Shown in pieces: positions 1 through 38,919 of a DNA stretch of 38,919 bases (position 1 is its first letter; each line of letters opens with the position of its first letter). The position numbers and the translations under genes were made by a program. Source of the DNA: a virus; the IMG/VR virus record IMGVR_UViG_3300045733_000189, positions 1-38,919 of that record; one strand, 5' to 3'. The notes under the pieces were generated by a model. It was not told the origin of the DNA, made no database searches, and saw only the letters and a list, made by a program, of their open reading frames with translations.

Positions 1-12
1 GTAACCCTGACC

Positions 13-48
13 CGGTGGGGGTGGGGGCGCACTGCCCCCACCCCACCG
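13..48 (+). terminator. Strong hairpin after the capsid gene (left copy)
   Basis: The arms at 13-28 and 34-48 pair over about 15 bp with one bulged G around the loop GCACT. No T-run follows, so it is not a textbook intrinsic terminator. It sits between the major capsid gene stop and the ribosome site of the 80-residue gene, so it could attenuate transcription or protect or process the abundant capsid mRNA. The same hairpin is at 38521-38556. Confidence 0.55.
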
Positions 49-61
49 ACCGGAGGATGAG

Positions 62-304
62 ATGAGATACCTGGACGCGATCAAGGCCCGAAAGGGGCCA
101 GCCGAGAACAAGGCCCTGGACGGGCCCGCCCTGAACAAGGCGGAAGCCGAGGCGCCCGATGCCCTGGGAAGCGTGACGTTCGCGTCTCCCCGCGCCCGCG
201 AGGATGCCGTGGGGCGTGGCCTGACCGCCACGTCGTTCGAGGGCGTGGAGCCGTCGAGTGAGCGTGGGTACACCACCGCCGACGTGCGCTCGGTGAGCGC
301 CTGA
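62..304 (+). CDS. 80-aa capsid-adjacent protein with PSBD-like C-terminal motif
   Basis: The function is unknown. On the circle it is the first gene after the major capsid protein, a usual place for a decoration or head-completion protein. The start is the ATG at 62 behind GGAGG at 52-56; the ATG at 57 would stop after two codons. Residues 1-38 are charged and low in complexity. Residues 40-77 (FASPRARED...GYTTADVRS) resemble the roughly 35-residue peripheral subunit-binding (E3-binding) domain: SP-x-A-R start, helix, G-x-x-P loop, GYT-x-x-DVR second helix. The protein at 8023-8334 ends in the same kind of motif. A role in binding another virion protein is inference. Confidence 0.8.
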   Translation: MRYLDAIKARKGPAENKALDGPALNKAEAEAPDALGSVTFASPRAREDAVGRGLTATSFEGVEPSSERGYTTADVRSVSA

Positions 305-305
305 A

Positions 306-1238
306 GTGCGTGCCGCGGACGTGGTGCGGAGTGCGCGTGGCCTGACGCGGGAGGACCGCCAGGCACAGGCGGCTGCGCGCCAGCAGCGCCGTGACGGGAT
401 GCGCTCTCAGCGCATCCGCGAGGCCGAGGCGCGTAGACTCGCCCGGCTCGTTGAGATCGAGGAATCCCGCAAGGCGTTCGAGTCGAGGCGCGCCGGCAAC
501 TGGCCGCCAGGGGCGGGCTCGTGGCCGGCGGATGTCGCACCGCCCGACTGGTCCAAGGTGCCGCGGGGCGGATGCTCGCCCTCCGGGCCGCGGTGCTCCA
601 ACGCCCGCGACTACAAGCAGAAGCTCCGGCCGTGCTGCGTGGCCATCAACCTGGAGCTCCTGCGCTACGTCACCGAGCTGCTCACCCACGAGGGGATCAC
701 CTGGTGGGCGGACTACGGGACCGTGCTCGGCGCGGTACGCCACGGTGGCATGGTGCCCTGGGACAAGGACACGGACCTGGGCGTGCTGGAATCGGACAGG
801 GGGAAGATCATGGACCTCGGTCGCCGCCTGAAGCGCGCCGGCCTGGAGTTCTGCGGCGCGGCGAGCGGCACGATCAAGTTCCGCGCTTCGTCCGTGAACC
901 ACACGAACTGCGACTGCTTTGCATGGGCCGAGGACCCGAGGGGCATCATGCGCCGCAACAGGTACGTCGCCTCCGTGGACCGCTTCAAGGGCCGGGAGTT
1001 CCCCGCCTCGCGCCTGTGGCCCCTGACCACGGTCGAGTTCCACGGCATGACGCTCTTCGCCCCGAAGTCGGTGCGCGACCCGGCGACGCCCGTGCCCGAG
1101 GGCTTCGACTGCTTCGACAAGGCCATCGCCGCGACCGGCTCGTGGTTCCTCGAGCACCGCTACGGATCGCCGAAGGACACGGATCGCCCGTGGTGGGTCG
1201 GCGTCCGCGCCAACAATGACGGAGTGGTCCGCAAATGA
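306..1238 (+). CDS. LicD-family phosphotransferase with variable N-terminal extension
   Basis: LicD-type enzymes transfer phosphocholine or phospho-alditol groups from CDP donors to glycans. The 310-residue protein has the LicD signature at about 113-165: a helix, then WWADYGTVLGAVRHGG and PWDKDTDLGV, with metal-binding aspartates D153, D155 and D157. Residues 1-65 are an Arg/Glu/Gln-rich helical segment and 86-112 are Cys-rich (C90, C97, C110, C111). The start is the GTG at 306, just after the previous stop. The stop overlaps the methyltransferase start. The downstream CDP-type cytidylyltransferase supports a joint pathway. The N-terminus exists in a second, diverged version at 38814-38919. 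The acceptor is unknown; it could be host surface glycan or a virion glycan. Confidence 0.85.
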   Translation: MRAADVVRSARGLTREDRQAQAAARQQRRDGMRSQRIREAEARRLARLVEIEESRKAFESRRAGNWPPGAGSWPADVAPPDWSKVPRGGCSPSGPRCSNARDYKQKLRPCCVAINLELLRYVTELLTHEGITWWADYGTVLGAVRHGGMVPWDKDTDLGVLESDRGKIMDLGRRLKRAGLEFCGAASGTIKFRASSVNHTNCDCFAWAEDPRGIMRRNRYVASVDRFKGREFPASRLWPLTTVEFHGMTLFAPKSVRDPATPVPEGFDCFDKAIAATGSWFLEHRYGSPKDTDRPWWVGVRANNDGVVRK

Positions 1239-1795
1239 GAGCGAAGCCGGGCGTGCCCCAGGGCTGGATGAGCAAGGCCGAGCGGAAGTGGCTCCAGGGG
1301 CAGGCCAAGAACGTGCGCGGCCTGGCCATCGAGGTCGGGTCGTGGCGCGGGCGCTCCACCGTGGCCATCGTGGCGGGCCTGAGCCACAGCACGGGCACGC
1401 TCTACGCCGTGGACACGTGGGCGGGCCCCCCGGACAAGGGCGGCCAGGCGGACATCTACGACGGCCAGGGCGACGTCTACGCCGAGTTCCTGGCGAACCT
1501 CGCCGCACCGATCCGGGCAGGGACCGTGATCCCGCTCCGCATGGACTCCATGCAGGGAGCGGCAGAGATCGAGCGCCTGCACGGCCTGGGCTGCGCGGAC
1601 TTCATCTTCATCGACGCGGATCACCGCTACGAAGCGGTCCACGCCGACATCCTGGCATACCTGCCGCTACTCCGGGTCGGTGGCGTGATCTGTGGCCACG
1701 ACTACCGCGACAAGTTCCCGGGCGTCATTCAGGCCGTGAACGAGCTGCTGCCCGGCGCGAAGATCGGCGCGGACTCGATCTGGGCGCGCCCATGA
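1235..1795 (+). CDS. Class I SAM-dependent methyltransferase (Methyltransf_24-like)
   Basis: This is a 186-residue Rossmann methyltransferase, probably acting on a sugar or small molecule. The SAM-binding motif I is IEVGSWRGRST at about 32-42, the acidic residue after strand 2 is D60 (LYAVDTW), and the post-motif segment FIFIDADHRYEAV lies at about 123-135. The pattern matches methyltransferases found in glycan clusters (CmcI/TylF-like and Methyltransf_24), which often methylate hydroxyls. It overlaps the LicD gene by 4 bases and the glycosyltransferase gene by 4 bases, so the three are probably co-translated. Methyl capping of a transferred sugar is inference. Confidence 0.85.
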   Translation: MRAKPGVPQGWMSKAERKWLQGQAKNVRGLAIEVGSWRGRSTVAIVAGLSHSTGTLYAVDTWAGPPDKGGQADIYDGQGDVYAEFLANLAAPIRAGTVIPLRMDSMQGAAEIERLHGLGCADFIFIDADHRYEAVHADILAYLPLLRVGGVICGHDYRDKFPGVIQAVNELLPGAKIGADSIWARP

Positions 1796-2487
1796 GCACC
1801 ATCCTCGTGGTCACCGGCTCCTACAACACCGACCCCCGCTGGCTCCGCGCGTGCATCGAATCGGTGGACGCCCAGGACGCACCGCACGAGCACATCGTGC
1901 TGGACGACGGGTCGGACAAGCCCGAGACGCTGGCGGTCCTCGCCGAGTACGCCCCGCGCGTGATCTCCGAGCCGCACGTCGGATGGGGGCACGGCAGCGC
2001 AGAGTGCCGCTACAACAGGCACATCAACGCGCACCCGTCCGACTACATCGCCGTCCTCGACCATGACGACGTGGCGCTGCCCGGGCGCCTTCGCATCGAG
2101 CGCGACTACCTGGACGCGCATCCCGAGGTCGCCATCGTCGGGTCCGTCGCCACGGTGATCGACGCCGAGGGCGAGGTGATCGCGCACTGGACCTACGGCG
2201 GCCCCTACGAGGCGCAGACGCCGCCCCGGTTCAAGCACGGATACGCCAAGTACCGCCCGCTCTGCCACTCGTCCGTGATGTACCGCCGCTCGTGGTTCGA
2301 CCGCGTCGGAGGATACAAGGGGTTCCCGGGCGACTGCCTCCTGTTCGACTCGATGGCGGACGGCGGCGCGCTGTTCACGATCCTGCCCGAGCCGCTCGTG
2401 CTCAAGCGCGTCTGGGATGGCTCGGTCTGGTGCAAGCAGAGCCCGAAGAAGCAGAAGCTGTTGAAGAAGATCGGGAAGGCCGCATGA
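1792..2487 (+). CDS. GT2-family glycosyltransferase
   Basis: This is a GT-A fold glycosyltransferase of 231 residues. The N-terminus ILVVTGSYNTDPRWLRACIES with a later DDGS (about 41-44) is the nucleotide-sugar binding half. The DxD-type metal site is LDHDD at 89-93. The C-terminal HSSVMYRRSWFDRVGGY segment is typical of family 2 acceptor regions. The enzyme lacks membrane segments, so it would act in the cytoplasm. Its start is the ATG in an ATGA overlap with the methyltransferase stop, and its end overlaps the cytidylyltransferase start. Donor and acceptor cannot be read from the sequence. Confidence 0.9.
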   Translation: MSTILVVTGSYNTDPRWLRACIESVDAQDAPHEHIVLDDGSDKPETLAVLAEYAPRVISEPHVGWGHGSAECRYNRHINAHPSDYIAVLDHDDVALPGRLRIERDYLDAHPEVAIVGSVATVIDAEGEVIAHWTYGGPYEAQTPPRFKHGYAKYRPLCHSSVMYRRSWFDRVGGYKGFPGDCLLFDSMADGGALFTILPEPLVLKRVWDGSVWCKQSPKKQKLLKKIGKAA

Positions 2488-2930
2488 CCAGCGAATACAC
2501 GCCCGGCGCCCTGCCCGCCTGCATCCCGGATGCCCCTGTGATCGTCTACGTCCCGGGCGTGTGGGACCTGTTGCACGTCGGGCACCTGAACCTGCTCTGG
2601 CGCGCCAAGGCGCTCGGTGACGTGCTGGTCGTGGGCGTCGTATCGGACGCGGGTTGCCATGCCTACAAGGGCATCTTCCCCGCCGAGAACGTGGAACTCC
2701 GAACCCGCCACCTGAAGCAGCTCGCGTGGGTGGACGTGATCGTGACCCAGGCCACCACGGACCCGACGCCCAACCTCGAACGGTTCCGCCCCCATTGCCT
2801 GGTGCACGGCGACGACTGGGCGCGGCTGCGCGAGGGTCAGGAAACGCTGGAGCGGCTTGGCATCGAATGGATCGGCCTCCCCTACACCGACGGCATCTCG
2901 TCCACCCTGCTGCGTGAGGAGGTCGCGTGA
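2484..2930 (+). CDS. Cytidylyltransferase-like nucleotidyltransferase (TagD/RfaE type)
   Basis: A 148-residue HxGH-superfamily nucleotidyltransferase, the usual length of glycerol-3-phosphate cytidylyltransferase-type enzymes. The HVGH motif is at 31-34 after GVWDLL, and the second nucleotide motif ISSTLLR is at 138-144, close to the classical ISST-x-x-R. HGDDW at about 111-115 is also family-typical. It would make an NDP-activated alditol, sugar or amino-alcohol from a phosphate ester. Combined with LicD upstream, a CDP-activated donor is likely. The ATGA overlap with the glycosyltransferase stop fixes the start. Substrate assignment is inference; ADP-heptose or FAD-synthase-like activity cannot be excluded. 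Confidence 0.85.
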   Translation: MTSEYTPGALPACIPDAPVIVYVPGVWDLLHVGHLNLLWRAKALGDVLVVGVVSDAGCHAYKGIFPAENVELRTRHLKQLAWVDVIVTQATTDPTPNLERFRPHCLVHGDDWARLREGQETLERLGIEWIGLPYTDGISSTLLREEVA

Positions 2931-5719
2931 GCGCCACCAGGCACGTAGTCAGCACGTTCCTCACGCCTGACGGCGCCGCGTGGGCTGACGCGGAAGTCAC
3001 GTTCCTGCTCATCCCCGGCAGCTACACGGGCACCGAGCAGTTCCCTCCTGCGGTTGTCGTGGGCGTCACTGACGAGTACGGCACGCTCGATGTCGAGCTG
3101 TGGACCAACGAGATCGGCGCCCAGGCGTGCGTCTACCGCTGCACGCTGCCCCACGGGCCGGGCGCTCCGAACGAGACGTTCGACTTCACGCTCCCGGCTG
3201 GGGCCTCCGACATCGAACTGAGCGTGCTCCGGCTCGCGGGGGTCACGCCCTACGATCCGCAGTACGACACGCTCGTCACGTGGATGCTCGCTCAGTGGAA
3301 GGGCGCCTGGGACGCGGGCACGGCCTACGGCCTGGGAGACAAGGTGTTCCACGGCGGGTCCAGCTACATCGCGACGGCGGACACCGTGGCGGGCCAGGAG
3401 CCGGGGGTCCATGCGTCCTGGGACATCATCAATCAGGGCACGCTCCCGATCCCGCTCGCCTACATCGAGGACTACGGGGCGGTCGGCGGCTACGTCCGCT
3501 CCACGGGGCTCGCGTGGGCTCGGGTGCAGGGTGTCGCCTGGGGTGACCTCTCCGGCGTTCCGCTGACGTTCGCCCCCACGGCCCACACCCATGCTCCGGC
3601 GGACCTGACCGGGGCTGGTGCGGACGGCGGGTATCTGCGGTCCAACGGTGCCGCGTGGGTGCGCGCGCAGGGAGTGGCGTGGGCCGATCTGTCCGGGGTC
3701 CCCCTGACGTTCGCCCCGGCGGCTCACAACCATGCATGGGGCGACATCACGTCCGGCGTTCCCCTGACCTTCGCTCCCGCCGCCCACAATCACGCATGGG
3801 CTGACATCACCTCGGGCCTCCCGGGGACGTGGGCGCCCTCCGCCCACACGCACCCGGCGTCTGAGGTCACCGCCGGCTCGTTCGGCACCGGCGACTACAC
3901 GGTCACGGGGAAACTGACCTTCGCGGGCACCCCGACGCTCGCGGATGGGACCATCGGCATCACGGCGGTCAATGGCCTGACGCTCCGGGCCGTGGACGGA
4001 TCGTCCTACGACTTCGCGGTCCTGACGAAGACGAACGGCGCGCTCGCGCTCGGGATCGAGGGGACCACGGTCACGATCCCCGGCGACGTGACGATCTCCA
4101 CCGGCCGTCTGTACGTGCAGGGCACGGCAGCAGCCTCGATCATCGACCGCGCCCTCCAGGTCGGCAACGGCGGCCTCACCTCCGCCTCGCCCCGCCTGGA
4201 CGTGCAGGGCACCACGACCGCAGCGACGGGCGTCGCGTACCAGTTCCGGGTGGCGGGCGAGCTGGTCGCCGCCGCGAACAACGACGTGCTACGTGGGGCG
4301 TACATCGCCCCGACGTTCACGCCGGGCGTCCACACCGGCGTCACGCTCTACGGGCTGGAGATCGGGAACGTCGCCGGTGGCGCGACCTCCTACGCGCTCA
4401 AGACGGGGACGGGCACGGTCTATCACGCCGGGGACACCGTCCTGGCGTCCGCCCACAACGCCATCGGGATCGGCGCCGCCCTGGGTTACATCGGCCTACG
4501 CATCACCAGCTCGTTTACGAGCGACGGCGGCGGCAACTTCGTCCTGGGCGTGGACTGTGACCCGACGCTGACGATGGCGGCGGGTGATGATAACTACGCC
4601 GCCTACTTCGGGGTCGCCGGGTTCGGCATCACCACGCAGGGCACGGGTGAGACCATTGGCCACATTGCGGCGGCCAGGTTCTCTGAGCCCCTTATCACCA
4701 AGGTCGGAGCCGATGTCATTTCTGTAGCGGCCACGGTCTACATCGCCGGAGCGCCGACCGAGGGGGTCCAGAACGCTGCGCTCTATGTCGCTGCCGGTGC
4801 CGCCTCGTTCCAGGGGGCGGTGGGGATCGGCCTCGGGAATCCGGTACTGGCCGGTCTGACCATGGGCCAGGACCGGAGCATCGGCTGGTATCAGTCCGCC
4901 ACCGAGACGATCCCGAACATCTTCCGCCAGGCCTCCTCGGCGTCCCTGGTGTTCGGCAACGGCGTGAAGTATTCGGCGACCGCCAGCGCCTTTGCGAGCA
5001 GCTACGGGTCCAATTGGGCCAGGTCCGCCGTGGTGGTGGGCTCTGGGATCATCGGGTTCTACACGCAGCCCGCAGCCACCGTGGCACCCGGGACCGACGT
5101 CACGATGACGGAGCGGATGCGGTTGCTCGCAACGGGGGACCTGGCCCTGGCCGCCACCGCCAAGGTCTTCTGGGATGGCGTGGCCGGCACAGGCAACACC
5201 TACACCCACGAGTCGGCGGGCGATACCCTGACCACGGTCGTGGGTGGCCAGCCCAGGGTCACCCTCACGACCGCCGGCATGGGGTTCGGAGACATCCCGA
5301 CCGGGTTCGGCCTGTTCTGCGTTGGGGGCGCATTCACCTCGGACGGTGCGAACACTTGGGCGGCCGGTATGTCCGTCGCGCCCAACATCACGGGCGCGGC
5401 AGGTGACACCCTGTTCCTGGCGAAGATCAACGTTTCCGGCACCATCGTCACGCAGACCGCCTCCGAGACGATCACGGATGTTTGCACGCTGCGCCTAAAA
5501 GAGCCGCAGATCACCAAGAACGTCACGACCATCACGACCGCGAGCACGCTGCTCATCGAGGACGCCCCCACCGAGGGCGCGGCCAACTTCGCCCTGTTCG
5601 TCAAGGCGGGCGCGTCGAAGTTCGGTGGTGATGTGACGCTGGCCGGTGGCCTTATCTCTTACGGTGCCAACGACTCGGCGGGCGCGGGCTATCGGTTCGC
5701 GCGCGTCCCCAACGCTTAA
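2927..5719 (+). CDS. Tail fibre protein with CBM5/12-like module and HxH repeats
   Basis: A 930-residue receptor-binding fibre is the best reading. Residues 1-100 form a beta-rich head that may attach to the tail. Residues about 123-168 (W..GTAYGLGDKVFHGGSSY...PG...W) fit the chitin-binding CBM5/12 pattern. Residues 203-313 carry repeated AHTH/AHNH motifs, as in fibres whose stalk binds metal through HxH. The rest is beta-strand rich, with two related blocks at about 527-630 and 801-900, each starting FTSDG and containing EPxITK and APTEG. Translation starts at a GTG overlapping the previous stop (GTGA). It lies between the glycan cassette and the connectors, an unusual place for a fibre gene. 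No chaperone gene is obvious. Confidence 0.85.
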   Translation: MSATRHVVSTFLTPDGAAWADAEVTFLLIPGSYTGTEQFPPAVVVGVTDEYGTLDVELWTNEIGAQACVYRCTLPHGPGAPNETFDFTLPAGASDIELSVLRLAGVTPYDPQYDTLVTWMLAQWKGAWDAGTAYGLGDKVFHGGSSYIATADTVAGQEPGVHASWDIINQGTLPIPLAYIEDYGAVGGYVRSTGLAWARVQGVAWGDLSGVPLTFAPTAHTHAPADLTGAGADGGYLRSNGAAWVRAQGVAWADLSGVPLTFAPAAHNHAWGDITSGVPLTFAPAAHNHAWADITSGLPGTWAPSAHTHPASEVTAGSFGTGDYTVTGKLTFAGTPTLADGTIGITAVNGLTLRAVDGSSYDFAVLTKTNGALALGIEGTTVTIPGDVTISTGRLYVQGTAAASIIDRALQVGNGGLTSASPRLDVQGTTTAATGVAYQFRVAGELVAAANNDVLRGAYIAPTFTPGVHTGVTLYGLEIGNVAGGATSYALKTGTGTVYHAGDTVLASAHNAIGIGAALGYIGLRITSSFTSDGGGNFVLGVDCDPTLTMAAGDDNYAAYFGVAGFGITTQGTGETIGHIAAARFSEPLITKVGADVISVAATVYIAGAPTEGVQNAALYVAAGAASFQGAVGIGLGNPVLAGLTMGQDRSIGWYQSATETIPNIFRQASSASLVFGNGVKYSATASAFASSYGSNWARSAVVVGSGIIGFYTQPAATVAPGTDVTMTERMRLLATGDLALAATAKVFWDGVAGTGNTYTHESAGDTLTTVVGGQPRVTLTTAGMGFGDIPTGFGLFCVGGAFTSDGANTWAAGMSVAPNITGAAGDTLFLAKINVSGTIVTQTASETITDVCTLRLKEPQITKNVTTITTASTLLIEDAPTEGAANFALFVKAGASKFGGDVTLAGGLISYGANDSAGAGYRFARVPNA
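3534..3866 (+). repeat. Tandem HxH repeats in the fibre gene
   Basis: Related units begin near 3534, 3676 and 3751, with a decayed fourth near 3815. Each encodes a variant of SGVPLTFAPAAHNH followed by AWxDIT. The bases are similar but not identical, so the array is old or under recombination and selection. The His-x-His pairs are the kind that bind metal ions in trimeric phage fibres. Confidence 0.75.
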
Positions 5720-5769
5720 CGATGGGAAGCATCTCACGGCGAACCCGCAGGACCATCAGGAGAGGCACA

Positions 5770-6168
5770 ATGCGCGTGATCGCACTACCGACGGACGAAG
5801 CAGAAGCACGGGGCATCTTCGGGATCCTGCACACGGCCTGCTTTCAGGGCGAGGGGCCGAAGGAGCACGCCAAGGCGCGCTCGCTCGGCAAGCTCCAGGA
5901 CGTGCTGGAAGCCGTGAGCCACGACGGGCCGCCCATCGCCGACGGCATGACGCCCCGGCTGCTCAACGACGGCGTCACCGAGATCCGCCTGGAGGACGCG
6001 CACTACGAGGTCCTGAAGGAGCGCATTTTCGGCGCTGGCGTGCCGTGGCTCGCGTCCGCGTCGCGTCGGGTGACCGCCGCCTACGATCTGGTAGCGGCTG
6101 CGGTCGAGGAGAAGCCGGGTGAGGCGAAGAAGGACGACGTGGTGCCGATCAAGCGCGGCAAGAAGTAG
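5770..6168 (+). CDS. Hypothetical 132-aa structural-region protein
   Basis: Not recognised. The ATG at 5770 is chosen because AGGAGAGG lies at the right distance upstream (about 5758-5764); an upstream in-frame ATG at 5722 has no such site. The protein is mostly helical, with a central acidic part and a basic, lysine-rich tail ending KRGKK. It lies between the fibre gene and the head-tail connector gene, so a head-completion or small structural role is possible but not shown. No cysteines in metal-binding spacing and no membrane segment are seen. Confidence 0.7.
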   Translation: MRVIALPTDEAEARGIFGILHTACFQGEGPKEHAKARSLGKLQDVLEAVSHDGPPIADGMTPRLLNDGVTEIRLEDAHYEVLKERIFGAGVPWLASASRRVTAAYDLVAAAVEEKPGEAKKDDVVPIKRGKK

Positions 6169-6196
6169 CGGGCCGAACTGGCGACCGAGGAGTGAC

Positions 6197-6718
6197 ATGA
6201 TCGCGCTCAACGAACTGCGCAGACTGCTCCGGGCCCCGGAGCCCGAGGACGACACGTACCTCGTCGGACTGGAGGCCGCGGCGGTGGCGCACATGGAACG
6301 GCAGACGGGCCGCTACTACGGCGCCGCACGCGACCGCACCGAGTACGTGACGGGCACGGGGAACACCGTGCTCCACGTCGATGGCCCGATAGCTGACCCT
6401 GTGGCCGTGACCGTGCAGGAGCGGCCCTACCCGGGCGCCGTGGCCATCGAGATCGACGACTACGACGAGGGCGGCTTCACGGTGCGCGACGAGAAGCTGA
6501 TCCGCGTCCCCGGCTACCGCTGGATCTACGGCTACGAGTACGAGGTGACGTACCGGCAGGGGTACGCCGTCGGCTCCGAGCCGGGCGACGTGGCCCAGGC
6601 CGTGCGCCAGCTCGTGGCGCTCTGGTACGAGGTGCGCCTGCCCGTGGGTGGCGACACCGCCGAGGTGCCGCACGGCGTCGCGGCCATCATCCGTGCGAAT
6701 CGGCGAGTGAGGGCCTGA
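6197..6718 (+). CDS. Head-tail connector (gp6-like adaptor)
   Basis: A 173-residue protein with the pattern of HK97 gp6/SPP1 gp15 adaptors, the ring below the portal. The N-terminal helix IALNELRRLLRAPEPEDDTYL, helix 2 with AAAVAHMERQTGRYY, a beta-rich middle and a C-terminal helix DVAQAVRQLVALWYEVR are all family-typical. GAGG-containing sequence before the ATG at 6197 gives a ribosome site. The next gene begins on the last base of its stop codon, and the following genes occur in the standard order for head completion. Confidence 0.85.
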   Translation: MIALNELRRLLRAPEPEDDTYLVGLEAAAVAHMERQTGRYYGAARDRTEYVTGTGNTVLHVDGPIADPVAVTVQERPYPGAVAIEIDDYDEGGFTVRDEKLIRVPGYRWIYGYEYEVTYRQGYAVGSEPGDVAQAVRQLVALWYEVRLPVGGDTAEVPHGVAAIIRANRRVRA

Positions 6719-7044
6719 TGGATCCCGGACGGCTCCGGCACCGCGTCACCTTCGAGGAGGCGCACAAGACCCCAGACGGGGGCGGCGGCTACACGACCAA
6801 GTGGGAGGACGTGTACCAGGGCCTCGTATGGGCCGCCGTTGAGCCGCTGTCGGGCGCCGAGCGGGTCCGGGCGATGCAGGTCTACGGCTCGGTGACGCAC
6901 CGCATCACCGTCCGCTACCGGCTCGGGATCAAGCCGGCCATGCGCCTCATGTACGGCGGTCGCGTGCTCAACATCACGAGCGCGCCCATCGACATCGGGG
7001 AGCGGCGCGCTTGGCTGGAGTTCTACGCCGTGGAGGAGGTCTGA
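6718..7044 (+). CDS. Head-tail joining / head closure protein (gp16-like)
   Basis: A 108-residue protein of the phage head-tail joining family (SPP1 gp16 / HK97 gp7). It starts MDPGRLRHRVTFEE, the common opening of the family, followed by a glycine-rich loop, WEDVYQGLVWAAVEPLSGAE, a strand VTHRITVRYR and the closing RRAWLEFYAVEEV. These proteins close the head and form the docking surface for the tail. Its position directly after the connector, and a one-base overlap with the tail completion gene, agree with the call. Confidence 0.88.
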   Translation: MDPGRLRHRVTFEEAHKTPDGGGGYTTKWEDVYQGLVWAAVEPLSGAERVRAMQVYGSVTHRITVRYRLGIKPAMRLMYGGRVLNITSAPIDIGERRAWLEFYAVEEV

Positions 7045-7640
7045 TGCCCACCACGATCCGCAACCTCGACCGGCTGAAGGCGAAGCTCGCCCGGCTCAAC
7101 GGCGACGGCGAGCGGGCCGTGGGCTTCGCCATTAAGGCGTCCGCGCTTGCTATCCAGGAAGGGGCGCGGAGACGGGTGCTTGTGGATCGCGGGACCCTCC
7201 GAAACAAGATCATCCACGTGATGGGGCCCAGGGATCAGAGCGCCATCATCGGCGTGGCTGGCGCCAACTCCGAGAGTCGCATTACCAAACAGGCGCTTAC
7301 TATCGAGTTCGGCCGGTCGCCCGGAAAGACACCGCCACCCGTGATGGAGATCATGGACTGGGTGAAGCGGAAGAAGATTTCCGGCACCTACAGCATCAAG
7401 ACCCACAAGCGGACTGGCAGCATGGCAAGCAGGGTCCACGAGGACTACTTCATCGCGCTGATGATCTCCCGGAAGATCGGAAAGCGCGGCACACCCGCGC
7501 ACCCGTTCCTCTTCCCGGCCTTCGAGGAGGAGGCCCCGAAGATCAAGGGCCGGATCGCCGCGGAAATAAACAAGGCGTTGAAGGCCCTCGCCACCAACGC
7601 GGCGAAGGCCCTACTGGATCCGACCAAGGCGGCGCCATGA
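7044..7640 (+). CDS. HK97 gp10-like tail completion protein
   Basis: A 198-residue protein of the HK97-gp10 family, which helps finish the head-proximal end of the tail. Visible signs are the helical start (LDRLKAKLARLNGDGERAVGFAIKASALAIQEGARR), the conserved VDRGTLRNKI and, near the end, GTPAHPFLFPAFEEEAPK, which matches the family's HPFL-PAf motif. A basic central stretch (about 105-140) is longer than in many relatives. The ATG at 7044 overlaps the preceding stop. Confidence 0.87.
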   Translation: MPTTIRNLDRLKAKLARLNGDGERAVGFAIKASALAIQEGARRRVLVDRGTLRNKIIHVMGPRDQSAIIGVAGANSESRITKQALTIEFGRSPGKTPPPVMEIMDWVKRKKISGTYSIKTHKRTGSMASRVHEDYFIALMISRKIGKRGTPAHPFLFPAFEEEAPKIKGRIAAEINKALKALATNAAKALLDPTKAAP

Positions 7641-8026
7641 GGAAGTCCTGGCCCATCCAGATGGCGCTCTACGCCGCCTTGGATTACGCGGGGATCACGG
7701 TCTACGACGAGGTGGACGTGGACCAGGCCACGCCCTACGTCGTGATCGGTGAGGGCACGGAGGCCCCGGACGATACGCACACCGACCTGGGCACGAGCGA
7801 GACCGTCGTGATCCACATCTGGAGCCGGGAGACCGGGGCCCGCGAGTGCAAGGTGCTCATGGGCGAGGTGGACACGGCGTTGCACCACCGGACGCTCTAC
7901 CTGACGGGCGGCGGCTCGGTCAACTGCACGCGCGAGTTCGCCGAGGTCATCACGGAAGAAGCCGAACCCGGCGAGCGGTGGCGGCATGGGGTGATGCGCT
8001 ACCGCATGAGGACGGAGGAGCCATGA
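7637..8026 (+). CDS. DUF3168-like tail terminator/completion protein
   Basis: A 129-residue protein with the DUF3168 (gp17-like) layout: N-terminal helix WPIQMALYAALD, TPYVVIGEGTEAPDDTHTDLG, then ETVVIHIWSRETGARECKVLMGEVDTAL. Members of the family cap the tail tube at the head end. It lies in the canonical place between the gp10-like protein and the tail tube gene, with 4-base overlaps on both sides. Confidence 0.85.
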   Translation: MRKSWPIQMALYAALDYAGITVYDEVDVDQATPYVVIGEGTEAPDDTHTDLGTSETVVIHIWSRETGARECKVLMGEVDTALHHRTLYLTGGGSVNCTREFAEVITEEAEPGERWRHGVMRYRMRTEEP

Positions 8027-8334
8027 GGTACCGGACTGGAAAGTGGCGCGGCCACGACAACTACATCTGCAAGACCTGCGGGTTCCCGACGCTCGACAAG
8101 GCGCGGATCATCGCGCACGTCGCGCGCTGCACGCCGGCGGGCGCCGTGAAGAAGGCTCCGGGGGTCTCGCTCGACTTCGCATCCGACGAGGCGGCGGAAG
8201 CGTACATCCGCGCCTCGGACGCTGGCACGATCTCGCCCGCCACTCTGGCCGGGCGCCCACCCTCCGGCAAGCACGGAGGCTATACCGTCGCGGACGTGAG
8301 AGCCGCGGAAACATCTGACCGGAGGTCAACATGA
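8023..8334 (+). CDS. Small zinc-finger protein with PSBD-like C-terminus
   Basis: A 103-residue protein not assigned to a known phage function. Residues 17-36 (CKTCGFPTLDKARIIAHVARC) give C17, C20, H32 and C36, a zinc-finger spacing. Residues 52-95 (FASDEAAEAYIR...GYTVADVRAA) repeat the motif seen in the 80-residue capsid-adjacent protein and look like a peripheral subunit-binding domain: A-x-x-x-A helix, G-x-P-S loop, GYT-x-ADVR helix. It sits between the tail completion and tail tube genes with ATGA overlaps, so it is translated with structural genes. Whether it is in the virion is unknown. Confidence 0.82.
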   Translation: MRYRTGKWRGHDNYICKTCGFPTLDKARIIAHVARCTPAGAVKKAPGVSLDFASDEAAEAYIRASDAGTISPATLAGRPPSGKHGGYTVADVRAAETSDRRST

Positions 8335-8753
8335 GCAGGATCCCGACGCACGGCACGCAGCTCCAGATCGGCGACGAGTACGACTACTACACCACGGTCG
8401 CGCAGGTTCAGGAGCTGACGCCCCCCGGCTACTCGACCGGGACCATCGTCCTGGCCGACCACGACATGACGGACATCAAGGAGAAGCTGCCCGAGGGGCT
8501 GAGCGAGGTCACCGCCATGCCCGCCAAGATCTACTGGGACCCGGAAGACCTGTCGCACATGGAGCTCGTCGCGCTGGCGAAGTCCAAGGACATCGTGCCG
8601 ATCAAGATCATCGGTCCCAACGGCGCGTTCGAGATCGACTTCGAGGGCTTCATCTCGAAGTTCCAGGCGACCGGGTTCAACGCCTCCTCGGGCGTGGCCG
8701 AGGCGGACATCGAGTTCACGCCCACCGCGGACTGGGCAGTCAGCGGATCCTGA
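8331..8753 (+). CDS. Major tail (tube) protein
   Basis: A 140-residue protein in the major tail protein position, directly before the two tail chaperones and the tape measure gene. The sequence is beta-rich, with YTTVAQVQELTPPGYSTGTI near the start, a DLSHMELVALAKSKDIVPIKI segment and a final ATGFNASSGVAEADIEFTPT, which matches the tail-tube family pattern of a closing strand before the C-terminus. It would polymerise around the tape measure. It is short for the family, with no Ig-like C-terminal extension. Confidence 0.83.
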   Translation: MSRIPTHGTQLQIGDEYDYYTTVAQVQELTPPGYSTGTIVLADHDMTDIKEKLPEGLSEVTAMPAKIYWDPEDLSHMELVALAKSKDIVPIKIIGPNGAFEIDFEGFISKFQATGFNASSGVAEADIEFTPTADWAVSGS

Positions 8754-8767
8754 CGAAGGGGTAGGCC

Positions 8768-9112
8768 ATGAGCGGTAAGGCGATGGAGGCAACCGTCAGG
8801 GTGGCGGGCAAGGTCCGACACCTCCGGCTCGACAACAATGCACTTTGCATTGTGGAGGAGAAGACGGGCGTCAACCTGCTCGGCGGGGTCCATGACGTGA
8901 CCCTCCGGGTCGTGCGCGCGCTGGTCTACGGCTCGTTGCTGTCAGGCGCTCGCCGGAACCACCAGCCGGTCGATTTCGACATCGACGACGTGGGCGACTG
9001 GATGGAGGAGGAGCCCACGCTCGCGGAGACGGTCACGGACATGATCTACGGTGCCATGCCGGAGCCGAAGGAAGTGGACCCTCCGCAGGTCCAGGAGGGG
9101 GCGGCGACTTGA
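8768..9112 (+). CDS. Tail assembly chaperone 1 (gpG-like)
   Basis: A 114-residue protein located between tail tube and tape measure genes. Residues 22-60 (LDNNALCIVEEKTGVNLLGG...LRVVRALVYGSLL) match the tail chaperone pattern shared with lambda gpG-like and gene-transfer-agent proteins (L-x-x-NAL-x-x-xEE-x-G). The acidic C-terminus is typical. It starts at the ATG behind AAGGGG. The following gene is in the -1 frame and overlaps by TTGA, as in lambda G/T. Confidence 0.82.
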   Translation: MSGKAMEATVRVAGKVRHLRLDNNALCIVEEKTGVNLLGGVHDVTLRVVRALVYGSLLSGARRNHQPVDFDIDDVGDWMEEEPTLAETVTDMIYGAMPEPKEVDPPQVQEGAAT

Positions 9113-9447
9113 CCCTCCTGGACCTGCGCGTAGCCGCCACGGTCACCATGGGCCGGAGCGAGGAGGACTTCCTCGCCTCGACTCCGCGCATCCTCATGGC
9201 CGAGATGGAGCGGCACCGGGAGGAGCGCGAGGCCCGGGAGCGCCGCTGGAACATCCGGGCCGGGACCATCACGGCCGCGGTCTACAATGCCCAGGGCGCG
9301 AAGCGGGACGGAGGCGGCGCGTGGCGTGCGTCGGACTTCTTCGACGTGGGCGAGCCGGAGCCGAAGGGGCAGACGCCCGAGCAGATGAAGGCGGTGGCCC
9401 AGATGTGGGGCGCAGTATTCTCCGGCCTGCCACGGAGTGACGCATGA
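9109..9447 (+). CDS. Tail assembly chaperone 2 (gpT-like)
   Basis: A 112-residue product if started at the TTG at 9109, which overlaps the first chaperone's TGA stop. It could instead be the C-terminal part of a frameshift fusion, since it is in the -1 frame. The opening TMGRSEEDFLASTPRILMAEMERH resembles the G-x-s-xxxF-x-x-tPRe helix of second chaperones. The middle is strongly charged and helical, followed by an acidic, flexible tail. No good X-XXY-YYZ slippery heptamer was found at the overlap (the closest is G GGG GCG at 9097-9103), so coupled re-initiation is equally plausible. Confidence 0.75.
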   Translation: MTLLDLRVAATVTMGRSEEDFLASTPRILMAEMERHREEREARERRWNIRAGTITAAVYNAQGAKRDGGGAWRASDFFDVGEPEPKGQTPEQMKAVAQMWGAVFSGLPRSDA

Positions 9448-11387
9448 TCCTCGAAAGACTGATCGTTGAGATCACGGGCGACACGAAGGGCGTAGACAAG
9501 GCCCTGACCGGAACGCAGACGGCGATGAAGGGGCTCGCTACGCTCGCCATGCGCCTTGCCCCGTACATCGGGCTCGGGGCCATCGCCCGCGAGATCGTCA
9601 CCAATTCCATCGCGAGCCAGCGCGCCATTGCACAGCTCGGCGCCGTGGTCAAGTCCACAGGCGGCGTCGCGGGCCGGAGCGTCGGCCAGCTTCAGGAAAT
9701 GGCGACCGCACTTTCAAAGGTCAGCACGTCGGGCAGTAAGGCGATCATGGCCGGGCAATCCATGCTCTTGATGTTCACGAACATCCGGGGCAAGACGTTC
9801 GACGACGCGACGAAGGCGGTGCTCGACCTGGCCACGGCCATGGCGTCGAGCGGCGGCGGCGAGCCCGACCTCGCGAGCGCGGCCCAACTCGTGGGCAAGG
9901 CGCTCCAGGATCCCATCACGGGCTCGACCATGCTCCGGCGCGCGGGCGTCATCCTGTCGGAGCAGCAGCAGCAGGCGATCAAGGACTTCATGGCGCTGAA
10001 CGATGTCGCCTCTGCCCAGGGAGTGATCCTGAAGCAGTTGGCGGTGCAGACCGGGGGCTCTGCTGCCGCGATGAAGAACACGCTCGGCGGTGCGCTGGGC
10101 GGCCTCAGTAGTGCCTGGAATGGATTGTTCGTGGTGTCACAGGAATCCTCGGCGGGCATCGTGAGGGCCATCAACGGGATCACGAATGCCCTGCCCAAGC
10201 TGAGGGACGCGCTCAATACCGTGCTCAGCGTCGGGCAGCAATTGGCGAGCGGCGGGCCCGGCTTGGTCATCGCCAACATCATGGCGGGATCAGCGAAGGC
10301 AGCGCAGGCCGCCAAGGCCACCGCGCGGGCCGCCGGTGAGGCACGGTATCGGCAATTCATCGGCAGGGCGGGTGGCGGTGGAGGTGCGCTCACGGACGAA
10401 CAATTTAAGGCCATGCTCAATGGGATGCTCCCGGAGGGTGTGGCGCTGGCAGCCGAACATGCGGGAATGCCGGGTGCCCTCGCCGGGAGGATCCAGTACC
10501 CGCTCCCACCGGGCGCATCCGTGATGCCGGCGACCGTGGCCTCGACCATTGCGGGACGGACCCGGGTATCGTGGCCCACCCCAGAACTCGGGCCATGGGG
10601 CGCGGGCCTTCCCAGCGGGACTGGCTTCAACGGACAGGTGGGACCGTGGAAAGAGATGGGTGGAGGTGGTGCCCTCTCCAAACTCGGCGGCGCATTCTCC
10701 GCCGGACTCGACAAGGCCACGGGGATGCTCACGCAGTTCGGGCCGGCGGCAATGATCGCGGGCGCGGCCATGGAAGTGCTCGGCGGCGTCATGGAGCCCC
10801 TGGCTCCGGTCATCGAAATGCTGAAGGCGCCGCTCGCGGCCATCGGGCGCATCATCGGTGTGATCCTCCTGCCCGTGCTCAAGCCGCTGGCGTTCGCGTT
10901 CTCCTACGTGATGCAGGCGCTCGGCTGGTTCATCGAAGGCCTCGGCAAGGTCATCGACAAGCTCCTCCCTGACTGGATCAGCCACGCGGGCCAGGGCCTG
11001 GCCAAGGAAGGCCAGAACATGCAGGACGAGGCCAAGCGGCTCCGCAGCGAGTTCGGCAAGACGGCCGACGCCGCCGACAAGCTCAACGAGGCGCTCCGCA
11101 ACATCCCTACCGGCCTCAAGGTCGCGTTCAACCGATTCCAGGCCACTGCGGTGGGCGGGACGGGCACGACGGGCGGCGGCGGGGGGGGAGGATACGGAGG
11201 TGGGGGTGGTGGTGGAGGCGGTGGTGGCAACGGCGACAATTCCAGGCTGCAAGAATCGGGCGCCGCCTCGTTCACCGGAAACACGTTCATCCTGCCCGGC
11301 GTGCGTTCGGCGGAAGACTTCTTCAATGAGATGGAGCGTGTGGCCCGCCAGCGCACGGCGCGCGGCGGCTTCGCGTTCGGGACCTGA
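9444..11387 (+). CDS. Tape measure protein
   Basis: A 647-residue tail tape measure protein, the longest gene before the hub. The N-terminal half is helical, with family-typical sequence (KALQDPITGSTMLRRAGV, SEQQQQAIK, NTLGGALGGLSSAWNGLF). About 430-510 are hydrophobic, with several potential membrane or ejection segments. Residues about 573-597 are an almost pure glycine tract, and the last 45 residues are ordered again. By the usual rule of about 0.15 nm per residue, the tail would be near 100 nm. It follows the two chaperones with an ATGA overlap. There is no lytic or peptidase domain. Confidence 0.92.
   Translation: MILERLIVEITGDTKGVDKALTGTQTAMKGLATLAMRLAPYIGLGAIAREIVTNSIASQRAIAQLGAVVKSTGGVAGRSVGQLQEMATALSKVSTSGSKAIMAGQSMLLMFTNIRGKTFDDATKAVLDLATAMASSGGGEPDLASAAQLVGKALQDPITGSTMLRRAGVILSEQQQQAIKDFMALNDVASAQGVILKQLAVQTGGSAAAMKNTLGGALGGLSSAWNGLFVVSQESSAGIVRAINGITNALPKLRDALNTVLSVGQQLASGGPGLVIANIMAGSAKAAQAAKATARAAGEARYRQFIGRAGGGGGALTDEQFKAMLNGMLPEGVALAAEHAGMPGALAGRIQYPLPPGASVMPATVASTIAGRTRVSWPTPELGPWGAGLPSGTGFNGQVGPWKEMGGGGALSKLGGAFSAGLDKATGMLTQFGPAAMIAGAAMEVLGGVMEPLAPVIEMLKAPLAAIGRIIGVILLPVLKPLAFAFSYVMQALGWFIEGLGKVIDKLLPDWISHAGQGLAKEGQNMQDEAKRLRSEFGKTADAADKLNEALRNIPTGLKVAFNRFQATAVGGTGTTGGGGGGGYGGGGGGGGGGGNGDNSRLQESGAASFTGNTFILPGVRSAEDFFNEMERVARQRTARGGFAFGT
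11168..11231 (+). repeat. Low-complexity glycine-codon tract in tape measure gene
   Basis: A run made almost only of GGN codons, including eight or more consecutive G bases near 11180, encodes about 25 residues, nearly all glycine. Such G runs are slip-prone during replication and sequencing, so exact length may vary. Confidence 0.8.
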
Positions 11388-11389
11388 CC

Positions 11390-11755
11390 ATGCAATACCT
11401 GACGCTCGACGGATACCTGGACGTCCCGGTCATCACCTCCGCGCCGAAGATGCGGGAGGAGGCCATCGGGGGCGTGCGCCGGGCGTTCTCCGGTATGCCC
11501 CGCTCCTCCGTGCGCGGCTACTACCGCGTCTGGGAGGGCATCGAGACGCGCTGGATCACGGTGAGCGACGGCGAGTTCCTACTCGATGCGCTGAAGATCG
11601 CCCTCCCCATCGCCGCAACGGGGCGCATGGTCGGCACGGCCTACGTCCTGGCCGTCAACGTCCAGCGCCTTGAGACCACCACGGCCATCGTGGCCGGTAT
11701 CCCCACCGAGATGGTCCGCATCGGGTTCGACCTCTGGGAGACGGTGGAGTCGTGA
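11390..11755 (+). CDS. Hypothetical minor tail protein
   Basis: A 121-residue protein between the tape measure and hub genes, where distal tail or minor tail proteins are encoded. The sequence is beta-rich (YLTLDGYLDVPVITSAPKMREEAIGG, SSVRGYYRVWEGIETRWITV), with an arginine-rich turn and no cysteines. It may play the distal tail (Dit-like) part, but it is much shorter than usual Dit proteins and no clear family signature is visible. Its stop overlaps the hub gene start (GTGA). Confidence 0.72.
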   Translation: MQYLTLDGYLDVPVITSAPKMREEAIGGVRRAFSGMPRSSVRGYYRVWEGIETRWITVSDGEFLLDALKIALPIAATGRMVGTAYVLAVNVQRLETTTAIVAGIPTEMVRIGFDLWETVES

Positions 11756-14436
11756 GAACCACCACCCCCGCAGAGGATGCGGTCCTCCAGGGCGCGCACT
11801 CCGCTCAGTTCTGCCGCGTGGAGATTCAGGACGCCTACGGCAATTGGGTGGACTACTCCGACTACATCGACATGGACCTGCTCGACTCGGTGGAGCTCAC
11901 GCAGAGCCAGGACGAGCGGATCATGCAGGCCACGGTCGAAGTCGCGCGTGGGGAGCCGGACGGAAGCCTGAGCCCGCTCATCAATTCCGACATCGACCTC
12001 GGGCGCGGCCTGCGGGTCTACGGGGCGCGCACCGCTCAGGACGTCGCTCCGCCCACCCCGGTCGCGGGCCAGGAGGTCGTGGCGTCCGAGGACGCCTACG
12101 TGGGCTCCGTCGCGGCGTTCACGTGCGACTCGTGGGCCAACCTCCGGGCGGGGATCGCGCTCAACCTCAACTTCTCCCGCACGGCGACCTATCTGGAATG
12201 CTGGATCGCCCGGGACGCATCCTGTGCCGCCGGTGGCAACTTCACGGCGCTCTGGCGCAGCATGGTCGCGTTCCCCACGACGGCATTCAACCCGGCGCTG
12301 GAGGCCAGCGAGGACAGCTTCGTTCGGCTGCACGCCGTGCTCTCGCCGCAGGTGAGCATCGCGGGCCAGTACGTGGTGCTCGTGAAGTGCGAGCCGACCG
12401 ACCCGGCCGCCATGGCCTACGGGGATTGGGCCAACATCACGGGCGCCGTGGCGTACTCCCTGCCCGTGCCGCTCGCCGACATCCTCAACGGGTCCGATCC
12501 CGTGTTCACGCTCACGGCCGCCGGGGCCGCGGCGCTCACCGACGCCATCGCCGCCCAAACGCCGTTCTGCGTCGCCGTGCTGATGGTCTCGGATGCGGGC
12601 AACGCCGAGCCGGCGGTGGACCCCACGGGCACCGTCAACGCACGCACCCGGTTCGCCAGCGTGGAGCACGCGACGCCCGCATACCGCCCGGTGCTCTCCG
12701 TCACGGGCAGCGTCCCGCCCGAGGTGGGCGACTGGAAGCTCCTCTTCGACGGGCGCGTGGACCGCTGGGAGGCCGCACAGGACCCCATCCGCCTGACGGG
12801 CCGGGACATGGCCGGCGTCCTCGTGGATCGCTGGATCGAGGAGCGGCGGGTCTACGGGTCCGACCTCGGGACGCCCATCGAGGACGTGATGCAGGAGATC
12901 CTTGACGATTGGGCGGACTACGAGTTCACGCTCTACGTGCCCGCGGGGTCGGGGATCCTATCCACGCCGTTCGTGATCTTCGACGATGGCTCCGCCGAGC
13001 AGGAGAGCGTGTGGGGCGCGCTGAACTCCCTTGCCGACCGGATCGGCTATGTCCTGGAGTACCGCTGGGATCCGGGCACCTCGATGTTCCGCCTGACGCT
13101 CATGGAGCCCGAGCGCACGGTGACGGTCCCGCAGTGGACGTTCGGGCCCGATGACTACTACGACCTGACCAAGCTGGACGCCGAACTGCTCCAGGTCCGC
13201 AACGTGTGGAGCGGGACGTATCGGGACGTGGTGTCCGGCCTGCGCGAGCACATCGAGCGCGTGAGCCAGGACAGCATCGACCGCTTCGGCGCGCGGCTCT
13301 GGGCTGAGATCGAAGAGGGCGACGACAGCCCCATCGACACCGCGGCCGAGATGACGGCCATGCTGGACGCGGCCCTGGCTGACACGGCATGGCCCGACGC
13401 GGACCACGAAATCGAGGTGGACCTGTTCTGGCCCGTGCAGCTCATGGACTTCTACCGGCACTCGCCCAACGCGGTGCACTACGACGCGGCGCAGGACTTC
13501 GCGGTGGCCGCCTTCTCGCACTCGTTCCAGAACGGGCAGGCCACCACGCGCATCCTGACCCGGGGCAAGCCTGCGGGACGGCCGAGGAGTTGGCGGCGCC
13601 TGGCGGCCCTGGCGCGGGACCCGGCCCGGGAGATCAAGTCGATCTCGCTTACCGCCCTACCCGTGGTGGACGGGTTCGGGAATGCCGCCTTCAACATCGG
13701 CGTGGACTATCAGATCGAGGCCAAGGTCGCGTCGCTGCGGGTGACGTTCGACTTCGACGCCGGCGGGCTCATCGCTGGTACGAATCCGATCGACGTGACC
13801 GGGGACGGGCGCCACCTTCTGAACACAGGACTTTTCCCGTTCGGTCCATGGAACGTGCCGCCCGACGCCACCGACATCCACGTGACGGTGACGCCCTACA
13901 CGGTGCCTGTCGCCGCCCAGGCCGCGAACTTCGCGGGCCGCCCCGTCTACCGGGAACTGGAGAACCTTGCGGACACCGGCTCCGTCGGCGCGCGGTTCAG
14001 GGACTACGATGGCGACCTCGCCGGGCCTGCCGCGACCATCGGCGCCAACCTGACGCTCGGCACCGACGTGGACGGCTGCCCCGAGGTTGCGCTCAACCCG
14101 GCGCTCGAGGGCGTGCTCGGCCACAACGGCGCGGACGCGGGCTCGAAGAACAGCGCCTGGGCATGGGACGCCAACGACGGCAACATCCAGCGCGTGACGC
14201 TCGGGGCGTCCCTCACCATCACGCCGACCAACTTCCCGGAATCCTACTACGCCCCCTGCATGCTGGTGATCGGGTACGCCGGGGCCTACGCCCCGACACT
14301 CGTTGGCGTGGACTGGGGCCTGGCAGGGGAGCCCGCTTGGTCGAGCGATGCGGACAAGATCGACCTCGTGTGGGTGCTCCGCGTCGGTGACTCCTATTCC
14401 GGCACTGCCTCCATCGGGCATGCGGCGCCGTCATGA
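11752..14436 (+). CDS. Tail hub / minor tail protein with DNRLRE-like insert
   Basis: An 894-residue protein in the tail-hub position. Residues 1-105 and about 320-620 resemble phage hub proteins (DSVELTQSQDERIMQATVEVARGE; WKLLFDGRVDRWEAAQDPIRLTGRDM). Between them, about 105-320, lies a beta-sandwich-like insert ending FASVEHATPAYRPVLSVTG, which has the closing signature of DNRLRE/CBM96-type domains (S-x-E ... rP-x-L-x-V). The final 270 residues are beta-rich and may form a receptor-side domain. Translation starts at a GTG in a GTGA overlap. No peptidase or lysozyme motif is seen. Confidence 0.8.
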   Translation: MRTTTPAEDAVLQGAHSAQFCRVEIQDAYGNWVDYSDYIDMDLLDSVELTQSQDERIMQATVEVARGEPDGSLSPLINSDIDLGRGLRVYGARTAQDVAPPTPVAGQEVVASEDAYVGSVAAFTCDSWANLRAGIALNLNFSRTATYLECWIARDASCAAGGNFTALWRSMVAFPTTAFNPALEASEDSFVRLHAVLSPQVSIAGQYVVLVKCEPTDPAAMAYGDWANITGAVAYSLPVPLADILNGSDPVFTLTAAGAAALTDAIAAQTPFCVAVLMVSDAGNAEPAVDPTGTVNARTRFASVEHATPAYRPVLSVTGSVPPEVGDWKLLFDGRVDRWEAAQDPIRLTGRDMAGVLVDRWIEERRVYGSDLGTPIEDVMQEILDDWADYEFTLYVPAGSGILSTPFVIFDDGSAEQESVWGALNSLADRIGYVLEYRWDPGTSMFRLTLMEPERTVTVPQWTFGPDDYYDLTKLDAELLQVRNVWSGTYRDVVSGLREHIERVSQDSIDRFGARLWAEIEEGDDSPIDTAAEMTAMLDAALADTAWPDADHEIEVDLFWPVQLMDFYRHSPNAVHYDAAQDFAVAAFSHSFQNGQATTRILTRGKPAGRPRSWRRLAALARDPAREIKSISLTALPVVDGFGNAAFNIGVDYQIEAKVASLRVTFDFDAGGLIAGTNPIDVTGDGRHLLNTGLFPFGPWNVPPDATDIHVTVTPYTVPVAAQAANFAGRPVYRELENLADTGSVGARFRDYDGDLAGPAATIGANLTLGTDVDGCPEVALNPALEGVLGHNGADAGSKNSAWAWDANDGNIQRVTLGASLTITPTNFPESYYAPCMLVIGYAGAYAPTLVGVDWGLAGEPAWSSDADKIDLVWVLRVGDSYSGTASIGHAAPS

Positions 14437-15158
14437 TCCCCGCCGGCCTGTTCCCGTTCAGTGGGCGCATCGTCACACCGTTCCCCTCCGGGCTCGTGGC
14501 GTGGCACGACGCGCAGCAGATCGCGGGCAAGGCGGACGGGGACGCGCTGGACACCTGGCCCGGCCTCGAAGGACTCTCCCACCACCTGACCAAGGCGGGC
14601 GCCACGAGCGCGCTGTACCGGAGCGGGGTCGGCGAGAACATCAACGGGCACGCCTGCGTGCGGATCGTCGCGGACGCGACCTGTTACTTCACCTACGCCA
14701 TGGACATCCTGAGCGCCGCAGCGGCCGGGGAAGTCTTCGTGGTCGCCAAGAACGACGCGGACCCGGCCGCGAGCGAGGGACGGAGCGGGTTCTGGAGCTT
14801 CGGCACGTCCGACTACCGGACCCACCACCCCTACACGGACGGCAAGCTCTACGAAGGTTGGGGCCGGTACGCCCGCGTGGACTGCGGCAACCCGACGGCG
14901 AACCTGGCCGCCATGCACGTCCACAACGTCAGCTCTCAGGCCGCCGGCTGGACCGTGTACCTCAACGGGAGCGTGATCTACACGACCGGGACGAACACCG
15001 TGAACTTCGGCGCCTCGGGGATCCGCGTGGGCCGCTCCTCCGGGACGGGCGCCAACTACGCGGGCGTGCTGGGCGAACTGGTGGTGTTCAACCGCGCCCT
15101 GTCCGGCCCCGAGAACGCCGCGGTCTACGCCACCCTCGCAGCCAAGTGGGCACCATGA
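14433..15158 (+). CDS. LamG/concanavalin-like minor tail protein
   Basis: A 241-residue protein with a concanavalin A-like (LamG/Laminin_G_3) fold signature. It opens SGLVAWHDA, then has strands and a GWTVYLNGSVIYT turn, followed by IRVGRSS...YAGVLGELVVFNRALSGPENAAVYATLAAKW. That last stretch is the standard end of LamG-type domains. It is the last tail gene before lysis genes and probably binds host glycans as part of the tail tip. It overlaps the hub gene by 4 bases and the next gene by 4 bases. Confidence 0.83.
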   Translation: MIPAGLFPFSGRIVTPFPSGLVAWHDAQQIAGKADGDALDTWPGLEGLSHHLTKAGATSALYRSGVGENINGHACVRIVADATCYFTYAMDILSAAAAGEVFVVAKNDADPAASEGRSGFWSFGTSDYRTHHPYTDGKLYEGWGRYARVDCGNPTANLAAMHVHNVSSQAAGWTVYLNGSVIYTTGTNTVNFGASGIRVGRSSGTGANYAGVLGELVVFNRALSGPENAAVYATLAAKWAP

Positions 15159-15571
15159 CCTGGACGATTGAGACGCTGAAGGAGCATCTGGAGCGGCTGC
15201 TCCAAGAGCACTCCGAACGCTACCAGGAACGGCACGACACCATGATGCGCGGGGTGAAGGACGCGCTGGCCTCTGCGGACAAGGCCGTCCTGAAGGCCGA
15301 GGAGGCGGCGAACAAACGCTTCGAGTCGGTCAACGAGTTCCGCCAGACCCTCTCCGATCAACAGCGCATGTTCTTCCCGCGCCAGGAAGCCGAGGCCCAG
15401 CTCGCCGCCCTGGAAGAACGCCTCACGAAGCTGGAGCGCTCGCACACGGGCGAGGCGGGCCAGCAGATGGGCGTGAAAAGCGGGTACATGTGGGCGATTG
15501 GGGTTGTCGCCGTCGTCAGCACCATCATCGGGATCTTTCTCGCGGTCTTCGTAGAGGGAGGCGCACCATGA
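15155..15571 (+). CDS. Coiled-coil protein with C-terminal membrane segment
   Basis: A 138-residue protein with a long charged helix at about 3-100 (coiled coil with many Glu, Arg and Gln), then a membrane segment at about 110-132 (YMWAIGVVAVVSTIIGIFLAVF) and a very short tail. Proteins of this design are common beside phage lysis genes. It may be a holin-like or anchor protein, but the single C-terminal segment does not prove this. It overlaps the LamG gene and the next small gene. Confidence 0.78.
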   Translation: MTWTIETLKEHLERLLQEHSERYQERHDTMMRGVKDALASADKAVLKAEEAANKRFESVNEFRQTLSDQQRMFFPRQEAEAQLAALEERLTKLERSHTGEAGQQMGVKSGYMWAIGVVAVVSTIIGIFLAVFVEGGAP

Positions 15572-15684
15572 GCATCGTGAACGCGCTGGCGATCATCGGC
15601 GGGCTGACCGTCGCGTCGGCCCTGGTGGGGGGCGTCCGGTACGTCTGGCTGCGGTACAAGGGCGCGACCGAGATCATGAAGTGA
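15568..15684 (+). CDS. 38-aa single-span membrane protein
   Basis: A short gene starting at the ATG in an ATGA overlap with the preceding stop, behind GAGGGAGGCG. The product MSIVNALAIIGGLTVASALV... has one membrane helix (about 4-25) followed by a basic tail VRYVWLRYKG. It could be a small holin or antiholin; size and position fit, but no family signature is visible. Its stop overlaps the GTG of the next gene. Confidence 0.65.
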   Translation: MSIVNALAIIGGLTVASALVGGVRYVWLRYKGATEIMK

Positions 15685-16022
15685 GACGTAGCTGGGAGCG
15701 CGAGGTGCGGGGCGTGCTCCGCTATCCCCTGACCATGCTGGAGAGCAAGCATGGAAGAGCGCGGGAACTGAGCGCGTTCCGGGTCATTCTCATCACGCTG
15801 CTCTACCAGTTCGTCAAGCACTGGCCGCCGTACCCGTGGGGCGTGTGGGAGTGGGCCACGTTCGCCGGGCTGCTCGTGGCGCTCCCGCTGTCCGACCTGC
15901 TCATGGCCGTGCCCGCCAAAGAAGCCCTACTCGCCCTGACCAGCATCTTCGGGAGCATGGTCGCCAAGCGTACCTCCCACAGCGAGTCCACATCCACCAC
16001 GGAGGAGGCGGTCCACCTGTGA
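15681..16022 (+). CDS. Putative holin (113 aa, two membrane segments)
   Basis: The protein has a positively charged N-terminus (MRRSWEREVRG), two hydrophobic stretches at about 33-48 (FRVILITLLYQFV) and 57-78 (WATFAGLLVALPLSDLLMAV), a third weaker one, and a hydrophilic Ser/Thr/Glu-rich tail. This architecture and the location directly before the endolysin suggest a holin. Translation starts at a GTG in a GTGA overlap with the 38-residue gene and ends in a GTGA overlap with the endolysin. Exact class and topology are inference. Confidence 0.65.
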   Translation: MRRSWEREVRGVLRYPLTMLESKHGRARELSAFRVILITLLYQFVKHWPPYPWGVWEWATFAGLLVALPLSDLLMAVPAKEALLALTSIFGSMVAKRTSHSESTSTTEEAVHL

Positions 16023-16486
16023 ACATCACCCTCTATGACCTTGCCCAGCGCTTCGTGGGCATGAAAGAGATCCCCGGCCAGAAGGACTCCCCGCTGATCC
16101 TCGCCATGCTCCGGCTCGACGGTGAGTGGCCGCAGAATGACGAGGTGGCCTGGTGCTCGGCGTTCGTCAACTTCTGCGCCTGGCTGCTCCGGCTCCCGCG
16201 CTCGAAGAGCCTGGGTGCGCGCTCGTGGCTGCGCGTGGGCACCCCGGTCCTCGACCACCTGGCCAAGGTCGGCTGGGACGTGGTGGTGCTGGCGCGCGGC
16301 GACGGGAAACAGCCCGGTCCCGAAGTGATCTCGGCCCCAGGGCACGTCGGCCTCTTCGCCGGCTGGGAGACATCCGACCGCGTGCTGATGCTCGGCGGGA
16401 ACCAGGGCGACACGGTGTGCGTGGCCTCGTTCCCGCGGACCCGCATCCTGGGCATCCGGCGACTGTACGACGGGCTGGCGACATGA
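16019..16486 (+). CDS. Endolysin, TIGR02594-like cysteine amidase/peptidase
   Basis: A 155-residue NlpC/P60- or CHAP-like lysin of the TIGR02594 type. The catalytic cysteine is C46 in EVAWCSAFVNFC, the histidine is H109 in GHVGLFAG, and the third residue is probably N128 in GGNQGDTV. The N-terminus LAQRFVGMKEIPG is the family's usual opening. There is no signal peptide, so a holin is needed for release. The start is the GTG at 16019 overlapping the holin stop. The target would be a peptidoglycan peptide or amide bond. Confidence 0.88.
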   Translation: MNITLYDLAQRFVGMKEIPGQKDSPLILAMLRLDGEWPQNDEVAWCSAFVNFCAWLLRLPRSKSLGARSWLRVGTPVLDHLAKVGWDVVVLARGDGKQPGPEVISAPGHVGLFAGWETSDRVLMLGGNQGDTVCVASFPRTRILGIRRLYDGLAT

Positions 16487-16836
16487 ACGTCGTGGTGTTC
16501 TGGGTCCGTGGCGCTCCGCGGGTGTTTCCCCGCGAGACGTGGGATCGCCTGATTGGCCCGAAGCCGCCGGAGAACTTCGTGACGGACGGCTGCTCGATCT
16601 CCCCGGACTGGATCGCTGACCGCCCTGTATGGCCCGCGTGTGTCATCCATGACTGGCAGTATTCGATCAGCGGACTCGGGGTCAGTAGGTGGCGTGCCGA
16701 CTGGATCCTGTTCCGCAACCTGTATCGGTTGCTCCGCATCGGCGGCCTGTTCTTCGGGGCCGCGTTCGTCGCGAGCCTGACCTATTGGTGGGCGGTGCGG
16801 ACCAGGGCCCGGGATGCGTACACGGGAGGGGAATGA
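16483..16836 (+). CDS. DUF1353/phospholipase-A2-like protein with membrane helix
   Basis: A 117-residue protein with the conserved pattern of DUF1353-type phage proteins: TDGCSIS-P at 34-41, then WPACVIHDWQYS at 50-61 and R69...D73. The C-x-x-HD pair (C53, H56, D57) resembles the catalytic centre of secreted phospholipase A2. A membrane helix follows at about 86-104. It lies directly after the endolysin in an ATGA overlap. Damage to a membrane during lysis or entry is possible, but catalysis is not established for this family. Confidence 0.72.
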   Translation: MNVVVFWVRGAPRVFPRETWDRLIGPKPPENFVTDGCSISPDWIADRPVWPACVIHDWQYSISGLGVSRWRADWILFRNLYRLLRIGGLFFGAAFVASLTYWWAVRTRARDAYTGGE

Positions 16837-17096
16837 TGAAATGCGTCCCCGCCCGCCTGCGGCCCGGCCAGCTAGTCATTGTGGAGTGGCTGGACGCTTC
16901 CGGTGGAGAACTCGCCAGGGGCGACCACCTCGCGCCCGTCCACGTCCGCACGGTCGGCTGGGTGTGGGAGCGGAAGACACTGGCGTTGACGATCTACAGC
17001 GAGGAGTTCCTGGACGGCCACGTTGAGGGTGGCGCGCGGGAAGCGATGACGATCCACGCGCAGATGCTACGGAAGGTTAGGGTGATCTCGGATTAG
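16833..17096 (+). CDS. Hypothetical 87-aa protein
   Basis: Not recognised. The start is the ATG at 16833 (ATGATGAAA), overlapping the preceding TGA and behind GGGAGGGG. The product is beta-rich, with LRPGQLVIVEWLDASGG and VRTVGWVWERKTLALTIYSE, reminiscent of small SH3-like barrels in phage early proteins. No membrane segment or cysteine motif. It could be a small adaptor; function is unknown. Confidence 0.72.
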   Translation: MMKCVPARLRPGQLVIVEWLDASGGELARGDHLAPVHVRTVGWVWERKTLALTIYSEEFLDGHVEGGAREAMTIHAQMLRKVRVISD

Positions 17097-17104
17097 GAGG
17101 GCAC

Positions 17105-17338
17105 ATGAGCAAGGCACCGATAATCGGCCTGGTGGACTTCATGAAGCAGAAGCGCCGGGAGGTGTGCCCTGTGTGCAAGCTATCGGCAGAAGTGCGGGCG
17201 CAGCTTGAGACCGCAGCCGAAAAGGGAATCAAGCGCAGGGATGTTCTGGAATGGCTCCACTCCGTCGTGGGCGTGGCCGTCACGGACCAGGAACTGACCT
17301 CGCACAGGAACGGGAGGCACGGCGATGAAACCGCTTGA
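17105..17338 (+). CDS. 77-aa protein with CPVC motif, coupled to metallophosphoesterase
   Basis: A small helical protein with C21 and C24 (EVCPVCKLS) and later H67 and H72 in SHRNGRHG, which could together bind zinc. The middle (RAQLETAAEKGIKRRDVLEWLHSVVG) looks like a helix-turn-helix or helical DNA-binding segment. It has one of the best ribosome sites in the window (AGGAGG at 17095-17100). It overlaps the metallophosphoesterase start by 14 bases, so the two are probably a translational pair. Confidence 0.75.
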   Translation: MSKAPIIGLVDFMKQKRREVCPVCKLSAEVRAQLETAAEKGIKRRDVLEWLHSVVGVAVTDQELTSHRNGRHGDETA

Positions 17339-18392
17339 GCAGTACGCCGACGAGCAAGCCGGGGCCAAGTTCACGGAGAACCAGGACATATCACGCCAGG
17401 CCCGCGTCCTGCGCTCCCAACTTCGGGAGCGCGACGATGACCTGGCCGACGTGCGCCGTAGGCTCGGCGTATACGAGGCGCTCGATTCCGCCACCATCGC
17501 CCCGCCGAAGTGGCTCGTGCCCCCGGCCCGGAAGAAGACAACGCACAAGGCCATCCCGAGCATGATGCTCACCGACATCCACTACGGCGAGAAGGTGGAG
17601 CCTGCGGAGATCGGCGGCGTGAACTGCTACGGGACCATGATCGCGGAGCAGCGCATCCACCGCGCGTGCGAGGGGGCGGTGACGTACTGCCGCGACTACT
17701 ACTCCGGGCTGGAGTATGAGGGATTCCACCTCATGCTGGGCGGTGACATGGTGTCAGGCGACATCCACGACGAACTCCGCGAGACCAACGACGAGGCCAC
17801 CACGGAGAGCGTGGTGGGGGTGCTCGAATGTCTCGTGGCCGGCGCGCGGGTGATCGCCGACCACTTCGGCCAGGTCCACATCGGCGCCGTGGTCGGGAAC
17901 CACGGGCGCACCACGCGGAAGCCCCACGCGAAGCACCGCGCCCAGGACAGCTACGACGGGCTCGTGTACCAACTCCTCGCCCGGGAACTTCGCCCCGATC
18001 CGCGCTTCACCATCCAGATCGCCACGGGACCGGACCTACACCTCCAGGTCTACGGCACCCGCTACTGCCTCACCCACGGGGACCAGTTCCATGGAGGCTC
18101 CGGGATCTCGGGCGTGATGGCCCCGCTGATGCTCGGCGTCCACCGGAAGCGGCGCAGGGACGCGGCCACGGGTCAGTCGTGGGACGTCATGGTGATGGGC
18201 CACTTTCACCAGTCGCTCCCGCTCCGGGATCTCATCGTGGGCGGCGCGATCATCGGCTACAACGAGTACGCCCACGGGCTTAACCTGCCCTTCGAGGAGC
18301 CGAGCGCGGCGCTTTGGCTGAACACGCCCGAGCGCGGAATCACCACGCACTCACCGATCTTCGTGCAAGATCGGAAAGCGGAGGGATGGTGA
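17325..18392 (+). CDS. Calcineurin-like metallophosphoesterase
   Basis: A 355-residue dinuclear metallophosphoesterase with all standard blocks: D84 and H86 (LTDIHYGE), D141 (GGDMVSGD), N192 and H193 (GNHGR), H251 (THGDQ) and GHFH at 292-295. The first 70 residues form a helical, charged extension. These enzymes hydrolyse phosphomono- or diesters. Phage relatives are often annotated as DNA-acting, but the substrate cannot be read here. The gene is between the lysis genes and the spanin, and begins inside the preceding small gene. Confidence 0.88.
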   Translation: MKPLEQYADEQAGAKFTENQDISRQARVLRSQLRERDDDLADVRRRLGVYEALDSATIAPPKWLVPPARKKTTHKAIPSMMLTDIHYGEKVEPAEIGGVNCYGTMIAEQRIHRACEGAVTYCRDYYSGLEYEGFHLMLGGDMVSGDIHDELRETNDEATTESVVGVLECLVAGARVIADHFGQVHIGAVVGNHGRTTRKPHAKHRAQDSYDGLVYQLLARELRPDPRFTIQIATGPDLHLQVYGTRYCLTHGDQFHGGSGISGVMAPLMLGVHRKRRRDAATGQSWDVMVMGHFHQSLPLRDLIVGGAIIGYNEYAHGLNLPFEEPSAALWLNTPERGITTHSPIFVQDRKAEGW

Positions 18393-18982
18393 AAACCTGG
18401 CCACTCCTCGTCGCCGGCCTGGTCGCCGGGATCCTCCTGACCTGGCTCTTCACGCCGCGCCCGGGCCCCGACACATCGCTCCTGGATGCGCTCCGGGACT
18501 CCGTGGCCGTCGTCCAGGCCCAGGCCGCGCGCGACAGCGCCCGCCTGGCCGCGGTGGACGACTCGCTCCGGGCCGCCCGTGACAACGCCGCGACGGTCGC
18601 CATCAACGCCCGCCTGATCGCGTCCGCTGCCCGCGCACGGGCCACGACGGCCGAGGGGCGGGTCAGGGCCGCCCTCGACAGCCTGGGTGCCTCCACGGCC
18701 TCTCTCGACAGCCTCGTTGGCGCCCACGCCCAGGAGATCGCGGCCCTGAACGCCGAGGACGCCGCCCGTGACGCCGAGCGCGCCATCCTCTACCGTCGCG
18801 TGGAGGTGTCCGACACGGTGATCGCTGGCCTTCGGGAGCAGCTCGCGCGCCAGGTCGCCGTGGACGCGGAGCGGGCGCGGATCATGGACAGGCTCCAGGG
18901 CCAGGTACGGGGGGCTCGCATCCGGGAGCGCGTGGCCGAAGGGGCTGCGGTTGCCGCCATCGTCTGGAGGGTGGTATCGTAG
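18389..18982 (+). CDS. Rz-like inner-membrane spanin
   Basis: A 197-residue protein with one N-terminal membrane helix (about 4-22, LLVAGLVAGILLTWLF) and a long alanine/arginine/aspartate-rich coiled coil in the expected periplasmic part, the layout of an i-spanin. I-spanins disrupt the outer membrane in Gram-negative hosts with a lipoprotein partner. No embedded Rz1-type lipoprotein with a lipobox was found in the other frames. The GTG at 18389 (GTGA overlap with the phosphoesterase) is preferred to the ATG at 18386, whose ribosome site would touch the codon. A tail-associated coiled-coil protein is an alternative. Confidence 0.68.
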   Translation: MKTWPLLVAGLVAGILLTWLFTPRPGPDTSLLDALRDSVAVVQAQAARDSARLAAVDDSLRAARDNAATVAINARLIASAARARATTAEGRVRAALDSLGASTASLDSLVGAHAQEIAALNAEDAARDAERAILYRRVEVSDTVIAGLREQLARQVAVDAERARIMDRLQGQVRGARIRERVAEGAAVAAIVWRVVS

Positions 18983-19008
18983 AGCCGCCTGCCGGAAGCG
19001 GGCCAGCG

Positions 19009-19056
19009 AAGCGAAGGCGAGGGTCGGGCCCCGGTGCGGGTCCGGCCCTTTCGCTT
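19009..19056 (+). terminator. Terminator-like hairpin after the spanin gene
   Basis: The arm AAGCGAAGG (19009-19017) pairs with CCTTTCGCTT (19047-19056) with one bulge. Inside, GGGCC and GGCCC (19026-19030, 19044-19048) offer an alternative inner stem. No clear T-run follows, so termination efficiency is uncertain. Confidence 0.4.
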
Positions 19057-19228
19057 GCGGGTGATTCCACGTGAAACGCCACCACGGCGAGCCCGGCACG
19101 GGGTAGGCCCCACGCGGGCGCCCCTGGCCGTGCTCCCGGCGCCCCAAGCCTTCCGCGCGCTTCCTGGGGCAACGTCGGGGCTCGTGTTGGCTGGCGGCCC
19201 GTCTCCCCGTAGGTGCGGAACAAAAGAC

Positions 19229-19257
19229 TTGCGCGCCACGGAAACCCGCATTATCGT
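19229..19257 (+). promoter_or_regulatory. Putative early promoter
   Basis: TTGCGC (19229-19234) and TATCGT (19252-19257) are separated by 17 bases, the ideal sigma-70 spacing. The surroundings (CAAAAGAC before, GAAACC between) are locally less GC-rich than the flanks. The first early gene starts 46 bases after the -10 box. Confidence 0.5.
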
Positions 19258-19302
19258 GTAGCAACGCCCCCGGAAACCTGACAGCAACCCAGGGAAACCA
19301 AC

Positions 19303-19494
19303 ATGACCGATACCACCCCCATCGAGCCCCGGAACGAAAAGGTCGGGATCGCCGTGACTGCCAGTGAAAAGCGGGCAATCACGGCGGTGGCCGCCCTCCG
19401 TGAGACGGACGCCTCCAACCTGTGCCGCGAGGTTCCGGTTGCGGAGATCGTGGCCGAGTACCGGCGGCTTCAGGGGAAGTCGGAGGCCGCATGA
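19303..19494 (+). CDS. Small ribbon-helix-helix-like regulator
   Basis: A 63-residue protein whose middle (KVGIAVTASEKRAITAVAALRETDASNLCREV) has the strand-helix-helix pattern of Arc/MetJ-type DNA-binding proteins: a short strand KVGIAVT, a first helix SEKRAITAVAALRE and a second helix DASNLCREV. It is the first gene after the early promoter, a usual place for an autoregulator. The product is short but complete. Assignment rests on pattern only. Confidence 0.7.
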   Translation: MTDTTPIEPRNEKVGIAVTASEKRAITAVAALRETDASNLCREVPVAEIVAEYRRLQGKSEAA

Positions 19495-19907
19495 TGCAAT
19501 GGTTTCCGTCAGACGTGAAGCGAAAGGCCCACTCGGCTTTTTCGCGGGCCCTCCGTGAAGGTAGGCTTGTCCGTCCGTCCGCTTGCTCCGGGTGTGGAGA
19601 GGAGAAGCGTATTGAGGGGCACCACCCCGACTACTCCATGCCCCTCGATGTTGAGTGGCTGTGTAGACAATGTCATGCAGCCAGGCACGCCGGCCCGCGT
19701 CCGAGGGCCCCAAAGCACGCAAGGCCCCCGATGCCGGAGCCGCTGCTCTGCCCTGAAGAAGTGGCTGCAATCATCGGCATGACACCCAAGGAGGTCCGCG
19801 CCATGTGCCGCCCAGGGGGCATCCCCTACTTTCGCCTGTCGTCCCAGACGGTTCGTTTCGACCGGATCAAGGTTGAGGCGTGGGCCGTCGCAAGGCGGGC
19901 CGCATGA
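19491..19907 (+). CDS. HNH-like zinc domain fused to excisionase-type HTH
   Basis: A 138-residue two-domain protein. Residues 32-66 have an HNH-like zinc cluster: C32 and C35 (CSGC), HHPDY at 44-48, then C58, C61, H62 and H66 (WLCRQCHAARH). Residues 85-134 (LLCPEEVAAIIGMTPKEVRAMCRPGGIPYFRLSSQTVRF...) form an excisionase/MerR-type HTH_17 domain with wing. The first domain may be catalytic (the HH-D pattern is present) or purely structural. The start is the ATG in an ATGA overlap. DNA binding is likely; cutting is uncertain. Confidence 0.8.
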   Translation: MMQWFPSDVKRKAHSAFSRALREGRLVRPSACSGCGEEKRIEGHHPDYSMPLDVEWLCRQCHAARHAGPRPRAPKHARPPMPEPLLCPEEVAAIIGMTPKEVRAMCRPGGIPYFRLSSQTVRFDRIKVEAWAVARRAA

Positions 19908-20182
19908 CCACCACAACCGCCATTCGCTTCCTCTCCGTGGACCGGCCCGAGTTGGTGCTGGACGAGGACGACGTTTTTCTCTGCCCTGACTGTGAGGCCG
20001 AGGGGAGCGCCGAGTACGCGAGGGTCAGCGCCACGTGGGGTGAGTGCTCCACTTGCCAGGGATGGAGGATCATCCACGGGCTGACTTCCGGTGGGCGCGG
20101 TCTGCCTGTCACGATCCGCGAGCTGCACGAGCGCGGCGTGGATCTGCACGCGCTGTACAGGGCGCAGTGGAGGGTGTCATGA
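19904..20182 (+). CDS. 92-aa zinc-ribbon protein
   Basis: Function unknown. Two CxxC pairs (C27/C30 in FLCPDC, C48/C51 in GECSTC) form a probable zinc ribbon. The first 20 residues are a beta-hairpin-like start and the end is helical (VTIRELHERGVDLHALYRAQW). The ATGA overlap with the preceding stop fixes the start. It could be a small transcription regulator or adaptor. Confidence 0.72.
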   Translation: MTTTTAIRFLSVDRPELVLDEDDVFLCPDCEAEGSAEYARVSATWGECSTCQGWRIIHGLTSGGRGLPVTIRELHERGVDLHALYRAQWRVS

Positions 20183-20367
20183 GCCGCGAGATGTGGAACC
20201 GCCACTACGCCCGCCGCCTGGCCGAGGCCCGGAAGAACTGGCCGACCAAGAGCGTTCACACCCGGGAGACCTGGGCCGAACTCATGGCCGATCAGGACTG
20301 CACCGATGACCTGGCCCTCCTGGCCGCCTTCGGGGCCGGTGTCGCCAAGGACCGGGAGCTCACATGA
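20179..20367 (+). CDS. Hypothetical 62-aa protein
   Basis: Not recognised. Starts at the ATG in an ATGA overlap with the zinc-ribbon gene. The product is helical and charged (MSREMWNRHYARRLAEARKN), with an acidic middle (ADQDCTDDLALLAAFGAG). Its stop overlaps a 24-codon frame that follows. Confidence 0.65.
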   Translation: MSREMWNRHYARRLAEARKNWPTKSVHTRETWAELMADQDCTDDLALLAAFGAGVAKDRELT

Positions 20368-20438
20368 AGCGCAAGATCGTCGTCTTCGCCGTCGGCCACT
20401 ACCGGCCCGGGGTGGGCTGGACGATCCGAACCGCCTGA
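20364..20438 (+). CDS. 24-aa micro-ORF before the recombination operon
   Basis: An ATGA overlap with the preceding stop starts a frame encoding MKRKIVVFAVGHYRPGVGWT plus four residues (IRTA). It ends just before the hairpin at 20446-20477. It could be a real small protein, a leader peptide that tunes the hairpin, or chance; the translational coupling is the main support. Confidence 0.4.
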   Translation: MKRKIVVFAVGHYRPGVGWTIRTA

Positions 20439-20445
20439 AACGAAA

Positions 20446-20477
20446 GGCCCGGCCGTGGAGCCACCACGAACCGGGCC
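20446..20477 (+). promoter_or_regulatory. Hairpin in the leader of the RecE-like gene
   Basis: A perfect outer stem GGCCCGG (20446-20452) / CCGGGCC (20471-20477) encloses an inner stem CGTGG (20454-20458) / CCACG (20464-20468) with a 5-base loop. It starts 7 bases after the micro-ORF stop and ends 28 bases before the RecE-like start codon. It lacks a T-run, so an attenuator, RNA-processing site or rho-related element are all possible. Confidence 0.5.
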
Positions 20478-20505
20478 AGATCGAAGACCAACACGGAGAA
20501 AGTAC

Positions 20506-21480
20506 ATGTCGGACGAAGAGAGATCAACCGCGGCGCCGCCTCCCGGGATCTACCCGGGGGTGCCCGTTGAGGACTACCTCGCCTGGCCCTACGCCAGCAA
20601 CAGCAGCATGGGCCGCCTCGTTCCGCCCTCGACGCCGGCGCACCTGAGGGCCTACCTCGACGAGCCGCCCCGGGACAAGCAGTCCTGGAAGGAGGGACGC
20701 GCCCTGCACGCCTGCATCCTCGAGCCCAAGCGGTACGCTGCCGAGTACAGGGTCGCGGGCCAGTGCATCGCCACGACCAAGAAGGGCGAGCGCTGCTCCA
20801 AGAGTGGGACGGTCGCCGTCCACGGTGGCGGCGAGGTCTGCTCGACGCACGCCGGCGACTACGTGCCGGACGACGAGGTGCTCCTGGTCTCCCCGAAGGA
20901 CGCCACGATGGCCCGCCGGGTCCGGGAGTCCTTCGCCGCGCATCCACTGGCCGGCGCGTTCCTCACCGTGCCGGACATGATGACGGAGCTGTCCATCGTC
21001 TGGGACTGCCCGTTCACCGGCGTGCGGTGCAAGGCCCGGCTCGACTATTACAGCCGGAGCCTCATGGGCGGGACGATCCTCGACCTCAAGGGCACCCGCG
21101 ACGCGAGCCCCCGGGCGTTTGCCAAGGACGCATTCTACTTCGGGTATCCCCGCCAGTCGGTCTTCTACCGGCTTGGCGCCTTGGCCGTGGGCCTCCCCGC
21201 ACACGTCTTCGCCGTCGGCGCCATCGAGAAGGAGGCGCCGTTCGCCTTGACCATCTACGCGGTCGGTGACGAGGCGTGCGGCCCGCTACCTGCTCCGGGC
21301 GAGGACCCCATGCACGTGACGGCGCAGATCATCGCACTGCTCAAGCTATGGGACCACTGCCACACCACCGGCGAGTGGCCCGCCTACCCGACCCACGTCC
21401 ACACGCTCCAGCTCGAGGAGTGGGCTTGGAGCGCCCTCGATCACCAGACGCACGCCCTCACGGAGGCTATCGCAGCATGA
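20506..21480 (+). CDS. RecE-like PD-(D/E)XK exonuclease with zinc-knuckle insert
   Basis: A 324-residue 5'-3' exonuclease-type protein of the RecE/DUF3799 family that would resect DNA ends for the RecT protein next door. Residues 13-70 (GIYPGVPVEDYLAWPYASNS, GRALHACILEP) are the family opening. Active-site residues are H68, E161, D180 (KARLDYY), D193 and K195 (ILDLKGT), with Q217 and Y221 (YPRQSVFYR) after. An insert at about 86-117 (C87, C97, C112, H115) looks like a small zinc knuckle of the TKxGxRC...C..H kind, unusual for this family. The ATG at 20506 follows GGAGAAAG; upstream codons run through the hairpin. Catalysis is likely. Confidence 0.88.
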   Translation: MSDEERSTAAPPPGIYPGVPVEDYLAWPYASNSSMGRLVPPSTPAHLRAYLDEPPRDKQSWKEGRALHACILEPKRYAAEYRVAGQCIATTKKGERCSKSGTVAVHGGGEVCSTHAGDYVPDDEVLLVSPKDATMARRVRESFAAHPLAGAFLTVPDMMTELSIVWDCPFTGVRCKARLDYYSRSLMGGTILDLKGTRDASPRAFAKDAFYFGYPRQSVFYRLGALAVGLPAHVFAVGAIEKEAPFALTIYAVGDEACGPLPAPGEDPMHVTAQIIALLKLWDHCHTTGEWPAYPTHVHTLQLEEWAWSALDHQTHALTEAIAA

Positions 21481-22214
21481 GCACCCAGACCGACACCAGC
21501 AAGGCCGTTGCCGTCATCGAACCCACGGAGGGAGGGGCTATCAGCGCCTTCGCGTCCGAGGGCAACTTCATCGCCGCCCAGCGCATGGCGAAGGGGCTCA
21601 TGGCCTCGTCGCTGGCGCCGCAGGCATACCGGGAGAACCTGAGCAACGTCCTGATCGCCATGGAACTCGCCAGCCGGATCGGCTGCTCGGTCCTCATGGT
21701 GATGCAGAACCTCGCGGTCATCCAGGGACGCCCGTCGTGGTCGTCCTCGTTTCTGATCGCCAGCGTCAACGCCTCGGGGCGCTTCACGCCGCTCCGCTTC
21801 CGGTGGGAGGGCGAGCCTGGCACGGACACCTGGGGGTGCCGCGCCGTCGCCAGGGACCGGGCCAACGACGAGGAATGTGTCGGCTCGCTCATCACCCTGG
21901 CGATGGCCAAGGCCGAGGGGTGGCACGGCAAGTCCGGGTCCAAGTGGAAGACGATGCCGGAGCAGATGTTCATGTACCGCTCCGCCGCCTTCTGGACCCG
22001 GGTCTACTGCCCCGAGATCGCCATGGGGATCCGGCCCGTGGACGAACTGGAGGACATGGGGATCGTCGTGGGGACGCCCTCGCCGTCCGCGGCCGCGGCA
22101 GAACTCGAGGCCGCGCTTCGTGGTGTCGGCGTCGAAGTCCAGACGGCGCACGGGACCCCCATCGAGGGCGAGGAAGTCATCGAGGAGCAGGGTTCCCTCG
22201 GCGTGGAGGGCTGA
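21477..22214 (+). CDS. RecT-family single-strand annealing protein
   Basis: A 245-residue annealing protein. The core (about 25-190) has RecT features: ALASRIG-type segment MELASRIGCSVLMVMQNLAVIQGRPSW, a CRAVARD strand, and KTMPEQMFMYRSAAFWTRVYCPEIAMGI before the acidic, low-complexity tail. RecT coats single-stranded DNA made by RecE and anneals it to complementary strands. It overlaps the RecE-like gene by 4 bases. Its tail is rich in Glu and Ala, as expected for a protein-interaction tail. Confidence 0.9.
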   Translation: MSTQTDTSKAVAVIEPTEGGAISAFASEGNFIAAQRMAKGLMASSLAPQAYRENLSNVLIAMELASRIGCSVLMVMQNLAVIQGRPSWSSSFLIASVNASGRFTPLRFRWEGEPGTDTWGCRAVARDRANDEECVGSLITLAMAKAEGWHGKSGSKWKTMPEQMFMYRSAAFWTRVYCPEIAMGIRPVDELEDMGIVVGTPSPSAAAAELEAALRGVGVEVQTAHGTPIEGEEVIEEQGSLGVEG

Positions 22215-22218
22215 GACT

Positions 22219-22512
22219 ATGACCACCCGAACCCGCCGCGCCCTCGTGAGGGTGCAGCACGCCGCCCGCCGACTGGCGCGGGCCGTGCAGGCGCTTGAGC
22301 CGCAGGACAAGAAGGCCCTGCCGTGGAACGTGATCGGCTGGGCATGGAGCGCGCGCGCCGGTGCGCTGGTGGTGGATCGCGGACTGACGAAGATCCTCGG
22401 CCCCGACGCCCCTACCGAGCGCGAGAAGTTCGCCGCCAGCCGTGACCCCGAGGACGTGCTCATGGAAGCGCGCGACGTGGCATCCAACGAAACCCAAGAG
22501 GACCTGACATGA
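22219..22512 (+). CDS. Hypothetical 97-aa basic protein
   Basis: Not recognised. The ATG at 22219 is 4 bases after the RecT stop. The first 25 residues are highly basic (TTRTRRALVRVQHAARRLARA), followed by a helical middle and an acidic end. The arrangement between RecT and the ATPase suggests a DNA-recombination helper, but no family match is visible. It overlaps the ATPase gene by 4 bases. Confidence 0.68.
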   Translation: MTTRTRRALVRVQHAARRLARAVQALEPQDKKALPWNVIGWAWSARAGALVVDRGLTKILGPDAPTEREKFAASRDPEDVLMEARDVASNETQEDLT

Positions 22513-23864
22513 CTGCCAAGACCAACGGCGCGACGATCATCCGCCTCGAAGTGTCCGACTTCCAGGGCCTGCGGGCCGCGAAGCTGGAGCACCTCCCCGA
22601 GCGCGGCCTCGTGCGCATCACGGGCCCCAACGGCGCGGGCAAGACCACCATCCTCAAGGCCATCCAGGGCGCCCTCGGTGGCGCCGGCCTGGTCCACGAG
22701 CGGGCGATCCGCGACGGGGCAGAGGACGGGGCCACCATCGACCTGGAGTTGTCTAACGGGCTCCAGATTCGGCGTCGGCACACGACGGCCAACCCGAAGG
22801 GGCACCTCACCGTCTCCACGCCGGAAGGGGCCGCCTACTCCGCGAGCCAGTCCCGGTTGGACGACCTCCTGGGGCCCCTCTCGTTCGACCCGCAAGCCTT
22901 CTTCGGTCTAGGCGCCAAGCGCCAGCGGGAGATCCTCCTCTCCATCGGGAAGGACCCCGACCTGGTCGCCAAGTTGGACAAGCTGGCCGCCGACCGCGCC
23001 AGGCTCTACGCCACCCGCACCCCGTGGATCTCGAAGCAGCAGGATGCGCGGAAGGGCGTGAAGGCGAAGCCCGTCGGCGACCGGCCCGAGCCCGTGGACA
23101 CCTCCGCCGAGAGCGCGAAGCTCCGGGAGCTCCAGGCAGCGGACCGCGCCGTGCGGGACGCTCGGCGGATCGTGGTGGGCGAGCAGGCGAAAGGCGAGCG
23201 GGCCACCCGGGACAGCACCGCCCAGGAAGCCCGGGTCATCGCCCTGCGCGCCGAACTGAACGGCGCGGAGGCGGACCTGGGGGACATGCACAAGGATCTG
23301 CGCCGGCGCGAGGTGGCGCTGAAGGCCGCCCAGGCCGCCGTGGACGCCATGCCTGACCCGGCCGACGCCATCCAGGCGTGCATGGACCGGATCTCCCAGG
23401 CCGAGGGCGTCCAGCGCGCCCTGAAGCCCTGGGAGGCATGGGAGGCCGCGCAGGTCACGCTCAAGGACGCGACCGAGCGTGTGGCCGCGCTCACCGACGA
23501 GATGGGCGCCATGGAGGCCGAGGAACACGGCCTGATCGCGGCGGCCGGAATCCCGGTGCGTGGCGTCACCTTCGACGCCGACGGCTCGCCGCTGCTCAAC
23601 GGGCGGCCGATGGAACTGGCGTCCGGTGGGGAGCGGATCGAACTCGCCGTGGACGTGGCGCTCGCCGTGGACCCGGAGCTTCGGATCTGCCTGGTGGACG
23701 AGGCCAATGACCTCGACCTGGAGGCGCTCGACCGGCTGCACCAGCGGGCAGAGGAGCACGGCTTCCAGGTGTGGGTCTGCCGGATCGGCCTGGAGGGGCC
23801 CGGCGAGGTGTCGGTCCTGGCCGGCGAAGCACACTCCCGCGAGGCCGAGCCGGAGTTGTTCTGA
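22509..23864 (+). CDS. SbcC/RecF-like ABC-type ATPase
   Basis: A 451-residue SMC-type ATPase. Walker A is GPNGAGKT at 39-46, preceded by a strand RLEVSDFQGLRAA as in RecF/SbcC. A charged helical coiled coil spans about 155-345. The signature motif is SGGE near 372, and Walker B with catalytic glutamate is LRICLVDEAN at about 389-398. It is shorter than bacterial SbcC, with a coiled coil of about 190 residues. No SbcD-type nuclease sits beside it, although a metallophosphoesterase is at 17325-18392. It is probably a DNA-end processing or recombination factor. Confidence 0.85.
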   Translation: MTAKTNGATIIRLEVSDFQGLRAAKLEHLPERGLVRITGPNGAGKTTILKAIQGALGGAGLVHERAIRDGAEDGATIDLELSNGLQIRRRHTTANPKGHLTVSTPEGAAYSASQSRLDDLLGPLSFDPQAFFGLGAKRQREILLSIGKDPDLVAKLDKLAADRARLYATRTPWISKQQDARKGVKAKPVGDRPEPVDTSAESAKLRELQAADRAVRDARRIVVGEQAKGERATRDSTAQEARVIALRAELNGAEADLGDMHKDLRRREVALKAAQAAVDAMPDPADAIQACMDRISQAEGVQRALKPWEAWEAAQVTLKDATERVAALTDEMGAMEAEEHGLIAAAGIPVRGVTFDADGSPLLNGRPMELASGGERIELAVDVALAVDPELRICLVDEANDLDLEALDRLHQRAEEHGFQVWVCRIGLEGPGEVSVLAGEAHSREAEPELF

Positions 23865-23879
23865 TGTCCCGGCAACCCG

Positions 23880-24302
23880 ATGTCCGCCCACGTCAAAGGC
23901 ACCGGAGCCTTCGCCTACCGGACTCACCCGCCCGACCTGTTCACGCCGCGCGACCCGGAGCCCGATGTACGCGCCGGGGCCGACGTGCTCGACCGCATGG
24001 CCGAGGAGCGCCGCGAGTGGCTCGACAGGATGCGGCACGTCCTGGTCCAAGTCTACGGAGCGCGCGTGATGACCTGGGGCGAGGGCCACCCGATGACCTA
24101 CGTCTGCGCCGATGATGCGGACAGGCTGGCCAAGTGGCGCCCCGAACTGGCCCTTCCCGCCGGCGCGTCCCCGAACCTCATGGGCTCGGTGTTCCGCACG
24201 CCCGAGTGGGAGGCCATCGACCGGACGCACGTGAGCTCACAACCGGGCTCGCACGGAAACCTACTGACCCGATGGAGATACGTCGGCAAGGAGACTCCAT
24301 GA
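23880..24302 (+). CDS. Hypothetical 140-aa early protein
   Basis: Not recognised. Begins at the ATG at 23880, with only a weak ribosome site, 15 bases after the ATPase stop. The protein has an aromatic/acidic N-terminus, a helical centre (DRMAEERREWLDRMRHVLVQVYG) and a C-terminal half with short strands and SNLMGSVFRTPEWEAI-like turns. Its pattern of a helical motif followed by strands could be a winged DNA-binding fold. Co-translated with the next gene (ATGA). Confidence 0.68.
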   Translation: MSAHVKGTGAFAYRTHPPDLFTPRDPEPDVRAGADVLDRMAEERREWLDRMRHVLVQVYGARVMTWGEGHPMTYVCADDADRLAKWRPELALPAGASPNLMGSVFRTPEWEAIDRTHVSSQPGSHGNLLTRWRYVGKETP

Positions 24303-24601
24303 GCATGATAGCAGACGCCAAGGTCGAGTTCGCCGCCACCATCGACGGCGAGCTGGATGACTTGCGCGAGGCCACCGTGGAACTGGTCCGCCGCGTCCGT
24401 GAGGCAGCGCAGGACGCCCGCGGGCTCAACGACCTGGCCGCGAGTTTCAACGGCATCGCCTGCACGCTGGAGCACGCCGGGGTGCAGATCGAAGACACCC
24501 GCGCCGAGGCCCGGAAGTGGCTCGGCCAGGAGCGCGAGCCCATCCACGAATACGTCAGTCCCACCATCGTCGCGCAGGTGCGCGGGGAGTTGGTCGCATG
24601 A
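24299..24601 (+). CDS. Hypothetical 100-aa helical protein
   Basis: Not recognised. Good ribosome site (AAGGAG before the ATG at 24299). The product is an acidic helical protein (AATIDGELDDLREATVELVRRVREA) that may form a coiled coil. It overlaps the following 33-residue membrane protein (ATGA). Confidence 0.68.
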   Translation: MSMIADAKVEFAATIDGELDDLREATVELVRRVREAAQDARGLNDLAASFNGIACTLEHAGVQIEDTRAEARKWLGQEREPIHEYVSPTIVAQVRGELVA

Positions 24602-24699
24602 AGCGTTCCGGCGATGAACTAATGGTATCAGCCATCCAGCTCCTATTCGTGACGGTCCTCGTCCTCGCCTTCCTCGCCACCATGGAGATCATCCCATGA
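24598..24699 (+). CDS. 33-aa single-span membrane protein
   Basis: A short gene with the ATG in an ATGA overlap. The product MKRSGDELMVSAIQLLFVTV... has one membrane helix at about 11-28. Function unknown. It is too small for usual gene finders but both its ends are coupled to neighbours, supporting it. Confidence 0.6.
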   Translation: MKRSGDELMVSAIQLLFVTVLVLAFLATMEIIP

Positions 24700-24917
24700 G
24701 CCCCGGCTGGGTGGGCCTGATCGTGGGCCTGTTCCTGGGTGCGAACGGCGGGGTCATCGCCATGGGCATCCTGGCCGCCAACGCCCGGGCCGCCGCGTGT
24801 GAGAACGCCTATCTGCGCGGTCTGGAGAAGGGCCGCGCGCTCGCCCACGCCAACGTCATGCACGACATCATCGCCAGCGACACGGCGTCCACGGGTGCGG
24901 ATCGGAGGACGGCATGA
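24696..24917 (+). CDS. 73-aa protein with N-terminal membrane segment
   Basis: Function unknown. A hydrophobic glycine-rich helix at about 4-27 (GWVGLIVGLFLGANGGVIAM) is followed by a short helix and a polar tail. Two membrane proteins in a row in the early region, overlapping, could be a pair that acts on the host membrane. ATGA overlaps at both ends. Confidence 0.65.
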   Translation: MSPGWVGLIVGLFLGANGGVIAMGILAANARAAACENAYLRGLEKGRALAHANVMHDIIASDTASTGADRRTA

Positions 24918-25210
24918 GTCACACGCCGCCCCTGTTCACGCGCGACATGGCAGAGCGTGAAGCGAGCAACGTAAGGGCTATGGGCGAGCGCGCCTACCGT
25001 CCGTCGAACGGCACCGAGGGCGACATGTTCATGGAGCGTTGGTGCTTTCGCTGCACGAAGGACGACGCGGAGCACGAACGCTACTGTCCGATCATCGCAC
25101 GCTCCATGGCCCACGAGGTGGGAGAGGACGGCTATCCTGGCCAATGGATCATCGGAGACGATGGACAGCCGCGTTGCACGGCATTCGAGCGCGATTGGGG
25201 CCACCCATGA
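24914..25210 (+). CDS. 98-aa Cys-rich protein
   Basis: Not recognised by function. C44 and C47 (RWCFRCTKD), C58 (RYCPI) and C86 (PRCTAFE) could bind a metal. The pattern WCFRC-x-x-D ... CPI ... A-x-xF is common among small phage early proteins. It sits in an overlapping run of small genes. Confidence 0.68.
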   Translation: MSHTPPLFTRDMAEREASNVRAMGERAYRPSNGTEGDMFMERWCFRCTKDDAEHERYCPIIARSMAHEVGEDGYPGQWIIGDDGQPRCTAFERDWGHP

Positions 25211-25440
25211 ACGCCACCGAACAGGACAAGGTTGCCCACGCGCTCGGTGACGCGCTCAAGGGTGCCAATATGGTGGCGGCCCGGACGGTCTATTCCGGTG
25301 GCAAGCTGGATCGCAGCTACGAGCCTGGCCCGCACGAACTGCTGGCCATCCTCGTGGGCGCGGGCGTCCAGTTCTACCCCTGCCGGGGCATCGTCTCCGA
25401 TGCGTGCCAGCTCGCCCTCGTGCCGGATGATGTGGCATGA
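25207..25440 (+). CDS. Hypothetical 77-aa protein
   Basis: Not recognised. Helical start (MNATEQDKVAHALGDALKGAN) followed by a hydrophobic segment (ELLAILVGAGVQFYP) and a short tail with two cysteines. It overlaps both neighbours by 4 bases. Confidence 0.62.
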   Translation: MNATEQDKVAHALGDALKGANMVAARTVYSGGKLDRSYEPGPHELLAILVGAGVQFYPCRGIVSDACQLALVPDDVA

Positions 25441-25907
25441 CGCGGGCCGAGTGGGACGCGCTGACTGCGCGCGAGAAGGACGCGCTCGTGGGCCGCGCGC
25501 TCAGGTTTTCCCCGCGGATCGTACACATAGCCACTTGTGACGGGGGCGTGTCTGCCGCTGCCACCACAAGCCGAGACGGCCCATGGTTCTACGAGGGGGA
25601 TTTGCAGGGATGGTTGGCCGGGCAGCACGCCAGGGGACGGATGCTTGGCTACGCGATGGGGACGTGGGAGCGTTGGCCGCACTTCACGACTTCCTGGGAC
25701 GCCATGCGTGAGGTGGTGGAGCGGCTTCACGCGACCGTGTCCCCGAACGGCGACCACCACGTCGTTGAGATGGAGCTGAACGGCGTGGATGCCTGGGTGT
25801 GCGTGGACCGCATGGAGGACTGGCAGGCGCGCGTTACAGCCCCCACCGCCCCCGAGGCCGTCTGCATCGCCGCCCTGACCGCCCTCGGGCACATGGACGC
25901 AGCATGA
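25437..25907 (+). CDS. Phage ABA sandwich-like 156-aa protein
   Basis: The second half (YAMGTWERWPHFTTSWDAMREVVERL...) and the end (TAPTAPEAVCIAALTALG) match the phage ABA sandwich domain pattern: TSW-x-A helix, strands, then APEA-x-C-x-AAL. Such small proteins are widespread in phage early regions and have no firm function. A helical start MTRAEWDALTAREKDAL precedes it. Co-translated with neighbours. Confidence 0.65.
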   Translation: MTRAEWDALTAREKDALVGRALRFSPRIVHIATCDGGVSAAATTSRDGPWFYEGDLQGWLAGQHARGRMLGYAMGTWERWPHFTTSWDAMREVVERLHATVSPNGDHHVVEMELNGVDAWVCVDRMEDWQARVTAPTAPEAVCIAALTALGHMDAA

Positions 25908-26350
25908 CCCCCGTCACCTGGCAACCCGAGGTGTGCCCGACGTGCGGCAACATCCTCCCCGGCCTGGGCACCTTCTGCCACATGTGCCACGCCTACACGG
26001 AAGACATGGGCGCGACCACGGACGTGAGCCCGGCGGCACGGGAGCGGATCCCCGACGACCGCACGGAGGCGCAGGTCCAGCTCGCCATCCGGCGCGCGGC
26101 GGAACTCCTGGGATATGAGGCGTTCGACCTGAGCCAAGGACGGCCCACCCGCCAGCCCGCAGGTATCCCGGATCTCTACGTGAGAGGCCACGGGCGCCGC
26201 GTGTGGATTGAGGTGAAGCGCCCCCACGGTGGCAAGCTGTCAGAGGCGCAGCACCAATTCATCACGGGCGAGCTGGGCAACGGTGGCGACGCCTTCGTGG
26301 CCCGCTCCGAGGACGACTTTCTGTTGTGGCACACCCGGGAGGGAGCATGA
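25904..26350 (+). CDS. VRR-NUC nuclease with N-terminal zinc ribbon
   Basis: A 148-residue protein with two parts. Residues 11-28 are a zinc ribbon (C11, C14, C25, C28). Residues 55-130 are a VRR-NUC (PD-(D/E)XK) nuclease: E55, D90 (GIPDLYV), E103 and K105 (WIEVKRP), Q116 (LSEAQHQF). VRR-NUC proteins usually cut branched or hairpin DNA as Holliday-junction-type nucleases. It lies between small unknown genes and an HTH gene. It could help resolve recombination intermediates made by RecE/RecT; this is inference. Confidence 0.86.
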   Translation: MTPVTWQPEVCPTCGNILPGLGTFCHMCHAYTEDMGATTDVSPAARERIPDDRTEAQVQLAIRRAAELLGYEAFDLSQGRPTRQPAGIPDLYVRGHGRRVWIEVKRPHGGKLSEAQHQFITGELGNGGDAFVARSEDDFLLWHTREGA

Positions 26351-26742
26351 ACCTCGACACTCGCACGTCCGCCATCGAACGCGCTGCCCAAGCATGGGCC
26401 ACCTACTACCTATGGGCGCAGGACCAGCCGTGCGTCCAGGGCACGAAGAACCGCACCTATACCGGCCCCGTCGCCGACAGCATCCTCGCCCGCGTGGGCA
26501 TCAGCTTCACCGCGGATCCCTACGCCTACCGCGCGGCCACCGACGAAGTGATCCGCCGTGGCTACGAATTGGCCGGCGGGAAGCACGACCGCCGGGGCTC
26601 GGTCGTCGGTCGCGACATGGAAGGACTCCGCAAGCGGGCCGATGCCCTTCGCAGGCTCGGCGGGACGTACATCCAAATCGCTGCGGATCTGGGCGTGTCC
26701 ACCACGTCCGTGTACCGGATGCTCAAGAGGTCGGCGGCATGA
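26347..26742 (+). CDS. 131-aa protein with C-terminal helix-turn-helix
   Basis: The C-terminus (YIQIAADLGVSTTSVYRMLKR, about 108-128) is a clear resolvase/sigma-type helix-turn-helix. The first 100 residues are helical and unassigned. A regulator or replication factor is possible. It directly precedes the radical-SAM-like gene with an ATGA overlap, so it may regulate or act with it. Confidence 0.7.
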   Translation: MNLDTRTSAIERAAQAWATYYLWAQDQPCVQGTKNRTYTGPVADSILARVGISFTADPYAYRAATDEVIRRGYELAGGKHDRRGSVVGRDMEGLRKRADALRRLGGTYIQIAADLGVSTTSVYRMLKRSAA

Positions 26743-27572
26743 CGCGCATGTACGCCGACACCCTCACGGCAGAGGTTAACCGGAAGGGAGTGCTGGACAT
26801 CGACACCGTCAAGGGCTGTTCGGCGGGGATGGCCGCGCACCCGAACGGTGGCTGTTATGGCGCCTGCTACGCCTGTAGTATCGCCCGGTTCAGGGGCATC
26901 GACTTCTCGCAGGCCGTGGTAAGGCGGGTTCGTGGAAGCTTGGAGTGGGACCATCTTGAGCGTGCGGTTAGGTCTGCGCCGTTCGGGTTCTTCCGCGTCG
27001 GCACGATGGGCGACCCGTGCCACGCCTGGGCGCATACCGTGAGCATCGTTGAGGCACTGGCACCCTTCGCGGTTCCTGTGATCGTCACGAAGCATTGGCG
27101 CACCCTGGACGATGGGGACGTGTGCAGGCTGGTGGAGTGCGGGGCGGTCCTGAATACGTCCATCTCCGCACTAGACACGGTGGCCGAGTTGGCGCACCGG
27201 AGGCGGCAGATTGCTCGGTATGCGGCGTTCGGTGGCGTGAGCGTCGCGCGCATCGTGTCGTGCGAGTTCAATACCGCCGTCCCCGAGGGTGCCCGGCTTG
27301 CGGCTGTACAGTCCAGGCTATTTGCGGACGGGGAGGATGTCATAGACAACCCCCTGCGCGTGCCCAGCACGCATGAGCTTGTGCGTAGCGGCTTGGTCGT
27401 GGTCCGCCGGGTGCGCGACCTGGCCACGGTGCGCTCCATGTCGCTGGCCCGGCCCGCCACATACGTGGGCCACTGTAACGCTTGTCCAGACAGGTGCGGT
27501 CTCTTGTGGTGCGGCCGAGAACACCCGAAACCCAAAGCACCCCAGACATCACTATTCGAGGAGCCCTGCTAG
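26739..27572 (+). CDS. Radical-SAM-like protein with C-terminal clamp-type peptide
   Basis: A 277-residue protein with the radical-SAM cluster motif C39-x3-C43-x2-C46 (GGCYGACYAC). Barrel-like strands follow: FFRVGTMGDPC (84-94), VPVIVTKHW (112-120), LNTSISALD (138-146) and a late VARIVSCEF. A second cysteine cluster, C246-x2-C249-x3-C253-x4-C258, could bind an auxiliary Fe-S cluster or zinc. The end QTSLFEEP (269-276) matches the QxSLF beta-clamp-binding peptide. The family resembles small radical-SAM proteins of the DUF5131/photolyase-like set; no function is proven. The next gene is a DNA methyltransferase fusion 2 bases away, so DNA modification is the leading inference. Confidence 0.72.
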   Translation: MTRMYADTLTAEVNRKGVLDIDTVKGCSAGMAAHPNGGCYGACYACSIARFRGIDFSQAVVRRVRGSLEWDHLERAVRSAPFGFFRVGTMGDPCHAWAHTVSIVEALAPFAVPVIVTKHWRTLDDGDVCRLVECGAVLNTSISALDTVAELAHRRRQIARYAAFGGVSVARIVSCEFNTAVPEGARLAAVQSRLFADGEDVIDNPLRVPSTHELVRSGLVVVRRVRDLATVRSMSLARPATYVGHCNACPDRCGLLWCGREHPKPKAPQTSLFEEPC

Positions 27573-27574
27573 CA

Positions 27575-28987
27575 ATGCCACGAGTCACCGACGCGCCATC
27601 GTTGTTCGCTCAGTCCACGCCGGAGCCGGAGTGGGCCGTTGTCCCAAGGATCATCGGGTCGGGTTATGAAAAAGACATCGCCCGGCTGGCCATTGAGGAT
27701 GGGATCGCGCAGCGCGCGGCGCGCAAGAACATGCAGGTCCACTCCGCCGTAGTGCTCAAGCTCGACGGCGAGTTCGCGGGGTTCATGACCTTTCAGGACA
27801 ACCACGAGGTGCGCGAGTTCTGCCTACTCCAGTCGGTTATCAAGCCCGCGCTCTACACCCCGGCCCTATACCGTGAACTGGTGAAGAGGGTGATAGCGGA
27901 GAACCACGCCAGCTATCCCGCCATCATCACGACCGACCCCAAGAGCAAGTTCGAGACGCCCGCATTGTTTGAGGCCCTGGGCTTTCAGGCCTACCTCAAG
28001 ATGTCCGGGTTCCACTACATGGTGCGCGGCGACCTGGCCGACGTGCGGATGAAGCTCCTGGCCCACGTCACCATGACGAACGTGTGGGTCACGACGAAGG
28101 GCGACTGGCTCCGGCTCAAGCGTGAGTGGAACGAGCGCATCAACGCGGCCGGCGAACGGGCCGGTGTGCAAGATCCGATCTACGCGACTCGTGGCGGGTG
28201 CTGGCAGGGTGAGAACGGGTACTCGAACGTCGTGAACACGAAGCGCCACGTTGACGAGGATGGCGAGGTCGTGGCCACGACGAAGGCGCACAACGGCAAC
28301 GCCTCGGTTCTGGATCCGGTCGCCTGTGAGGTCGTGGCGCGGTTCTTCATGCCCGCGTCCGGGGGCGCGATCTACAACCCGTTCGGCGGTGGCGTGCAGA
28401 TGGGCTACGTGGCGGGCGCGTCCGGGTACGGGTACCTCGCCAGCGAAATCAGGCAGAATCAGGTTGACGCCAACAACCTCATCTGCGCCGAGTTCGCGCC
28501 CGGCGTCCAATGGGTTCAGGCCGACAGCTCCACGTATGATCCCGGCCGCGACTTCGACATGGTGTTCACCTGCCCGCCCTACTACAGGGTGGAGAAGTAC
28601 CTCGACTACGACGGCTCTCCACCTTCCGGTGAGATCAACAGCATGGCCACCTACGAGGACTTCAGGGCGGCCCTGTTCTCGGGGTACCGGGTGGCGATTT
28701 CGCGCCTGAAGCCCAACAGGTTTTTCGCCATCATGGTCGGGGACAGTCGGGACAAGGACGGCGCGTACTACTGCGCGGAGGCAGAGACCGAGCTGTTCCT
28801 GCGCGACCAGGGCCTCAAGGTCTACAACCGGATCGTGTACCTCGAATCCGAGTTCACCCGCCTGGCCCACGCCAAGACCACGCTGAACACCCGCAAGTTC
28901 CCCAAGCGCGAACAGAAGATCATCGTCGCATACAAGGGGGACACCAAGGCAATCGGGCGTGACTTCGGGCACCTCGGAAGGCTGTAG
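27575..28987 (+). CDS. GNAT-like domain fused to a DNA methyltransferase
   Basis: A 470-residue fusion. Residues about 20-155 look like a GNAT/Mom-type acyltransferase fold: HSAVVLKLDGEFAGFMTFQDN, then CLLQSVIKPALYTPALYRELV, and ALFEALGFQAYLKMSGF near the end. Residues 245-460 are a class I amino-methyltransferase: YNPFGGGVQMGYVA at 267-280 is motif I-like, and FTCPPYY at 331-337 is the catalytic motif IV. The MTase core alone would act on adenine N6 or cytosine N4. The start is the ATG at 27575 behind GAGGAG (27558-27563, spacing long). It follows the radical-SAM gene by 2 bases, suggesting one pathway. N-terminal homology to Mom is structural guesswork. Confidence 0.78.
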   Translation: MPRVTDAPSLFAQSTPEPEWAVVPRIIGSGYEKDIARLAIEDGIAQRAARKNMQVHSAVVLKLDGEFAGFMTFQDNHEVREFCLLQSVIKPALYTPALYRELVKRVIAENHASYPAIITTDPKSKFETPALFEALGFQAYLKMSGFHYMVRGDLADVRMKLLAHVTMTNVWVTTKGDWLRLKREWNERINAAGERAGVQDPIYATRGGCWQGENGYSNVVNTKRHVDEDGEVVATTKAHNGNASVLDPVACEVVARFFMPASGGAIYNPFGGGVQMGYVAGASGYGYLASEIRQNQVDANNLICAEFAPGVQWVQADSSTYDPGRDFDMVFTCPPYYRVEKYLDYDGSPPSGEINSMATYEDFRAALFSGYRVAISRLKPNRFFAIMVGDSRDKDGAYYCAEAETELFLRDQGLKVYNRIVYLESEFTRLAHAKTTLNTRKFPKREQKIIVAYKGDTKAIGRDFGHLGRL

Positions 28988-28990
28988 CGC

Positions 28991-29179
28991 ATGACCCACG
29001 CCGAACTGGTCCGAGAGCGGAAGATGTCCGAGAAGCGCCGGAAGAAGCGCGAAGCCGCCGAGGGGAAGCACACGCACCCGCCCGTCGGAAACACGGGCGC
29101 CACCGGACGGAGGATCCCACGGTGGGACGACTTCGTGCCGCCGGACGACCTGAACACGTCGAAGAGGAGGGTGAGGTGA
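28991..29179 (+). CDS. Hypothetical 62-aa basic protein
   Basis: Not recognised. Starts three bases after the methyltransferase stop. Strongly basic, helical start (MTHAELVRERKMSEKRRKKRE) and a flexible second half with PRWDDFVPPDD. May bind nucleic acid. It overlaps the next gene by GTGA. Confidence 0.6.
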   Translation: MTHAELVRERKMSEKRRKKREAAEGKHTHPPVGNTGATGRRIPRWDDFVPPDDLNTSKRRVR

Positions 29180-29310
29180 GCACGTCGAGCGAACGGAATC
29201 AGGGGCATTACGCCCACCTCCTGCCCACAGACATAGACCGCACGATGAACCGGCTGTTTTCGCCGGCTCTGTACCGCGAATTGCCCACGGAATCCAAAGA
29301 AAGGGAATAA
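29176..29310 (+). CDS. Hypothetical 44-aa protein
   Basis: Not recognised. Starts at a GTG in a GTGA overlap. Product MSTSSERNQGHYAHLLPTDI... with a helical end (MNRLFSPALYRELPTE). The DNA here is less GC-rich than its surroundings. The stop is 1 base before the ATG of the next gene. Confidence 0.5.
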   Translation: MSTSSERNQGHYAHLLPTDIDRTMNRLFSPALYRELPTESKERE

Positions 29311-29311
29311 A

Positions 29312-29695
29312 ATGGCTCAACCCCGCAGCGCGCAAGGAACACAAGTGTTTCCGAAGCGCGTATCACAGAACGCGCAAGAAACCGCAGAAAACAAGGACGA
29401 TGTGCCCACACCCGTGGGTGCGCATGATGGCGCTGACGGACGCTCAAGGGCTAAAACCGAGGGGGGAGTGTCCTGCGAATTGGCCATCTCCCGTTACAGC
29501 CGAGAGGACTTCGCCCACCAGGTCCGCCGGCTGTCGCTTTTCGCCGACGAGGCCGACGAAGCCGGGTCGGAGATCGTGGACGTGAACGTCCAAGTCCTGC
29601 GCGCCACGGCCGCGATGTTGAGCGAGGCCGCCGCCCGCACGCCGACTCACGCCGAGCTGGTGGCGATGATCAAGGACCAAGGGAGGGACAGATGA
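29312..29695 (+). CDS. Hypothetical 127-aa protein with low-complexity N-terminus
   Basis: Not recognised. The ATG at 29312 follows AAAGGGA. The first 60 residues are polar and unlike a folded domain (many Ala, Gln, Asp, Lys). Residues 65-117 (ISRYSREDFAHQVRRLSLFADEADEAG) look helical and ordered. It contains RLSLF, close to the beta-clamp-type peptide QLSLF, but lacks the glutamine. The codon use of its first half differs from neighbours (more A). Overlaps the next gene by ATGA. Confidence 0.62.
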   Translation: MAQPRSAQGTQVFPKRVSQNAQETAENKDDVPTPVGAHDGADGRSRAKTEGGVSCELAISRYSREDFAHQVRRLSLFADEADEAGSEIVDVNVQVLRATAAMLSEAAARTPTHAELVAMIKDQGRDR

Positions 29696-29928
29696 ACGTC
29701 GTGGAGCAGGCCGTGGAGGCGCTGGAGATTGATCCGAAGCGCAGGCTGGCGTGGGTCGTGGTGTGGGTGTGGGATGACGGCGTGGTGTGGCCGCTGCACT
29801 ACAGCCTGAGAACGATGCGCCGAGACAGCATCGCCGCGTTTGAGGGCCGCAACCACCAGGATTACCGAAAGCTACGGAGGCAAGGCAAGGCCAAGGCGAT
29901 CAGGGTGTCGCTGGAGCCCCGTCCATGA
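29692..29928 (+). CDS. Hypothetical 78-aa protein
   Basis: Not recognised. Basic, tryptophan-rich small protein (LAWVVVWVWDDGVVWPLHYSL) with a C-terminal cationic helix (YRKLRRQGKAKAIRVSL). Begins in an ATGA overlap behind GGGAGGGA. Could be a nucleic-acid-binding protein; function unknown. Confidence 0.65.
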   Translation: MNVVEQAVEALEIDPKRRLAWVVVWVWDDGVVWPLHYSLRTMRRDSIAAFEGRNHQDYRKLRRQGKAKAIRVSLEPRP

Positions 29929-30221
29929 CCACCACCGCAGAGTACCGGGAGATGGCCGACGTTTGTGACTCCAAGGCTCAGGACTTCGAGCTGTCACACT
30001 CTCCGTGGTGGGCGGAACGTGAGCGCGCTACCGCCGCCGCCCTCCGCAGCGCCGCCGAGGTTGCGGAGAGGGCGCAGGAGATGAGGGAGGCGCTGGCCGA
30101 GGCGGTGGGGGCGCTGAAGGAGTGCGCATACGCCAATTCTATGACGGAGGCTGACCACGGGAGGCTGTGCCGCAGGGCTGCCCGTGCCACCCTGGACCGC
30201 ATAGGGGAGGGCAAGCCATGA
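29925..30221 (+). CDS. Hypothetical 98-aa helical protein
   Basis: Not recognised. Alanine-rich helical protein (AALRSAAEVAERAQEMREAL) of the kind often found in phage early operons. Probable coiled coil over about 30-70. ATGA overlaps both neighbours. Confidence 0.65.
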   Translation: MTTTAEYREMADVCDSKAQDFELSHSPWWAERERATAAALRSAAEVAERAQEMREALAEAVGALKECAYANSMTEADHGRLCRRAARATLDRIGEGKP

Positions 30222-30502
30222 GCGCCATCATGAAGGGACGAATCGTCGACATCACTGAAGGCGAGACGGTTCATGTGCGCCTCAATGACCACGAGCCCAT
30301 CGAGTTTCCCTGCGATGATCTCCTCCTGATCCCCGACGACGGGAGCCAGGTGGTGGTGAGCAGGGAGGACCTGACGAAGATGGATACACTTGCGGCCATG
30401 ATCGCCAATCACTCGACGGACGACATCGCCTCATCTGCCGCTAGGGATATCGGGTACATCATCGCTGCCATCCTGGGCACCGAAGGAGGTGGAGACAGGT
30501 GA
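30218..30502 (+). CDS. Hypothetical 94-aa protein
   Basis: Not recognised. N-terminal beta-rich part (IMKGRIVDITEGETVHVRLND) and acidic C-terminal helix. Similar in pattern to small OB- or SH3-like accessory proteins. Overlaps neighbours by 4 bases. Confidence 0.63.
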   Translation: MSAIMKGRIVDITEGETVHVRLNDHEPIEFPCDDLLLIPDDGSQVVVSREDLTKMDTLAAMIANHSTDDIASSAARDIGYIIAAILGTEGGGDR

Positions 30503-30702
30503 GCGATATGAAGACCAAAGCAGCCATCAAGGCCCTTCAGGAAGCCGACAGGTGGGCCGTGGTGGTAGAGACCAAGCACGAGAAGTCCAGCGAGTTCTCC
30601 CTGCTGTGGAGTGACGACGCCGAGCACTCTGTACCGAGGCTGCGGAAGGCTGTTCGCATGGCGCTTCCAGCTCGGGCGCACCAACGGAGGGGCACCCCAT
30701 GA
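30499..30702 (+). CDS. Hypothetical 67-aa protein
   Basis: Not recognised. Start taken as the GTG at 30499 in the GTGA overlap; an ATG at 30508 is a shorter option. Helix (KTKAAIKALQEADRW), then strands WAVVVETKHEKS and LWSDDAEHSVP. Overlaps the next ATG by 4 bases. Confidence 0.6.
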   Translation: MSDMKTKAAIKALQEADRWAVVVETKHEKSSEFSLLWSDDAEHSVPRLRKAVRMALPARAHQRRGTP

Positions 30703-31340
30703 CTGAGCGGGCCAAGATCGCGGAGGCGCTGCTCTGCCAAGCAAACGCCGTGGACTTCACCATCGGCGGCCCAACCGAGGATACCGAGATCCTGCGTCGT
30801 GCTGCCGCCCTCCTCACCTCGCAGCCCGAGGACGTGGGGGAGGCGGCCGATCTTGTACGTGCCCTGCATCTCGTCAGGGCGATTGGTGTGAACGCGGAAG
30901 GAAACGCCTTCATTCGTGACCGCGCCACTGAGGCAGAGAGAGAGATTCGTGCTGCCCTCACCCGCGAGCCCGTGGCCCCGGAGCCGACGCAGGAGCCGGT
31001 GGGCTTTCTCGTGACACGCCCGCAGTGGATTAGTGGCCCGGTGTATCAGTACTTCACCGAGTCGCGCGAAGCGGCAGAAGCGGAGGTGTTTGCTTGGAAG
31101 GGATTGAACGAGGCCGCATCCTTCGCCCCCCTCTACGCCTCCCCCGTGCTGGCCCAGGAGCGGGAGACGGAGGTCGAAGACAAGAAGCGGGACGATGAGA
31201 TCTCATTTGCGTTCGCCGCTGGCTATGGCTCGGGTTACGGGGACGGCGAAAACAGACGGCGGATGGACCCGTGCGCAGCATGGGACCGACTGCTCCGCGC
31301 ACCCCAGGGGGCCAGCGAGCCCACGGAGGAAGAGCGGTGA
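30699..31340 (+). CDS. Hypothetical 213-aa protein
   Basis: Not recognised. N-terminal helical half (about 1-95, ALHLVRAIGVN), a central beta stretch GFLVTRPQWISGPVYQYFTESREAAE (about 103-130, similar to small DUF-type domains) and an acidic, charged C-terminal part. No cysteine cluster or nucleotide motif. It directly precedes the replication initiator candidate and overlaps it by GTGA. Confidence 0.7.
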   Translation: MTERAKIAEALLCQANAVDFTIGGPTEDTEILRRAAALLTSQPEDVGEAADLVRALHLVRAIGVNAEGNAFIRDRATEAEREIRAALTREPVAPEPTQEPVGFLVTRPQWISGPVYQYFTESREAAEAEVFAWKGLNEAASFAPLYASPVLAQERETEVEDKKRDDEISFAFAAGYGSGYGDGENRRRMDPCAAWDRLLRAPQGASEPTEEER

Positions 31341-32152
31341 GGATCCGAAATTGGGAGACGTTCCAGCACTACAAGCACCGCTCCCCACCATGGATCCGGC
31401 TATACCGGACGCTGCTCGACAACCCGGAGTGGTTCGAGCTTCCACCGGCCGCCGCGAAGCTGCTCGTGGAGCTCTGGCTGATGGCCAGCGAGAAGGATGG
31501 CGAGCTTCCCGATAGCGGGACGCTAGCATGGCGCCTGCGCCGCACCCGCGACGATGTGGAAATGTGCCTCAAGTCGTTGGTAGACAGGGATTTCGTCATC
31601 CCTGACGTGGCCACGCTAGCGCCATGCTTGCAAGATGCTAGCAAGATGCTACTCCAGAGTAGAGTAGAGGAGAGTAGAGACAGAGAAGAGAAGAAGCCTG
31701 CAGGCGCGCACGCGGAGTTGCACTCGTGGATGGGGGAGCACGCCGGGTGCCTGGCCCACCTCGAGGGTATCACACAGTCGGCTATCTGGGGACTCTGGGG
31801 ACCATCCGGGGTCCAGGCCCAGGACTGGAAGGGCATCGAGCCACCACGCCAGCAAGCCATCCTCTCGACCGTGGTCCTGACCTACGCCGCCGAGGGCAAG
31901 CGCGGGTTCCATCGGCCGTTCTTCGCCAAGATCCTGACGCGCGCCGTTGAGGATGCCATCACATCCGACCGCCAAGCCGAACAGCGGGACACGGAACAAT
32001 CCACGGCCAGCGAACACCGCACGGCAGCGAAGCGCCTCGAGGAAGCCGAGATCGCACGGCTCAATGCCGAAGCCGTGAAGGTCGCGGCGCCAATCCCCGT
32101 AGGATCACGCACCCATACCCGAGGCACCGGCCTCGAAAAGGTGGTCGCATGA
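31337..32152 (+). CDS. Replication initiator candidate (DnaD/lambda-O-like winged helix)
   Basis: A 271-residue protein with a winged-helix domain at about 15-95 (LYRTLLDNPEWFELPPAAAKLLVELWLM...DSGTLAWRLRRTRDDVEMCLKSLVDRDFV), as in phage replisome organisers. A linker at about 95-125 is polar and charged, and a second helical domain (about 130-215) resembles C-terminal replisome-loader parts (GFHRPFFAKILTRAVEDA). No helicase or helicase loader is recognised nearby, so it must use host proteins. Tandem DNA repeats in the linker may be the origin. Starts at a GTG in a GTGA overlap. DnaD-type or O-type is inferred, not shown. Confidence 0.7.
   Translation: MRIRNWETFQHYKHRSPPWIRLYRTLLDNPEWFELPPAAAKLLVELWLMASEKDGELPDSGTLAWRLRRTRDDVEMCLKSLVDRDFVIPDVATLAPCLQDASKMLLQSRVEESRDREEKKPAGAHAELHSWMGEHAGCLAHLEGITQSAIWGLWGPSGVQAQDWKGIEPPRQQAILSTVVLTYAAEGKRGFHRPFFAKILTRAVEDAITSDRQAEQRDTEQSTASEHRTAAKRLEEAEIARLNAEAVKVAAPIPVGSRTHTRGTGLEKVVA
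31522..31696. other. Candidate replication origin inside the initiator gene
   Basis: The DNA has three GCTAGC palindromes (31522-31527, 31615-31620, 31637-31642), an exact 11-bp tandem repeat GCAAGATGCTA at 31630-31640 and 31641-31651, and a purine-rich run with three AGAGT/AGTAGAG units over 31656-31696. The region is clearly less GC-rich than the flanking coding DNA. Lambda-type origins lie inside the initiator gene between its two domains, as here. This is an inference from position and repeats. Confidence 0.5.
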
Positions 32153-32177
32153 TGTCCGCCCCGTGGGGGAATTAGGC

Positions 32178-32582
32178 ATGGCCAAAGCTCCGGCCAAACC
32201 AGCGGGACGGAAGAAGCCCAAGCACAAGCCGACGCTGGTCCCCCAGGCGCACGGAGGTGCGCTGCTCTCTGGGGGCACTGGAGCCTATGGCCTGAGCACC
32301 GGACGCCCACCCGACGCCATCCGCCGGGCCCTGCGGGCGTCATTCGAGAAGCGGCTCCCCATCCTCGAAGAGATCGCGGACGGGAAGGATCCCGAGGCCA
32401 AGCCGTCCGACCGCATCAAGGCCGTGGACACCCTGGCGAAGTACGGCCTCGGCACGATCCAGGAGATGAGCGTGGACTCGGTGCGGGGTCGCCTGGCCCG
32501 GACCATCGAGCTGATCCGCTCCGAGCTTGAGCCCGAGCAGGCCGTTGCGCTCCTGGCGAAGATGGCGGTCCTGTGGGAGTAA
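32178..32582 (+). CDS. Small terminase subunit candidate
   Basis: A 134-residue protein upstream of the large terminase. The basic, proline/lysine-rich N-terminus (MAKAPAKPAGRKKPKHKP) is followed by helices (about 45-130: RRALRASFEKRLPILEEIADG, RLARTIELIRSELEPEQAVALL). The start is the ATG at 32178; a GTG at 32163 is an alternative. It resembles helical small terminase-type proteins, but no HTH signature is certain. Position is the main evidence. Confidence 0.6.
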   Translation: MAKAPAKPAGRKKPKHKPTLVPQAHGGALLSGGTGAYGLSTGRPPDAIRRALRASFEKRLPILEEIADGKDPEAKPSDRIKAVDTLAKYGLGTIQEMSVDSVRGRLARTIELIRSELEPEQAVALLAKMAVLWE

Positions 32583-32770
32583 CCCCTCCGCTTCATCCCA
32601 ACTGCCGGTGTGTACTGGTTGGGGTGGACGGCGCGCTCATAGCTGGCGACCAGCGCCTGCGTGATATCTACGAGACGCGGCTCCTTCTGGCGCGGATCTA
32701 CGGTTGCAGGCCCGACCTTGTTGACGACGTGGTGGCCTACGCCATGAAGCAGATCCCCCCATGGGAGTGA
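32573..32770 (+). CDS. 65-aa protein between terminase genes
   Basis: Not recognised. Overlaps the end of the small terminase candidate by 10 bases and the large terminase start by 10 bases. Opens MGVTPPLHPNCRCVLVG, where HPNCRC is the end motif of MuF-type head proteins, then an unrelated helical segment. It could be a true small gene, or a remnant of an old head gene. The GTG at 32573 is the only convincing start. Confidence 0.5.
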   Translation: MGVTPPLHPNCRCVLVGVDGALIAGDQRLRDIYETRLLLARIYGCRPDLVDDVVAYAMKQIPPWE

Positions 32771-34026
32771 GCGTCTGGCCCGAGCCACGCAGCGGGTTCG
32801 GCGCGCTGTTCGAGCCGCCGGCCGAGGCGAACACGCACGGCATCCCCGACCCCGACATGCCCGAGTACGCCTCCGAACTCTGGCGCCCGCATCGCTACAA
32901 GGTGCTATGGGGTGGCCGCGGCGCCGCCCGCTCGTGGTCGGTCGCTCGGGCACTCGTGACGCTTGGGGCCAGGGCGCCGATCCGCGTGCTCTGCGCCAGG
33001 GAGCTTCAGCGGTCGATCAAGGACAGCGTGCACCGGCTGCTCCAGGACCAGATCGAGCTGCTCGGCCTGCCCGGCTACGACGTGACCCAGGCAGAGATCC
33101 GCCACGCGAACGGCACGCTGTTCCTGTTCTACGGCCTGCGCTACAACGCCACGCAGATCAAGAGCCTGGAGGCCGTGGATCTGTGCTGGGTCGAGGAGGC
33201 CGAGCGTGTGTCCGAGGAGTCGTGGAACGTGCTCATCCCCACGATCCGAAAGAGCGGCTCCGAGATCTGGGTCACGTTCAACCCGGACGTTGAGAGCGAC
33301 CCGACCTATCGGCGCTTCGTGCTGCGCCCACCGCCCGAGGCCTGGGTGCGCAAGGTGAGCGCCGAGGACAACCCGTGGCTCCCCGAGGAGCTGCGGAAAG
33401 AGCGCGACTGGCTGTACCAGGTGGACCCGGACGCCGCTGCCCACGTCTGGGGCGGCGAGTGCAGGAGCGCGACCGATGCCCAAGTGCTCAAGGGCAAGTG
33501 GGTCGTGGAGCACTTCGAGCCGGACGCGACGTGGCCGCACCCGTACCATGGGCTGGACTTCGGCTTCGCCCAGGACCCGACCGCGGGCGTCCAGGTCTAC
33601 GTCCGCGAGCGCACGCTCTACGTCCGGCGCGAGCTCTACCGGATCAGCCTGGAGATCGACGACACGGCGCGCGCGCTGGAGGTCGCCATCCCTGGGATCG
33701 CCGGCTACGTGGTGCGCGCCGACTCGGCCCGGCCCGACTCGATCTCCTACCTGCGCCGTCACGGGATGCCGCGCATCGAGGGCGTGAAGAAGGGGCCGGG
33801 CAGCGTGGAGGACGGGATTGCCCACCTGCGGAGTTACGAGCGCATCGTCGTCCACCCGGACTGCCGCCACTTCGCGGACGAGTGCCGGCTCTACTCGTAC
33901 AAGCTCGACGCCAGGACGGACGACGTACTGCCCGAGATCGTGGACAAGCACAATCACCTGATCGACGCGACCCGGTACGCGCTCCAGCCACTCATCCGGG
34001 CGCGCGGTATGCCGTGGTCGCTATGA
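32761..34026 (+). CDS. Terminase large subunit
   Basis: A 421-residue packaging ATPase/nuclease (PBSX/Terminase_3-like). The ATPase region has GGRGAARSWS at 51-60 as the Walker A-type loop, with Arg at 57 where Lys is usual, and a Walker B strand VDLCWVEEAER (about 138-148). The nuclease part has GLDFGFAQDPTAG (about 264-276), ADSARPDSI (about 324-332) and DATRYALQP near the end. It pumps DNA into the prohead through the portal and cuts it. The ATG at 32761 overlaps the upstream small gene. It fits the position before portal, protease and capsid. Confidence 0.93.
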   Translation: MGVSVWPEPRSGFGALFEPPAEANTHGIPDPDMPEYASELWRPHRYKVLWGGRGAARSWSVARALVTLGARAPIRVLCARELQRSIKDSVHRLLQDQIELLGLPGYDVTQAEIRHANGTLFLFYGLRYNATQIKSLEAVDLCWVEEAERVSEESWNVLIPTIRKSGSEIWVTFNPDVESDPTYRRFVLRPPPEAWVRKVSAEDNPWLPEELRKERDWLYQVDPDAAAHVWGGECRSATDAQVLKGKWVVEHFEPDATWPHPYHGLDFGFAQDPTAGVQVYVRERTLYVRRELYRISLEIDDTARALEVAIPGIAGYVVRADSARPDSISYLRRHGMPRIEGVKKGPGSVEDGIAHLRSYERIVVHPDCRHFADECRLYSYKLDARTDDVLPEIVDKHNHLIDATRYALQPLIRARGMPWSL

Positions 34027-34226
34027 CGCGCGAAGTCCGCTGCCTGGGCCCGCACCCGCATTACGAGGGGTGGCAATGCCGGAAGAAGCTCGCCGTGGTC
34101 ACGGGCGTGGATATCCAGGTCGCACGCGGCGACAGCCGACCACCCGCGCTGGGTGACTTCGAGATCACTTGCCCGCGGTGTGGCGTCAGGTGGGTGATCT
34201 GGGATGCGGCCAAGGAGGCGGCTTGA
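34023..34226 (+). CDS. Com-like small zinc-ribbon protein
   Basis: A 67-residue protein with C7, C19, C50 and C53. The second half (GDFEITCPRCGVRWVIW) matches the IEI-x-CPRC end of Mu Com-type zinc fingers, which bind RNA or DNA in the control of mom. The first cysteine pair is more widely spaced (C-x11-C) than in Com. It lies in an ATGA overlap after the large terminase and ends just before the portal-gene promoter. Function is inference. Confidence 0.68.
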   Translation: MTREVRCLGPHPHYEGWQCRKKLAVVTGVDIQVARGDSRPPALGDFEITCPRCGVRWVIWDAAKEAA

Positions 34227-34251
34227 CACGGTAGGGGCTACTCCCCATTTT
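34223..34251 (+). promoter_or_regulatory. Putative late promoter before the portal gene, with dyad
   Basis: A perfect TTGACA (34223-34228) is followed after 17 bases by CATTTT (34246-34251). The inverted repeat CTCCCC (34241-34246) / GGGGAG (34253-34258) overlaps the -10 region, the position of a repressor or activator operator. The -35 box overlaps the Com-like gene stop. The match to the -10 consensus is moderate. Confidence 0.5.
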
Positions 34252-34258
34252 GGGGGAG
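34241..34258. promoter_or_regulatory. Operator-like dyad CTCCCC-n6-GGGGAG
   Basis: Perfect 6-bp arms around ATTTTG. It lies across the -10 box of the putative late promoter and can also form an RNA stem with alternative pairing to GGGG at 34234-34237. It could be a protein-binding site or an RNA switch. Confidence 0.4.
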
Positions 34259-34310
34259 CCTAACATATCCCGGGCGAGGGTGCTCGGGCGCAGGGACGAT
34301 GAGCCCATTG

Positions 34311-34345
34311 AGGCCGGTCCTCCGCAGAACGCGGGGGGCCGGCCT
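34311..34345 (+). terminator. Terminator-like hairpin before the portal gene
   Basis: The arms AGGCCGGTCCTCCGC (34311-34325) and GCGGGGGGCCGGCCT (34331-34345) pair over 15 bp with two G-U pairs around the loop AGAAC, followed by TTTGCCGTTT. It is one of the strongest hairpins in the window. It lies between the putative promoter and the portal ribosome site, so it may attenuate the late transcript. Confidence 0.55.
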
Positions 34346-34368
34346 TTGCCGTTTCACCCAGGAGGCGC

Positions 34369-36465
34369 GTGGGTCTACAGGATCGGCTGGTGCGCTGGCT
34401 CACGAAGGCGGCGGGCCCTCCGGCGGAAGTGAAGACCGCCTGGGCATCGCCGCCTGTGTCGTTCATCCCACGCGACAACGACGGCCACACCATCGACGTG
34501 GAGATGGGCAACCGCGCGGCCTACACGGCCTCCGTGCTTATCAACGCGGCGATGCGCTACCGGGCGACCAAGCTGTCCGAGGCCCCCCTCGTCGTCATGG
34601 ACGAGACGGACGACGGCATGGAATGGCTCCCTGACCACGAGCTGGCCGAGCTGCTGCAGTACCCGAACGCCGACGAGGAGATGGCCGATCTGGTTGAGGC
34701 CACGTCCCTCGCCATGGACTCGACCGGGATGGCGATCTGGCTGATCGACCGGGACCGGGGCACGCGCCCGGCCCGCCTGTCGCTCTACGGCGCGGACGAG
34801 TTCACGGTATCGAAGGCGGAGGGGCGCATCTACGGGCGCTTCGACGTCACGGTCGAGGGCGGGCACAAGATCGTGGGCCCCGACGACGTGGTGTTCTTCC
34901 GCAACCCGAACCCGACCGACCGCTGGCATGGGCTCGCGCCCGTGGACGTGCTGGCCCGCCACATCGGCATCGAGGCGAAGCTCCTGCGCTCGATCCTCCA
35001 CGGGCTGGACAACGCGGTCGTGCCCGGCCTGACGATCACGTACCCGGAGACGTTCTCGCTCACCGACGAACAGCGGGTGGAGTTCAAGAGCACGCTTCAG
35101 GCGAACTACGCCGAGGCCCGCAACCACGGCAAGCCGCTCGTGCTCGGTGGCGGTGGGACGGCCACCCAGAACACGCTCGGGTTCGCCGGCCTGGAGGGCG
35201 GGGCACTCTACCGCGACATCGAGGCTGCGGTGTGCGTGACGTTCGGCGTGCGGCCCGAGATCCTGGCCATGAGCATCGGCCTGGAGAACGCGCCGTGGAG
35301 CAACATGCGGATTGCCCAGCGCCTGTCCTACGACGAGACGATCATCCCGCTCTGGGGCAAGTATCAGCGGACCCTCACCCGCCAACTGCTCCGCCAGGTG
35401 GACGAGGACCCTGCCCACCTCGTGCGCTTCAGCACCGAGGACGTGCGTGCGCTCCAGGCCGACGCCGAGCAGGACGCCCGGATCAGCTCGCTGCTCAAGG
35501 ACATCGCCACGCGCAACCAGCGCCGGCAGATCGCGGGCCTGGAGCCCATGACCGACGATCCCGAGTTCTGGGACGATGTCCAGGCGCCCGAGCCTCCGAA
35601 GGTGCCAGGCGTGCCCGGCGAGGAAGTGCCCCAGCCGCCAATGCCGCCCGCCAAGGGTCAGCTCAAGGCGATGCGCGAGCGCCGCAAGTTCACGGCCCGC
35701 TGGCTCCGCTACCGGCTTTGGGAGTCGGAGATGAGTTCCCAGCGCGTCGTCTGGACGATGGCCGCGGCGAAGCGGCTCGAAGAGGACCGGGCCTACGTGC
35801 TCGACATGGCCGACGTGATGCTCCGCCCCGCCAAAAGCGCCAAGGAAATCGTCCGTCCGCCCGCCGATCCCGAGACGATCCGCCGCATGCAGCGCACGCT
35901 CATGGCCTCGAAGCAGATCGAGGAGAAGTGGGCGCCCATCGCCAAGCAGCTCACCAAGGCGACCGCGGAGTTGTCGGTGGCGAACACCGCCCAGGTCATG
36001 GGCATGAGCTTCGACCTGCTCCAGCCGGGCGTCACGGACTTCGTGGCCGTTCACTCGGCCGAGTTGGTGACCAACGTCACGACCACGACCAAGGAAGCGA
36101 TCCGCGACGCGCTCCAGCAGGGCCTCGAGGCCGGCGAGGGCATCCCGGAGATCCGGGCTCGCATCATGGCGTCCGGCGCGTTCGGCGAGGCCCGGGCCGA
36201 GTTGATCGCCCGCACCGAGACGACCGCGGCGGCCAACGGCGCCGCGAACAAGAGCCTCGCCGACTACTCGGAGCGCACGGGGAGGGCGGTCGAAAAGTCC
36301 TGGCTGTCTGCCCGCGACGACAGGGTCCGCGAGGAACACGCCGCGATGGACGATGGGAGTTGGATCCCGCTTGACGACACGTTCGCGAATGGGGAGGACG
36401 AGCCATCGGCCCCAGGGTGCCGGTGCACTTTGCTCTACAGGTTTTCAGACGAGGAGGGCACATGA
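34369..36465 (+). CDS. Portal protein fused to MuF-like head morphogenesis domain
   Basis: A 698-residue protein. Residues 1-410 match HK97-type portals (Phage_portal), with RAAYTASVLINAAMRYRATKLSEAPL, DDVVFFRNPNPTDRWHGLAPVDV and GVRPEILAMSIGLENAPWSNMRIAQRL. A proline-rich linker (about 400-425, PEPPKVPGVPGEEVPQPPMP) leads to a MuF-like domain (about 440-698) ending RTETTAAANGAANKS, DRVREEHAAMDDGSWIPLDD and APGCRCTLLYRF. Portal and MuF are separate genes in most phages. The start is the GTG at 34369, 3 bases after GGAGG, which is close; a GTG at 34390 is less likely. Confidence 0.9.
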   Translation: MGLQDRLVRWLTKAAGPPAEVKTAWASPPVSFIPRDNDGHTIDVEMGNRAAYTASVLINAAMRYRATKLSEAPLVVMDETDDGMEWLPDHELAELLQYPNADEEMADLVEATSLAMDSTGMAIWLIDRDRGTRPARLSLYGADEFTVSKAEGRIYGRFDVTVEGGHKIVGPDDVVFFRNPNPTDRWHGLAPVDVLARHIGIEAKLLRSILHGLDNAVVPGLTITYPETFSLTDEQRVEFKSTLQANYAEARNHGKPLVLGGGGTATQNTLGFAGLEGGALYRDIEAAVCVTFGVRPEILAMSIGLENAPWSNMRIAQRLSYDETIIPLWGKYQRTLTRQLLRQVDEDPAHLVRFSTEDVRALQADAEQDARISSLLKDIATRNQRRQIAGLEPMTDDPEFWDDVQAPEPPKVPGVPGEEVPQPPMPPAKGQLKAMRERRKFTARWLRYRLWESEMSSQRVVWTMAAAKRLEEDRAYVLDMADVMLRPAKSAKEIVRPPADPETIRRMQRTLMASKQIEEKWAPIAKQLTKATAELSVANTAQVMGMSFDLLQPGVTDFVAVHSAELVTNVTTTTKEAIRDALQQGLEAGEGIPEIRARIMASGAFGEARAELIARTETTAAANGAANKSLADYSERTGRAVEKSWLSARDDRVREEHAAMDDGSWIPLDDTFANGEDEPSAPGCRCTLLYRFSDEEGT

Positions 36466-37217
36466 CTACCGCCGCGACACCGACCAAGGCCCGCGCGCCG
36501 TTCGAGGTCAAGGGCCTCGATGTCGAGGCGCGCACGTTCGAGGGGCTGGCCTCCACCTGGGACCGCGACATGGGCGACGACGTCATCCACCGCGGCGCGT
36601 TCAAGGACTGGCTCGGCGAGTGGGAGAAGGGCGGCAAGGTGCTCCCGCTCGTGGATCAGCACAACTACGGCAGCGTGCGCTCCGTGATCGGCAAGCTCAT
36701 GGAAGCACGCGAGACGAAGGACGGGCTCCTCACCAAGTGGCAGGTCATCGAGGGTGCTGACGGCGACGAGATCCTGACCCGCCTCAAGGGCGGCTACATC
36801 GACGCTCTCAGCATCGGCTACGAGCCCGTCGAGTTCGACTTCACGAAGGACGATACGGCCCGGTTCGGCGAGATCCGGCACATCCGCAAGCTGTCGCTGA
36901 TGGAGACCTCGCTCGTCCTCTGGCCCATGAACCCCAACGCGCGGATCGACCTGGATTCGGTCAAGTCCGCGTGCGGCACGATGGAAGCGGACGAACTCCG
37001 CAAGCTCACTGGTTACATCGGCGGTCTGCTCCGCACGGCACCCGCGAAAGCGGCTGATCCGCCCCCGGAGCCGCCCGCCACCCCGCCCGAAGCGCCACCC
37101 GATGACGTGGCCGCGCAGAAGGCAGAAGAGGATGCGTATCCCTGGGCCGAAGCACTCGCCCACCGCATCCGCGCGGTCACACTCAGATCGAGCGTCACGC
37201 TCGGGAGGAACACATGA
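36462..37217 (+). CDS. HK97-type prohead protease
   Basis: A 251-residue capsid maturation protease. The opening RTFEGLASTWDRDMGDDVIHRGAF is the standard family start. The catalytic residues are H67 (PLVDQHNYG) and S117 (IDALSIGYEP). The C-terminal 50 residues are a flexible proline/alanine/acidic linker followed by helices. It is encoded between the portal and the capsid, each overlapping by 4 bases. It would cut the capsid delta domain. Confidence 0.92.
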   Translation: MTTAATPTKARAPFEVKGLDVEARTFEGLASTWDRDMGDDVIHRGAFKDWLGEWEKGGKVLPLVDQHNYGSVRSVIGKLMEARETKDGLLTKWQVIEGADGDEILTRLKGGYIDALSIGYEPVEFDFTKDDTARFGEIRHIRKLSLMETSLVLWPMNPNARIDLDSVKSACGTMEADELRKLTGYIGGLLRTAPAKAADPPPEPPATPPEAPPDDVAAQKAEEDAYPWAEALAHRIRAVTLRSSVTLGRNT

Positions 37218-38512
37218 GCACCAAGGACATCCGCCAGATGGAGGCGGACTTTCGCGCCCTCGCCAAGGAGCTGAAGGTCGGAGAGGCCGAGATGGCCGCC
37301 GGCCCCATCACCGAGGCGCGTGGCAAGGAACTGGAGGAGAAGGCCAAGGAGATGGAGACGCTCCAGACCCACCTCGACCAGTATCACCGGATCGCCGGCA
37401 TGACCCGCAGGGCCAGCGAGGTCGAAAACGTCACCCTGCCCGCCGACAAGAAGGACGGGCGGCCGAAGAGCATCACGACCACGCCCGGCCACCTGTTCGT
37501 GGCGAGCGACGCCTTCCGCGCGTACCGCGCGACCGGCAAGTCGGGCTGGAGCGCGAACGTGGACATCCAGTCCCTGCGCGGTGGCCACGTCCGGCTGAAC
37601 GGCAAGGCCGCCGAGGACTTCGAGGTCAAGGCGTTCGACCCCGCGACCCTGCCCGACCTGGGCACCGACGCGATCGTCGAGAGCCAGCGCGACCGCGACA
37701 TCGTCCGGTTCGAGGAGCCGGAGATCCTCACCATCCGCGACGTGATGAACGTCGTGCCGTGCAACTCCGACTCGGTGCGCTTCGTCAAGCACACCGTGAC
37801 GGATCGGGCGGCCGCCTCCCAGGCGAGCCGTGGGGCCGCGAAGCCCTACCTGCACGTCGAGTTCACGCCCGCCACGGTCTCCGTCGAGACCATCGCGGTC
37901 CTGTCCAAGGTCACGGAGCAGGACATCGACGATGCGCCGCGTCTCGTGGGCTACATCAACAACGAGATGCAGCTCGACGTCCGGTTCGAGGAGGAGCGCC
38001 AGCTCCTGCACGGGCTGGGCACGGGCGGCGAGATCGACGGCCTGTACTCCCAGGGCATCGCGGAGTTCACGGGTGCCGAGGTCGGCGACACGCTGATCGA
38101 CATCATCCGCCGGATGCGCGCCGGGCTCCGCAAGAGCCGCGTCATCCCGAACGCCGTGCTCGTGGACCCGCTCGACTGGGCGGAGATCGAGCTGACCAAG
38201 GGCGGCACGGGGACCGGCGGGCTGTACGTGTGGGGGCTCATCACGGACGTGCGCGGGCCGAGGATCTGGAGCCTGCGCGTGATCGAGTCCGACGCGATGA
38301 CCGACGCCTACACGGGCGAGCGTCGCGTGCTCATGGGCGACTTCGTCCGTGGGTGCACGCTGTACGACCGGCACGACGTGCGGCTCGCCGTCGGCTACGT
38401 GGACGACGACTTCGCCCGCAACCTGCGGACGCTGCGCGCCGAGGAGCGTCTGGCCCTCGCGGTCAAGCGTCCCTGGGCGTTCACCTACGCGGTGGTGGAC
38501 CTGGGTTCGTAA
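37214..38512 (+). CDS. Major capsid protein, HK97 fold
   Basis: A 432-residue capsid protein. Residues 1-65 are a helical, charged delta-like scaffold domain (IRQMEADFRALAKELKVGE, EELEEKAKEMETLQT) that the protease would remove. The rest has the HK97 pattern: IVESQRDRDIVRFEEPEILTIRDVMNVVP, a SVRFVKHTVT strand pair, VSVETIAVLSKVTEQDIDDAP, LRKSRVIPNAVLVDPLDW and the closing ERLALAVKRPWAFTYAVVDL. ATGA overlap with the protease stop. The gene ends right before the hairpin and the repeated end of the contig. Confidence 0.93.
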   Translation: MSTKDIRQMEADFRALAKELKVGEAEMAAGPITEARGKELEEKAKEMETLQTHLDQYHRIAGMTRRASEVENVTLPADKKDGRPKSITTTPGHLFVASDAFRAYRATGKSGWSANVDIQSLRGGHVRLNGKAAEDFEVKAFDPATLPDLGTDAIVESQRDRDIVRFEEPEILTIRDVMNVVPCNSDSVRFVKHTVTDRAAASQASRGAAKPYLHVEFTPATVSVETIAVLSKVTEQDIDDAPRLVGYINNEMQLDVRFEEERQLLHGLGTGGEIDGLYSQGIAEFTGAEVGDTLIDIIRRMRAGLRKSRVIPNAVLVDPLDWAEIELTKGGTGTGGLYVWGLITDVRGPRIWSLRVIESDAMTDAYTGERRVLMGDFVRGCTLYDRHDVRLAVGYVDDDFARNLRTLRAEERLALAVKRPWAFTYAVVDLGS

Positions 38513-38520
38513 CCCTGACC

Positions 38521-38556
38521 CGGTGGGGGTGGGGGCGCACTGCCCCCACCCCACCG
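38521..38556 (+). terminator. Strong hairpin after the capsid gene (right copy)
   Basis: Same structure as at 13-48. It begins 8 bases after the capsid stop codon; the arms at 38521-38536 and 38542-38556 pair around the loop GCACT. Confidence 0.55.
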
Positions 38557-38569
38557 ACCGGAGGATGAG

Positions 38570-38812
38570 ATGAGATACCTGGACGCGATCAAGGCCCGAA
38601 AGGGGCCAGCCGAGAACAAGGCCCTGGACGGGCCCGCCCTGAACAAGGCGGAAGCCGAGGCGCCCGATGCCCTGGGAAGCGTGACGTTCGCGTCTCCCCG
38701 CGCCCGCGAGGATGCCGTGGGGCGTGGCCTGACCGCCACGTCGTTCGAGGGCGTGGAGCCGTCGAGTGAGCGTGGGTACACCACCGCCGACGTGCGCTCG
38801 GTGAGCGCCTGA
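38570..38812 (+). CDS. 80-aa PSBD-like protein (second copy from overlap)
   Basis: Identical to the gene at 62-304, present twice because the contig ends overlap. This copy shows its native upstream context: capsid gene stop at 38510-38512, hairpin, then GGAGG at 38560-38564. It should be counted once in the circular genome. Confidence 0.8.
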   Translation: MRYLDAIKARKGPAENKALDGPALNKAEAEAPDALGSVTFASPRAREDAVGRGLTATSFEGVEPSSERGYTTADVRSVSA

Positions 38813-38813
38813 A

Positions 38814-38919
38814 GTGCGTGCCGCGGACGTGGTGCGGAGTGCGCGTGGCCTGACGCAGGAGGACCGGCAGGCTCAGGCGGACGCGCGTCGTCAGCGCATC
38901 ACAGGGGCGCGTTCCCGGC
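38814..38919 (+). CDS. Variant N-terminus of the LicD-type gene, cut by window end
   Basis: The frame starting at the GTG at 38814 encodes VRAADVVRSARGLT, as in the left copy at 306, but then goes QEDRQAQADARRQRITGARS where the left copy has REDRQAQAAARQQRRDGMRS. The first mismatches (38857, 38867, 38873) are codon-scale changes that keep the frame, and then the sequences separate. So the contig end captures a second allele of this gene or a different gene with the same start. Only about 35 codons are visible. Confidence 0.7.
   Translation, partial: MRAADVVRSARGLTQEDRQAQADARRQRITGARSR

Follow-up and report, generated by a model that had tools for sequence, protein, structure and literature searches.

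The gene pair described here raises the question of whether a radical-SAM protein, a GNAT-fold domain and a DNA methyltransferase can operate together in a phage and, if so, on what substrate. By hypermodifying their DNA, phages shield their genomes from host nucleases and provide new base chemistries, and viruses commonly decorate their DNA bases to hide from bacterial defences. Base modification by phages is a known kind of process, of which the present architecture would be a new form.

The stretch of DNA that we analysed (the window) is a virus record of 38,919 bases in which tail, terminase and portal genes are present. Approximately 3.8 kb before the gene for the terminase large subunit are two genes on the plus strand, the first of which (positions 26,739 to 27,572) encodes a divergent radical-SAM-fold protein of 277 amino acids (P0002), and the second (27,575 to 28,987) a GNAT-fold/DNA-methyltransferase fusion of 470 amino acids (P0001). 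They are separated by 2 bases, and the coordinates and 2-base spacing given for the pair in an earlier note, which was made from the letters of this DNA alone, are correct. The ATG of the P0002 gene overlaps the stop codon of an upstream HTH gene (ATGA; 26,326 to 26,742, Pfam HTH_23), and a short open reading frame begins 3 bases past the end of the P0001 gene. Weak Pfam matches near the pair (Thiolase_N, E 0.008) were disregarded.

Predicted folds and conserved residues of the two proteins

A radical-SAM fold, which the earlier note had supposed for P0002, was recovered by structure prediction and fold searches (AF2, Foldseek and BFVD). The AF2 model (pLDDT 90.8, pTM 0.87) has as its top Foldseek match in the PDB spore photoproduct lyase (SPL; E 2e-4, TMq 0.53), an enzyme that acts on DNA bases, followed by pyruvate-formate-lyase activating enzyme (PFL-AE), AprD4 and NifB, and its best viral fold match in BFVD is a Radical_SAM protein (E 3.5e-4). 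Sequence searches of Pfam, PHROGs, NCBIfam, PADLOC and the PDB placed P0002 in no significant family; weak PHROG matches (HNH, E 0.02) were taken as chance. At the profile level the P0002 family is related to RS2, a radical-SAM family with the canonical CX3CX2C motif (hhalign E 9e-6, probability 83%), and the alignment pairs CYxxCYA of the P0002 family with CxxxCxxCYA of RS2. Membership of DUF5131 (PF07505) was considered and rejected, as one of 25 family members matches (E 0.15) and there is no match in the window's record. On the basis of a similar Cys-rich N-terminus, we take DUF5131 (phage Gp37/Gp68) to be a possible distant relative.

The cysteine residues of P0002 do not follow the usual arrangement. 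The CxxxCxxC cluster motif singled out in the earlier note proved to be mostly accidental, as the position of C46 is occupied by cysteine in only 2 of about 80 scorable family members, and the canonical CX3CX2C motif is absent as a conserved feature of the family. The residues that are invariant, in all 85 of the nonredundant homologues, are C27, C39 and C43 (KGC...GGCYGACYA; positions 26,817 to 26,873, plus strand), which are spaced C-x11-C-x3-C in the window protein and C-x(9-12)-C-x3-C across the family, and this is the probable cluster-ligand region. A second cluster of four cysteines had also been proposed. Its first three members form a C-terminal CxxCxxxCG motif (C246, C249 and C253; 27,474 to 27,500, plus strand) that is kept in 84/85 homologues and is a candidate auxiliary metal site, but the fourth, C258, lies outside the columns that are at least 97% conserved. 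From alignments and the fold model together, P0002 is predicted to be a radical-SAM enzyme whose cluster loop is elongated and non-canonical, with C27, C39 and C43 as the putative cluster ligands. Non-canonical members of the radical-SAM superfamily exist, for example ThiC and PhnJ.

P0001 is a fusion of two domains, as had been proposed for this 470-residue protein from its TCPPYY motif and an acyltransferase-like N-terminus. AF2 and Foldseek place a GNAT fold at residues 19-163 (27,629 to 28,063, plus strand; pLDDT 86). The 50 that are listed among its 308 PDB matches at E<=0.001 are all GNAT-type acyltransferases, and the TM score against GCN5 is 0.74. Neither Pfam, PHROGs, NCBIfam nor PADLOC holds a family model of this domain. 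Two stretches, RAARKNMQxHSA and EFCLLQS, are nearly invariant among 94 distinct GNAT domains, none of which (0/94) has the canonical Q/R-x-x-G-x-G/A acyl-CoA diphosphate-binding loop after strand 4. With this loop missing, the domain may have a structural or DNA-binding role, and the absence argues for either an unusual donor or a non-catalytic GNAT.

The remainder of P0001 (28,067 to 28,987, plus strand) is a methyltransferase domain that matches phrog_12517 (E 4e-41) and phrog_498 (annotated 'DNA methyltransferase'; E 2e-34). Its match to PF01555 is weak (E 9e-4; 19.6 bits, under the 26.7-bit cut-off), and the same model is matched by 23/23 aligned relatives of P0001, with a best E of 3e-6. 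Motif I, NPFGGG (residues 268-273), precedes motif IV, TCPPYY (332-337). The family pattern of motif IV is [T/S]CPPYY, with CPPY instead of the usual D/N/S-PP-Y, and CPPYY is present in 96 of 99 GNAT-methyltransferase relatives, the other 3 not being scored. From its sequence the domain appears to be N6/N4 amino-methyltransferase-like.

The named relatives of this domain are ParB-methyltransferases of Listeria, Enterococcus, Mycobacterium, Pseudomonas, Haloarcula and Microcystis phages. These proteins (phrog_498; for example Listeria B054 gp77, phiFL3A gp36 and HCTV-2 gp11) have a homologous domain with 26-31% identity and the same motif order, an NPFGGG or DPFAGG-like motif I lying ahead of a [T/S/A]-Cys-Pro-Pro-Tyr motif IV, the cysteine of which is invariant in an alignment of eight sequences. 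They differ at the N-terminus, where they carry ParB and P0001 carries the GNAT domain, and no radical-SAM or GNAT match was found at any of the 92 ParB-CPPY methyltransferase loci examined.

Linkage of the radical-SAM and GNAT-methyltransferase modules

Relatives of both proteins are found in IMG/VR, where our scans returned 40 loci for P0001, 143 relatives for the P0002 profile and 234 for the GNAT profile; from each of the two profile searches, the best 80 were kept. A search of viral_contigs with the single P0002 sequence gave no match, and it was the profile search that recovered the 143 relatives. Profile searches of all loci yielded 99 distinct GNAT-methyltransferases from uncultured phages, 5 of which lie at contig ends, leaving 94 with readable surroundings.

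A radical-SAM partner of one family or the other accompanies 93 of these 94 proteins. The pairing is kept far more often than chance would give, and the linkage is far stronger than the earlier note, which proposed a neighbourhood search for the pair, had supposed. The partner takes several forms. In 50 of the 94 the GNAT-methyltransferase and the radical-SAM domain form an in-frame fusion, full-length fusions being ~730-750 amino acids, while in 33 the radical-SAM domain is encoded by a separate adjoining gene, upstream in 17 and downstream in 16. The window has the arrangement of two separate genes, but most relatives have a single open reading frame. In a further 10, RS2 is encoded downstream in place of the P0002 family. 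RS2 is an SPL-like radical-SAM family (E 4e-19 against NCBIfam rSAM_PA0069) whose match to PF04055 (E 4e-6, 27.7 bits) is just under the Pfam cut-off of 29.5. As RS2 belongs to the radical-SAM class, the slot of P0002 can be filled by an enzyme of the same class whose sequence is very different. Gene order varies between groups and the partnership is kept.

This sample is partly biased, as one of the searches used the P0002 profile and another used RS2. In the P0001 and GNAT searches, which were unconditioned on radical-SAM, a single phage (L012/L013) is the sole determinable locus that lacks a partner, L177 being accounted for; its 40.8-kb record encodes a GNAT-methyltransferase and has no match to the P0002 family or to PF04055. 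The radical-SAM protein is also found in some phage records (L063, L067, L081 and L099) that lack the GNAT-methyltransferase. Distance matrices of the radical-SAM and methyltransferase domains are correlated (r 0.58, 0/2000 permutations). The fusions, the two gene orders and the replacement of one radical-SAM family by another together suggest a dependence of the GNAT-methyltransferase on a radical-SAM partner. Prediction and comparison show the putative radical-SAM, GNAT and methyltransferase modules to act as one genetic unit.

A possible route to base hypermodification and its alternatives

We lean slightly towards the view that this unit is a three-module phage DNA base hypermodification enzyme that combines base flipping, a GNAT-fold site and radical chemistry. 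Two points make DNA the probable substrate: the kinship of the methyltransferase with phage ParB-DNA-methyltransferases, and the closest solved fold to P0002, which is that of a radical enzyme acting on DNA bases. The methyltransferase module would bind phage DNA, flip the target base and present or alkylate its exocyclic amine; the GNAT-fold module would hold or transfer a second small group; and the radical-SAM module, with its SPL-like fold, would generate a 5'-deoxyadenosyl radical to activate either the donor or an alkyl group already in place, and the base would end up with a group bulkier than methyl. In such a scheme the GNAT domain would be catalytic, the steps would follow this order to this product, and the purpose would presumably be evasion of host nucleases. 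If the radical-SAM step does act on DNA, this would be a new way to enlarge a DNA base, and the single-polypeptide forms (~730-750 amino acids) mean that the chemistry can be tested directly in E. coli.

There are precedents for parts of this scheme. In Elp3, the tRNA U34 carboxymethylase, a radical-SAM site is coupled to a GNAT-type acetyl-CoA site and the two modify a nucleic-acid base (PMC13315578). The phage enzymes differ in that Elp3 acts on tRNA and has no methyltransferase domain, and in that their GNAT domain is without the CoA loop. In 50 distinct proteins we found radical-SAM and GNAT modules in one polypeptide; neither the sequence searches nor the 50 listed fold matches included Elp3. 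The second precedent is the CmoA/CmoX/CmoY system of cytosine carboxymethylation in phage S-B43, in which a DNA methyltransferase homologue with accessory enzymes makes a non-methyl base modification, the group transferred by CmoX coming from a modified SAM (PMC12783734). In contrast to P0001, CmoX is a C5-methyltransferase with an SPPC motif that uses Cx-SAM, and no radical-SAM or GNAT protein is named in that system (PMC12783734). It is conceivable, although we hold it rather doubtful, that the phage unit is the first DNA counterpart of Elp3-type chemistry, in which a SAM-derived radical and a GNAT-fold site build a carbon-bearing adduct on a base amine presented by the methyltransferase.

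Some observations count against a hypermodification enzyme, namely the absence of the acyl-CoA loop from all 94 GNAT domains, the non-canonical cluster motif of the radical-SAM protein, the phage that lacks a radical-SAM partner and the four records in which the radical-SAM protein occurs without a GNAT-methyltransferase, and the fact that most ParB relatives of the methyltransferase lack any of the partner enzymes searched for. In a reading that we consider unlikely, the radical-SAM and GNAT modules would leave DNA alone and make a modified SAM or another donor, from which the CPPY methyltransferase would transfer a larger alkyl group, much as CmoA makes Cx-SAM for CmoX (PMC12783734). In its favour, Pseudomonas phage ZRG1 and Croceibacter phage P2559S have annotated AdoMet decarboxylase genes that overlap the CPPY methyltransferase gene, a third SpeD-like partner is present at another locus (L355), and PLP enzymes overlap the methyltransferase gene in Mycobacterium phage AlanGrant or, in phages Pam4 and ZS04, sit as insertions between motifs I and IV. 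A SpeD or PLP partner is nevertheless found at only 6 of the 92 CPPY methyltransferase loci, and phage SpeD homologues may instead be ornithine or arginine decarboxylases (PMC10407285). With 6/92 loci, the general rule that a CPPY methyltransferase has a donor-making partner was not upheld, and donor synthesis was kept as a rival explanation.

The absence of the CoA loop fits a scheme of plain methylation and repair, which seems to us quite unlikely, in which a non-catalytic GNAT domain would serve in DNA binding or recognition and the methyltransferase would do no more than form N6mA or N4mC, with the radical-SAM protein acting as an SPL-like repair or protective enzyme. The presence of ParB at the equivalent N-terminal position in relatives, the nearness of the P0002 fold to spore photoproduct lyase and the one phage without a radical-SAM protein are consistent with it, but 50 distinct three-domain in-frame fusions are hard to square with independent functions, as is a near-obligate partnership with one of two radical-SAM families, and the near-invariant GNAT residues suggest an active role. 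It is highly improbable that the target is RNA or protein, with an Elp3-like radical-SAM/GNAT machine modifying host tRNA or a protein to aid infection and the methyltransferase acting on RNA. The example of Elp3, a radical-SAM enzyme with an acetyl-CoA site that works on tRNA (PMC13315578), and the invariant basic stretch RAARKNMQ in the GNAT domain would suit such a role; the homology of the methyltransferase to phage ParB-DNA-methyltransferases and to PF01555, the absence of Elp3 from the PDB matches listed for P0002 (50) and a GNAT domain without the CoA loop speak against it. The earlier note called the N-terminal domain Mom-type, and Mom of phage Mu is described as a GNAT-superfamily member that modifies DNA (PMC7824862). 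Comparison of the GNAT profile with Mu Mom by hhalign gave a probability of 0.3%; beyond the shared fold we found no similarity between the two in sequence or profile, and the name was dropped. In the Mu record Mom, an adenine modifier, has neither a fused methyltransferase nor a radical-SAM neighbour. An acyltransferase of the Mom family fused to a methyltransferase, with the radical-SAM protein incidental, is extremely improbable given that the radical-SAM partner is near-obligate.

Spore photoproduct lyase and SPL-like families resemble the radical-SAM component in two respects: the lyase is the best PDB fold match of P0002, and rSAM_PA0069 and rSAM_mob_pairB match RS2, which can take the place of P0002; the P0002 family differs from these SPL-like families in lacking CX3CX2C and having C-x(9-12)-C-x3-C together with the C-terminal CxxCxxxCG. 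In the open-licence literature that we searched we found no description of a radical-SAM/DNA-methyltransferase fusion or of a radical-SAM/GNAT/methyltransferase unit, a result that is provisional given this scope. This, and the lack of Pfam, PHROGs, NCBIfam and PADLOC models of P0002 or the GNAT domain, agrees with the earlier suggestion that the combination may be undescribed.

Occurrence beyond the window

The radical-SAM/GNAT/methyltransferase unit is mainly found in uncultured tailed phages. A tblastn search with P0002 of the 50,697 phage records of INPHARED gave no relatives at E<=0.01. A scan of genome_contigs, which covers 84,980 species, returned four loci. One of these, in Pseudoduganella (L186), is a short, weak match that was unconfirmed by profile search. 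The other three (L183-L185) are full fused genes, and are located in a Desulfobacterales bin, Smithella sp. SCADC and a Desulfobacula bin.

Radical-SAM genes beside ParB genes

At several loci (L199, L215, L236 and L252, and also L067 and L081), ParB-domain genes adjoin radical-SAM genes, of either the canonical SPL-like family (RS2) or the divergent P0002 family, without a GNAT-methyltransferase. These pairs apparently represent a wider phage radical-SAM/ParB cassette. At L081:4699-7926 two ParB-like genes flank the P0002 homologue, which is also adjoined by a PAPS-reductase-like PP-loop gene, and the same phage encodes a DUF5131 protein (L187). Apparent internal frame breaks or deletions within the radical-SAM or methyltransferase domain at L038/L127, L040/L144 and L147 seem to be assembly errors or decay.

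Additions to CPPY methyltransferases

Among relatives of the P0001 methyltransferase domain carrying Cys-PP-Tyr at motif IV, those of Pseudanabaena phage Pam4 (L271:527-3016) and Erythrobacter phage ZS04 (L273:1093-3531) are interrupted between motifs I and IV by a PLP-enzyme-like domain. A ParB-CPPY methyltransferase gene shares its last bases with a SpeD/AdoMet-decarboxylase-like gene in Pseudomonas phage ZRG1 (L266:3447-3836), Croceibacter phage P2559S (L274:3680-4000) and L355 (4318-4617), overlaps that hint at an aminopropyl-type or polyamine DNA modification.

Other genes in the window

The phage genome also encodes a LicD-family domain (306-1238; PF04991, E 2e-14), a PD-(D/E)XK DUF3799 protein (20455-21480) and an SMC/AAA_23-like ATPase (22509-23864; phrog_1499, E 2e-61).
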